A DNA stretch of 41,990 nucleotides from a virus, in IMG/VR virus record IMGVR_UViG_3300027759_000162, positions 1-41,990 of that record. One strand, 5' to 3'. Under the pieces are notes generated by a model. It did no database searches. It was not told the DNA's origin and saw only the letters and a list, made by a program, of their open reading frames with translations. Every line of letters starts with the position of its first letter. The stretch's first letter is position 1. Made by a program: the position numbers and the translations under genes. Positions 1 through 41,990 of the stretch are shown here, in pieces.

Positions 1-175
1 TTCCGCTTCAATTTTTATTGGCGCATCAAATGTTACTGCAACAGGCGCTACTAAAGGTCGCACATTAGCCGCTGGTGCTAACTATCAAATCTGGGTTAAT
101 GGCGGGGATATCATTTACGCTGTTTCAGCCGCAGGAACAACCGCTGGCGCGATAGTCGTTCAGTACTCGGCATAA
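1..175 (+). CDS. Small virion-associated protein, C-terminal fragment (partial)
   Basis: The first complete codon is at base 2 and the stop (TAA) is at 173-175. This is the 3' part of the 93-residue gene that is complete at 41437-41718, cut by the window edge. It differs from that copy by one residue (Ala in place of Ser in the S-A-A-G stretch near the end). The protease gene starts 10 bases downstream after an AAGGAG ribosome site. Confidence 0.9.
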   Translation, partial: SASIFIGASNVTATGATKGRTLAAGANYQIWVNGGDIIYAVSAAGTTAGAIVVQYSA

Positions 176-447
176 GGAGAAAACAATGGCTATGGATTAC
201 GCAACAGGATATGCGCAAATTGTCAAGTATGACAAAAATGATGACGGTACTCTTATGGTGTACGGCAAGGCTACAGATGACACACTAGATTTGGACTCAC
301 AGATTTGTGACCCTAAGTGGTTAGACGAAGCAATGCCTCGCTGGTTTAAGTCAGGCGGAAACATCCGAGAGATGCATGGTCCATCAGCCGCTGGTATCGC
401 AAAGGAATACGAAGCAAAGAATGATGGTCACTATATTGGTGTGCATG
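1..447. repeat. Left copy of imperfect terminal redundancy
   Basis: These 447 bases recur at 41544-41990 with seven substitutions (left-copy positions 128, 151, 248, 251, 272, 285 and 326) and no gaps. Six are synonymous and one (128) swaps Ala for Ser. The pattern fits real strain variation rather than sequencing error. The simplest reading is a circularly permuted or circularised phage map of 41,543 bp that has been walked past its starting point. Confidence 0.95.
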
Positions 448-1556
448 TTGTAGACCCGCTTGCCGCCAAGAAAGTAGAGACTGGTGTATACCAAGGATTT
501 TCTATTGGCATTAAATCTCCACGCGTTGTTCGTGACATCAAAGCCGCTAACGGACGCATTGTAGACGGGCAGATAATTGAAGTCAGTTTAGTGGATAGAC
601 CTGCCAATCCGTCAGCCAAATTGATTTTGGCTAAAGCAGTTGAAGGCGAATCAAGTTTGGTTCAAGTAGAGGAACTACATGAATACAAAGCACCCCTACC
701 GTCCGTGGTAGCAAAAATGAGCGCGAAAGGTTCAAAGATGGAAACAATTAAGCAGATTACAGAATTGGCTAAGTCTTTGACACCTGATTCTGCAAAGTAC
801 GATAAGGACTTATTTGACAAGGCGCGTAAAGCACTTGCAGACCTTATTGTTGTGGAAGCAAATGAAATGGCAGCAGAAGGTTCAGATGAGCGTATGAGTA
901 TTGCTCATTTAATGGAAGCAGTAAATCATCTACTTGCTTGGTACGAAGGCGAAGAAGCAGAGGGAGAAGTTATGGAAGAAACAATTGAATTAGCCGCTGA
1001 CCCAGAAACAAAGGCAGATATGCCAGACTGTGCAGACGGCGATTGTGGCAAGTGCGATAAGTGCATGGCTGCAAAAAATATTGAACAAGACGAAGAAACC
1101 GCAACAGATGAAGCATCCAAATCTGCTGATACAGAGGAAGCACCTATTGTGGAAGAAGCACCTGCCGCTGAAGAAGCGCCTGTTGCTGAAGAAGTTTCTG
1201 AGGCTGTTGAAGCCACAGAGGTTACATCTATCGAGGATGTAGTTGAGAAAGCCGTTAAGAGTGCTATGGAATCGGTTAAGTTGGAGATTGATGCTTTGCG
1301 TGCGGATAAAAAGGCCGCAGTAGAGAAGTCAGTAAAACTTGAATCTGACCTAGCAACGGCATTATCCAAATCAGTTGCAGGTGGCCCTAAGCGCACAGCA
1401 ACTAAAATGTCAGACGAAGCCACAAATGATGCACTTGTAAAAGCGGCAACATATAAGGCTAAGGCTGACGCAACAACCGACCCAGTTCTCGCTAAGGGAT
1501 ACCGCGCTCTATACAATGATTTCATTGCTAAAGCCAACCCTAAGTCAGAGAACTAA
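186..1556 (+). CDS. Prohead protease fused to a scaffold-like domain
   Basis: A 456-residue protein. Residues 1-150 look like an XkdF/HK97-type prohead serine protease: a His in REMHG (H64), a Ser in GFSIG (S106) and the late EVSLVDRPANP block typical of the fold. Proteases of this type cut scaffold and capsid precursors inside the immature head. Residues 185-456 are Ala/Glu/Lys-rich with coiled-coil character and suit an internal scaffold. An unusual C-x4-C-x2-C-x2-C cluster lies at residues 282-293. The start follows AAGGAG at good spacing. The gene lies between the small head protein and the capsid gene, the usual place for a protease-scaffold. The protease assignment is firm. The scaffold role is inferred from position and composition. 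Confidence 0.85.
   Translation: MAMDYATGYAQIVKYDKNDDGTLMVYGKATDDTLDLDSQICDPKWLDEAMPRWFKSGGNIREMHGPSAAGIAKEYEAKNDGHYIGVHVVDPLAAKKVETGVYQGFSIGIKSPRVVRDIKAANGRIVDGQIIEVSLVDRPANPSAKLILAKAVEGESSLVQVEELHEYKAPLPSVVAKMSAKGSKMETIKQITELAKSLTPDSAKYDKDLFDKARKALADLIVVEANEMAAEGSDERMSIAHLMEAVNHLLAWYEGEEAEGEVMEETIELAADPETKADMPDCADGDCGKCDKCMAAKNIEQDEETATDEASKSADTEEAPIVEEAPAAEEAPVAEEVSEAVEATEVTSIEDVVEKAVKSAMESVKLEIDALRADKKAAVEKSVKLESDLATALSKSVAGGPKRTATKMSDEATNDALVKAATYKAKADATTDPVLAKGYRALYNDFIAKANPKSEN
725..740 (+). promoter_or_regulatory. Possible internal ribosome site for a separate scaffold protein
   Basis: GAAAGG at 725-730 stands 7 bases before an in-frame ATG at 738 (Met185 of the protease gene), just where the protease domain ends and the charged helical part begins. 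Initiation here would give a 272-residue scaffold, the arrangement known from the nested protease/scaffold genes of lambda (C/Nu3) and other phages. Only the motif and its position support it. Confidence 0.35.
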
Positions 1557-1586
1557 TAACACACTTAACGAAAAGGAACTAACCTT

Positions 1587-3257
1587 ATGGCACAAATGCC
1601 TAAAGCAAGTGACCTATTTGGTGATGTAGCACCACGCGAAGCAGCAGAACTTCAAGAACAATATCTTGGAGAACTAAATAAGTCTTTCGCTAACGCTTCA
1701 CATACACCGGGTATGGCTCCACAGGCTGACCCTGTTGCTCAATTGGAATCACTTGTTGCAAACAAGTCACTTTCACCTGATGCAGTTTCAGCACTTAACT
1801 CAGCACTAGCAACACAACGCACTATCTCAGCAGATATTGCTAAGGAAATTACACTTACATCTCCTCTTTCAACATCATTCGCGGCGTTTGACTTGGAAGC
1901 ACCTGCAAAGTTGCTCACACCTCGTCCAACACCTTTGCGTAACAAGATTGTTCGTAAGAAGGGTGTCGGTACTTCACACCGCATTAAGCGCATCACAGGT
2001 TACACAGGTACAGGTACTGGCGGACAAGGAAACATCTGGCCGGGAATTACACAGTTCACTCAGAACGATTTTGCTCCGGGTGCTGGTACTCCACTTCTTT
2101 ACGAGCGTGGACCACAGATTTCCTACACAGCGGATGACTTAGTTCTTCCGTACAACTCATACTCACTATCTGACCAAGTATCTTTTGATGCTAACTTCTC
2201 AGGTATGGGTTACCAAGACCTTCGCCAACTATCATCAACTTCAACTCTATACGCAACAATGCTTATGGAAGAACGCATGATGCTAATGGCTCGCGGTACA
2301 GGTTCAGGTTACTCAGGCGCACTTGCTGCACCTGCAACAGTAACTCTAACTTCACCAGTTGCGTCAGGTTCACAAACAGCACTTGCAGCAACAACATATT
2401 ATGTATATGTAACTGCTGATGCTGGCGCATTTGGACAGTCTGTTGTTTCAACAGTTCAGTCACACGCAGTTTCAGCGGGCGATGTTCTACAAATCAATGT
2501 TTCAGCAGTAGCGGGTGCCATTGGCTACCGCGTTTATGTTGGTACAACAACAGGTACAGCAAACTGTACTTATCAGGGTCGCACAACAACTACACAATTT
2601 GTAGTACAAGGCGCCGCGTCTACACAGACAACTGGTAACACAGCACCTCTTACAACAACAGGCGCACTTGCTTCAACAGCGGCATCTGATACATCTGCAT
2701 ACGCAACAGGTTATGACGGAATTCTTCCAACAGTTCTTAACTCAAGCATTTCAGGTGCAATTAACAACATTGCTTCTACATTCTCAACTTCTAACCCAGG
2801 TGCAGAATTCCAGCAAGTATTTGGACAACTCTATGATGCTGTAAAGGCTGACCCAGATGAAATCCTACTTAACGGACAAGACCGCAAGCAACTTTCTGAC
2901 ACCATCAAAAATGGTTCAACTGCAAACTATCGTCTAAATCTTTCACAGACTGAGACAGGCGATTATGTTGGCGGTGCTGTTATCGGTGCATTAAACAACG
3001 AAATCACAGGCAAGATGGTAAACCTTACAGTTCACCCATGGTTGCCACAAGGCGTTGCTCCTGTACTTTCCTACACATTGCCAATTCCTGATACTGAGGT
3101 ATCAGATGTATGGGCAAACATTCTTGTGCAGGATTACATGGGTATCCAATGGCCTGTTAACCAATTCTCATACGACTTCTCTACATACTTCCGCGGTACA
3201 TTCATGTGCTACGCGCCAGCATGGAACGGCGTTGTATCAGGAATTGTCTCTGCATAA
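1587..3257 (+). CDS. Major capsid protein with an inserted Ig/Fn3-like domain
   Basis: A 556-residue protein directly downstream of the protease/scaffold, with a GGAACT-type ribosome site. Residues 1-100 are polar and helical and could be a cleaved N-terminal delta region. Residues 100-240 (KIVRKKGVGTSHRIKRITGY, then an EERMMLMARGTG helix) and 360-556 look like an HK97-fold capsid of the SPO1-like kind. Between them, about residues 245-345, lies a Thr/Ser/Ala-rich beta region (TYYVYVTADAG...IGYRVYVGTT) resembling an Ig or fibronectin type III domain, probably displayed on the outer face of the shell. The length is well above the 300-400 residues of a plain HK97 capsid subunit, and the insert accounts for part of that. 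Identity rests on position and general fold features. Confidence 0.85.
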   Translation: MAQMPKASDLFGDVAPREAAELQEQYLGELNKSFANASHTPGMAPQADPVAQLESLVANKSLSPDAVSALNSALATQRTISADIAKEITLTSPLSTSFAAFDLEAPAKLLTPRPTPLRNKIVRKKGVGTSHRIKRITGYTGTGTGGQGNIWPGITQFTQNDFAPGAGTPLLYERGPQISYTADDLVLPYNSYSLSDQVSFDANFSGMGYQDLRQLSSTSTLYATMLMEERMMLMARGTGSGYSGALAAPATVTLTSPVASGSQTALAATTYYVYVTADAGAFGQSVVSTVQSHAVSAGDVLQINVSAVAGAIGYRVYVGTTTGTANCTYQGRTTTTQFVVQGAASTQTTGNTAPLTTTGALASTAASDTSAYATGYDGILPTVLNSSISGAINNIASTFSTSNPGAEFQQVFGQLYDAVKADPDEILLNGQDRKQLSDTIKNGSTANYRLNLSQTETGDYVGGAVIGALNNEITGKMVNLTVHPWLPQGVAPVLSYTLPIPDTEVSDVWANILVQDYMGIQWPVNQFSYDFSTYFRGTFMCYAPAWNGVVSGIVSA

Positions 3258-3343
3258 TGTGTCTTGAATGTGGTTGCCATCAACCTGCCATTAATCATGG
3301 TAGAGATGATGTATCAACTGCTGAAATGACTACGCAAGAATAA
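3257..3343 (+). CDS. 28-residue Cys-rich microprotein
   Basis: The ATG overlaps the capsid stop (TAATG), so translation is probably coupled to the most heavily made phage protein. The product begins MCLECGCHQP and has three Cys and two His in its first 14 residues, enough for a small zinc site, followed by NHGRDD and a polar tail. Short proteins starting in this way occur in other actinobacterial phages as far as I recall. The function is unknown. No other gene fits this gap. Confidence 0.5.
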   Translation: MCLECGCHQPAINHGRDDVSTAEMTTQE

Positions 3344-3391
3344 AACTTAATAGTTCCTGAGCATGAATTAAAAAGGCTCACCACAAAATGA

Positions 3392-3462
3392 TTCCCTTTC
3401 GTCCAACGGCAGGACAACAGCCTTTGAAGTTGTGAATCATAGTTCGAATCTATGGGGGGAAG
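3392..3462 (+). tRNA. tRNA-Gln (anticodon TTG)
   Basis: A full cloverleaf can be drawn. The acceptor is TTCCCTT/GGGGGAA (two G-T wobbles at its inner end). The D arm is GTCC/GGAC with loop AACGGCA. The anticodon stem is ACAGC/GTTGT (one wobble) with loop CTTTGAA, giving anticodon TTG at 3424-3426. The variable loop is GAAT. The T arm is CATAG/CTATG with loop TTCGAAT. The discriminator is G3462 and CCA is not encoded. The GTG start of the next gene lies 4 bases beyond. A tRNA for CAA codons suits this phage, whose 1339-residue fibre carries about 80 Gln in its collagen-like segments. Confidence 0.9.
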
Positions 3463-3465
3463 CGC

Positions 3466-3720
3466 GTGTCAAAGATTATTGGTCCCAAAGGAATGAAGGA
3501 ATTAGGCGTAAGTACCAAAACAGGTCAGCGAGTTTTACGGGCTGGCAGAGATGGCATGTTTAATGTTACTGACCCAAAACTTATCAAGAAATTAAAAGCA
3601 GAAGGTTTAAGTGAGGCAAGTGCAAGCGGCGTTACAACCGCTAAAGGTTATCCATGCAAAGCGTGTGGGTTTGGTTCCTTTTTCAAAAAATGTTCTAAGT
3701 GTGGAGAGATAAATGGCTAA
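3466..3720 (+). CDS. 84-residue protein with C-terminal zinc ribbon
   Basis: It starts with GTG directly behind the tRNA. The only ribosome site available is the G-run GGGGGA at 3455-3460, which is the 3' acceptor strand of that tRNA. The N-terminal 50 residues are basic and polar. The C-terminus carries CKACG...KCSKCG, a CxxC-x(10)-CxxC zinc ribbon. It lies between capsid and connector genes and overlaps the connector start by 8 bases, so a minor head or assembly role is possible. I do not recognise a named family. Confidence 0.8.
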   Translation: MSKIIGPKGMKELGVSTKTGQRVLRAGRDGMFNVTDPKLIKKLKAEGLSEASASGVTTAKGYPCKACGFGSFFKKCSKCGEING

Positions 3721-4606
3721 CGGATATGGGCAGACTACTCAACTATTAACAATTCCTTACCTTACACTTGAAGAATATAAAGCCGCACCTACGGCTATTG
3801 ACCTAGACAATTTAGTTTTTGATTCACAAGACCCTGAGGTTCAAGACAATGAATTGCGCAATGTTATCGCTCGCGCATCATCTTGGATGGACACATTTTG
3901 TAACCAAGTATTAGGTGCAACGGTAGAGACGGAACAACAACGCTCCCGTATAAGCACAGATGGTTCTATTAGATTTCACCCACGCTTTAGTCCTATCGTG
4001 GCATTAACAACTTTTAATTATGGTTATCCAACAAACATGGCTTCTCTAGGCGATTGTTCTATTGCTTGGATTGAGGACCAAGAAATCATTATCCCTAATG
4101 CTAACTTAGGCAATTGGACTTCACAAGGACCACTATCTTTTGGCTCATACAACGGCGGACCAAGCAATCAAGTATTCTTAAATTACACATATGTTGCGGG
4201 GTACACAAATACCACGCTTGCGGTTGCATCAGTCGTAGGCGCAACCTCAGTTACAGTAGCAAACGGAACAGGCATTATTGCTGGTCAAATACTTTCAATT
4301 TATGATGGCATGAATACAGAACTTGTGACAGTAGCAAGCACTTATACCTTTGGTTCAACCACAGTACCGCTTACTCGCGCATTGGTTAATGCTCACGCTA
4401 TTGGTTCATCATTTAGCGCATTACCACCTGCGATTAAGCAAGCGGCAATTCTTGTAACTACAGCAATGCTAAAAGTGCGTGGCGATAGTTCTATGACAAT
4501 GATGGTTACAACTCAGCCAACAATGTCCACACCGGGGTCAGACCGCTTTAGTGATGAAATGAAAATTGCTGCCGACATCCTTCAGACCTACGCGAGAATT
4601 CGTTAA
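3713..4606 (+). CDS. Head-tail connector (adaptor) protein
   Basis: A 297-residue protein in the first connector position after the capsid gene. The helical segment around residues 45-65 (DNELRNVIARASSWMDTFCNQ) and the C-terminal helical segment (LPPAIKQAAILVTTAMLKVRGD) match the helix plan of gp6/gp15-type head-tail adaptors that dock below the portal. The middle holds a beta-rich insert (about residues 165-235) that makes the protein longer than the usual 100-200 residues. The ATG overlaps the preceding gene, and the stop overlaps the next start (TAATG), so it sits in a coupled head-completion operon. Confidence 0.65.
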   Translation: MANGYGQTTQLLTIPYLTLEEYKAAPTAIDLDNLVFDSQDPEVQDNELRNVIARASSWMDTFCNQVLGATVETEQQRSRISTDGSIRFHPRFSPIVALTTFNYGYPTNMASLGDCSIAWIEDQEIIIPNANLGNWTSQGPLSFGSYNGGPSNQVFLNYTYVAGYTNTTLAVASVVGATSVTVANGTGIIAGQILSIYDGMNTELVTVASTYTFGSTTVPLTRALVNAHAIGSSFSALPPAIKQAAILVTTAMLKVRGDSSMTMMVTTQPTMSTPGSDRFSDEMKIAADILQTYARIR

Positions 4607-5118
4607 TGACAGTAGGACGCGCCCAAGTAAGGGAAACTTTATACAACTACATAATGCCACCGCAGGTTGATGGCATTAACCAAGTTTTTACATCTTTGCC
4701 TAAGCGCATTGACTTTCAGATTAACGCTTTACCTAGCCAGCAAAGTCGCGTAGCCGCTGTCATATTTATTGAATCAGAGACAGAAACTCGTATTGCTCTT
4801 GGTGGATTTAATGGTGGAGATAACGGAATTCATGCAGGATGGAAGCGTGTTGATTACACCGTAGTAATTCAGTTATTCCAGCACTCATTGTCGCGTAGTG
4901 CCGAGGAAGCAATGGACGATTTTGACTATGTTATTGACGCCTTAAAACAACGGTTGCGTTCAAGCCACACTTTAGGAGACCCAACAGGCACCCTAGTTTG
5001 GCAAGGCGCGGAACCGCTTATAGATGTTGCATATGGTGAGCCTATTTCGCAAAAGGGAACAGCAACAGAAACATGGGCATCCATGAGATTTATCGTGACT
5101 CAGATGATTCAGGCATAA
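4606..5118 (+). CDS. Tail terminator / neck protein (probable)
   Basis: A 170-residue protein in the position normally held by the tail terminator or head-closure protein, between the adaptor and the tail tube gene. An N-terminal helix (RETLYNYIMPP) is followed by beta strands (RVAAVIFIESETETRIALGG; VDYTVVIQLFQHSL), a helix (EEAMDDFDYVIDALKQRLRS) and a final strand (WASMRFIVTQMI). That order is the one expected of gpU-like terminator proteins, which cap the tail and stop tube growth. The assignment rests on fold pattern and gene order. A gp10-like neck function is the alternative. Confidence 0.55.
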   Translation: MTVGRAQVRETLYNYIMPPQVDGINQVFTSLPKRIDFQINALPSQQSRVAAVIFIESETETRIALGGFNGGDNGIHAGWKRVDYTVVIQLFQHSLSRSAEEAMDDFDYVIDALKQRLRSSHTLGDPTGTLVWQGAEPLIDVAYGEPISQKGTATETWASMRFIVTQMIQA

Positions 5119-5128
5119 GGAGAAAAGC

Positions 5129-5299
5129 ATGGCAACATTTACTTACCGAGGCGAGGGTGAACGCGTTTTCCCTAGCATTGGAATAACAGTAAAAGCAGGA
5201 GACAGTTTTGATGCACCAAGCGACTTTGATGCGCCTGATGTAATTCAAGTAAAGACAGTAAAGGCAGACACCGCCGTAACTAAGGAGACGAAAGAATGA
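5129..5299 (+). CDS. 56-residue structural microprotein
   Basis: Preceded by AAGGAG at ideal spacing; its last codon and stop overlap the next start (ATGA). The product (MATFTYRGEGERVFPSIGITVKAGDSFDAP...) is a small beta-rich domain. Proteins with an RVFPS-G-TV-PGD pattern lie between neck and tail tube genes in other actinophages as far as I recall, which suggests a small tail or neck component. The exact role is unknown. Confidence 0.75.
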   Translation: MATFTYRGEGERVFPSIGITVKAGDSFDAPSDFDAPDVIQVKTVKADTAVTKETKE

Positions 5300-6285
5300 C
5301 AGTACAAAATACCGCACGGAGTTACTTAGGTATTGCCAAGGAAACAACCAAGGGAACACCTGTAGCACCAACAGATTTCATCCCAGTAAAATCATCATCA
5401 TTAAAGCCAGCCGATATCATTGGTGAATTGCTTGCAGATGACATGGCACAAGGTTCCTTAGTTAAGGACTATGCTTATGTTCAGGGTCGCAGTAACTCAA
5501 CTTATGACTTTGGTGGACCAGTTTATCCTGACACAATTGGATATGTTCTTGGTGGCGTACTTGGTAGCGTGGCAACAACAGGTTCAACTGCGCCATATAC
5601 CCACACAATTAGCCTAAAAAATGCAACAGCAACGGGCGCAGATGCACAACCAACAGCATTTACACTTACAGATTTCTATGCAGCAAATGTTCGCGCATAT
5701 CCGGGAATTCAATTTAGCGACTTTACAATGAAGTTTACAGCAGATGGACTACTTGATTATGATGCGAAAGGTACTGGCTGGTTATCTGCCGCGGCATCCA
5801 CACCAACACCTACATTCTCAACAGTATTACCTACACCAGTTTGGCTGGCAACAGTTTCAATTGGTGGCTCTACCGTATCCAATGTTGTTGATGGCGAAAT
5901 TACAATGTCTCGTCCAGTCACACCTATCTTTGGTTTGGCTAATACAAAAGACCCATACCAAGTGTTCTTGGGTGCTTTGGAAACTAAGGGCAAAATCAAG
6001 TTTGTTATGGAAGCAGACACAGAACTTACTCGTTACCTTACAAACACACAGCCAGCAATCACAATGAATTGGTCACAAGGTGCTGGTGCATCAGCAACAC
6101 AGATTTCATTTACAGTTACAAAGGGTGCTTACACAATGGCGGTTATTGACCGCTCTAAGGACTTTGTTGAGGTAGATGTAGATGTTCGCGCTATTGCTAA
6201 CACGACAGATGCAGGTTCATCTGGTGGTTATAGCAACATTAAGTGGACACTCCAAAATGCTAAGGCTTCAGGTACTTACCAGTAA
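5296..6285 (+). CDS. Major tail (tube) protein
   Basis: A 329-residue protein. The N-terminus (YLGIAKETTKGTPVAPTDFIPV) is the typical opening of siphoviral tube proteins, followed by long beta-rich stretches (FTLTDFYAANVRAYPGIQFSDFTMKF; NVVDGEITMSRPVTPIFG) and the C-terminal NIKWTLQNAK. It would polymerise as hexameric rings around the tape measure. It stands immediately before the tail-assembly chaperone pair, as in nearly all siphoviruses. A strong hairpin follows the gene and may set its mRNA level apart from the chaperones. Confidence 0.85.
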   Translation: MTVQNTARSYLGIAKETTKGTPVAPTDFIPVKSSSLKPADIIGELLADDMAQGSLVKDYAYVQGRSNSTYDFGGPVYPDTIGYVLGGVLGSVATTGSTAPYTHTISLKNATATGADAQPTAFTLTDFYAANVRAYPGIQFSDFTMKFTADGLLDYDAKGTGWLSAAASTPTPTFSTVLPTPVWLATVSIGGSTVSNVVDGEITMSRPVTPIFGLANTKDPYQVFLGALETKGKIKFVMEADTELTRYLTNTQPAITMNWSQGAGASATQISFTVTKGAYTMAVIDRSKDFVEVDVDVRAIANTTDAGSSGGYSNIKWTLQNAKASGTYQ

Positions 6286-6301
6286 CCTGAGACAATGTTG
6301 G

Positions 6302-6330
6302 CTGGGGTAGGCCGCCTTCCCCTACCCCAG
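6302..6330 (+). terminator. Hairpin after the tail tube gene
   Basis: CTGGGGTAGG (6302-6311) pairs perfectly with CCTACCCCAG (6321-6330) around a 9-base loop. No T-run follows, so it is a weak terminator at best, or an mRNA-stabilising 3' end. Placed between an abundant tube protein and low-abundance chaperones, it could adjust their ratio. Confidence 0.5.
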
Positions 6331-6368
6331 TTCAACCTAACAACCAACGAAGGCAGATGGAAGGAACC

Positions 6369-6713
6369 ATGTCAAAAGTAATTACACTCCCAAGTGGGGC
6401 TACCGCAAAAATGCGTGACCCTGCTACCTTGCTTATGAAAGACCGCAATAAAGTTTTATCTATTGCAAACGAACAAGAAGGAATGATGCAAGCGGTTGCA
6501 TTACAAAATGGTTTAATTGCCGTAATGGTAGTTGAATGGTCATTTGATTTAATTCCACCAGCAATTAGAATTGTGTCATTAGAGGAATTAACGCCATTGG
6601 ATTACCAAGCGTTGTCAGACGAAGCATTAAAAGCACAAGATTATTTATTTCCTAATGTCACAGAAGGAAACCCAGACGACCCAAAAGCGAGTACCGCAAA
6701 CTCCAACGCTTAA
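6369..6713 (+). CDS. Tail assembly chaperone, short form (gpG-like)
   Basis: A 114-residue protein (MSKVITLPSGATAKMRDPATLLMKDR...) with the size and position of gpG-type chaperones that hold the tape measure before tube assembly. Two starts are possible: 6357 and 6369. I chose 6369 because GGAAGGA precedes it closely and the product then begins directly with the MSKVITLPSG strand. Near its 3' end, 6680-6686 reads CCCAAAA in the register needed for -1 slippage. Confidence 0.75.
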   Translation: MSKVITLPSGATAKMRDPATLLMKDRNKVLSIANEQEGMMQAVALQNGLIAVMVVEWSFDLIPPAIRIVSLEELTPLDYQALSDEALKAQDYLFPNVTEGNPDDPKASTANSNA

Positions 6714-6904
6714 AAGATGTTCTGCGGGGTAGTTCGCGGCATGAAGATATGGAATATCCAGATGAATTCTGGGAATACTATATTTGCGCAAAAGAATTTG
6801 GCTGGACACCTGAAGAAGTGGATAATCAACCTGTTCGCATAGTTTCTTGGGTCATAGCAATTCACAATATTGTAGTAGAGGTGGAGAATGAGCGAATCGG
6901 ATAA
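6369..6904 (+). CDS. Tail assembly chaperone, -1 frameshifted long form (gpGT-like)
   Basis: Slipping back one base at CCCAAAA (6680-6686) joins the upstream reading frame to an otherwise start-less downstream frame running to TAA 6902-6904, giving about 178 residues. The added part (SEYRKLQRLKDVLRG...DEFWEYYICAKEFGWTPEEVDNQPV) is helical and acidic, like the T domain of other siphoviral chaperones that binds the tape measure. The downstream frame overlaps the next gene start at 6888. The combination of place, heptamer and open second frame is the standard signature of this conserved frameshift. Confidence 0.8.
6680..6686 (+). other. Programmed -1 frameshift site CCCAAAA
   Basis: The heptamer fits X XXY YYZ with zero-frame codons CCA and AAA. 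After slippage the codons read CCC and AAA, so both tRNAs re-pair well. It lies about 30 bases before the zero-frame stop. Any downstream stimulatory structure was not determined. Confidence 0.8.
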
Positions 6905-7307
6905 CCTTCCACAAGTTGTTGCCGCCATTAAAGCGTATGAAATGCGAGTAGATGTTTTGCTTGGTTCAGCCGCCGCAGAAATTGGACAACAACTGGCTGG
7001 TACCGCTATGCGACAAATTCAAGGTGACCGCAAATCTGTTGGTTATCCCGCCGTGTCAGGACAACCGCCAATGAACTACACAGGTAACTTGCGCCGAAGC
7101 ATTAAAGGGTCAAGTAGCCGTCTTGGGTTTGGCATTTATACTGCACAAGCGGGCGCGTACATGGTTTATGCAAGAGCGGTTGAATTTGGTGGCGCACCTA
7201 CTTGGACAAATGGGCAAAAGTTTCCTTATATGGAACCTGCGCTAGACCAATTTAGACGAACAAATACTATTCAAAGAATTATTGCTAAATACATGAGGAG
7301 AGCATAA
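6888..7307 (+). CDS. HK97 gp10-like tail or neck protein
   Basis: A 139-residue protein. An N-terminal helical part is followed by GYPAVSGQPPMNYTGNLRRSIKG and then VYARAVEFGGAPTWTNGQKFPYMEPALDQF. The order 'P..TGNLR.S...Y...VEFG...PF/PY..PAL' is the hallmark of HK97 gp10-like (Neck1 or tail completion) proteins. In many phages this gene comes before the tube protein. Here it lies between the chaperones and the tape measure, so a tail role should stay open. Its ATG overlaps the end of the frameshifted chaperone and its stop overlaps the tape measure ATG. Confidence 0.65.
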   Translation: MSESDNLPQVVAAIKAYEMRVDVLLGSAAAEIGQQLAGTAMRQIQGDRKSVGYPAVSGQPPMNYTGNLRRSIKGSSSRLGFGIYTAQAGAYMVYARAVEFGGAPTWTNGQKFPYMEPALDQFRRTNTIQRIIAKYMRRA

Positions 7308-8734
7308 TGAGTGAAATTCCACCATTAAGTGTACGCGTTACAATTGATGCCTCAGGTGTTCAAGCAGGTGTTGGCAAAGCAACCGCAGGTTTGGAGCAAA
7401 TTAGTACCCGCGCAAGCAAACTAACTACGGCATTTGGAAGTCTAAAAACAACCATGCTGGGTGTGCTGGGCGGTAACTTACTTACAACTGGTGTTATGGC
7501 AATTGGTCATGAACTAAATGCAATGAAACAAGAAACAATTGACCTTGAAACATCAACTGTAAGATTGAATCAATCTTTATCTACTATTGGAATTACCAGT
7601 AAAGCAGCGCAACAAGAAGTATTTAACACCGCAGATGCATATTATCAATTAGGTTTTCAAGGCTCACAGGCTGTTATTGCAATGGGAACACTTGTCACCG
7701 CTACTCGCGATGTATCGCAGTCTACAAAACTTATGGCAATGGCGGCTGACCTTGCTCGATATAACAAAAACATTGGCACAATTGATAATGCCGCAAAGAT
7801 TTTAGCAAGAGGTACACAAGGTTCAGCCAAGGCATTTAAGGAACTAGGCATAACTCTTGATACAACTATTCCTAAAAACAAGGCTATTACTAAGGCGTTT
7901 GACGAACTAAATGCAAGAATTGGCGGACAGGCTATTGCTTACTCCAAGACTTTTGCTGGACAAATGGATATCCTTAAGGAGCGCCTAGACCAAGTATTTC
8001 AAACAATATCCGCCAAAGTTTTGCCTGTATTAGCAGCCTTCCTAAGATACATAACCAATAATGGAACTGCATTACTAATCTTTGGAAGTATTGTTGTCGC
8101 CGTTATCGCTGTTATTAAGACATACGGAATAACGGTGGCGGCAATTAAGTCAATTCAACAAGCCTATGCCTTTTGGACTTATGCACAGGCTGCTTCAACA
8201 AATGTACTTCGTTTTGCGGTTTCCGCTTTATGGACAACCATGAAAGCAAATCCTATTGGGTTTATTGTTGCCGCGGTTATGGCGCTTGGCGTTGCTTTTG
8301 TAGCCGCATGGAATAACTTTGAAGGTTTTAGAAAAGGAATCATCAAAGGTTTGCAGATTGTAATTAACGGATTTGGGTATCTTGTCGGTGCGGTATCAAA
8401 GGCTCTGGAGTTGTTAGGCAAAATACCTGCATTTGGTTGGGCAAAAAAAGCCGCCGAAGGTGCTAGCAACCTAGCAAAATCTGTACGCGAGTATTCCGAC
8501 TCTCTTGATAAGTTAGCAAACAAGAAAATTAAAACACCAACATTGGCGGGATTTGTTAAACCCGGAGACCCTACTGGAATTAAAGGTAATGTTCCGGGTG
8601 GCGATGCAATGAAAGGTGGCGGAAGCGGGTCGCAAACAACTCAATATGTAACGGTGTATGCTTCTAATACTAACGACATCTACAAAAAGTTATCCAAAGC
8701 CGCTAAAACTGGCGTACCGATTGGTGGTAAGTAA
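7307..8734 (+). CDS. Tape measure protein (short)
   Basis: A 475-residue protein with the usual make-up: a long helical N-terminal half (ASGVQAGVGKATAGLEQISTR...), hydrophobic segments at about residues 252-272, 316-335 and 345-365, and a Gly-rich C-terminal region. It sets tail length and helps the genome cross the membrane. By the usual 1.5 angstrom per residue rule the tail would be about 70 nm, short for a siphovirus. Position after the chaperones and before the distal tail protein agrees. It overlaps both neighbours by a base or a start/stop pair. Confidence 0.85.
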   Translation: MSEIPPLSVRVTIDASGVQAGVGKATAGLEQISTRASKLTTAFGSLKTTMLGVLGGNLLTTGVMAIGHELNAMKQETIDLETSTVRLNQSLSTIGITSKAAQQEVFNTADAYYQLGFQGSQAVIAMGTLVTATRDVSQSTKLMAMAADLARYNKNIGTIDNAAKILARGTQGSAKAFKELGITLDTTIPKNKAITKAFDELNARIGGQAIAYSKTFAGQMDILKERLDQVFQTISAKVLPVLAAFLRYITNNGTALLIFGSIVVAVIAVIKTYGITVAAIKSIQQAYAFWTYAQAASTNVLRFAVSALWTTMKANPIGFIVAAVMALGVAFVAAWNNFEGFRKGIIKGLQIVINGFGYLVGAVSKALELLGKIPAFGWAKKAAEGASNLAKSVREYSDSLDKLANKKIKTPTLAGFVKPGDPTGIKGNVPGGDAMKGGGSGSQTTQYVTVYASNTNDIYKKLSKAAKTGVPIGGK

Positions 8735-9570
8735 TGCCTCTGGCTAATTATACATTTGTCTTTAGAGATTTTGTTATTGGAACAGGTACTTCATACTTGG
8801 TTACTAATGTTGAAGGGCTTGGCGGAACAGCGCCGTTGCGTATTCAAGATGACAACCGAGGCTACATAGATGGCTCATATAGTGGACGCGATTTTTATGA
8901 TGAGCGTACTGTATATATTGATGTCACGGTATTAGGTGATTCCAGCACCACGGCACAAGCAAACTATAAGGCTTTACAATTGGCTTTTGCACCACAACCA
9001 CTTGGTTATTACAACAACCCAACAGGACTAACGCCTGTTGCTGACCAATTATCAATGTTTAATTTCCGCTTAAACGGCAACACAGGCGATATGCAAATGT
9101 ACGGGCGCAGTCGTGGTTTGCAAACACCTTTGGATGCTGACTTTGCTTATGGATACATTAAGACTCGCATCATGATGTCATTTCCAGACCCACGCTATTA
9201 CACGCTAACTGCTACTACGGTAACAGGTACAACTACATCTCTTACAAATAGTGGCTGGGCAATTAGTTGTCCTACTATTGTTTTGACCACAAGCGCGACA
9301 AGCGGTGAAATTACAGACGGCACAATTGGTTCACCTAATGATGGCAAAACGCATATGTACTTTGCTAACATGGCAGTAGGTAAGAACCTGCAAGTTGATT
9401 TACTTACCCGCATTGTTTATTACGATACTTACCCTGCGCGTAACATTTTAACAGCGGCATCTAACGGTTGGTTACAATTAAATCCAGCAACCGCCAGCGG
9501 TGCAACAACCGCTAGTTGGAAAAGCAATATTGGTTCTATGACTACTGTGTATAGAAGCGCATATATCTAA
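8734..9570 (+). CDS. Distal tail protein (Dit-like)
   Basis: A 278-residue protein immediately after the tape measure. The N-terminal half (YTFVFRDFVIG...DGSYSGRDFYDERTVYIDVTVLGD) and the FPDPRYY stretch at about residue 150 match the Dit/phage tail family, which forms the hub ring at the tail tip. The C-terminal half looks like an added galectin- or beta-sandwich-type domain. The neighbours (tape measure, Gp37-like protein, fibre) complete a tail tip module. Confidence 0.7.
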   Translation: MPLANYTFVFRDFVIGTGTSYLVTNVEGLGGTAPLRIQDDNRGYIDGSYSGRDFYDERTVYIDVTVLGDSSTTAQANYKALQLAFAPQPLGYYNNPTGLTPVADQLSMFNFRLNGNTGDMQMYGRSRGLQTPLDADFAYGYIKTRIMMSFPDPRYYTLTATTVTGTTTSLTNSGWAISCPTIVLTTSATSGEITDGTIGSPNDGKTHMYFANMAVGKNLQVDLLTRIVYYDTYPARNILTAASNGWLQLNPATASGATTASWKSNIGSMTTVYRSAYI

Positions 9571-10730
9571 TGGCACAAGCAGAGTTTCGCTATGTAACAA
9601 CTAACTTATGGCAATCAGGCGCAACAGCCAATCCAATTATTTCAGAGTTGCCTTTTACTGGCGTAAACTTTACTTCGCAACTAAACTCAGTAGGTAGTTT
9701 TCAAGGTCATGTTCTTTTGTCAGGTATAAACTCAGAACAATCAAATGCTTATGACGGCACAACCCCCGGTAAAACTATTTTATATGTTTTGTATACCGAC
9801 CCTGAAACTTATACAAGCGTTCCTGTTTGGTCTGGCGTTATCTGGGCGCGTGAATATGACAGCACAACACAAACTTTGAGCATTAGCGCGCAAGAGATGA
9901 TGTCGTTATACAACCGCCGCCGTATTAGTACCACCAAGGACTATTCAGCCACTAATTATGACCCGTCTTATATTGCGCAACAACTTATGCAATATGCCGA
10001 AGGATTAACGCATGGCAAAACTGGGTTGGATACAACCTCTTTTGTAAGTGCTACTCCGTATGTCACAAAAAAGAAATATGAAGGCTATGAATTAAAGTCT
10101 GTGTACCAAGCGGTTAAGGATTTGGCTGCTGGGTATTTTGACTTTGCAATTAAACCTATGGTCGCTAGCGGAGTCCTAAAAAACTTTTTGTACATTAAGT
10201 ACCCATTAGGTAGTACCTATTCAACAACAGACCCATATGCAACCGTGTTTGAATTTCCCGGAAATCTTATTGAATACAAGTTTCCTGAAGATGCTTCAAG
10301 TGCCGCCAATAAACTTTACGGTTTAGGGTATGGAAATAACACTACGCAATATGTTGCCGTTGCTATTGACCCAAGCAAGATAACAAGTGGCGATTGGCCA
10401 TTATTGGAAGATACAGCAAGTTACACCGACATTGGGCAACTACAGTTGCTTAAGGACTTAACGCTAGGGCAACTTAACGCAACTTCTTATCCGCCAACAA
10501 CTATTGAAATTGTTATCCCACCTTACATTGCGCCTATTTACCCAAGTTACCAAATTGGTGACCAAGTTCGATTAAGCATCAAAGATGACTATTTTCCTAA
10601 CGGTATAAACTTTGGTAACAATAGCGACCCATTGCGCATCGTGGCAATAAGCGTAAATCCCGGGGAAAATGGACCATCACGAGTTACACTTACCCTCATA
10701 AGACCACTAGCGGCAGGAACGGTATCGTAA
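9570..10730 (+). CDS. Minor tail protein, ReqiPepy6 Gp37-like (tail hub)
   Basis: A 386-residue protein. The stretches FTSQLNSVGSFQGHVLL, PVWSGVIWAREYDSTTQTL and SISAQEMMSLYNRR follow the pattern of the Siphovirus Gp37-like family, the actinophage counterpart of Tal/gp27 hub proteins that plug the tail tip. It lies between Dit and the fibre gene, with start/stop overlaps on both sides. No peptidase or lysozyme motif is apparent, so I do not assign a cell-wall-cleaving activity. Confidence 0.7.
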   Translation: MAQAEFRYVTTNLWQSGATANPIISELPFTGVNFTSQLNSVGSFQGHVLLSGINSEQSNAYDGTTPGKTILYVLYTDPETYTSVPVWSGVIWAREYDSTTQTLSISAQEMMSLYNRRRISTTKDYSATNYDPSYIAQQLMQYAEGLTHGKTGLDTTSFVSATPYVTKKKYEGYELKSVYQAVKDLAAGYFDFAIKPMVASGVLKNFLYIKYPLGSTYSTTDPYATVFEFPGNLIEYKFPEDASSAANKLYGLGYGNNTTQYVAVAIDPSKITSGDWPLLEDTASYTDIGQLQLLKDLTLGQLNATSYPPTTIEIVIPPYIAPIYPSYQIGDQVRLSIKDDYFPNGINFGNNSDPLRIVAISVNPGENGPSRVTLTLIRPLAAGTVS

Positions 10731-12520
10731 TGGCATTTGTAAACATACCGCCTAACCTGCAAGATATGTTTTATGGTATTAATGACCGAATCGCTAAGTT
10801 AGAGACTGGTCCAAATCAGGCTTTGTACACGGCTGAATATGCGCAATCATTGGCTGAAAGCGCACAAGGTTCATCTTTAACCTCACAAACATTAGCGGCG
10901 GCGGCATATGCGCAAGCAGTTATTGCACAAGCGCAAGCGGTAGTAGCACAAGCAACCGCAAACACCGCTTATTTGGCAGCGCAAGTTGCCTCTGCGCAAG
11001 CAATTACAGCCAACAATACGGCTAACGCGGCGGCATCTCAGGCGACCATTGCACAATCGCAAGCCACTATTGCATCATCTCAGGCTACTGCGGCACAAGT
11101 AACCGCTAACGGAAAGAACAAAGTCTATTATTCAACAAGTGGACCCGGTGCCACCGCAAATACCGTTGGCGATATTTGGTACCAATACGGAGCATCTGGA
11201 ACATATCTAAATAAAGTCATTGCGCAATATTCAGGCGCAGGTGGTACATCTTGGACATCAGTCACAGTATCAGGATTAGTTATTGCAAACATTGATGCTG
11301 GTTCTATTACAACTGGAACGCTTAGTGCAATTACAATTACCGCGGGTACAGGCGCAAACTCTTTTAATGTTAGTTCATCTGGTGTTATGTCTGCGCAAGG
11401 CGCATATATTAAAGGCAACATCACAGCAGACTCTGGAACTTTTAACGGGCAGGTTAATGCCACATCAGGTTATTTTGGAAGCCCAACAAATGGCTGGCAA
11501 ATCAACGCTGGCGGTATTGCTGGTCTTGGTTCTGGTTATGTATCTGGCGGAACAATTCAAGGTACTAATTTTAACAACGGCAACGGAACTTTTTTTGTTA
11601 ATTCATCAGGCGACATGGTTGCTCAAAGCGTGTATGTCAAAGGAGCAATATTAGGCACATCAGGTTATTTTGGCAATGTATCTAACGGTTGGAATATTGA
11701 TTCCGCAGGTATAACAGGTATTGGCTCAGGTTACATTGCTGGTGGCGCTATTCAAGGCACAACTGTTACGGGCGGAATTGTTCAAACAAGTTCAAGCACC
11801 GCGGTTAAATTAGTTGGTTCTACAAATTCACTATCGTTTATGAACGCTGGAACTTATGTAGGGCATATTCTCAACCTAAGCAGTAGTGGTATTTTAATTC
11901 ACTTAGGTGCGACCGCTAATTCAACCGCTGGTTCGTCATACCCTTATCAATATTTTGGCAGCAATTCTGTATATATGTCATCAATTGCTGGTACATCAAT
12001 TTCATTAAGTACAGGCACTATTGGTTACCAAGCAACAACTCATAGTTTTTTTGGAAATATAAGTGCGGCTGATGCTTTAAGCGTAGACGGTTCAGTCACT
12101 TTTGGCACATCAAATACTTTTCAATATCTTTCAAGTACAGGCACATTGCGTTCTCTTTACACATGGGGAGTCATAAGAAGTACGGGCGTTCGCACATTAC
12201 TTATTGACAATAGTGGAAACTTTGGAACAGCAGCATCCACCCGAAGAAAAAAGCATGAAATTGAATCTTACAAAATTAACTCTAACGCTTTATTACAGTT
12301 GGATATTAAGACATTTAAGTACAACCTTGATGTAGATGCTGACCAAACAACTCAATATGGCTTTATTGCGGAAGATGCACAAGACCTTGGGTTGAATGAA
12401 CTTATTCAACTGGATGCACAAGGCATACCCGACTATTTTGCTTACGACAAATTGCCTATCTTTTTGTTACAGTTAGCACAAGAACAAGATGCACGACTAA
12501 AGATACTGGAAGGTAAATAA
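10730..12520 (+). CDS. Tail fibre with C-terminal S74 intramolecular chaperone
   Basis: A 596-residue protein. Residues 35-130 are an Ala/Gln-rich heptad-like segment (AQAVIAQAQAVVAQA) expected to form a trimeric coiled coil. Repeated beta units follow (TSGYFGSPTNGWQINAGGIAG, then a variant SGYFGNVSNGWNIDSAGITG). The last 100 residues (STRRKKHEIESYKI...TQYGFIAEDAQDLG...FLLQLAQEQDARLKILEG) are the endosialidase-type S74 chaperone, which drives trimer folding and cuts itself off. The expected Ser and Lys region is present as STRRKKHEI. It is probably one of two host-binding fibres; the other is the collagen-like protein at 31918. Confidence 0.8.
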   Translation: MAFVNIPPNLQDMFYGINDRIAKLETGPNQALYTAEYAQSLAESAQGSSLTSQTLAAAAYAQAVIAQAQAVVAQATANTAYLAAQVASAQAITANNTANAAASQATIAQSQATIASSQATAAQVTANGKNKVYYSTSGPGATANTVGDIWYQYGASGTYLNKVIAQYSGAGGTSWTSVTVSGLVIANIDAGSITTGTLSAITITAGTGANSFNVSSSGVMSAQGAYIKGNITADSGTFNGQVNATSGYFGSPTNGWQINAGGIAGLGSGYVSGGTIQGTNFNNGNGTFFVNSSGDMVAQSVYVKGAILGTSGYFGNVSNGWNIDSAGITGIGSGYIAGGAIQGTTVTGGIVQTSSSTAVKLVGSTNSLSFMNAGTYVGHILNLSSSGILIHLGATANSTAGSSYPYQYFGSNSVYMSSIAGTSISLSTGTIGYQATTHSFFGNISAADALSVDGSVTFGTSNTFQYLSSTGTLRSLYTWGVIRSTGVRTLLIDNSGNFGTAASTRRKKHEIESYKINSNALLQLDIKTFKYNLDVDADQTTQYGFIAEDAQDLGLNELIQLDAQGIPDYFAYDKLPIFLLQLAQEQDARLKILEGK

Positions 12521-12639
12521 TGGATAAAGAAGTAGATGTAAATGAAGTTCTAAAACATATGCGCGAAACTATTGGCATCCAAGCCCAAGAAATTGCCGTA
12601 CTTAAAGCAACACTAGAAACACACACCGCTAACTCATAA
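12520..12639 (+). CDS. 39-residue helical microprotein next to the lysis genes
   Basis: The ATG overlaps the fibre stop (TAATG). The product (MDKEVDVNEVLKHMRETIGI...) is one amphipathic helix without Cys or a membrane segment. The coupling suggests a fibre accessory or a lysis-timing factor. The function is unknown. Confidence 0.6.
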   Translation: MDKEVDVNEVLKHMRETIGIQAQEIAVLKATLETHTANS

Positions 12640-12653
12640 CCGAAAGGTGCAAT

Positions 12654-12848
12654 ATGTCACCCCAGAACTGGGCAAGTTTAATCGTATCCATAATCGCAAT
12701 TGCAACTGCTTTTGCTGGTTCGGTTAGATGGCTTGTTAAACATTATCTTAACGAACTTAAGCCCAATGGCGGAAATTCATTGCGCGACTCTGTTAATAGA
12801 CTAGAGGCACAGCAAGAAATTATACTAAAACTATTGGAGTCAAGATGA
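12654..12848 (+). CDS. Small membrane protein, candidate holin or lysis accessory
   Basis: A 64-residue protein with one N-terminal membrane segment (residues 7-25, ASLIVSIIAIATAFAGSV), then a charged helix with a coiled-coil tail (SLRDSVNRLEAQQEIILKLLE). GAAAGG precedes the ATG, and the stop overlaps the endolysin start (ATGA). Single-span proteins of this type sit beside endolysins in many actinophages. Whether it makes the membrane lesion or modifies the other membrane protein at 13354 cannot be told from sequence. Confidence 0.7.
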   Translation: MSPQNWASLIVSIIAIATAFAGSVRWLVKHYLNELKPNGGNSLRDSVNRLEAQQEIILKLLESR

Positions 12849-13345
12849 GCCAAAAAAATCAATTTGTTATGACAGCCCGTACTGAAATTGGTACGGTAGA
12901 AGGTCCAAAAGATAACGAGACCAAGTATGGCGCTTTTACTAAAGCCAACTTTCAGCCATGGTGCGGTTCGTTTGTTATGTGGTGTGCGGCGCAGGTAGGT
13001 CTAAAAATCCCTAGTGTGGTATCCACAACTGATGGTGCTACCAAGTTTCAAGGTACTGGCGCGTGGTCCAATGCGGCTACGGCTAAACCTACTGTGGGCG
13101 ATTTGGTCTTTTTTGACTTTGCAGAAGGCGGAAATCCCATTGACCATGTTGGAATTGTGGCGCGTAATAATCAAGACGGCACAGTTACCACCATTGAAGG
13201 CAACACCTCAGGGGATAAGAAAAAGTCCGCCAGCGAGCGCAATGGTGGCGAGGTAGTACAAAAGGTTCGTGCCTATCGCGCAGATAACAAAAAAGGATTA
13301 CCAGTATTTATTGTTGGCTTCGGAACACCGAAGTTCAAAGACTAG
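12845..13345 (+). CDS. Endolysin, CHAP-type peptidase
   Basis: A 166-residue single-domain enzyme. The catalytic Cys is in PWCGSFVMWC (C40), the His in IDHVGIV (H101) and the third residue in TIEGNTS (E118 or N120), the layout of CHAP/NlpC-like amidases or endopeptidases that cut peptidoglycan peptides. There is no separate wall-binding domain and no signal peptide, so release through a holin is expected. It sits between two small membrane proteins and is followed by a strong terminator. Confidence 0.85.
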   Translation: MSQKNQFVMTARTEIGTVEGPKDNETKYGAFTKANFQPWCGSFVMWCAAQVGLKIPSVVSTTDGATKFQGTGAWSNAATAKPTVGDLVFFDFAEGGNPIDHVGIVARNNQDGTVTTIEGNTSGDKKKSASERNGGEVVQKVRAYRADNKKGLPVFIVGFGTPKFKD

Positions 13346-13353
13346 GAGAAAAT

Positions 13354-13560
13354 ATGAAGTTGAATGCTAAACTATTTGAAGTATGGGGAAAGTACCTTGT
13401 CTATAGCGCGGTTATGGCTGTTGGCATTATTGGTAAGTCACCATTAGATTTTAATACGCACGACTGGAAGCAGACTGTTAATGCCGTCTGGATTTCATTG
13501 GTGCCAGTAATCATCAAGTGGGCTAACCCAAATGATGAAATGACTCTCCTTAAAAAATAA
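13354..13560 (+). CDS. Holin-like protein with two membrane segments
   Basis: A 68-residue protein with hydrophobic stretches at about 14-27 (YLVYSAVMAVGIIG) and 44-57 (VWISLVPVIIKWA), joined by a short polar loop, and ending in NPNDEMTLLKK. This two-span shape with a short NPND-type tail resembles holins placed after endolysins in actinophages. AGGAG precedes the start. It is the last gene before the terminator. Confidence 0.7.
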   Translation: MKLNAKLFEVWGKYLVYSAVMAVGIIGKSPLDFNTHDWKQTVNAVWISLVPVIIKWANPNDEMTLLKK

Positions 13561-13576
13561 TTAGACACGCTTAATT

Positions 13577-13611
13577 GCCCCACCTTGCCTAACCGCGGGT
13601 GGGGCTTTTTT
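13577..13611 (+). terminator. Strong intrinsic terminator ending the late operon
   Basis: GCCCCACC (13577-13584) pairs with GGTGGGGC (13598-13605) without mismatch and runs straight into TTTTTT (13606-13611). It lies 17 bases after the holin stop and would end transcription of the tail and lysis genes. Confidence 0.9.
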
Positions 13612-13648
13612 GTTGTATCCTTTTACTACTTTAACGGAAGGATTAACG

Positions 13649-13894
13649 ATGGCGTTAGCGGATTCATTAAAGAAGGCTACAGACTCGGCTCCACGCAACC
13701 AAGTTTGCTCTGTATTAAAGGCAAAGGAAAAAATGACCAAAGAGGACATTGCGACATTAGAAGTGGCAATTGCGGATAGGTCAATTAAGGCAAGCGTATT
13801 AGGTAGGGCATTACGCGCTGAAAAGATTGATGTTACAGAAGGCACAATAACGCGACATAGGAATGGCTGGTGCAAGACCTGTGGCGCTAACTGA
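13649..13894 (+). CDS. 81-residue HTH-like protein
   Basis: The ATG at 13649 follows GGAAGGA. An upstream in-frame TTG exists, but it falls in the terminator tail. The product (MALADSLKKATDSAPRNQVCSVLK...LRAEKIDVTEGTITRHRNGWCKTCGAN) has helices ending in a TITRHRNG recognition-helix pattern plus a C-terminal CKTC pair. Similar small proteins stand ahead of phosphoesterase genes in other actinophages as I recall. DNA binding is likely; a terminase-like or regulatory role is open. Its end overlaps the next gene by 32 bases. Confidence 0.7.
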   Translation: MALADSLKKATDSAPRNQVCSVLKAKEKMTKEDIATLEVAIADRSIKASVLGRALRAEKIDVTEGTITRHRNGWCKTCGAN

Positions 13895-14903
13895 TGCTCT
13901 AAACGAAGAACAAGGCAACGAGGAATCCGCCGAACTTCGCAAAGCATTAGTCCAAGCGCAGAAACAACTAGCCAAAGCCAAGTTGCGCAATGATGAATTA
14001 GTTACAGCCACGCACCGAGGCGCATATGAGGCTATGTTGGCTTTAGGTAAAGTCCAACCAGTACCAGCACCAGCAACCGATAAGCGCAAAATTAAATCCG
14101 AGGTTGCTCTTATCCATTCAACCGACTGGCAAGGTTCCAAAGTAACTTCATCTTACAATAGCGAGATTATGCGTAACAGAGTTATGCAATTCTCGGACAA
14201 AGTAGTACACCTTACAGAATTACAACGCCAGCACCATCCAGTTAAAGAGTGTGTGGTTATGTTTGGCGGCGATATGGTTGAAGGTTTATTTAATTACCCA
14301 GCGCAATTATGGCAAATTGATAGTTCGTTATTTGGACAGTTTGTAAATGTATCGCGCCTTTGTGTTGATTTTGTGCGCTCGCTATTGGCTAACTTTGAAA
14401 AAGTAACTGTCGTTGCTGAGTGGGGTAATCATGGGCGAATTGGTGGCAAGCGTGCCGAAGTTCCAAAGAATGACAATGTGGACAGAATGGTTTATGAAAT
14501 GTCGCGTCAGGTACTTGCTGGCGAAAAAAGATTAGTCTGGGAAGATTGTCCAGAGGATATACAAGAAGTTGAAATTGGAAACTATCGCGCTTTACTAATG
14601 CATGGTGATGAACTAGGTCGGTCAGGGTTTGCTAGTCCTGCGGCTTGGATTGCCGGTGCGAATCGTTGGAAAGCGGGAGCGCATGACTACGATTTTCACG
14701 ATATTTATTTAGGTCATTACCACCGCCACGCACAAGAACCTATACAAAAGCATTACAACATTTATTGGACAGGTTCTACAGAATCCGACAATAGATATGC
14801 GCGTGATTCCATGGCGGCAAGTGGTATGCCTAGCCAACGATTACATTTTGTAGACCCAATTAAAGGTCGCATCACAGCCCAGTACCAAGTTTGGCTTGAT
14901 TAG
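13863..14903 (+). CDS. Calcineurin-like metallophosphoesterase
   Basis: A 346-residue protein. The first 60 residues form a coiled coil (ESAELRKALVQAQKQLAKAK). The metal-binding motifs are STDWQG (D88, with Q90 in place of the usual His), FGGDMVEG (D137), WGNHGR (N189-H190), LMHGDE (H247) and GHYHRH (H285, H287). The fold is that of Mre11/SbcD-type nucleases and related phosphoesterases, and a DNA-end or nucleotide phosphodiester substrate is likely. The Asp-x-Gln form of motif I recurs in phage members of the family as I recall. It is followed by the long gene-free region. Confidence 0.8.
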   Translation: MAGARPVALTDALNEEQGNEESAELRKALVQAQKQLAKAKLRNDELVTATHRGAYEAMLALGKVQPVPAPATDKRKIKSEVALIHSTDWQGSKVTSSYNSEIMRNRVMQFSDKVVHLTELQRQHHPVKECVVMFGGDMVEGLFNYPAQLWQIDSSLFGQFVNVSRLCVDFVRSLLANFEKVTVVAEWGNHGRIGGKRAEVPKNDNVDRMVYEMSRQVLAGEKRLVWEDCPEDIQEVEIGNYRALLMHGDELGRSGFASPAAWIAGANRWKAGAHDYDFHDIYLGHYHRHAQEPIQKHYNIYWTGSTESDNRYARDSMAASGMPSQRLHFVDPIKGRITAQYQVWLD

Positions 14904-14929
14904 CCAATCCCTGAACCAAGGTCGCGGAC

Positions 14930-15270
14930 AGAGATGGCTATTGCTAGCCAATCCCGTCACCGTAGTTATGCGGTATAGAATGGGAGCCGAAGCCCAGTTG
15001 CGCCATATGTAGGTACTGATGGGTAACTTATCTAGGCAACTCGTATTAGATAAATCAGTCCTACTCGCCAGTTTTCGATATCAGGCTCGCTTGGTAGATG
15101 ACAAGAAAATAAGTCCCCGTATGACGGCTCCACCGCGGGTATCAGCCGCGCCCAAGGTTCTGACCACCTTGATAGTGGGTGGAACCATATACCCATAAAT
15201 AGGAAAACACCGCAACGGTCAGAGTCACGGCGTTTCCTAAAGTCATGGCGCATATAGCCGCATGGACTCA
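14930..15270 (-). ncRNA. Candidate structured non-coding RNA (novel)
   Basis: Gene-free DNA with nested helices. P0 is TGGCTA/TAGCCA (14935-14950, loop TTGC). P1 is TGCGCCAT (14999-15006) with ATGGCGCA (15245-15252). P2 is GTAGG-T-ACTGAT (15009-15020) with ATCAGTCCTAC (15054-15064), stacked on TTATCTA/TAGATAA (15028-15034, 15047-15053). P4 is GGCTCCACC (15126-15134) with GGTGGAACC (15178-15186), enclosing hairpins GCGG/CCGC (15135-15149) and CAAGGT/ACCTTG (15153-15171), both with 7-base loops: a three-way junction. P5 spans 15201-15238. Two plus-strand A-C mismatches (15128-15184 in P4, 15209-15231 in P5) become G-U pairs if the RNA is read from the minus strand, and a possible minus-strand promoter lies just beyond (TTGTAA 15306-15301, TAAGGT 15282-15277). 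It does not look like tmRNA, RNase P or SRP RNA. The strand is uncertain. Confidence 0.5.
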
Positions 15271-15288
15271 GACCTAACCTTACATCCT

Positions 15289-15398
15289 GTTATCAAAAAG
15301 TTACAAAAGAAACGCCGATGGTTGTTTACATGGCAGGTCAAACAATGGATAGTTAAACCATCAAACCACACGGGGTTCGATAAAACTAGGAGGCAAAA
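15289..15398 (+). promoter_or_regulatory. Early promoter and leader E1
   Basis: Two near-copies of an 11-bp unit (GTTATCAAAAA, GTTACAAAAGA) start at 15289 and 15300. A promoter-like pair TTTACA (15325-15330), 17 bases, GATAGT (15348-15353) follows. The leader contains CCACACGGGG and ends AAACTAGGAGGCAAAAATG. The element at 20353 matches nearly throughout, and those at 16632 and 23587 share the promoter plan or the leader. The same 11-bp units also lie under the possible minus-strand promoter of the RNA candidate. Confidence 0.7.
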
Positions 15399-15701
15399 AT
15401 GGTTACAACATCAACAACATCATACGAATTTAATGCTGGTGACCAAGCACCATTTAATCACAAAGCATCACACGCCGCAGACCAAGAATTTTGCTATGTA
15501 TGTGGTCGCAAACTTGGTGCAAACCCACTTTACTTTGAAGTAATTGAAGGTGGAGATTTACGCTTACAAAATGGAACAGAGTACGACATCCAAAATGACC
15601 GCGGTTATATGGGATGCTTTCCAGTTGGTTCAACTTGTGCAAGTAAATTTGCACCAAACATTTTGTTTCACATGAAGGACTTTGGAAAGGCAGGTGCATA
15701 A
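15399..15701 (+). CDS. 100-residue Cys-containing protein, first gene of early operon 1
   Basis: The start is fixed by AGGAGG seven bases upstream. A short polar N-terminus (MVTTSTTSYEF) precedes FCYVCGRKLG and a later MGCFPVGSTCASKF, four Cys that could bind one zinc. The protein is probably small, soluble and abundant, given its strong leader. No named family is recognised. Its N-terminal STT-SYE resembles that of the operon-opening gene at 20460 (STT-YE), and the DNA similarity of the leaders runs into the first codons. Confidence 0.8.
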   Translation: MVTTSTTSYEFNAGDQAPFNHKASHAADQEFCYVCGRKLGANPLYFEVIEGGDLRLQNGTEYDIQNDRGYMGCFPVGSTCASKFAPNILFHMKDFGKAGA

Positions 15702-15702
15702 A

Positions 15703-15870
15703 ATGACATGCACATTATGCGACAAAAATGGTTACTACGGTTTGAACTTGCTTAACGGAAAACATATTTGTTTCAAATGTATTGATGAAATTAAAAAATT
15801 TCAATACTACGCACCAATGCCAAATCAAGAACAACCAGACAATTACTTTCCACAGATAGGAGCAAAATAA
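15703..15870 (+). CDS. 55-residue zinc-ribbon microprotein
   Basis: I chose the ATG at 15703, one base after the previous stop, over an upstream in-frame ATG at 15682 that lies inside the preceding gene. The product (MTCTLCDKNGYYGLNLLNGKHICFKCIDEIKKF...) has CxxC-x(17)-CxxC spacing, a complete zinc ribbon. The stop overlaps the next start (TAATG). The function is unknown. Confidence 0.75.
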   Translation: MTCTLCDKNGYYGLNLLNGKHICFKCIDEIKKFQYYAPMPNQEQPDNYFPQIGAK

Positions 15871-16184
15871 TGACTACAAACAAAATCAATCGCTCAGTAT
15901 TTGTAGAAGCAAGACTATGGTTTGACAAATCAGGTGGCAATTCTTACTTTTCTGCTCGCATATGGGTAGACGGACATATCGTATCTGTTCTGCCATTTCA
16001 ATATGGTTATGGCAACCAATATCTTTACGAAGCAAACGAGGAACTTATTCGCTTAGGTTACATCGCGGGTGAATTCAAAGGTCGCCCGTTGTGGGTAAGC
16101 ACACGCGAAGCATTAAGCGTGGACATGTATTACTCTGAATCATATGGACTAAAAAAAGATATGTTCAAAAGCGAGGTGGCATAG
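15870..16184 (+). CDS. Hypothetical protein, 104 residues
   Basis: Coupled to the previous gene by TAATG. The sequence (VFVEARLWFDKSGGNSYFSARIWVDGHIVSVLPFQYGYGNQYLYEANEELIRLGYI...) predicts a compact alpha/beta domain with two or three strands and a helix. No metal or catalytic motif stands out. Small proteins with a similar 'sYFSArv.vdG' core are scattered through phage early regions, but I cannot name a function. Confidence 0.7.
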   Translation: MTTNKINRSVFVEARLWFDKSGGNSYFSARIWVDGHIVSVLPFQYGYGNQYLYEANEELIRLGYIAGEFKGRPLWVSTREALSVDMYYSESYGLKKDMFKSEVA

Positions 16185-16186
16185 TC

Positions 16187-16642
16187 ATGCAAACATTTTT
16201 ACCTTACAAATCATTTAAGCAATCAGCGCAAGTGCTGGACAATAAGCGATTAGGCAAACAACGCGTAGAAGCGTATCAAGTTATTCGCGCATTATGTGGC
16301 GAAAGTAAAGGTTGGGTACATCATCCTGCAACAGTAATGTGGCGCGGGTACGAAAATTACCTATGTAAATATGGCGCAATTATGTGTATTGAATGGATGC
16401 AACGCGGGTTTAAGGATTCGCTACTTAAAGAATTCTTGGATTACTACGAGTTTTTTGATGAAATTAAACCGTGGTGGTATGACTACGAACCTTTACATAT
16501 TAGTCATCAATCCAATCTGTATCGCAAAGACCCTGTGCATTACTCCATGTTTGCGGATGCACCTATAGACCTACCCTATGTTTGGTGCGAAACGCCCAAC
16601 ACATATCATTTAGGCACAAACCGCGAGGTTGTTTACATCTAG
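16187..16642 (+). CDS. MSMEG_6728-like protein (pyrimidine-dimer glycosylase-like)
   Basis: A 151-residue protein opening MQTFLPYKSFKQSAQVLDNKRLGKQRVEAYQVIRAL and continuing GWVHHPATVMWRGYENYL, H-x-SNLYRKDPVHYS and DLPYVW. This is the recognisable pattern of the MSMEG_6728 family, often annotated as pyrimidine dimer DNA glycosylase/endonuclease V-like in actinobacteria and their phages. The true activity of the family is not settled as far as I know, so a role in repair or base processing is inference. Its 3' end overlaps the -35 element of the next promoter. Confidence 0.8.
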   Translation: MQTFLPYKSFKQSAQVLDNKRLGKQRVEAYQVIRALCGESKGWVHHPATVMWRGYENYLCKYGAIMCIEWMQRGFKDSLLKEFLDYYEFFDEIKPWWYDYEPLHISHQSNLYRKDPVHYSMFADAPIDLPYVWCETPNTYHLGTNREVVYI

Positions 16643-16706
16643 TCGAAATCCAATTACTATAGAACCACGGGCAAGGCGCCCAGCAAGTTAATCAGGAGGC
16701 AAACAA
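16632..16706 (+). promoter_or_regulatory. Early promoter and leader E2
   Basis: TTTACA (16632-16637), 17 bases, TACTAT (16655-16660) is a good sigma70-type promoter. GTTGTTTACAT around its -35 box also occurs in E1. The leader carries ACCACGGGC, a short hairpin GGGC/GCCC (16670-16682) and AGGAGG before the start. It lacks the upstream tandem repeats of E1, E3 and E4 because the preceding gene occupies that space. Confidence 0.65.
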
Positions 16707-16895
16707 ATGGCACAATATACAAATACAAATGGTCAAACAATAGTTACACAAGGAACACGCTACACAATTACATCAGCAAACGGAAACATTCAACGCACCG
16801 CTGATATTTCTAACTGGTCAAGCAACGCAGAACAATGGATTGATAACGACATTAAATCAGGTCTGTATCAAGGTTTTGTTAAGGTAGGTGCTTAA
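16707..16895 (+). CDS. 62-residue protein, first gene of early operon 2
   Basis: Starts behind AGGAGG of the E2 leader. The product is polar, Asn/Thr-rich and probably beta-structured (MAQYTNTNGQTIVTQGTRYTI...), ending FVKVGA. The same VGA ending is seen in the protein at 23697, another operon opener. No Cys, no membrane segment and no family recognised. The strong leader suggests high early expression, as expected of small host-takeover proteins. Confidence 0.75.
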   Translation: MAQYTNTNGQTIVTQGTRYTITSANGNIQRTADISNWSSNAEQWIDNDIKSGLYQGFVKVGA

Positions 16896-16896
16896 C

Positions 16897-17439
16897 ATGG
16901 CTAGTTTTAATTTAGATGATTACGAAACAGTACATCAAGCATTAGTTAGATTGTACAAAGATTTCCCCGCAGCGCGAGTGCTTACAAATAACACAACACC
17001 CGAAGGCGTACTAGACCGATACGAATTCAAGGCGGAACTATATTTAGACCGCGATGATGTACGCCCAGTTGCTACTGGTTGGGCATACGAGGTTATTGGT
17101 TCTACAAATGTAAACAGAACTTCGGCCATGGAAAATTGTGAGACGAGCGCAATCGGACGCGCGATTTCCAACTCGGTATTGGTATTAACCAAGCCAAACA
17201 ACAACAGACCCTCACGCGAGGAAATGGAAAAAGTTCAGCGCATGAGCAAGCCGCAACATACGCCTGAACAAGAACAACTAGCAATCGAAGCATTTGGTCA
17301 GATAGCGGACATTAAAGACATTGACGAACTAAAGAACTTTTATGCTGGTGCGCAACAGGCTGGTTTGTTGCATATATCTATTGACGGCAAGACATTATCC
17401 AGTTTGATTTCTGCTCGCAAGAAGGAGTTAGACAAATGA
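16897..17439 (+). CDS. Possible ssDNA-annealing/recombination protein
   Basis: A 180-residue protein from ATG 16897; an in-frame GTG at 16888 lies in the previous gene. The N-terminal domain (YETVHQALVRLYKDFPAARVLTN...ATGWAYEVIG) leads to NRTSAMENCETSAIGRAISN, a pattern shared with Erf-like single-strand annealing proteins and with a common actinophage family. A helical C-terminal part follows (EQLAIEAFGQIADIKDIDELKNFYAGAQQAGL). It would bind ssDNA and support recombination-dependent replication together with SSB and RusA. The annealing role is inference; the family resemblance is clear. Confidence 0.55.
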   Translation: MASFNLDDYETVHQALVRLYKDFPAARVLTNNTTPEGVLDRYEFKAELYLDRDDVRPVATGWAYEVIGSTNVNRTSAMENCETSAIGRAISNSVLVLTKPNNNRPSREEMEKVQRMSKPQHTPEQEQLAIEAFGQIADIKDIDELKNFYAGAQQAGLLHISIDGKTLSSLISARKKELDK

Positions 17440-17549
17440 GAACAAAACGCTATTACACAATTCGTTCGATAGTTCGCTATTCGATTTGGGTTCCATTGTT
17501 CGCATATGTTTATCTGTCGCTAATTATTGGATGGGCAAACCTACTATGA
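17436..17549 (+). CDS. 37-residue membrane microprotein
   Basis: The ATG overlaps the previous stop (ATGA). The product starts with a basic stretch (MRTKRYYTIRS) and ends in one hydrophobic span (SIWVPLFAYVYLSLIIGWAN), so it should sit in the membrane with the N-terminus inside. The stop overlaps the next start in the same way. The function is unknown; early single-span proteins often block superinfection. Confidence 0.6.
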   Translation: MRTKRYYTIRSIVRYSIWVPLFAYVYLSLIIGWANLL

Positions 17550-17770
17550 TTGAACATCCAGAAGGTCGCATCCTCGCAATACAACAGCAAATGTTTTTTG
17601 CACAAATACTGGCTGAAAAAATGGACATGGAAACCGAAGTCATTTTGCGCAAACTAGCGATATCAGGACTCAGCCTGACAATGGATACCAATGAGGTTGC
17701 GGTTGATGCCGCGGCAATTTTGCCTAATCTTGGCAAATGGAAATCACGCTTGCAGGTGGTTCCTAAATGA
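17546..17770 (+). CDS. Hypothetical protein, 74 residues
   Basis: Starts at the ATGA overlap with the membrane microprotein and ends in another ATGA overlap. Sequence MIEHPEGRILAIQQQMFFAQILAEKMDMETEVILRKLAISGLSL... is helical, with an HTH-sized core but no clear recognition helix. No family recognised. Confidence 0.65.
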   Translation: MIEHPEGRILAIQQQMFFAQILAEKMDMETEVILRKLAISGLSLTMDTNEVAVDAAAILPNLGKWKSRLQVVPK

Positions 17771-18114
17771 GTTTGACACCTATGCAAGTAGAAAAACGAC
17801 TGGTTGATTTAACCAAAGAGGTTGATGAAGCCCACAATAGTTTGGTTAATGCCGAGCAGGTTTATCACACCAGCAAAGCATCATTGGAAATTGCTATGGC
17901 GCGCTCGCGTATGTCCGTTAGCCACCCTGACTTCAAACTAACCAGCGTACAGCGTGACGACCAAGCACTTATTGAAAATGCGGAATTGCATATGCAGTTA
18001 GCCATAGCAGAAGCGCAGGTAAAAGCATCTAGAGCAAACGCTAATAGAATCCGCACACAGGTAGATATCGCTCGGTCTATCTCTGTATCCGTTCGAGCAA
18101 GTATGGAGTTGTAA
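17767..18114 (+). CDS. Coiled-coil protein, 115 residues
   Basis: Almost wholly helical (MQVEKRLVDLTKEVDEAHNSLVNAEQVYHTSKASLEIAMARSR...LHMQLAIAEAQVKASRANANRIRTQV), with heptad-like hydrophobic spacing through most of the length. It is flanked by start/stop overlaps on both sides. Such proteins often act as oligomerising partners. It lies two genes before the PD-(D/E)XK nuclease, but no direct functional link is visible. Confidence 0.7.
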   Translation: MSLTPMQVEKRLVDLTKEVDEAHNSLVNAEQVYHTSKASLEIAMARSRMSVSHPDFKLTSVQRDDQALIENAELHMQLAIAEAQVKASRANANRIRTQVDIARSISVSVRASMEL

Positions 18115-18290
18115 TGGGTTACCTAAAAGATATCAAAAGCACAGGGTTTGTTTTTGCTACTCACAGTTTGTTGTTCTTTAATAAGTTTTCTTTAAAACTA
18201 AAGTCCATCTTTATTTGCAGAAAACAAGGACATTTATTTGATGACCTTATGCACGAATGTTACATTTGTTACACAGAATCGGATGACTAA
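18114..18290 (+). CDS. 58-residue protein with C-terminal Cys pair
   Basis: Starts at TAATG overlap. The N-terminal half is hydrophobic and aromatic (GFVFATHSLLFFNKFSLKLKSIFICRK). The end is HECYICYTESDD, with a further Cys in FICRK. It might be a small zinc- or membrane-associated protein. The stop abuts the GTG of the nuclease gene. No family recognised. Confidence 0.6.
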   Translation: MGYLKDIKSTGFVFATHSLLFFNKFSLKLKSIFICRKQGHLFDDLMHECYICYTESDD

Positions 18291-18941
18291 GTGGATATAA
18301 GCGCATTATTGAAGGTAGCCCTAAACGAGCATGATGATGCGCGTGAACGGTCACAACAAACCGAATTAGGTGCATCATCCGTATATGGGTGCAAACGACA
18401 GGCTTGGAGTATTTTGCGACAAGTTCCTAAAACAAATCACAATACCGAATCGCTTGCGGCAATTATTGGTACTGCCGTTCATGCGACCATCGCAGAGGCT
18501 ATGAAAAACGCAGACCCATTTGGTGAGGACTTTCTTATTGAACAAGGATTTTCTACGCCTGACCTAAAAGGTCATTGCGATTTATTTATTAAATCCACAG
18601 GTACGGTAATTGACTGGAAAACAACTACCAAGAAAAATGCCAGCAAATTTCCTAGCCAACAACAGCGTATGCAGGTGCAGTTATATGGTTACTTAATCGA
18701 AGAAGCAGGTTATAAAGTCAATACCGTGTCGCTGGTTGCAATTATGCGTGACGGACAAATGAAAGATATTAAAGTACATCAAGAACCCTATGACCGCGCA
18801 ACCGCACTAGAAGGAATCCAATGGATAAAAGATTTACAAAATACAATTTACCCACCCGAGCCAGAGAGACCCAGAATATTCTGTAAGGATTTCTGTGAAT
18901 GGTATGACTCGACAGGGGTAACGGGATGCATGGGCAAATAA
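18291..18941 (+). CDS. PD-(D/E)XK nuclease, Cas4/RecB-like with iron-sulfur cysteines
   Basis: A 216-residue protein starting with GTG right after the previous stop. Motifs appear in the RecB-nuclease order: an N-terminal Cys (YGCKRQAW, C34), His in GTAVHATIAEAM (H64), Asp in GHCDLFI (D97), D-x-K in VIDWKTT (D108, K110) and the QVQLYGYL helix. Three C-terminal Cys (C198, C202, C213) with C34 give the one-plus-three cluster typical of the 4Fe-4S site of Cas4/AddB-like exonucleases. It probably resects DNA ends for recombination or replication. It overlaps the WhiB gene by 16 bases. Confidence 0.8.
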   Translation: MDISALLKVALNEHDDARERSQQTELGASSVYGCKRQAWSILRQVPKTNHNTESLAAIIGTAVHATIAEAMKNADPFGEDFLIEQGFSTPDLKGHCDLFIKSTGTVIDWKTTTKKNASKFPSQQQRMQVQLYGYLIEEAGYKVNTVSLVAIMRDGQMKDIKVHQEPYDRATALEGIQWIKDLQNTIYPPEPERPRIFCKDFCEWYDSTGVTGCMGK

Positions 18942-19363
18942 AACGAACGGATGTTGAATGGGAACGCGCATCATGCAGAGGGTTAGACACGGATATGTTT
19001 TACCTTATGCGCACCGACTTGCTGGTGGATGGGCTGACCTATAACCACCTAAGGCGTATTTGTTTTAGTTGTCCTATTCAAAAAGAATGTTTGCAGATAG
19101 GTACTTCATTGGAACGCTACGGATTTTGGGGCGGCTTATCGGAAGAAGAACGCACCGCAATCTATGAAAACAAAGAAGGCAAGATTTTGTACCGCCTAAA
19201 GCGCGACCTGAAAATGTTGTCCATAGATTACAAATACTTACGAAACATTGTGCTTTCAGTAAAGCGGGTATTTGGTGAGTTTGACTATACGGGAAGGATG
19301 ATAATTGAGCGACCAACCAACTCAGGGCAAGCAAATACAAGACCTCATGAAGATTTACTTTGA
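18926..19363 (+). CDS. WhiB-family iron-sulfur transcription regulator
   Basis: A 145-residue protein. Cys at 17, 46, 49 and 55 give the C-x28-C-x2-C-x5-C cluster site, followed by YGFWGGLSEEER, the GVWGG-type turn that contacts the sigma factor, and a basic C-terminal half. WhiB proteins are confined to actinobacteria and their phages, so this gene is the best host indicator in the window. Phage WhiB proteins (for example from TM4) can repress host whiB2 and block superinfection. The C-terminal 60 residues are longer than in most WhiB proteins and may bind DNA. Confidence 0.9.
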   Translation: MHGQIKRTDVEWERASCRGLDTDMFYLMRTDLLVDGLTYNHLRRICFSCPIQKECLQIGTSLERYGFWGGLSEEERTAIYENKEGKILYRLKRDLKMLSIDYKYLRNIVLSVKRVFGEFDYTGRMIIERPTNSGQANTRPHEDLL

Positions 19364-19664
19364 CAATTACACAGGAGTAATTGCACCAGCACGAGCGCAA
19401 ATGGCTGGTCAGTTAGCGCAAATCCTTAAGGAAACCACCTTTGAGAAAATTGCACCGCTAGTTAAACAAGTAGCGATAGATGGGCAGACAGTAACTAGAG
19501 GCACTTTAATTTTTGCCGCTAAAAATAGTATGCCTAAACCTGCTACCAAGATACCTGACAGATTTAAGTCAGAGGATTTAGAGAACCGCGAGGCTGTTCC
19601 TATGCCTGATTATGTTAGGGAAGCCCTACGGAAGGGCTTGTTTAAGTCACCTGAGGCTGATTAG
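19305..19664 (+). CDS. Hypothetical protein, 119 residues
   Basis: The best start is TTG at 19305 with GGAAGG upstream; the next ATG (19348) lacks a ribosome site. The sequence (QIQDLMKIYFDNYTGVIAPARAQMAGQLAQILKETTFEKIAPLVKQVAIDGQTVTRGTLIFAAKN...) is helical, then polar. It overlaps the WhiB gene by 59 bases. No family recognised. A 7-bp hairpin (AAGCCCT/AGGGCTT, 19621-19639) lies inside its 3' end. Confidence 0.6.
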   Translation: MSDQPTQGKQIQDLMKIYFDNYTGVIAPARAQMAGQLAQILKETTFEKIAPLVKQVAIDGQTVTRGTLIFAAKNSMPKPATKIPDRFKSEDLENREAVPMPDYVREALRKGLFKSPEAD

Positions 19665-19782
19665 AGACCCGTACAGCCCATGATTGAGGAAATATATTGC
19701 GGGAAACCTTACGGCGTGTCTATTAGGCTGTGGTAACTGGTATGTAGTAAGTAATGTATGATTGTAAGGCAAAGGGGGAACT

Positions 19783-19968
19783 ATGACAAGAGTTCTTAAT
19801 GTTGCGCATCTCCAACTTGGGGATACGCTTGTGGATAACCACGCGCTTTATGTTGTCAATAACATAGAGCAGGACAAATTCTGCTATGACATCCAATTGT
19901 TAGATTCGACTGGCGGTAAGATAAACAAATGTGTTCCAGCAGACCAACAGGTGATAATCGAACTGTGA
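19783..19968 (+). CDS. Hypothetical protein, 61 residues
   Basis: Preceded by AAAGGGGGAACT, a strong ribosome site, after a 118-base gap (19665-19782) that holds a weak promoter-like pair (TTGCGG and TATTAG, 18 bases apart) and a distant ACAGCC/GGCTGT pair. The product (MTRVLNVAHLQLGDTLVDNHALYVVNNIEQDKFCYDIQLL...) looks like a small beta barrel of SH3/Tudor type. It overlaps the RusA start by four bases. Confidence 0.7.
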   Translation: MTRVLNVAHLQLGDTLVDNHALYVVNNIEQDKFCYDIQLLDSTGGKINKCVPADQQVIIEL

Positions 19969-20351
19969 CTATCGCCTTCTCGGTAGAAGGCAAACCAATT
20001 CAGCAGGGGTCAATGCGTGCTTTTAATAACCGCATTGTCCACAACAAGACCAAAGAGTTGATGGAATGGCGGACTCGGGTTGGACAGGCGGCGCATCTTG
20101 CTGGATGCACCCCGATTGCAGGTGCGATAACCATAACCATGCGGTTCCGCTACCTTCGTCCTAAGAGCGTGATTAGAACCCAGCCAACCGTTCCACCAGA
20201 CCTTGACAAGCAAATCCGTAGCATCCTTGATGCCTTGACTGGTATCGCCTACCAAGACGATTCTCAGGTCATCCACATAACCGCATCCAAGGAATACCAA
20301 GGCACCCAGGGCGTAGATATTGTCATCACGGGGGGATTTGACCACCTCTAA
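19965..20351 (+). CDS. RusA-type Holliday junction resolvase
   Basis: A 128-residue protein from GTG 19965, which overlaps the previous stop; longer upstream readings lie inside the previous gene. VPPDLDKQIRSILDALTGIAYQDDSQVIHITASKEY is the RusA signature, with acidic residues D79, D81, D89 and D98 for metal binding and lysines (K82, K109) nearby. RusA cuts four-way junctions and clears branched DNA before packaging. Its partners here are probably SSB and the possible annealing protein. Confidence 0.88.
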   Translation: MTIAFSVEGKPIQQGSMRAFNNRIVHNKTKELMEWRTRVGQAAHLAGCTPIAGAITITMRFRYLRPKSVIRTQPTVPPDLDKQIRSILDALTGIAYQDDSQVIHITASKEYQGTQGVDIVITGGFDHL

Positions 20352-20352
20352 A

Positions 20353-20459
20353 GTTATCAAATTGTTATCAAAGAAATGCCGAATCTACCCACAGGTCGGT
20401 CAAAACAATTTATAGTTAAACCATCAGCACACGGGCTGGTACAAACTAGGAGGCAAAAA
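20353..20459 (+). promoter_or_regulatory. Early promoter and leader E3
   Basis: Two exact 9-base copies GTTATCAAA occur 11 bp apart (20353 and 20364), then AAAGAAATGCCGA shared with E1. A -10 box TATAGT stands at 20411-20416, with a weak -35 (CCCACA, 20388-20393) 17 bases upstream. ATAGTTAAACCATCA is identical to E1, followed by CACACGGG and AAACTAGGAGGCAAAAA. It is the closest relative of E1. Confidence 0.7.
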
Positions 20460-20618
20460 ATGGCTATATCAACAACATATGAAGTACCAACAGTTTCAAT
20501 TGATATAAATGATGCTGCATTTCTTGCAGTATTGGTAACTCAGTACATTGCAAAAGGAAACAATACAGACCACTTGCATCAATTAGTAACACGCTTAACT
20601 CCAAAGGCAGGTTGCTAA
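20460..20618 (+). CDS. 52-residue protein, first gene of early operon 3
   Basis: The ATG lies directly behind the AGGAGG leader; an in-frame reading further upstream runs through the promoter and was rejected. The product (MAISTTYEVPTVSIDINDAAFLAVLVTQYIAKGNN...) is small and helical in its middle. Its first codons and residues resemble those of the 15399 gene (STT-YE), suggesting that the leaders were duplicated together with the first codons. Function unknown. Confidence 0.75.
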   Translation: MAISTTYEVPTVSIDINDAAFLAVLVTQYIAKGNNTDHLHQLVTRLTPKAGC

Positions 20619-20620
20619 TT

Positions 20621-20755
20621 ATGAGTTACCTAACAGAAAATGACTACAAGGTAGTTACTTGTTACAACTGTCAAGAAAAGTTTTTCCAATTATCATACGA
20701 GGTCAAATCACTTAACTTCTGCGCAGATTGCTGGAACAAAAAGGCGGTCAACTAA
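20621..20755 (+). CDS. 44-residue zinc-ribbon microprotein
   Basis: The ATG lies 2 bases after the previous stop. The product has two Cys pairs, TCYNCQ and FCADCW, with about 20 residues between, a minimal zinc ribbon with a Phe-rich centre (EKFFQLSYEV). It ends KKAVN. Function unknown. It belongs to a run of four such genes. Confidence 0.7.
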   Translation: MSYLTENDYKVVTCYNCQEKFFQLSYEVKSLNFCADCWNKKAVN

Positions 20756-20757
20756 TT

Positions 20758-20931
20758 ATGGACAAGATGGCTAAAATCACTGTAAACGATAAAGTTGTTC
20801 CTGATAATTGCCCTAAGTGCAATGGCGAGAATTCAATGTATGCCGTATCAGATTTAAAGTGGGGCAAGATAAATAAGTGGCAACATTTCTATCGTTGCGA
20901 ACTTTGCCAATATGAAACAAAGGTCAAATAA
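20758..20931 (+). CDS. 57-residue zinc-ribbon microprotein
   Basis: The ATG lies 2 bases after the previous stop. MDKMAKITVNDKVVPDNCPKCNGENSMYAV...HFYRCELCQYETKVK has CPKC and CELC, 26 residues apart, and resembles nucleic-acid-binding ribbons of TFIIS/RPB9 type in spacing. The stop overlaps the next ATG. Confidence 0.75.
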   Translation: MDKMAKITVNDKVVPDNCPKCNGENSMYAVSDLKWGKINKWQHFYRCELCQYETKVK

Positions 20932-21083
20932 TGAAAGCATCTTACATTGTGCGATTAAACGGCAAAGGTAAAGGGTCAATTGAGTATTTGGATGTTTGCG
21001 AATCATGCGAATCAAATCCTAAGCGCACACCTGAATCTAAATGGTGTGAATCATGCTTGGGCGATTTTAAGGAGAGCATCTAA
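20931..21083 (+). CDS. 50-residue zinc-ribbon microprotein
   Basis: Starts at the TAATG overlap. MKASYIVRLNGKGKGSIEYLDVCESCESNPKRTPESKWCESCLGDFKESI has CESC twice, 15 residues apart, after a short beta N-terminus. It ends in another TAATG overlap. Function unknown. Confidence 0.7.
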   Translation: MKASYIVRLNGKGKGSIEYLDVCESCESNPKRTPESKWCESCLGDFKESI

Positions 21084-21226
21084 TGACATTCATATCAACC
21101 GAATGTTCAAATATAGATTGTCATGCTGAATACGAAGGTGATGCGGAAGATTCAAACGACACATATTGGTTTACTTGTACCAAATGTGGTTCAGACAACG
21201 AACAGGTTAAATCGCCATGGAAATAA
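21083..21226 (+). CDS. 47-residue zinc-ribbon microprotein
   Basis: Starts at the TAATG overlap. Cys and His residues occur as ECSNIDCHAEYEG and TCTKCG, a CxxxxC...CxxC ribbon with acidic middle (EGDAEDSND). It overlaps the membrane microprotein downstream by 10 bases. Function unknown. Confidence 0.7.
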   Translation: MTFISTECSNIDCHAEYEGDAEDSNDTYWFTCTKCGSDNEQVKSPWK

Positions 21227-21318
21227 TTACATTTCTACTTATTGGTATCCCAGCACTAACTGGTCTATTCTTACTCGCGCTAATTAAACTGGAAGGTAAT
21301 CATGAAACTTGGGTGTAA
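21217..21318 (+). CDS. 33-residue membrane microprotein
   Basis: MEIITFLLIGIPALTGLFLLALIKLEGNHETWV: one hydrophobic span from residue 3 to 23 and a short charged tail. It overlaps both neighbours (10 and 17 bases). It resembles the single-span products at 17436 and 22879 in shape only. The function is unknown and coding status is moderately supported. Confidence 0.5.
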   Translation: MEIITFLLIGIPALTGLFLLALIKLEGNHETWV

Positions 21319-21568
21319 GGAAAATCATTGGAAAATTAAGGACGGGCAATTAGTCCTTGATACGCCAGAAGGTCAGGAATCCGTTAAGGACATGGTTAGG
21401 ATTTTGGAAGCACAAATACGCGGCAAGATATATGACGAAATCTGTGCATTTCCACTTACAGACAATCGTTCGCAGATTATGAAAAACGGGTTAGAAAATT
21501 CCCTATTGGTAGTGCAAGACATATGCGCGCAGATAGCGTTAGGAAACAAAAATGCACAAGCCAATTGA
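21302..21568 (+). CDS. Hypothetical protein, 88 residues
   Basis: Preceded by GGAAGGTAATC. The sequence (MKLGCKENHWKIKDGQLVLDTPEGQESVKDMVRILEAQIRGKIYDEICAFPLTDNRSQIMKNGLENSLLVVQDICAQIALG) gives a short beta hairpin and two or three helices. No family recognised. It overlaps the next gene by 17 bases. Confidence 0.7.
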   Translation: MKLGCKENHWKIKDGQLVLDTPEGQESVKDMVRILEAQIRGKIYDEICAFPLTDNRSQIMKNGLENSLLVVQDICAQIALGNKNAQAN

Positions 21569-21869
21569 CCGCAATGTAGTAATCGTGGGCAAGCAGCGCA
21601 CCTCACAGTCAGCCGCAGAAAAGATGTTCTATGAATCAGGTACATGGCGCAAGCGTGTATATGACTTTGTGGTGGACAAAGGGTTTAATGGCGCAACCGA
21701 CCAAGAGATGCAAGAGTATTTCCAAAAAAGCGGGGATACCATCCGCCCAGTTCGCATCAGCCTAGTCAAAGATTTAATCCTTATGGACTCAGGGCGCACT
21801 AGAGCAAATAGTTCAGGCAATCAATGTATTATTTGGACAGTCAATACATTTGAAGGGATGTTAATTTAA
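21552..21869 (+). CDS. Winged-helix-like DNA-binding protein (tentative)
   Basis: A 105-residue protein. Residues 30-85 (WRKRVYDFVVDKGFNGATDQEMQEYFQKSGDTIRPVRISLVKDLILMDSGRTRAN...) follow the pattern of a winged helix-turn-helix with a 'G.TD.E.......S..R.R..L...GLI..SG..R.' core, as found in phage proteins that read DNA at early promoters or origins. It is one candidate for a factor binding the tandem repeats in the E leaders. The final ATG overlap (TAATG) couples it to the FmdB-like gene. Confidence 0.6.
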   Translation: MHKPIDRNVVIVGKQRTSQSAAEKMFYESGTWRKRVYDFVVDKGFNGATDQEMQEYFQKSGDTIRPVRISLVKDLILMDSGRTRANSSGNQCIIWTVNTFEGMLI

Positions 21870-22042
21870 TGCCAACCTACGAGTTTAGGTGCAAAACAGA
21901 CCAGTCAATGTTAGAAATACAGCAAGGATTTTATGATGACATCATCCCAAATTGTCCTTTATGCGGCAAGGAGATGCACAAAGTCATTAGCGCAATACCA
22001 ACGCACTTTAAGGCATCAGGCTTTTACAAGACGGGTGGCTGA
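21869..22042 (+). CDS. FmdB-like zinc-ribbon protein with a degenerate first Cys pair
   Basis: 57 residues. MPTYEFRC at the start, PNCPLCGKEMHKVIS in the middle and HFKASGFYKTGG at the end match the FmdB/regulatory zinc-ribbon family, whose normal form is MPxYEYRCxxCG. Here the second Cys of the first pair is lost (RCKTDQ), leaving three Cys. Phage copies are common near small early genes. The role is unknown. Confidence 0.75.
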   Translation: MPTYEFRCKTDQSMLEIQQGFYDDIIPNCPLCGKEMHKVISAIPTHFKASGFYKTGG

Positions 22043-22043
22043 C

Positions 22044-22193
22044 ATGGAAAAAACATGGGCGTATCGTGAAGCAGAATTGCGCGAACAGATTGCTAAAGCA
22101 ATTGAAACTGGCAATTATCTTGTGCCACAAGACGGCAACCAACTAAAAGACGCGATTATGCAAGCGGCTTGGATAGCAAGATATTACAAATGA
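22044..22193 (+). CDS. Hypothetical protein, 49 residues
   Basis: The ATG lies one base after the FmdB-like stop. Charged helical protein (MEKTWAYREAELREQIAKAIETGNYLVPQDGNQLKDAIMQAAWIARYYK). Its stop overlaps the next start (ATGA). No family recognised. Confidence 0.6.
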   Translation: MEKTWAYREAELREQIAKAIETGNYLVPQDGNQLKDAIMQAAWIARYYK

Positions 22194-22348
22194 CTTACGG
22201 TTGCGGTGCTTGGGATTGCAAATCCTGCTATCCATATGTATATCGTTGTGAATGTGGAGCAGATTATCCGCAACCAGTATTAAACGGGGAACCGCTACCT
22301 GAGTGTCAGGAATGTGGATTAACAGATGAAGATTTGAGAGGGTACTAA
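22190..22348 (+). CDS. 52-residue Cys-rich zinc-ribbon microprotein
   Basis: MTYGCGAWDCKSCYPYVYRCECGADYPQ...PECQECG has seven Cys as C-x4-C-x2-C, then CxC and CxxC, probably two half-sites forming one or two zinc centres. It starts in an ATGA overlap and its stop abuts the kinase ATG. Function unknown. Confidence 0.7.
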   Translation: MTYGCGAWDCKSCYPYVYRCECGADYPQPVLNGEPLPECQECGLTDEDLRGY

Positions 22349-22882
22349 ATGATTATTGGACTAAGCGGTTATGCACAAGCAGGAAAAGATACTGTCGCGC
22401 AAATGCTGGTGGAAGATTACGGGTACACACGCTTAGGATTTGCTGACATTATCAAGAAGGCTTGCTATTACCTAGACCCAATTATTAGCCTAGATGGAAT
22501 GCGCTTGGCTCATGCCGTGGATAAATATGGGTGGGATGAAATCAAACTATTTCCAGAGGTGCGCCGCTTGCTACAAGTCATGGGAAGCGAAGTCGGGCGG
22601 GATTTAATTGACCCGCAAATTTGGATTGAATTGACTTTATTTAATATCAAGGCTGACGATAAAATTGTAATCAGCGATGTAAGGTTTCGCAACGAAGCAG
22701 AGGAAATCAAGTGGAGACATGGGCAGATTTGGCGGATTAGCCGTATCCAAAAGGATGCGCCTATTAGTATTCATAGGTCAGAGACCGATATGGATTCATG
22801 GGATTTTGACCAGTATGTGTCAAACAATGACAGCGTTATGGACTTGAAATGGGAGATTGACAAGATTATGAGCGCAAAATGA
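22349..22882 (+). CDS. Deoxynucleoside monophosphate kinase
   Basis: A 177-residue P-loop enzyme. MIIGLSGYAQAGKDT is the Walker A (G7-T15), followed by LVEDYGYTRLGFADIIK, a Leu-Gln-x-Met-Gly-x-E-x-G-R stretch (LLQVMGSEVGRDLI) and the ISDVRFRNEAEEI segment, all typical of phage dNMP kinases of the T4 gp1 type. It would phosphorylate dNMPs to feed DNA synthesis. It matters here because a modified-base pathway would need such a kinase. It overlaps the next membrane microprotein by four bases. Confidence 0.88.
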   Translation: MIIGLSGYAQAGKDTVAQMLVEDYGYTRLGFADIIKKACYYLDPIISLDGMRLAHAVDKYGWDEIKLFPEVRRLLQVMGSEVGRDLIDPQIWIELTLFNIKADDKIVISDVRFRNEAEEIKWRHGQIWRISRIQKDAPISIHRSETDMDSWDFDQYVSNNDSVMDLKWEIDKIMSAK

Positions 22883-22980
22883 CCACATTTTTTATAGGGT
22901 TACTTGTTGGAATAATTGTTGGGCGAGCATTTGATATATGGGCTGACTGGTATGTGAAAAAGCATAAGGAACTATCCTAA
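22879..22980 (+). CDS. 33-residue membrane microprotein
   Basis: ATGA overlap with the kinase. MTTFFIGLLVGIIVGRAFDIWADWYVKKHKELS has one glycine-zipper-like membrane span (GLLVGIIVG) and a basic cytoplasmic tail. Single-span proteins like this are known as phage exclusion or lysis-control factors, but nothing here decides the role. Confidence 0.6.
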   Translation: MTTFFIGLLVGIIVGRAFDIWADWYVKKHKELS

Positions 22981-22981
22981 A

Positions 22982-23161
22982 GTGCGCGAATCGGACATAA
23001 TTAAGTGCGATTATTGTGGCGATTTAATGTTCCGCCAGCATATATCGTGCCGAGCGTGTAGTAGAATTAACAGACAATCAACGAAAGGAATCAGTCATGC
23101 TGAAACTAATCTGCGGGGGGAAATCATGGTAGGCGAGATGAAAGTGAGCGAACGGGTCTAG
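22982..23161 (+). CDS. 59-residue zinc-ribbon microprotein
   Basis: GTG start one base after the previous stop. KCDYCG...SCRACSR gives CxxC-x(12)-CxxC, then a basic tail (INRQSTKG) and an acidic end. It is a likely nucleic-acid-binding ribbon. It ends directly ahead of the transglycosylase frame. Confidence 0.65.
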   Translation: MRESDIIKCDYCGDLMFRQHISCRACSRINRQSTKGISHAETNLRGEIMVGEMKVSERV

Positions 23162-23162
23162 C

Positions 23163-23582
23163 GTCAAGTTTTTACAACGGTGTTTATCAGTAGCGGTTAT
23201 TGCCGCAAGCATCGTTGTTGCTTCACCCGCTATTGCGCAGAGTCCTAAAATTAACATCACGACTCCATATCAAGCAAAAGCACACGCCAAAATACAAATG
23301 GATTCATGGGGTTGGAAAGCCGCTAGTCAATGGACTTGCCTTGAGACGCTCTGGACAAAAGAATCCAATTGGAGACCAGCCGCCCAGAACAAAACGGCTG
23401 TAACCCAGATAAGAGGCGGTAAGCGGGTCAAACTATATGCGGGTGGTATTCCACAAATCCTTGGTCTAAATCCGTCTATCAGCGTTCCAGCCCAAATCCA
23501 ACGGGGATTTACCTATATCAAATCCCGCTATGGGTCACCATGCGCCGCTATGCATTGGTGGAACCGCCATAAATGGTACTAA
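23163..23582 (+). CDS. Secreted lytic transglycosylase-like protein, no standard start codon
   Basis: The open frame runs from a TGA at 23145 to TAA 23580-23582. Residues from 23163 read as a classic signal peptide (VKFLQRCLSVAVIAAS then IVVASPAIAQ). The mature part has LETLWTKESNWRP (likely catalytic Glu), GIPQIL and YIKSRYGSPCAAMHWWN, the SLT-type core of actinobacterial secreted transglycosylases. The frame has no ATG, GTG, TTG or CTG before codon 46. GTC stands at 23163 where GTG or ATG would be expected. A strain variant, assembly error or non-standard start are all possible. It would act outside the membrane on peptidoglycan and is separate from the late lysis cassette. Confidence 0.6.
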   Translation, partial: VKFLQRCLSVAVIAASIVVASPAIAQSPKINITTPYQAKAHAKIQMDSWGWKAASQWTCLETLWTKESNWRPAAQNKTAVTQIRGGKRVKLYAGGIPQILGLNPSISVPAQIQRGFTYIKSRYGSPCAAMHWWNRHKWY

Positions 23583-23586
23583 ACCT

Positions 23587-23696
23587 TTGACCAAACATGA
23601 CCATCTAATGACCATCTAAGGTATACAAACCAACTGGTGGTTGGTATTGTTTTCCTATCAGCCACACGGGGTTGGTAAATATCAAGGAGGCAAAAA
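23587..23696 (+). promoter_or_regulatory. Early promoter and leader E4
   Basis: Three tandem units occur at 10-11 bp spacing: TGACCAAACA (23588), TGACCATCTAA (23598) and TGACCATCTAA (23609). The second overlaps a -35 (TGACCA, 23598-23603), with -10 TATACA at 23622-23627 after 18 bases. A hairpin ACCAAC/GTTGGT (23629-23645) straddles the likely start of transcription. The leader then has CCACACGGGGTTGGTAAA and AAGGAGGCAAAAAATG as in E1. The repeat unit differs in sequence from that of E1 and E3. Confidence 0.65.
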
Positions 23697-23921
23697 ATGC
23701 AATTAGTACCAACAACAGAAAAAATCCAAATCAAGTGGTTCGTAATTAACGGCACAGAAAAATCTCGCTATTCAGGTGGAATTGGTTTTCGCGCTTGGGA
23801 AGCAACTTGCTCTTGCGGTTGGGAAACAAAAACTGGTGGTGCAATTCGCGCATCAGTACTACGAGATGTAGATTCTCACAAAATCTTTGCACATAACTAC
23901 ACTCACAAGGTAGGTGCTTAA
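23697..23921 (+). CDS. 74-residue zinc-binding protein, first gene of early operon 4
   Basis: The start is set by AGGAGG of the E4 leader. The sequence IKWFVINGTEKSRYSGGIGFRAWEATCSCGWETKTGGAIRASVLRDVDSHKIFAHNYTHKVGA has CSCGW and two spaced His (SHKIFAH), a beta-ribbon with a C/C/H/H zinc site. The ending KVGA recalls the 16707 protein (VKVGA). Function unknown; the strong leader suggests early, high expression. Confidence 0.75.
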   Translation: MQLVPTTEKIQIKWFVINGTEKSRYSGGIGFRAWEATCSCGWETKTGGAIRASVLRDVDSHKIFAHNYTHKVGA

Positions 23922-23922
23922 T

Positions 23923-24114
23923 ATGAACGCACTAGATAAAAAAATCACAGAGTTGTTCACAGTAGTTGCTTACAAGAAAAATTGGCAGGATGCGGAAACT
24001 TTCCAAAATTATGTAGCCATACGCAGTATGGTAGACCGCGGCATTTATTCACGCTCATTAGCCATTTGGCTTCTTAAAGAATCAATTGGCGAGAACAAAA
24101 AGGCGGTGGCATAA
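23923..24114 (+). CDS. Hypothetical protein, 63 residues
   Basis: ATG 23923 was chosen over an in-frame GTG (23914) that lies in the previous gene. Helical sequence MNALDKKITELFTVVAYKKNWQDAETFQNYVAIRSMVDRGIYSRSLAIWLLKESIG. No family recognised. Confidence 0.65.
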   Translation: MNALDKKITELFTVVAYKKNWQDAETFQNYVAIRSMVDRGIYSRSLAIWLLKESIGENKKAVA

Positions 24115-24115
24115 C

Positions 24116-24289
24116 ATGGATGTAAAACAACTACTACTATTTATAGAGAGCAAAATGAGTACCGCGCAAGATTTTAAAGTAGCCGCATCACGCGCAGACG
24201 ACCAAGGCGATTGGATGTTCCAACTTGGTAAGGAAGTTGCTATGCGACAAATCCTTAAAGAAATTGAACGATTGGTGGACGCAAAATGA
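24116..24289 (+). CDS. Hypothetical protein, 57 residues
   Basis: The ATG lies one base after the previous stop. [57 protein letters not shown] is a charged two-helix protein. The stop overlaps the next ATG (ATGA). No family recognised. Confidence 0.65.
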
Positions 24290-24537
24290 GCGACACAACT
24301 TATAACGGCTGGAAAAATCGCGACACATGGAGTGTTGCTTTACATATTAACAACGATGAACCGCTATATCGCAAGGCGGTAGGATTTATGAAAGACAATC
24401 CAGACCGAGACAATCCTTACATTGGATTTATCTTAGGTATGTACATGACCAATATGGTTACGCCTGATGCTGCGGAATATATGTCAGACAAATTGGACTA
24501 TTCTGCGCTTAATGACATGATGCGCGAACTAATGTAA
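24286..24537 (+). CDS. Small phage protein of the '[10 protein letters not shown]' (DUF7249-like) family
   Basis: 83 residues beginning [35 protein letters not shown], a widely spread phage sequence pattern (YNGWxNxxTWxVALxxNND) without a known function. The C-terminal half is helical. It is the last gene of early operon 4 and is followed by two hairpins. Confidence 0.8.
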
Positions 24538-24541
24538 TAGG

Positions 24542-24570
24542 TTTGCCGTAAGCCGTAATCTTACGGCAAA
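24542..24570 (+). terminator. 11-bp perfect hairpin after early operon 4
   Basis: TTTGCCGTAAG (24542-24552) pairs perfectly with CTTACGGCAAA (24560-24570) around a 7-base loop. No T-run follows. It begins four bases after the stop of the preceding gene. It is probably the 3' end structure of the operon, or the first half of a two-hairpin switch with the terminator at 24606. Confidence 0.55.
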
Positions 24571-24581
24571 GATGGAAAGGC

Positions 24582-24614
24582 ATGGGGAGCCGTTCATCCC
24601 ACAAGACCCGCTGA
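24582..24614 (+). CDS. Possible 10-residue leader peptide
   Basis: ATG with GGAAAGG just upstream, reading MGSRSSHKTR and stopping at TGA 24612-24614, the last bases of the 5' arm of the terminator. That TGA overlaps an ATG (24614) in frame with the proteasome-like gene. The plan resembles a translation-coupled attenuator. No direct evidence of translation. Confidence 0.3.
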   Translation: MGSRSSHKTR

Positions 24615-24637
24615 TGATTTGCCTCTCAGCGGGTTTT
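24606..24637 (+). terminator. Intrinsic terminator or attenuator ahead of the proteasome-like gene
   Basis: ACCCGCTGA (24606-24614) pairs perfectly with TCAGCGGGT (24626-24634), followed by TTTTGTATT. It either ends early operon 4 or, because it lies inside the 5' region of the next gene with a leader peptide across it, attenuates that gene. Confidence 0.7.
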
Positions 24638-24655
24638 GTATTGCTACCCTTAGCC

Positions 24656-25216
24656 ATGACCACACTAGCCGCGATACAAGGTGACGGCTGGGCTGTAATT
24701 GCAGGAGACTCGCAATCCTCGGATGGTGACGGATTTGCTATAAATATCCCAACAGGCAAAATCTTTAGGAACAATGAACTAATTATTGCTGGCGCAGGGC
24801 AGGTGCGTGGCATTAACCTTTTGGAACATGGCTGGGAAGCACCAGCAATTAAGTTAAAGAACATAGATAAATATGTGACCAGCATTCTAGTGCCGTCCAT
24901 CCGCAAGTGCTTTAGCATGGCGGACTATGAATACAAGCGAGATGGCGAGTCCGTGGAAAATGACAACATCTTTATTATTTGCATCCAGCACCAAATCTAT
25001 AGAATTGAATCCGACTACTCATGGGAACGAAGCGCGGACAATATCTATGTGGCTGGTTCAGGCGAGCGGTTTGCGCTTGGTGCGCTGGAAGCCATGAACG
25101 CTGGTAATGTAGACACCGTGACTCAGGCTAAAAATTACCTACGCAAAGCCATAAAAATTGCATCCAAATATGATGCCTACTCAGGTGGAGATATTAAGTT
25201 TGTAGTATCTCAATGA
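24656..25216 (+). CDS. Proteasome/HslV-like N-terminal nucleophile hydrolase
   Basis: From ATG 24656 the product begins M-TTLAAIQGDGWAVIAGDSQ. The first Thr after Met is the expected nucleophile, Asp17 (GDSQ) and Lys34 (TGKIF) match the D17/K33 pair of proteasome beta subunits and HslV, and the C-terminal IYVAGSGERFALGALEAMNAGN...ASKYDAYSGG fits the same fold. In-frame starts at 24572 and 24614 would add a hydrophobic propeptide (MICLSAGFVLLPLA) that could be removed autocatalytically. No good ribosome site precedes 24656, so the true start is open. It could act as a self-assembling peptidase or join host proteasome pathways; no ATPase partner is present here. Confidence 0.75.
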   Translation: MTTLAAIQGDGWAVIAGDSQSSDGDGFAINIPTGKIFRNNELIIAGAGQVRGINLLEHGWEAPAIKLKNIDKYVTSILVPSIRKCFSMADYEYKRDGESVENDNIFIICIQHQIYRIESDYSWERSADNIYVAGSGERFALGALEAMNAGNVDTVTQAKNYLRKAIKIASKYDAYSGGDIKFVVSQ

Positions 25217-25566
25217 AAAAAGATATTGCGGAAGCGGTACTAAATCGGGCGGGCAACTACTGTGAGGCTTGCGGGCTAAGCGGGTCGGATTTTGCTTTGC
25301 ACCATAGGCGGTTAAAGTCGCAAGGCGGTAAAGATGAGGTATGTAACCTAATCGCTGTCCATCATAAATGCCATAACCTAGGCACAAATTCAATACATAT
25401 GCGCCCTAAGGTAGCCATAGAGCGTGGACAAATAGTTCCTTCTTGGGCAGAACCATCAGCGTTTCCCCTTACACTTTCGGATGAAAGTAAGGTATTGTTG
25501 GACAACGAAGGCAATTACATACACTTGAAAGAGGGCTCAGATGGCGCAGATAGAAGTAGTTGGTAA
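25213..25566 (+). CDS. HNH endonuclease
   Basis: A 117-residue protein. CEACG (C17, C20), LHHRRLKSQGGKDEVCNLIAVHHKCHNLG with the H-H...N...H core and CNLI/KCHN zinc ligands make a clear HNH domain with structural zinc. The C-terminal 50 residues are polar and acidic. Small HNH proteins may nick DNA during packaging or replication, or be homing enzymes; with no split gene nearby, a packaging or recombination role is more likely, though terminase lies 4 kb away. ATGA overlap with the previous gene. Confidence 0.85.
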   Translation: MKKDIAEAVLNRAGNYCEACGLSGSDFALHHRRLKSQGGKDEVCNLIAVHHKCHNLGTNSIHMRPKVAIERGQIVPSWAEPSAFPLTLSDESKVLLDNEGNYIHLKEGSDGADRSSW

Positions 25567-25924
25567 TGGTGGCGGAGACGCTGAACTAAAATATATTAAA
25601 GGAAGCAAAGGCGATTTTGCTATCGCTAATCTTTCGCTTGCTGAATCACCACGCGAGTTTAAGAATGGCGAGTGGATTACAGGCGAGACAGTATGGTGGA
25701 AAGTAAGTGCAACTGGTGAGTTGGCTGAATGGATGGCTGACACACCACTTAAAGGTGTTAAGTTACTTGTTAAAGGCGAATTAAAAGCATTTGAATTCAC
25801 AGGTCGCGATGGCAACTTAAAGCAAGGATTTGAGATTAGAGCCAAAATGATTGCGGTTGTTGGTACATTAAAGCGCAAGTCAAACCCCGAGCCAAAGGCA
25901 CAGGATAACGAATGGCCATTTTAA
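25541..25924 (+). CDS. Single-stranded DNA-binding protein
   Basis: A 127-residue OB-fold protein: AELKYIKGSKGDFAIANLSLAESPR...VWWKVSATGELAEWMADT..KGVKLLVKGELKAFEFTGRDGNLKQGFEIRAKMIAVVG, ending with the acidic tip DNEWPF (residues 122-127) that recruits partner proteins. It protects ssDNA in replication and recombination and should work with RusA and the possible annealing protein. It overlaps the HNH gene by 26 bases and the next small gene by 13. Confidence 0.88.
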   Translation: MAQIEVVGNGGGDAELKYIKGSKGDFAIANLSLAESPREFKNGEWITGETVWWKVSATGELAEWMADTPLKGVKLLVKGELKAFEFTGRDGNLKQGFEIRAKMIAVVGTLKRKSNPEPKAQDNEWPF

Positions 25925-26082
25925 TAACCTCTGATGAAGTATGTGAGTTGCTAGGCATCAAGCCTAATAACCTGCATCAAATAGAACACCGCAAACAACT
26001 CAAATGGGTTGAAAAGAAGGGCAAGCGTGTCTATTACAACCGCGAGGATGTAGAGGCACTTAAAGTCAAGAGAACAAAATGA
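25912..26082 (+). CDS. Excisionase/MerR-like HTH protein
   Basis: 56 residues. ILITSDEVCELLGIKPNNLHQIEHRKQLKWVEKKGKRVYYNREDVEALK is a compact winged HTH of the HTH_17/excisionase kind. No integrase is present, so it is more likely a transcription or replication regulator than an excisionase. ATG overlaps the SSB end. Confidence 0.75.
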   Translation: MAILITSDEVCELLGIKPNNLHQIEHRKQLKWVEKKGKRVYYNREDVEALKVKRTK

Positions 26083-26180
26083 CTTGTTATTTTTGCCGTG
26101 GCGAAGGTCTATTGCAATCAGGCGAGGATTGTTTGTGTTTTACCAATTCCTGCGAATGTAAGGCTTGCAATAGTAAATGA
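26079..26180 (+). CDS. 33-residue Cys-rich microprotein
   Basis: MTCYFCRGEGLLQSGEDCLCFTNSCECKACNSK contains seven Cys among 33 residues (CxxC, CxC, CxC, CxxC), a DnaJ-like or two-zinc arrangement. ATGA overlaps on both sides. Function unknown. Confidence 0.6.
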   Translation: MTCYFCRGEGLLQSGEDCLCFTNSCECKACNSK

Positions 26181-26815
26181 AATGTAGTTCATGCCGTAGG
26201 GTAACCGAACGCTCACTATGTCCTTCTTGCTGGGATTATTCGATTGAAAGGCTTAAATCCTTTTCGTCAAAATATAAGCAACTAGAAGGCGAGATGCTTC
26301 CTGCACAGGGATATGGTGAGCGCGTAGGTGGGTCTAAGACACCGCCAATTCCAGTTAGGGTGGAAACCTTGCACCTGCGTACTGGTGGTATTAGCAAACC
26401 CCTTATGGCGCATGAAGCAAAGATTAGAATTGAACAACGACATACACGCATTACTTTTAGAGGCGAAGAACATAACCGAATTAAAATAACCTGCAAATAT
26501 CTTACAGCGCAATCAGAGTGGATTTTTACTTCGTATCAAGAAGTTGGAAAACTCGCCGCAGATATAGATTTGATAAACAAGCAAATCAATGCAGTTTTGG
26601 GGTATCGTAGTGACTTATTAACGATAGGCACCTGCCCATCAGTAGACGACAAGGGGGAAACCTGTGGCAATAAGTTACAAGTTAATCCCGCCACGCTTAC
26701 AAGTTTTGGCGATATTAAATGCCGAGCCTGTAACACGGTTTGGTCTAGTGAAAAATGGCGATTGTTAGGGCGTGTTCTAAGTGCTAACCCTGTCGGAAGC
26801 GACCAAAGTATTTAA
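26177..26815 (+). CDS. Zinc-finger protein with paired N- and C-terminal ribbons
   Basis: A 212-residue protein. The N-terminus (MKCSSCRRVTERSLCPSC) is a CxxC...CxxC ribbon. Residues 60-130 are mixed. The C-terminal part (TCPSVDDKGETCGNKLQVNP...DIKCRACNTVWSSEKWRLLGRVL) is a second ribbon with the 'CxxC..W....W..LG' pattern found in a common actinophage family placed upstream of small HTH genes. It is probably a DNA-binding regulator acting with the next gene. Confidence 0.75.
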   Translation: MKCSSCRRVTERSLCPSCWDYSIERLKSFSSKYKQLEGEMLPAQGYGERVGGSKTPPIPVRVETLHLRTGGISKPLMAHEAKIRIEQRHTRITFRGEEHNRIKITCKYLTAQSEWIFTSYQEVGKLAADIDLINKQINAVLGYRSDLLTIGTCPSVDDKGETCGNKLQVNPATLTSFGDIKCRACNTVWSSEKWRLLGRVLSANPVGSDQSI

Positions 26816-26945
26816 GGTCTCTATTCCCACCATGTACCGCTGGATTAAGCAGGATGCGATTGCGCATAAAGTGGTTAATGGCAAAAAGCACTATGACATA
26901 GACACACTACAAAATGCTTACGAAAAGCGCCACGGAAAACTATAA
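26781..26945 (+). CDS. HTH protein, 54 residues
   Basis: Starts at GTG directly after an in-frame TAA, inside the end of the zinc-finger gene (35-base overlap). LTLSEATKVFKVSIPTMYRWIKQDAIAHKVVNGKKHYDIDTLQNAYEKRHG is a clear HTH_17-type domain. The pairing of zinc-finger and HTH genes recurs in actinophages as I recall. A regulator role is likely. Confidence 0.65.
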   Translation: MLTLSEATKVFKVSIPTMYRWIKQDAIAHKVVNGKKHYDIDTLQNAYEKRHGKL

Positions 26946-27000
26946 CCGTGATAAAGTACGCAGTATCTTGGAATTGGTCTAGCCCGTTTAGGCTTGAATT

Positions 27001-27201
27001 ATGCAAATAGTTCTACATGAACTCACAGTCAAAGATATAGATGAGGCGTTGGATTACCTTCGCTTGTCTCTACAAGACTATTACGGGCATAGATTGACTC
27101 ATCAACAAAGAGAGTTTTACCTTTCAAGCGTTGATGATTTGTTAGATGCTAGGCTTACGCTTGCTGGGGGGCAAAGTGGAAATCAAATCCGTACCAATTA
27201 G
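27001..27201 (+). CDS. Hypothetical protein, 66 residues
   Basis: MQIVLHELTVKDIDEALDYLRLSLQDYYGHRLTHQQREFYLSSVDDLLDARLTLAGG is helical and acidic. It overlaps the ParB-like gene by 26 bases. No family recognised. The 55-base gap before it has no clear feature. Confidence 0.65.
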   Translation: MQIVLHELTVKDIDEALDYLRLSLQDYYGHRLTHQQREFYLSSVDDLLDARLTLAGGQSGNQIRTN

Positions 27202-27946
27202 TGGTCTAGTTTTTGACCCTAACAATGCGCGTAAGCACTCGCCTAAAAACTTAAAGGCTATTGCTAGTTCCTTAGAAAAGTTTGGACAACGCAAACCTGT
27301 TGTTGTACATAATGGCGTAATCATTGCCGGTAATGGAACAGTTGAAGCCGCTCGTTCATTAAAATGGACAGAGATAACTATTACGGAAGTGCCTACCGAA
27401 TGGGATGTGGCTACCGCTAAAGCATATGCAATTGCAGATAATCGCACCGCTGAATTAGCGGAATGGGATACGCCTATACTTGTAGAGCAATTGTTGGAAA
27501 TGGAAGATGAAGGCTACGACTTAAAAGAATTTGGTTTTGATGACGGCATTATGGAGTCTTTACAAAAAGACATAGATGAAGCCAACAATATGCAACAACA
27601 AGCATACTCAAACAAAATGAATATTCCACAGTATGAAATTGTTGGCGAGGAACCACCCCTTACGGAGTTATACAACGCATCAAAGGCTAACAACTTAAAG
27701 CAACAAATTGATGAAAGCAACTTACCAAAAGACATAAAAGAGTTTTTAACAATAGCGGCTAACCGCCATGTGCAATTTGATTACAAGCAGATTGCTGAGT
27801 TTTATCCGCATCAGTCACCTGAGATACAACATCTTATGGAAGAATCAGCATTGGTTATCATTGATGCTGAGGATGCAATTCGTAATGGGTACGCTAACTT
27901 CCTTACTACCATCACAGACCTAGAACAAATGGATGGTAATGAGTAG
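27176..27946 (+). CDS. ParB-like N-terminal-domain protein
   Basis: GTG at 27176 follows GGGGGG; the in-frame ATG at 27146 lies inside the previous gene. In the 256-residue product, VFDPNNARKHSPKNLKAIASSLEKFGQRKPVVVHNGVIIAGNGTVEAAR is the ParB/Srx nucleotide-binding fold with the GNGT box. Next comes AIADNRTAELAEWD, known from ParB-methyltransferase phage proteins, then a helical C-terminus. In phages this type is often linked to base modification or acts as a nuclease/NTPase rather than in partition. No parA gene or centromere-like repeat is seen. Its neighbours are the glycosyltransferase and terminase. Confidence 0.8.
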   Translation: MEIKSVPISGLVFDPNNARKHSPKNLKAIASSLEKFGQRKPVVVHNGVIIAGNGTVEAARSLKWTEITITEVPTEWDVATAKAYAIADNRTAELAEWDTPILVEQLLEMEDEGYDLKEFGFDDGIMESLQKDIDEANNMQQQAYSNKMNIPQYEIVGEEPPLTELYNASKANNLKQQIDESNLPKDIKEFLTIAANRHVQFDYKQIAEFYPHQSPEIQHLMEESALVIIDAEDAIRNGYANFLTTITDLEQMDGNE

Positions 27947-28793
27947 AAAGTTTGCCGTATTTATTTTGACACACGGCAGACCCGATAACATCAAGACATT
28001 ACATATGTTGGAAAGATGTGGTTGGACTGGCAAGACCTACATTGTTATAGATGATGAAGATGCCCGAGCGGATGAATACTTTACTCGCTACGGAGACATG
28101 GTATTGCAATTCAATAAAAAAGAAATTGCAGACCAAATAGATGATGCTGATACATCAGGTGACCGCAGGGCAATTATTTATGCGCGTCACGCATCTCAGA
28201 CTATGGCTAAAGACCTTGGTTATGACTATATGTTGCAACTGGATGATGACTATGCAGACCTGCGATACCGATTTGTTAAGAACGGCACGCTGACTTCGTT
28301 TAGGGTTAAAGATTTTGATTCGCTTGCTGAGGCTACGCTGAAATTTCTTGATGATAGTAATGCGCTTACTGTGGCGTTTGGTCAAGGCGGAGACATGATT
28401 GGCGGCATCAACAGCCCTAATTACAAGCGCGGATTGCAACGCAAGGCTATGAATAGTTTTTTTATACGCACAGATAAATACTGTGACTTTAAAGGCAAGA
28501 TAAATGATGATGTTAATTTATACACAGTTTACGGCGCACAAGGCGAACTTATATTTACATCATTTCATGTTAATGTTTTGCAGTTGGCTACACAAACCAA
28601 CCAAGGCGGTATGACTGAACTCTATTTAGAGGAAGGTACATATGCCAAAAGTTTCTACTCGGTAATGATGGCACCATCTTGTGTCAAGATTTACCCTATG
28701 GGTACTGCGAACAGGCGTTTGCACCATAAAGTAGATTGGCGTTACGCTGTACCAAAGATAATCAACCAAAAATATCGGAAGGCAATAGTATGA
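27939..28793 (+). CDS. TAGT-like glycosyltransferase
   Basis: A 284-residue protein from ATG 27939 (a second ATG lies at 27933). FAVFILTHGRPDNIKTLHMLERCGWTGKTYIVIDDEDARADEYFTRYGDMVLQFNKKEIAD is the opening of the TET-associated glycosyltransferase (TAGT) group as I know it, with a later YMLQLDDDYADLRYRF (DDD, a GT-A-type DxD metal site) and DKYCDFKGKINDDVNLYT. In that family it transfers sugar to hydroxymethylated DNA bases. No TET/JBP oxygenase or hydroxymethylase is visible in this phage, so the acceptor is unknown. The neighbouring epimerase could supply the sugar nucleotide. It overlaps both neighbours. Confidence 0.7.
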   Translation: MSRKFAVFILTHGRPDNIKTLHMLERCGWTGKTYIVIDDEDARADEYFTRYGDMVLQFNKKEIADQIDDADTSGDRRAIIYARHASQTMAKDLGYDYMLQLDDDYADLRYRFVKNGTLTSFRVKDFDSLAEATLKFLDDSNALTVAFGQGGDMIGGINSPNYKRGLQRKAMNSFFIRTDKYCDFKGKINDDVNLYTVYGAQGELIFTSFHVNVLQLATQTNQGGMTELYLEEGTYAKSFYSVMMAPSCVKIYPMGTANRRLHHKVDWRYAVPKIINQKYRKAIV

Positions 28794-29815
28794 TTGTAGG
28801 AGTAACAGGCGGAGCGGGCTTTATTGGCTCTTGGATTTGTGCGGAACTTGAAGCGCGTGGACATACACCATATGTGCTAGACCACCGAGGTCGTTTAGTC
28901 CACGGTATGTTGGGTGATGTACGCGATAACACTATCGTTATGGAATTTGCTGCTCATGTAGATGCAATCATCCACCTTGCCGCAGTCCTTGGTACTACCG
29001 AGACAATTGATGCACCACACGCATCTGCTGAAACAAACATCATGGGTACGCTTAATGTATTTGAGGCGGCATCACGCTATGACCTGCCTATAGTTTTTGC
29101 GGCTGTTGGTAATGCCAATATTGCACGCGGAACCTACTGCATTACTAAATCATGCGGTGAACGATTTGTTTCTATGTACCGTGAAGATAGAGGATTAAAG
29201 ATTACCTCTGTGCGACCAATGAACGCGTATGGTCCACGCCAGTCTGCGCCAGCACCTTATGGCTCATCAAAGGTACGCAAGATTGTTCCATCATTTATTA
29301 CATCTGCTTTGTCAGGCGAGCCTATGCGACTATATGGTGGCGGTACTCAGTACTCAGACACAGTATGGGTAGGAGATGTTGCTAAGGTATTTGTTACCGC
29401 ACTAGAGGAAGCCGTTAAGGGTAATGTCCCTACGCATCCAATTGATGTTGGTAACGCTACACCTTACACAGTCCTTGATGTTGCTAAGGAAATCCAAAAG
29501 CATATTCCTAGTGCTGTGATTGACAATGTGCCAATGCGTACAGGCGAACCTCACGGTGGCGCAATTCAGACACCAGATGACCTAAAGGCAATTGTTGATG
29601 CAGTAGCCGCGGTCAATCCAAAACTAAGTCGCATTGACATTCAACGAGTAACAAGAGAATTAGGCACAGTCGTATCGGCTGACCCTAGTACCTTACAAGC
29701 GATTGGTATGGACATTAAAGATTTCAAGCCACTTTCAGAGGGCATTAAATTAACTATTGACTGGTTCCAAGAGAATGAAGGCGTTACTTGGAACAAGCCT
29801 GTGAACGGTAAGTAA
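28790..29815 (+). CDS. NAD-dependent nucleotide-sugar epimerase/dehydratase
   Basis: 341 residues from ATG 28790, which overlaps the glycosyltransferase stop (ATGA). TGGAGFIGS is the Rossmann NAD site, Y116-CIT-K120 the catalytic pair, and SVRPMNAYGPRQ, SDTVWVGDVAKVF and IDVGNATPYTVLDVA fit the UDP-glucose 4-epimerase-like branch of the extended SDR family. The substrate is not decided by sequence. Coupling to the TAGT-like gene suggests that it makes the sugar donor used there. It lies seven bases before the terminase small subunit. Confidence 0.85.
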   Translation: MIVGVTGGAGFIGSWICAELEARGHTPYVLDHRGRLVHGMLGDVRDNTIVMEFAAHVDAIIHLAAVLGTTETIDAPHASAETNIMGTLNVFEAASRYDLPIVFAAVGNANIARGTYCITKSCGERFVSMYREDRGLKITSVRPMNAYGPRQSAPAPYGSSKVRKIVPSFITSALSGEPMRLYGGGTQYSDTVWVGDVAKVFVTALEEAVKGNVPTHPIDVGNATPYTVLDVAKEIQKHIPSAVIDNVPMRTGEPHGGAIQTPDDLKAIVDAVAAVNPKLSRIDIQRVTRELGTVVSADPSTLQAIGMDIKDFKPLSEGIKLTIDWFQENEGVTWNKPVNGK

Positions 29816-29822
29816 TCTATCC

Positions 29823-30410
29823 ATGCCAAATCACAATGCAGCCGTTCCAAGCCCAGAGTTGGTAGATAAGGAAATCAAAGTCCTAGAGTTACGCCGTGTT
29901 GGATTAACATGGGTGCGTATCGCTGAGGAAGTTGGCTATAAAGACCACACAGGTGCATACGCGGCATATAAGCGGGCTATTAAGCGCACAATGCAACAGC
30001 CAGCGGATGAACTAAGGGAACAAGAATTAGACCGAATTGACCGCTTGCAGGTGGCTGTATGGCCTTCTGCTATGAAGGGTGACACTAGGGCTGTTTTAAC
30101 TATCGTACGCTTAATGGAAAGACGCGCTAAACTTACAGGGTTAGATATGCCAATTAAAATTGAGCAGGATGTAACCACATGGACAGGCGGCGATTCGATT
30201 GATAGAGCAGTTAGAGACCTCGCATCTTTACTCACAAGAAACGATGCAACTGGCTCAAGCGAGAGTGCAATGGCAGAATATATCAGCGAGAGCGAATCAG
30301 TTACCGCCGGAAACGAATTGGAAAACTTGGTTAATACTCTCGGGGCGCGGGTGGGGCAAGACGAGGACGGGCGCGGAGTGGATAGTATGGAAAGCGATAA
30401 CCAATCCTAA
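29823..30410 (+). CDS. Terminase small subunit
   Basis: A 195-residue protein. The N-terminal HTH (KVLELRRVGLTWVRIAEEVGYKDHTGAYAAYKRAI) would bind packaging-site DNA. ELREQELDRIDRLQVAVWPSAMKGDTRAVLTIVRLMERRAKLTGLD is the typical oligomerisation core of actinophage small terminases. The acidic C-terminal tail (DATGSSESAMAEY...) is encoded over the N-terminal part of the large subunit gene in another frame. The position directly before TerL agrees. Confidence 0.82.
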   Translation: MPNHNAAVPSPELVDKEIKVLELRRVGLTWVRIAEEVGYKDHTGAYAAYKRAIKRTMQQPADELREQELDRIDRLQVAVWPSAMKGDTRAVLTIVRLMERRAKLTGLDMPIKIEQDVTTWTGGDSIDRAVRDLASLLTRNDATGSSESAMAEYISESESVTAGNELENLVNTLGARVGQDEDGRGVDSMESDNQS

Positions 30411-31590
30411 AACCCGCTGGGCTGTAGTCGCACCTACAAGTGCGGATGTTATTGACACCTGCTTTGAAGGTGAGTCAGGCATTATTAGTGTGCTTACTCG
30501 GTATGGCATATATGACGAGAACGCTTGGAACAAATCTCGCAGTTCCTACATCTTGCCTAATGAATCACGCATCAAAGGATTTTCAGCAGAGAAGCCTGAC
30601 CGACTTCGTGGACCACAGCATCATGGTGCTTGGTGTGACGAATTAGCGGCTTGGGCTAGTCCTGAAACATTTGACCAGTTACAGTTTGGTTTGCGATTAG
30701 GTGACAACCCGCAAGTTATTGTTACCACCACACCACGACCAACTAAAATTGTTAAGGAAATCCTAAAGGACCCTGAGACAACTATTACTCGTGGTAGCAC
30801 ATACGAGAATAAAGATAACCTTGCGGCTAGTACGCTAGTTACCTTACAGAAAAAGTATGAAAATACTCGGTTAGGTAGACAAGAGTTATTTGGAGAAATC
30901 CTTGATGACAACCCCGGTGCTTTGTGGACACGCTTAGGCATAGACACGCACCGCGTTACTATTGATTCACTACCACCATTTAGCCGAGTGGTTGTTGGAG
31001 TAGACCCAGCCGTTACTAATAATGAGGACAGCGACAGCACAGGTATTGTTACTTGCGGAATGACCGCTGATGGGCATTATTATGTTTTGGATGACAGCAC
31101 ACTAAAAGCAAGTCCTTTAGAATGGGCTACTGTTGCTGTCAAGCAATACGAAAAGTTTAAGGCTGACCGCATTGTTGCTGAAACAAACAACGGCGGTGAC
31201 CTTGTAATACATTTGCTACAACAAGTAAAGCCAACGGTATCAACCAAGAAGGTTACTGCAACGCGGGGTAAGCACTTACGAGCAGAACCTATTGCGGCTT
31301 TATACGAACAAGGGCGCGTACATCATGTGGGTTACTTTGGTGACCTAGAGGACCAAATGTGTGAATACGAACCCGGAATAACACAGGACTCGCCTGACCG
31401 AATGGATGCATTGGTTTGGGCGCTTACTGAATTGAGTGAAGGCTCAGCGGCAATTAACTTCCTATCTTCAATGGCTGTTTTTTGTCCAAAATGCAAGACG
31501 CCTTATGCCAAATCTGTACGCACCTGTCCAAGATGCAATATTTCAATAGGAGAATCTAATGCCAGCACAGTCACTAAGTCAGACTCCTGA
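30244..31590 (+). CDS. Terminase large subunit with C-terminal zinc ribbon
   Basis: 448 residues from ATG 30244; an in-frame TTG at 30199 would add 15. Walker A is SGRGWGKT (33-40), Walker B AWCDE (D132-E133), coupling motif TTTPRP, and the nuclease acids D254 (VGVDPAVT), E313 (VAETNN) and D388 (RMDALVW). It is the packaging motor and headful or site-specific nuclease. Residues 414-431 add a zinc ribbon, CPKC-x(10)-CPRC, after the nuclease domain, which is unusual. It overlaps the small subunit by 167 bases out of frame and the next gene by 32. Confidence 0.88.
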   Translation: MQLAQARVQWQNISARANQLPPETNWKTWLILSGRGWGKTRTGAEWIVWKAITNPKTRWAVVAPTSADVIDTCFEGESGIISVLTRYGIYDENAWNKSRSSYILPNESRIKGFSAEKPDRLRGPQHHGAWCDELAAWASPETFDQLQFGLRLGDNPQVIVTTTPRPTKIVKEILKDPETTITRGSTYENKDNLAASTLVTLQKKYENTRLGRQELFGEILDDNPGALWTRLGIDTHRVTIDSLPPFSRVVVGVDPAVTNNEDSDSTGIVTCGMTADGHYYVLDDSTLKASPLEWATVAVKQYEKFKADRIVAETNNGGDLVIHLLQQVKPTVSTKKVTATRGKHLRAEPIAALYEQGRVHHVGYFGDLEDQMCEYEPGITQDSPDRMDALVWALTELSEGSAAINFLSSMAVFCPKCKTPYAKSVRTCPRCNISIGESNASTVTKSDS

Positions 31591-31918
31591 CCCGCTAAAC
31601 ATTACCGTTCGCCAAAATCAGGAATGGGCTATCAACTTTAGTTACCAAGATGCTAACGGCGCGGCTATTTCATTGGCTGGATATACACCTATTTTGCAAT
31701 TTCGCACATCTGCATTGGCTAGAACATCTGTATTATCATTAACTGTTGGTAACGGAATTACTTTTAACGCAACAACAAAGCCACAAGTGCAAATTGATAC
31801 TGGTATTACAACTCCACCGGGAAAGTATGAGTGGGACTTAAAATGCACACCAGCAAATGGTGAAGCAATTTACTTAGGTCGCGGCATTGTGCAAGTAGAC
31901 GCTGAGGTATCTCGCTAA
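31559..31918 (+). CDS. BppU-like baseplate/fibre base protein
   Basis: A 119-residue beta protein (LNITVRQNQEWAINFSYQDANGAAISLAGYTPILQFRTS...VQIDTGITTPPGKYEWDLKCTPANGEAIYLGRGIVQV). The 'RQ.......Y.D..G..I.L.GYT...Q.R' and 'Y.WDL......G....L..G...V' patterns match the small proteins that precede fibre genes and resemble the N-terminal domain of BppU. It likely links the collagen-like fibre to the tail tip. It starts inside the terminase gene with AGGAG upstream. Confidence 0.65.
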   Translation: MPAQSLSQTPDPLNITVRQNQEWAINFSYQDANGAAISLAGYTPILQFRTSALARTSVLSLTVGNGITFNATTKPQVQIDTGITTPPGKYEWDLKCTPANGEAIYLGRGIVQVDAEVSR

Positions 31919-34900
31919 TGGCTGATGAAATAATTGTAACCCCTGTTGTTGCAGACATTATTGTTAGTGCAGCAGGTTCTCGTGGTATCCAAGGAACACA
32001 AGGAGTACAAGGCAGACAAGGTACTCAAGGCGTTCAAGGAACAACTGGTATTCAAGGTGCTGTTGGTATTCAAGGCACACAGGGCGTTCAGGGATTGCAG
32101 GGGTTTCAGGGAACACAAGGCGTTCAGGGAACTCAAGGTATACAGGGCGCACAAGGCTTGCAAGGGGTACAAGGAACACAAGGTGTGCAAGGTACGCAGG
32201 GCATTCAAGGTGTTCAGGGTGTTCAAGGTACTCAAGGAATTCAGGGAACGACTGGTTTACAAGGACTTACTGGAACACAGGGTTTAACTGGAATTCAAGG
32301 GGCAACTGGTGCGCAAGGTTTAACTGGTGCGCAGGGAACAACTGGGTTGCAAGGTTTAACTGGTATTCAGGGTTCAACTGGCGCGCAAGGAACTATCGGC
32401 GCACAAGGAACCACAGGATTACAAGGTTTGACTGGTATTCAAGGTTCACAAGGATTGCAAGGATTAGTCGGCGCGCAAGGCACTACAGGTGCGCAGGGAA
32501 CACAAGGCACAACTGGTATTCAGGGAAGTTTTGGTACACAAGGAACACAAGGTCTGCAAGGAACTATTGGTAGCCAAGGTGTAACTGGTACTCAAGGTGC
32601 GCAAGGCGTGACAGGCGCAAGCGGTACATCATCATCTATCTTTGCTTATCAATCAGATACAGCCGCAACAACACCACCACCTGCTGGCGGCGATATTATT
32701 TGGAGCAATGTTGTACAGGTAAGCGCAAGCACTTTATACATCTCGCACCAAACCGCTAGTGGTACAAGCGGCGTTCAAGACATTGACATTTTGTTGGATA
32801 ACATCAAAATTAACGACATCTTGTTTATTCAAGACCCTCTTTCATCACTTAACTATCAAGAGTGGCAAGTTAATGGCACACCTACATCTGTGCCTAATGT
32901 TTACTTTACATTTCCAGTAGCGTTACTATCTAGTGGCGGAACAGGCACAACAGGATTTGCTAACAACAAAGATATTTTGCTTATTACGCAAACATTGGGT
33001 ATTCAAGGAACTACTGGTGCGCAAGGAATTATTGGAGCGCAGGGAACAGTAGGTCTACAAGGACTAACTGGAACTCAAGGTGTTGCTGGTAATCAAGGCA
33101 CAACTGGTAGCCAAGGTACACAAGGCACAGTAGGTATTCAAGGCGCAACTGGAATTCAAGGCGCAGACGGCACACAAGGCACGATTGGTCTGCAAGGATT
33201 TACTGGTGCACAAGGCGCAAATGGAACACAAGGCACACAGGGTTTAACTGGTTTACAAGGTACAACTGGTGCAACAGGTTCACAAGGACTTAATGGCACA
33301 CAGGGAACAACAGGCGCGCAAGGTTTAATCGGCTTACAAGGTACAACTGGCAGTCAAGGTACAAACGGAACACAGGGTACTCAGGGTTTAATTGGGTTGC
33401 AAGGTGTCACAGGTAGCCAAGGACTAACAGGTATTCAAGGTGCTACAGGTACTCAGGGTACGACTGGCGCACAAGGTACGACTGGCTCACAAGGTATTAG
33501 CGGCGCCAGCATCCTGCCAACAGATAACAGTTGGTCAGGTGCAAACACATTCACAATTGCAAGCGGTACATCTGTACCGATCACAATTCAAAACAATGGC
33601 ACTGGCAACTCATTTGTTGTCAATGATGTGGCTTCAGATACCACGCCGTTTGTTGTTACTGCTACTGGAAATGTTGGCATTGGTAATGCAAGCCCAACTT
33701 ACACACTAGATGTTAGTTCTACTGCAAGAGTTGGTGGAGCAACAACAAATGCTGGAACTGGTTTACTTGTAAATGGAAGCGCATACCTTGCAACAACTAC
33801 AAACTGGAATTATGCAGGACTTGGTTTAATCAGAAATGCGGCAAATACTTCAACGCCACGATTTATTGAAATGGCTTTAGATGGAGATTCTCTAACTGCA
33901 ACAACAATTGGTGCTACTAACTCAATTTGGGGCATTTACGATTCATCACCAACTACTGGTTCAACATCATCAGCACTTAACTCTGTCATGGGTTACGGCG
34001 CTTACGCTGGTCACCAATGGTTTAACAATGGGTCTGAGAAGATGCGCATTGATTCAGGCGGTAGCGTGCTTATTGGCTCAACAAGTGGTGGCGCACAAAA
34101 GCGTGGACTTTCAATCACTAGCGGTAATGATGGTTCGTCTCCCGGTGGTATTTTTATCTTGTCAGCCAGCGCCGCAGGTGGAGATGGTGCAACTGTTGAA
34201 GCAATTGGTCGGCGTTTAGACGGCAATGGGTCGCGGTCTTTTGCAGGAACAGTCGCTTTAGCAAAAGTTAGAACTGATGCAGCGGTTGGAAGTGGTGCTG
34301 TTCTTGGAAGCGTTGTATTTGGTGGAAACCCAACAGGAACAACTGCGGCAAGCGTTTCTTATTCGGCATCCATGATTGCATACGCAGACGGCGCTTGGTC
34401 TAGCACATCTGCGATGCCATCAGGTTTAGCGTTTTACACAGGTTCAACTGGTACTGCACTTATTACTGCAAATGCAGATACTGGCACATTGCGTATGGTG
34501 ATTACAAGTGGTGGCAATGTCGGAATTGGAACTTCAACCCCTGCAACTTATAGTTTGTTGGCGGTTGCTTCAACAGCAGGTCAAAGCACCCCTAGAGTAA
34601 TTTCCATGCTTAACAATAGGTCGTATGTGGCTGGAGACCTTAGCGGCGTAATGATTGTTGGACTTGCTGGCAATGGAACTGTTGGTTCACACGATTACGG
34701 TGCTATTGCTATGAACGCAAATGCCTCATTAGCAGGTGGGGATGGTTCAGGAGCAACAACAACATTTTATGCTGGCGGTCAGTCAAGTAGCAAACTATCT
34801 ACACAAAAGTATTTGGAAGCAAATACTAGCGGTGCTCTTGGACTTGAAAATGTTTCTTTATGGACTGCGGGTTCTTCTCGTTTGCATATAAATGTTTCAG

Positions 34901-35937
34901 GCAATGTCGGCATCGGCACCACCTCACCTGCTGCAAAGCTAGATGTCAATGGCTCGATCAAGAGCGACAACCTTTCCAGCGTCAACGCCGTTCTGAACTC
35001 GTCCTTTAATGTTTGGCAAAGAGGCACCACAATTTCTTTGGCGGCTTCAACCGTAAATGCTTACACCGCAGACCGTTGGTCAATCACAACTGGTGCAAAC
35101 CAAGCAATGACAATATCTCGTCAACCAACTTCTGACACAACTAACTTGCCAAACATTCAGTATTGCGCACGAGTGCAAAGAAACTCAGGGCAAACTGGAA
35201 CTGCTGCAATAACATTGTTACAAGCGATGGAAACCGTTAATTCAATTCCGTTTGCTGGAAAACCTGTGATTGTTTCATTTTGGGCTAGAAAAGGCGCGTT
35301 GTATAGTGAAACAAACAGTTACCTTAATGGAATTGTTTATTCAGGCACAGGAACTGACCAAACACCATTGGTAGGGTACACAGGTGTTGTTCAAGCGCTG
35401 GGTACAACATTCCTATTGACTGCAAATTGGCAAAGATTTACTGTCACATCTGCAACAATTCCATCTAATGCAACCGAATTATCAATATTGTTTAGTTACA
35501 CGCCAACAGGTACAGCGGGCGCAACCGATTACTTTGAAGTGACTGGCGTTCAATTGGAACTTGGGAATACTGTAACCCCGTATCGCTCAAACCAGCCAAC
35601 TTACACAACCGAATTCACGGCTTGTCAGCGGTACTTCCAAAAAGTAGATAGTGTTATTTATGAGCCATCAAGTTGTGGTGGCTTTGCTCCAAATGGTTAT
35701 CTTTCAAGGGTGTTTCCAGTAACAATGCGAGCAGCACCAACAATTACTTTTTACAATATAACTGGTGGAGCAGGTTCAATTTCTTTGTATGTTGGAACCG
35801 TCAGGTCTGACAGCACAAATGTTTCTGCAATTGGCTCTTACATTTGGGGTTACTCAGGAAACGCTGTAGGTCCGTGGGGTACTACTGCAGATGACGGATT
35901 ATTGGCTTACACCTATCAAGCGGTTGCGGAGTTGTAA
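31918..35937 (+). CDS. Collagen-like receptor-binding tail fibre
   Basis: The largest protein, 1339 residues. Residues 23-238 are 72 Gly-x-y triplets and a second block has 57, separated by a beta domain (SSSIFAYQSDTAATTPP...). The third position is Gln in about 80 triplets and often Thr; proline is absent. Next come repeated 'GNVGIG-(N/T)-(A/S)-(S/T)-P...LDV' units typical of fibre shafts. The C-terminal domain (LNSSFNVWQRGTTISLAA...YTADRWSI...FEVTGVQLELG) is the jelly-roll carbohydrate-binding tip seen in many phage fibres. It would form a long trimeric needle. The shared start/stop with the BppU-like gene and a downstream chaperone-like gene support this role. Confidence 0.88.
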   Translation: MADEIIVTPVVADIIVSAAGSRGIQGTQGVQGRQGTQGVQGTTGIQGAVGIQGTQGVQGLQGFQGTQGVQGTQGIQGAQGLQGVQGTQGVQGTQGIQGVQGVQGTQGIQGTTGLQGLTGTQGLTGIQGATGAQGLTGAQGTTGLQGLTGIQGSTGAQGTIGAQGTTGLQGLTGIQGSQGLQGLVGAQGTTGAQGTQGTTGIQGSFGTQGTQGLQGTIGSQGVTGTQGAQGVTGASGTSSSIFAYQSDTAATTPPPAGGDIIWSNVVQVSASTLYISHQTASGTSGVQDIDILLDNIKINDILFIQDPLSSLNYQEWQVNGTPTSVPNVYFTFPVALLSSGGTGTTGFANNKDILLITQTLGIQGTTGAQGIIGAQGTVGLQGLTGTQGVAGNQGTTGSQGTQGTVGIQGATGIQGADGTQGTIGLQGFTGAQGANGTQGTQGLTGLQGTTGATGSQGLNGTQGTTGAQGLIGLQGTTGSQGTNGTQGTQGLIGLQGVTGSQGLTGIQGATGTQGTTGAQGTTGSQGISGASILPTDNSWSGANTFTIASGTSVPITIQNNGTGNSFVVNDVASDTTPFVVTATGNVGIGNASPTYTLDVSSTARVGGATTNAGTGLLVNGSAYLATTTNWNYAGLGLIRNAANTSTPRFIEMALDGDSLTATTIGATNSIWGIYDSSPTTGSTSSALNSVMGYGAYAGHQWFNNGSEKMRIDSGGSVLIGSTSGGAQKRGLSITSGNDGSSPGGIFILSASAAGGDGATVEAIGRRLDGNGSRSFAGTVALAKVRTDAAVGSGAVLGSVVFGGNPTGTTAASVSYSASMIAYADGAWSSTSAMPSGLAFYTGSTGTALITANADTGTLRMVITSGGNVGIGTSTPATYSLLAVASTAGQSTPRVISMLNNRSYVAGDLSGVMIVGLAGNGTVGSHDYGAIAMNANASLAGGDGSGATTTFYAGGQSSSKLSTQKYLEANTSGALGLENVSLWTAGSSRLHINVSGNVGIGTTSPAAKLDVNGSIKSDNLSSVNAVLNSSFNVWQRGTTISLAASTVNAYTADRWSITTGANQAMTISRQPTSDTTNLPNIQYCARVQRNSGQTGTAAITLLQAMETVNSIPFAGKPVIVSFWARKGALYSETNSYLNGIVYSGTGTDQTPLVGYTGVVQALGTTFLLTANWQRFTVTSATIPSNATELSILFSYTPTGTAGATDYFEVTGVQLELGNTVTPYRSNQPTYTTEFTACQRYFQKVDSVIYEPSSCGGFAPNGYLSRVFPVTMRAAPTITFYNITGGAGSISLYVGTVRSDSTNVSAIGSYIWGYSGNAVGPWGTTADDGLLAYTYQAVAEL

Positions 35938-36293
35938 TGAATTACACATACACTTTTAACGAGTCCACTCACCCAATTTCAGGCGAGGTTTTGACAACAG
36001 TAATGAGATCGGATGGCGCGCTAATTCCAACCGACCCATCCAACTCAGACTATCAGCGCTATTTAAAGTGGATTGATAATCCTGATGGTGAAGAAATTGA
36101 AATAATGGCAAACCTTGAAAAGATGCAGGAAGAAAATCTTAAAATTCAAGAAACACTTGCGGCTGAACTTCAAGCCGAAGAAGATAGACAATCCAAACTT
36201 CTTGCCGATATTGAACAAGCGGCAAAAGAGATGGCACTCAAAATAAATACAACCGACACACCAACCGAACAAACCCAAGAGGGGGCAGAATAA
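35937..36293 (+). CDS. Fibre accessory/assembly protein
   Basis: A 118-residue protein coupled to the fibre gene (TAATG). The N-terminal half (HPISGEVLTTVMRSDGALIPTDPSNSDYQRYLKWIDNPDG) has the 'R.DGA.IP.D..N.DY..YL.W' pattern of XkdW-like and tail fibre assembly proteins. The C-terminal half is a coiled coil (LEKMQEENLKIQETLAAELQAEEDRQSKLL). It is likely a chaperone or adaptor for the fibre. Confidence 0.7.
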   Translation: MNYTYTFNESTHPISGEVLTTVMRSDGALIPTDPSNSDYQRYLKWIDNPDGEEIEIMANLEKMQEENLKIQETLAAELQAEEDRQSKLLADIEQAAKEMALKINTTDTPTEQTQEGAE

Positions 36294-36294
36294 A

Positions 36295-36525
36295 ATGGCA
36301 ATAGATTACGCAGCACTACTAACAGATGAGCAAAAGCGCAGCATCCTAGAACAACGCATCGCCCAGTTTGCATCAGAGGCATACCAACACACACTCAACG
36401 AGACAACTTGCGCATCACTTAATGATGAAGAAGGTGTTGAAAATGCTCAAAAGTCATTGATGATTCTTGAAGCGGCTATCACTACTCATCAAAGTGAATT
36501 AGCGGCTTTACCTATTGCTGACTAA
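36295..36525 (+). CDS. Small helical fibre-module protein
   Basis: 76 residues, all helical (LLTDEQKRSILEQRIAQFASEAYQHTLNETTCASLNDEEGVENAQKSLMILEAAITTHQSELAAL). Proteins of this type follow fibre genes in many phages. The stop TAA (36523-36525) overlaps the stop of the minus-strand methyltransferase, so the two operons collide without any spacer. Confidence 0.65.
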   Translation: MAIDYAALLTDEQKRSILEQRIAQFASEAYQHTLNETTCASLNDEEGVENAQKSLMILEAAITTHQSELAALPIAD

Positions 36526-37184
36526 CGCACCCATAACATTCCAACATCAGCCGTTGGGCGTAGGTTAGACTTTTTCCAACCTTCTGTTGTCCAATGCTTG
36601 AAGTTGTCCAGTATCCAGCCACTTAAACTAAAGTCCTTAATTGGATACCAAGTTTCAGGTTCTTGACAATGATGCTCAATAAACTGTGGCGCGACTTCCG
36701 TATAACCGCCATAGGCTAGGTACTCGATTTGTAGGTCATGCTCATCAAGCGTGGCATCTGTCCACTCAAAGGCAATAGTTCCCATCTTGGAACTTAGTCC
36801 TTTGAACACAGACCATTCTGCGCCTTCCACATCTATCTTGATAAGGTCAGGCGTACCGTATTTAAGCGCAAGCGTGTCAATCGTAATTGTTGTCGCTTTG
36901 ATTGTTCGATAAGGCTTCCCTGCATATGGCATGGATTCGTCCGTTAGCCAGTCAAGGTTGATGGTTGATAGTCCATCCTCATCAGCCTCAAAGAATTCTA
37001 TAGTCGCATAGTCCGAACCGCTGACAGCGTATCTAAGCGGTGTGACATCAGGGTTATAGATAAAGTTACCAACCAATGCGCTGAACACGCGTGGGGCTGG
37101 TTCTAGGGCTACTACGCGGTATCCCTTAGCAAGTGCGGCATGGGTAAAGTCACCACGATTTGCACCAATATCAAAGCACAGCAT
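36522..37184 (-). CDS. FkbM-family methyltransferase
   Basis: A 220-residue SAM enzyme. MLCFDIGANRGDFTHAALAKGYRVVALEPAP is motif I and the acidic loop, then IKATTITIDTLALKYGTPDLIKIDVEGAEWSVFKGL, the FkbM core (D-L-I-K-I-D-V-E-G-A-E). These enzymes O-methylate sugars of glycans or lipids. It is the third gene of a minus-strand operon (38722 to 36522) and overlaps the TPR gene by 14 bases. Confidence 0.85.
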   Translation of the reverse strand: MLCFDIGANRGDFTHAALAKGYRVVALEPAPRVFSALVGNFIYNPDVTPLRYAVSGSDYATIEFFEADEDGLSTINLDWLTDESMPYAGKPYRTIKATTITIDTLALKYGTPDLIKIDVEGAEWSVFKGLSSKMGTIAFEWTDATLDEHDLQIEYLAYGGYTEVAPQFIEHHCQEPETWYPIKDFSLSGWILDNFKHWTTEGWKKSNLRPTADVGMLWVR

Positions 37185-37734
37185 TTAATTTCTCCAAGTT
37201 GTGAGCGACGGCATCCTTGTACATTTGGTCCATGTTTAGGCTAGACAGTATGTGCAGGGTTGCTAATGCTTCATCCTTGCGACCTATCCACCAAGCGGCT
37301 ACAGCCTTTTGGAATAGCAACGCATAAGAGCCAGAGTATCCAATAGGCGCAGGTAGCGAGTCAGGGTTAGCAGTAGCCCATCCGTAACCAATGGTTGCCC
37401 ATGTGTACGCCTCTTGCCATTGACCAGCGCGTTCGTAGTATTCGGACAATTTTAGATATGCCTCAGGGCGAGTATCGTCATACGCAACCGCTTGCAATAG
37501 GCAATTAGTTACCGAGTATTCCCGTCCTTCTTGGTCGTGGAAGCATTGTGCAATACGAATAAGTGACGCATATGCCTTAGGGCTAGCCTCGCCGCTATAT
37601 TCCGCACAGCGTAGGTAAAACGATACCGCGCTTGCTGTTTGATTAAGCGATAGGTATTCCTCAGCCAAGTCAAAGTTAAGACTAGGGTTAAACGGGTCGC
37701 GGGATAAATCTACAACTAACTTTTCAATGTTCAT
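37171..37734 (-). CDS. TPR-repeat protein
   Basis: A 187-residue helical-repeat protein (NPSLNFDLAEEYLSLNQTASAVSFYLRCAEYSG...ASLIRIAQCFHDQEG...PEAYLKLSEYYERAGQWQEAYTWATIGY). TPR units of this form accompany glycosyltransferases in phage and host glycan clusters as a separate or fused domain. It probably scaffolds the products on either side. It overlaps both neighbours in the minus-strand operon. Confidence 0.75.
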   Translation of the reverse strand: MNIEKLVVDLSRDPFNPSLNFDLAEEYLSLNQTASAVSFYLRCAEYSGEASPKAYASLIRIAQCFHDQEGREYSVTNCLLQAVAYDDTRPEAYLKLSEYYERAGQWQEAYTWATIGYGWATANPDSLPAPIGYSGSYALLFQKAVAAWWIGRKDEALATLHILSSLNMDQMYKDAVAHNLEKLNAVL

Positions 37735-38722
37735 ATGCTAAACCTTCCGTGATTAAACCTTCTACTACTAATTTAGGTACGCGCAATACAAATGCGGCGT
37801 TATCTTGGAAGCCAAAACTGATAAGCAGGTCATCCCCTTGTTTAGCCGCGCCTACGGCAAACTCAACGCGAGCATCTAGGAAACTAAACGGCTTGGACAT
37901 ACCTGCAAAGTTAAATTGCTCATCCCAAATTACTACGCGGTGACGATAAATAGCATCCTTTTGGCTAAGGTAATTTTTAAACAAATTGACCTCATGCGTG
38001 ATGGCAATATACATACTGCCCCACTTAATTACCTGTGAGCCGCCTCGTTGGTCAGCAGATGGTTGTACCGAATGTCGTACCATTAGTTGCTCGGTATCTT
38101 GTCCAAATGGGCTGGAATACACAACCTCGGTAGGCAAAGTCCACTTTACAAATGTGTAAGGTCGGTCTGCAATAGGCATCCAATTCTTTTCGCAATAGGA
38201 ATCATCAGGCGCAGGAGCGTTAATACGCTTGCGGTGGATTTCCTTTACAGTCCAATTGGCTTTATCCAAGTCAATCTGGGTGTATTCCATGCGACCCACT
38301 CCGTTGTCCGTGGTATCTCTGCGGACTCCAATAAGGAAATACTCGCCATTCCATTGCACTACGCGAGCATCCTCTAACCCTACAAACTCCCATATGGGTT
38401 CATGTAAGGTTTGCATCTCAACAAGCGCATAATCAGTCATGGTTAATGCATCATCAAGACGGCACAAATAGTTGGTTGTTACTAAGCGTTGGTCTTTTTC
38501 AGGGTGTAAATAACTTAATGGACCAAACCTGCTAGAGAACCTCTGTTTGTTCTCGGCGTGATAAAGTGTGTAATTAACATGACGAAGATTTACTAAAATG
38601 TCACCATCATCATCTATAAAGATTGATGGGTTCATTAAACCTGTACCTGATGTTAAACCGTTAGGAATAACAATTGGTGCTAACTTTCCACCATTGGAAA
38701 CTGCCTTCTCAACTAAATTCAT
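37724..38722 (-). CDS. Beta-propeller glycosidase-like protein (GH43/GH130-like)
   Basis: 332 residues from the ATG whose complement is 38720-38722; longer readings would run into the portal gene on the other strand and were rejected. NPSIFIDDDGDILVNLRHVNYTLY, FVGLEDARVVQWNGEYFLIGVRRD, CEKNWMPI and RGGSQVIKWGSMYIAITHEV follow the blade pattern of five-bladed glycosidase or phosphorylase folds. It could process or bind a surface glycan. As first gene of the minus-strand operon its promoter must lie in the 27-base gap or inside the portal gene. Confidence 0.65.
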   Translation of the reverse strand: MNLVEKAVSNGGKLAPIVIPNGLTSGTGLMNPSIFIDDDGDILVNLRHVNYTLYHAENKQRFSSRFGPLSYLHPEKDQRLVTTNYLCRLDDALTMTDYALVEMQTLHEPIWEFVGLEDARVVQWNGEYFLIGVRRDTTDNGVGRMEYTQIDLDKANWTVKEIHRKRINAPAPDDSYCEKNWMPIADRPYTFVKWTLPTEVVYSSPFGQDTEQLMVRHSVQPSADQRGGSQVIKWGSMYIAITHEVNLFKNYLSQKDAIYRHRVVIWDEQFNFAGMSKPFSFLDARVEFAVGAAKQGDDLLISFGFQDNAAFVLRVPKLVVEGLITEGLAYEH

Positions 38723-38749
38723 AAGCAAACAATACCAATAGGAGCCAAC

Positions 38750-40600
38750 ATGGGTCTGCTTGACCGCATAGCGAAACGCGTCGCTGATGAAATAGTAAAA
38801 GCACCAAACCTTCCTGCTGGTGCTGGCACCATGACCATGCAACAGATGATTAGTGCCGCTGGTATTGCACAGACACAATATGGTAGCAATGTCAGTACAG
38901 CATTACCGCGTAACCCATTACTTGCTAGCGTTCCATTCGCCCCGGGTATGCCTATTCTGCCGGGTGCTATTAACCCGCTTCGCCCTGATACTGGACGACC
39001 TGACCCACGCCGCTATGAATTCCAAGTAGCACAAAATATAAATGTAAGCGATAACCGCCTAGTACCTTTTAAGACACTACGCGCCGTGTCCGACCAGATT
39101 GACATTGTGCGCCGTTGTATCGAAGTGCGCAAAGCAAAAATAACTGGTCTTGATTGGGACATTGTCCTAAGCGAAACCGCAACAGAGCGCATTATTTCTG
39201 AATCAGGTGGAAATCATTTACAAGCACTTGCAGAAGCGCGTGAAAAATTATCACCCGAGATTGGTCGTATGCGTGCATTTTGGGAAACGCCTGACCCACA
39301 AAACGGTTTAGCATTTTGCGACTGGCTTAGCATGGCAATGGAAGAAATTGATGTCCTTGATGCTTGGGCTATATGGCCACAAGTAACTGTAGGCGGGGAT
39401 ATCAGAGGGTTCCAAATCCTTGATGGCTCAACTATTAAACCTTTACTTGATGACCGTGGTATGCGCCCAGAGCCTAGTATTGGTCCAGCATTTCAACAGA
39501 TTTTATTTGGATTTCCGCGTTCAGAATTCAATGCAGGTATAGATGATGAGGATGCAGATGGCGAGTTTACTTCAGATGACCTTGCTTATTTTGTTCGTAA
39601 CCGCCGTGCTAATAGCGTCTACGGATTAAGCCCAACAGAGCGTTGTTTGCCACTAGCGGACATTTATTTGCGCCGCCAGCAATGGATTCGCTCAGAGTTC
39701 ACAGATGGCACAATGCCTAAGTCATACCTAGAGTTACCTGAAACAACTTCAATGACGCCTGACCAAATCAGAGCATATGAAGATATCTACAATGATGACC
39801 TATCAGGACAAACAGCACAGCGTAATCGTATGCGCCTTCTTGTTCCCGGTGGAAAATTGCACTTTGAAGAAGGTTACTCAGACAAGTTTAGTGATGCAAT
39901 GGACAACTATTTGGTTTCATCCATTACAGGTCACTTTGGAGTTTTGCCTTCCGAGATTGGATTTAATGGTTCAAGCGGTTTAGGTGCGTCTGGTATTCAG
40001 CAAGGTGAGTCTGAATCAGGCGAAGCAATTGGAATTATCCCAACCGCTAACTGGGTATCACAGATGATTAGCGCATTGTCATATCGCTTCCTTGGTATGC
40101 CACGCGAATTGGAATTCCGTCTTGCACCAAGCGAGCGCACCAATACACAGATGGCGGCAGCAAGAGATGATGTTCGCCGCAAGAATGGCGCGATAACACT
40201 TAATGAAAACCGCGCTGAACTTGGTTTGCCATTGGTGGAAACACCTGAGGCTGATATGCCAATGCTTGTTGCTGGTAACAGCGTATTTTTCTTTGGTCCT
40301 GAAGGCGTGCAACCAGCCGTGGAACCTATTGACCCATTCGCGGGATTTGGTTCAGATGCGCCAGTTGATGCACCAGCAGAGTCAAAACCTACAAAACCTG
40401 AAGATGTACCTGTAGCAAAACCAACGGATGCTGAAGAAGAAGTCAAAAAGTTTATTCGCTGGCTACGCAAGGGAAACCCTACACGCGCATTTGAGTTTAA
40501 GGCACTTGATGTAACTTATGCTGATGTACTAAACAAGTTTGTTGAGACAAAGGATGTTGATTCAGCACGCTGGTATGCAGAGCATTATCTAGGTATCTAA
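38750..40600 (+). CDS. Portal protein
   Basis: A 616-residue protein. FKTLRAVSDQIDIVRRCIEVRKAKITGLDWDIV, the DGTMPKSYLELPETTSMTPDQI segment and the long helical stem (NLNDD-like AYEDIYNDDLSGQ...RMRLLVPGGKLHF) match the SPP1/HK97-type portal ring that holds the DNA channel. The C-terminal 100 residues are acidic then basic (VPVAKPTDAEEEVKKFIRWLRKGNP). AGGAG precedes the ATG. It is separated from TerL by the fibre and glycan blocks, which is unusual. Confidence 0.85.
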   Translation: MGLLDRIAKRVADEIVKAPNLPAGAGTMTMQQMISAAGIAQTQYGSNVSTALPRNPLLASVPFAPGMPILPGAINPLRPDTGRPDPRRYEFQVAQNINVSDNRLVPFKTLRAVSDQIDIVRRCIEVRKAKITGLDWDIVLSETATERIISESGGNHLQALAEAREKLSPEIGRMRAFWETPDPQNGLAFCDWLSMAMEEIDVLDAWAIWPQVTVGGDIRGFQILDGSTIKPLLDDRGMRPEPSIGPAFQQILFGFPRSEFNAGIDDEDADGEFTSDDLAYFVRNRRANSVYGLSPTERCLPLADIYLRRQQWIRSEFTDGTMPKSYLELPETTSMTPDQIRAYEDIYNDDLSGQTAQRNRMRLLVPGGKLHFEEGYSDKFSDAMDNYLVSSITGHFGVLPSEIGFNGSSGLGASGIQQGESESGEAIGIIPTANWVSQMISALSYRFLGMPRELEFRLAPSERTNTQMAAARDDVRRKNGAITLNENRAELGLPLVETPEADMPMLVAGNSVFFFGPEGVQPAVEPIDPFAGFGSDAPVDAPAESKPTKPEDVPVAKPTDAEEEVKKFIRWLRKGNPTRAFEFKALDVTYADVLNKFVETKDVDSARWYAEHYLGI

Positions 40601-41403
40601 TGAATTTCCCAGAGCAGAAGGCAACAGTTCGACTTATCGCACAACAAGCAACTCGAATCCGTAAGGCGTTCAAACTTGCTATAGATGGTGATGCGATAGC
40701 CCGTTCATGGGCTGAAACCCACCCCGCAGGTGGCTCAGTCTCGCCTCAAACGGCTAGAGATTGGGTACTGGTACAGGCTGTAACTAATAAAAAGCCAATG
40801 CAGGTGGCACTTGCTCGCCTGTATGCTGATGGTTACACATTTGGTACCAAGGTCGCTAAGACCCGCCTGAAAGGTTTAAAGAAAGATGCCAGCGTTGCCG
40901 TTGCGGTGGACTGGGCAAATTGGAAACCCGGAAACGAAAGTGCCGCGGCATTAGTACGACCACGAGGCGGGCTACAAAGTTTATTGGATTCTCGTAAGGT
41001 AACAATTGCGGATGATGTAATACATACAAAATTAGACCGCATTGGTACTGCGCTCGCAAGAGGTTTAGAGCAAGGCTTTACAACCAAAGAAACCGCTAAA
41101 ATGATTGATGTCATTATTGACGACCCACAGCAAGCGTTAATAATTGCTCAGACAGAAACAAGTCGTGCAATGTCTGTTGCTTCTCGTAATGCTTATGAGG
41201 ATGCACAAGTTGAAATGGTTGAATGGCTGGTTGCAGAAGGTTGCGAAGAATGTCAAGACAACGCAGATGCTTCCCCTATAGGTATTGACGATACATTCCC
41301 ATCAGGTGACTCAGAGCCGCCAGCCCATCCGAATTGTATGTGTGCATTAGCGCCATACTTTGACCCAAATGCAAGTAATGATTCAACCGATTTTGAAGAA
41401 TAA
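40600..41403 (+). CDS. MuF-like minor head protein
   Basis: A 267-residue protein directly after the portal (TAATG). The C-terminal domain (ALIIAQTETSRAMSVASRNAYEDAQVEMVEWLVAEGCEECQDNADASPIG...FPSGDSEPPAHPNCMCALAPYF) is the MuF/gp7 head-morphogenesis domain with its CEEC and H-PNC-x-C ligands. Such proteins are carried inside the head and may be ejected with DNA. No C-terminal toxin extension is present. Confidence 0.85.
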   Translation: MNFPEQKATVRLIAQQATRIRKAFKLAIDGDAIARSWAETHPAGGSVSPQTARDWVLVQAVTNKKPMQVALARLYADGYTFGTKVAKTRLKGLKKDASVAVAVDWANWKPGNESAAALVRPRGGLQSLLDSRKVTIADDVIHTKLDRIGTALARGLEQGFTTKETAKMIDVIIDDPQQALIIAQTETSRAMSVASRNAYEDAQVEMVEWLVAEGCEECQDNADASPIGIDDTFPSGDSEPPAHPNCMCALAPYFDPNASNDSTDFEE

Positions 41404-41436
41404 AAGATACAATAAGTAACCTAACAAGGAGAAAAA

Positions 41437-41718
41437 ATGGCTTTCCAGACAATCAATGCGACAGTTGCTACAACGGCAACAGTAATTGCGACCCTGCCTA
41501 ATTACATTGGTCAAGGACGCGCTATTCAAATCTATAATAATGATTCCGCTTCAATTTTTATTGGCGCATCAAATGTTACTGCAACAGGCGCTACTAAAGG
41601 TCGCACATTAGCCGCTGGTGCTAACTATCAAATCTGGGTTAATGGCGGGGATATCATTTACGCTGTTTCATCCGCAGGAACAACCGCTGGCGCAATAGTC
41701 GTTCAGTACTCGGCATAA
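41437..41718 (+). CDS. Small virion-associated protein, complete copy
   Basis: A 93-residue, Ala/Thr-rich beta protein (ATVATTATVIATLPNYIGQGRAIQIYNNDSASIFIGASNVTATGATKGRTLAAGANYQIWVNGGDIIYAVSS). Its place between MuF and protease and its size suit a head decoration or head-filling protein. AAGGAG precedes the ATG. The 3' part is the same gene as the fragment at 1-175 and differs from it at two bases (one changes Ala to Ser). Confidence 0.75.
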   Translation: MAFQTINATVATTATVIATLPNYIGQGRAIQIYNNDSASIFIGASNVTATGATKGRTLAAGANYQIWVNGGDIIYAVSSAGTTAGAIVVQYSA

Positions 41719-41990
41719 GGAGAAAACAATGGCTATGGATTACGCAACAGGATATGCGCAAATTGTCAAGTATGACAAAAATGATGACGGAACACTTATG
41801 GTGTACGGCAAGGCAACAGATGACACATTAGATTTGGACTCACAGATTTGTGACCCTAAGTGGTTAGATGAAGCAATGCCTCGCTGGTTTAAGTCAGGCG
41901 GAAACATCCGAGAGATGCATGGTCCATCAGCCGCTGGTATCGCAAAGGAATACGAAGCAAAGAATGATGGTCACTATATTGGTGTGCATG
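41544..41990. repeat. Right copy of imperfect terminal redundancy
   Basis: This copy matches bases 1-447 except for seven substitutions (41671, 41694, 41791, 41794, 41815, 41828 and 41869). It marks the end of one 41,543-bp genome length. Confidence 0.95.
41729..41990 (+). CDS. Prohead protease, N-terminal fragment (partial, second copy)
   Basis: The first 87 codons of the gene that is complete at 186-1556, cut by the window end. It differs by five silent changes from that copy. It is not a second gene in the genome but the overlap of the circular map. Confidence 0.9.
   Translation, partial: MAMDYATGYAQIVKYDKNDDGTLMVYGKATDDTLDLDSQICDPKWLDEAMPRWFKSGGNIREMHGPSAAGIAKEYEAKNDGHYIGVH

Follow-up and report, generated by a model that had tools for sequence, protein, structure and literature searches.

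The locus and its neighbors

The window analyzed here is the whole of a 41,990-base virus record, and the stretch under study covers positions 14904-15398 (495 nt). It is bordered on the left by an exonuclease gene (13863-14903; phrog_284 in PHROG) and on the right by a small gene with no assigned function (15399-15701). Between them we place a structured non-coding RNA on the minus strand (14933-15177), with a core from 15177 to 14972 followed by two 3' hairpins, P2 and P1, that reach to about 14933; the placement draws on two models (R1 and R2), 22 family members and covariation. In the window, as in two relatives (L004 and L007), the direction of the RNA leads into the antisense strand of the exonuclease gene, and no leftward gene follows it.

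The window exonuclease is 44% identical to that of Actinomycetia phage DSL-LC01 (lake water), and from this best annotated relative alone we infer an actinobacterial host. The source phage is a lake-water phage, and the RNA family would be spread among diverse freshwater phages. Elsewhere in the window, a gene of the Pyrimidine-dimer DNA glycosylase family (16187-16642; Pyr_excise, E 6.6e-23) lies in the phage early region, and positions 31918-35937 encode a probable tail fiber of 1339 aa that has long collagen-like G-x-Q-G repeats. DSL-LC01 also has a collagen-like protein close to its exonuclease homolog.

Homologs of the RNA in uncultured phages

Relatives of the window exonuclease in IMG/VR provided 80 loci, and 4 more came through relatives of the small gene at 15399-15701. 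A profile built from three close copies also detected the element in L084, L006 and L007. Six minus-strand sequences, aligned with MAFFT and not fitted to structure (alignment A3), gave model R1, which was run over 50 whole records and found two unseen members, L098 (E 7.5e-16) and L099 (E 3e-9). Combined with R1, a DNA search pattern based on the P3 loop region added L106, L113, L123, L122, L125 and L126 as well as L110, L111, L115, L117, L120 and L121. Model R2, built from 20 members, detected L137 and L138, neither of which was in its training set, bringing to four the never-seen members recovered by the models. The window copy scores 169-221 bits with R1 and R2; with R2, members score at least 41.9 bits versus at most 15.4 for decoys that match the pattern only.

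The family thus far comprises at least 22 distinct members on uncultured phage contigs and falls into three subfamilies: A (window, L004, L005, L084, L006, L007, L106, L113, L123), B (L098, L099, L110, L111, L115, L117, L120, L121, L137, L138) and C (L122, L125, L126). All are metagenomic contigs and some subfamily B members are near-identical, so independent lineages number fewer than 22.

Among the exonuclease-bearing records of at least 36 kb other than the window, 4 of 10 carry a detectable member (G008, G021, G052, G013), and no member was detected in the other six (G017, G019, G027, G036, G038, G041). There are two possibilities for this observation: either the RNA is patchy in distribution or it is too diverged for detection in the remaining exonuclease-bearing records. 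Nucleotide searches against collections of phages and plasmids gave no match to the RNA, and the models confirmed none of the 4 matches from a pattern scan of genome contigs. No member was found in 395 Actinomycetes genomes (strict filters, without a positive control) or in the phage records DSL-LC01 and Dagobah; ct2KA10 yielded a 9.8-bit fragment only.

The core fold and its covariation

Across the 22-member family the core is a run of seven conserved hairpins, P9 to P3, described here in RNA order on the minus strand. P9 (15153-15171, CAAGGT/ACCTTG, 7-nt loop) has 4 of 4 modelled pairs double-changed in the 20-member alignment, and P8 (15134-15150, CGCGG/CCGCG, with a 7-nt loop that reads YYRRYAC in subfamily A) has 5 of 5, with 97.5% of its cells paired. 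An earlier note, made from the window sequence, had set these two 7-base-loop hairpins in a three-way junction; the hairpins are upheld, but the closing stem is confined to the closest relatives. In the 20-member alignment P7 (15117-15127) is CCG/CGG in the window and CGCC/GGCG or CACC/GGTG elsewhere, with a closing G-C/G-U pair. P6 (15090-15105, CTTG/CAAG) lies where that alignment is imperfect, and read by hand across members it appears as CTTG/CAAG, TTTG/CAAA or CCTGTC/GACAGG. P5 (15067-15086), from the same alignment and hand reading, is GCC/GGC in the window, GCCGG/CCGGC in L006 and CGATTG/CAATCG in L084.

P4 (15009-15064) is built of an outer helix (15054-15064/15009-15020) and an inner one (15047-15053/15028-15034), and 16 of its 16 pairs are double-changed. 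It corresponds to the long stacked helix that the earlier note called P2, which this strong covariation marks as real. Its 12-nt loop contains the conserved ACGARYYGCC. The last core hairpin, P3 (14981-14996, TGGG/CCCA), has a closing pair that is C-G, A-U or U-A among members and, in most other members, a GNRA tetraloop (GCAA, GAAA or GTAA), a feature partly built into the DNA search pattern that also holds in L084, L006, L098 and L099.

The P4 loop is predicted to form a pseudoknot of 6 bp (14996-15041, minus strand), in which AGTTGC (15036-15041) pairs with GCAACT (14996-15001), the six bases just 5' of P3. All 120 of 120 cells are paired in 20 members and 4 of the 6 pairs are double-changed. 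The two sides read AGUUGC/GCAACU in the window, AAUCGC/GCGAUU in L006, AACCGC/GCGGUU in L122, AAUCAC/GUGAUU in L098, AACUGC/GCAGUU in L099 and AACCGC/GUGGUU in L084. In the search pattern one side of the pseudoknot was only loosely set (GYRRTT) and the loop was free; because of this looseness, and because L084, L006, L007, L098 and L099 were found without the pattern, the complementarity is not a product of the search. The earlier note had drawn the architecture correctly in part of its helices but had overlooked this conserved pseudoknot and several hairpins.

The earlier note had named covarying pairs among homologs as a check on the fold, and they are plentiful. In the six-member alignment A3, 23 of 42 pairs are double-changed, with 36 double-changed cells versus 12.6 after shuffling; the helices scored there were hand-picked from the same sequences, and controls with slid partners nevertheless collapse. 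In the 20-member alignment (A7) with the pseudoknot, 35 of 48 pairs are double-changed, with 226 double-changed cells versus 72 shuffled, and 92.7% of cells pair compared with 36-45% when partners are slid by 1-3 columns. A7 was fitted to the model, which biases its counts towards structure, whereas A3 was unfitted. By these counts the predicted helices are preserved by compensatory change although the letters differ. Chance structure is excluded because of the A7 covariation relative to its controls and the score gap between members and decoys.

Two long-range pairings did not survive comparison. The 8-bp pair that the earlier note had closing the structure over 240 bases is absent in L005 and mismatched in L004 (alignment by eye), and a pairing of GAAACGCC with GGCGUUUC was dropped since it is not conserved.

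Strand, coding potential and folding energy

The earlier note had taken two A-C mismatches on the plus strand, which become G-U on the minus strand, as a hint of strand. The unfitted A3 alignment agrees: read as the minus strand, it has 11 G-U cells versus 2 A-C. On that strand the P3 tetraloops read GCAA, GAAA or GUAA in most members. The whole 495 nt also folds better than shuffled sequence on the minus strand (z -3.1, compared with -0.6 on the plus strand), and the plus strand as RNA is ruled out by these z-scores together with the G-U and A-C counts. Comparison of the members thereby places the predicted RNA gene on the minus strand. Folding energy carries the earlier note's expectation of a better-than-shuffled fold for the whole stretch but not for the 206-nt core, where z is 0.01 in the window and averages -1.0 over 16 members (antisense -0.7). 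Because the core is near shuffled sequence, folding energy alone is no proof of it; the proof of the predicted structured RNA is covariation, not stability.

No frame, whether on the plus or the minus strand, stays open across all members. A protein-coding reading is ruled out because no frame is kept across members, and the region is gene-free, as the earlier note had described it.

Comparison with known RNA families

Against Rfam 15 at gathering thresholds, the whole window gave no match except one distant tRNA, a tRNA-Gln (ARAGORN) 11.5 kb from the RNA, and the stretch 14904-15398 gave none at E up to 5. Scanning the window and the loci of 10 members against Rfam with cmscan gave nothing credible, and permissive thresholds added nothing credible either. 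Matches to RsmY and MIR8670 lie outside the RNA and under their gathering scores, and were rejected. The covariance models of GOLLD, ROOL and phi29 pRNA matched neither the window nor the 10 member loci. There was likewise no Rfam match to tmRNA, RNase P, SRP or 6S RNA, and ARAGORN found no tmRNA, which agrees with the earlier note's failure to recognize any of the four. Six member loci of 9-16 kb contain no tRNA genes. In the literature searched, whose coverage is partial, no such RNA is described. Homologs, covariation and the lack of a credible Rfam match together bear out the earlier suggestion of a minus-strand phage RNA not described before. What is new, relative to Rfam and to that partial literature, is the RNA family; structured phage non-coding RNAs of unassigned function are a known category.

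GOLLD and ROOL come closest; both are large phage RNAs without known function that form RNA cages (PMC12286853). GOLLD, found in phages and prophages, builds up in lytic growth (PMC12286853, PMC7567579) and resembles the new RNA in being a phage-encoded structured RNA with no kept frame and with a conserved and a variable region. It differs in size (at least 800 nt, versus about 245 nt in the window and perhaps 480 nt in subfamily B), in being often near tRNA genes and in matching Rfam, neither of which holds for the new RNA. ROOL, also from phages and prophages (PMC12286853), shares many helices and pseudoknots and is thought to act as RNA alone; the new RNA again differs in having no Rfam match and no tRNA neighbors. 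The 14-mer cage is a feature of GOLLD, and self-assembly has been shown for ROOL. Since it fails their covariance-model and tRNA-neighbor tests, we do not file it under GOLLD or ROOL.

The pRNA of phi29 is likewise a structured phage RNA, and two subfamilies of the new RNA adjoin packaging genes; however, the new RNA has no Rfam match, its window copy is 15 kb from the large terminase, and its size and fold are unlike those of pRNA as far as can be judged. The 0.8-kb non-coding RNA of phage ICP1, the most abundant phage transcript there, similarly comes from a gap without ORFs in a lytic phage (PMC7567579), but it belongs to another host group and size class and was compared by description only.

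3' hairpins and flanking signals

In subfamilies A and C, but not in L007, the core is followed by P2 and P1, both read by hand. P2 (14959-14974, minus strand) is ACCG/CGGT. P1 (14933-14953, minus strand) is GATTGGCTA/TAGCCATC with a GCAA loop and has the forms CGGCTT/AAGCCG and TGGCT/AGCCA in relatives. Subfamily B has another, longer 3' domain with the conserved motif GATATAGTTCRTANGGTGATAT; in L098 (1730-2010), L099 (1737-2000), L137 and L138 the motif continues as GATATAGTTCRTANGGTGATAT ... CCCCGTCAAA. Little signal came from running RNAalifold on the MAFFT-aligned 3' domains.

A terminator-like hairpin (15203-15237), whose T-rich tail is on the minus strand, precedes the core in the RNA direction. 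The earlier note had counted this element (its P5, 15201-15238) as part of its multi-helix fold; we separate it from the conserved core. By eye, similar hairpins occupy the equivalent place in L004, L005, L006, L007 and L123. The hairpin probably serves to halt leftward read-through or else makes up a 5' domain.

A search for promoters on the RNA strand of the window found nothing above chance; the candidate into the RNA, TTGTAA-18-TAAGGT (15277-15306, minus strand), is weak (p about 0.44 versus shuffles), and a -10-like TATGGT lies closer (15184-15189). Subfamily B adds support for the minus strand: every member but L099, whose version is weaker, has a promoter-like TTGCAN-16-TGCTATNNT about 40-65 nt ahead of the core in the RNA direction.

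Outside the RNA, on the plus strand, a rightward promoter (TTTACA-17-GATAGT, 15325-15353) and an early-operon leader occupy 15289-15398, with an operator-like GTTATCAAAAAGTTA at 15289 in the leader. This promoter and leader are repeated at 20353-20458 with 76% identity, and each copy precedes a rightward operon. Comparable promoter-leader repeats with operator-like GTTATCWAAAAGTTA are seen in L004, L005 and L084. In subfamily A the RNA is always flanked by LexA-like or other repeated operator sites. LexA-like sites CGAACRNNYGTTCG, for which the yardstick was the Streptomyces-derived LexA consensus tCGAAC-N4-GNNCGa (PMC9380542), occur in L106, L113, L123, L103, L104, L101 and L120 at one or two per 8-16 kb, always near the RNA; window-type phages have GTTATCWAAAAGTTA beside the RNA in their place. 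These motifs suggest that expression of the RNA is tied to the phage early or induction switch.

Gene context and possible roles

The neighbors of the RNA differ between subfamilies. In subfamily A it lies mostly downstream of the exonuclease, leftward, opposing a rightward early operon, and several members have a small leftward gene between exonuclease and RNA. L005 has such a gene (about 3080-3350), short and leftward, with its own promoter and terminator; the window has none. In subfamily B the RNA is divergent from the large terminase (phrog_38) or other small genes, and in L138 its neighbors are a small gene and one resembling a kinase gene. In subfamily C it adjoins HNH or HNH-terminase genes. 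One conserved RNA core therefore unites three phage subfamilies with different neighboring genes.

Sequence comparison establishes a homologous family of predicted minus-strand RNAs with conserved helices, a pseudoknot and no kept frame. As an explanation of the whole, we consider it quite likely that minus-strand 15177-14933 is a phage non-coding RNA of a family outside Rfam. Because the neighbors and their orientation vary between subfamilies while the core stays constant, the RNA is probably an independent gene acting in trans. It would fold as a chain of hairpins from P9 to P1, locked by pairing of the P4 loop with the strand just 5' of P3. It might then be made in lytic growth and serve as a compact scaffold, either self-assembling or bound to a conserved machine of the host, the ribosome or RNA polymerase; such a role, in the manner of GOLLD and ROOL, is a tentative proposal by analogy, and we think it rather unlikely as it stands. 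A broader idea, to which we give somewhat less than an even chance, is a new class of phage RNA machine (a self-assembling scaffold, a ribozyme or part of a phage or host machine) unrelated to GOLLD, ROOL, OLE and pRNA. Few phage-encoded structured RNAs have a known function. GOLLD and ROOL likewise lack one, and an additional, smaller and unrelated class would allow repeated evolution of the same RNA device to be tested. The family's secondary structure and pseudoknot can be put to the test, and its covariance model lends itself to scanning metatranscriptomes.

Other roles fit parts of this picture. One is that of a leader or antitermination RNA controlling the adjacent operon in cis, as HK022 put RNA or a riboswitch does. 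In its favor, the RNA sits where transcription units begin; in subfamily C, HNH or terminase genes follow in its own orientation, and a small gene does so in L005, L006, L106, L113 and L123. The frequent location beside terminase or HNH genes in subfamilies B and C would fit either a cis or a packaging role. Yet the genes that follow are non-homologous, several members have LexA-like sites between RNA and gene, and in the window, L004 and L007 the RNA enters the exonuclease antisense with no gene to control; we regard such a leader as improbable. Less probable still is a packaging RNA that works in the DNA-packaging motor as phi29 pRNA does. Its position beside the large terminase (subfamily B) or HNH and HNH-terminase genes (subfamily C), its compactness and loops that could join copies are consistent with this, but the window large terminase (30199-31590) is 15 kb off, L138 has other neighbors, the Rfam pRNA family gives no match and related phages have no detectable copy. 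Nor are ordinary large-terminase phages known to require an RNA of this kind.

About as improbable as a packaging role is an immunity or switch RNA that base-pairs with early transcripts, like the P4 CI or P1 C4 antisense RNAs. The subfamily A RNA does lie in what would be a typical switch region, flanked by early promoters that bear LexA-like or other repeated operators. Shortness and diversification mark immunity RNAs, however, whereas the present core is large and structured and has been preserved in distant phages. That the locus acts as DNA (a replication origin with hairpins), or is chance structure, and yields no RNA at all is hardly credible: the element does sit in a regulatory region, but G-U pairs on one strand, GNRA loops and a pseudoknot with G-U changes are RNA signatures.
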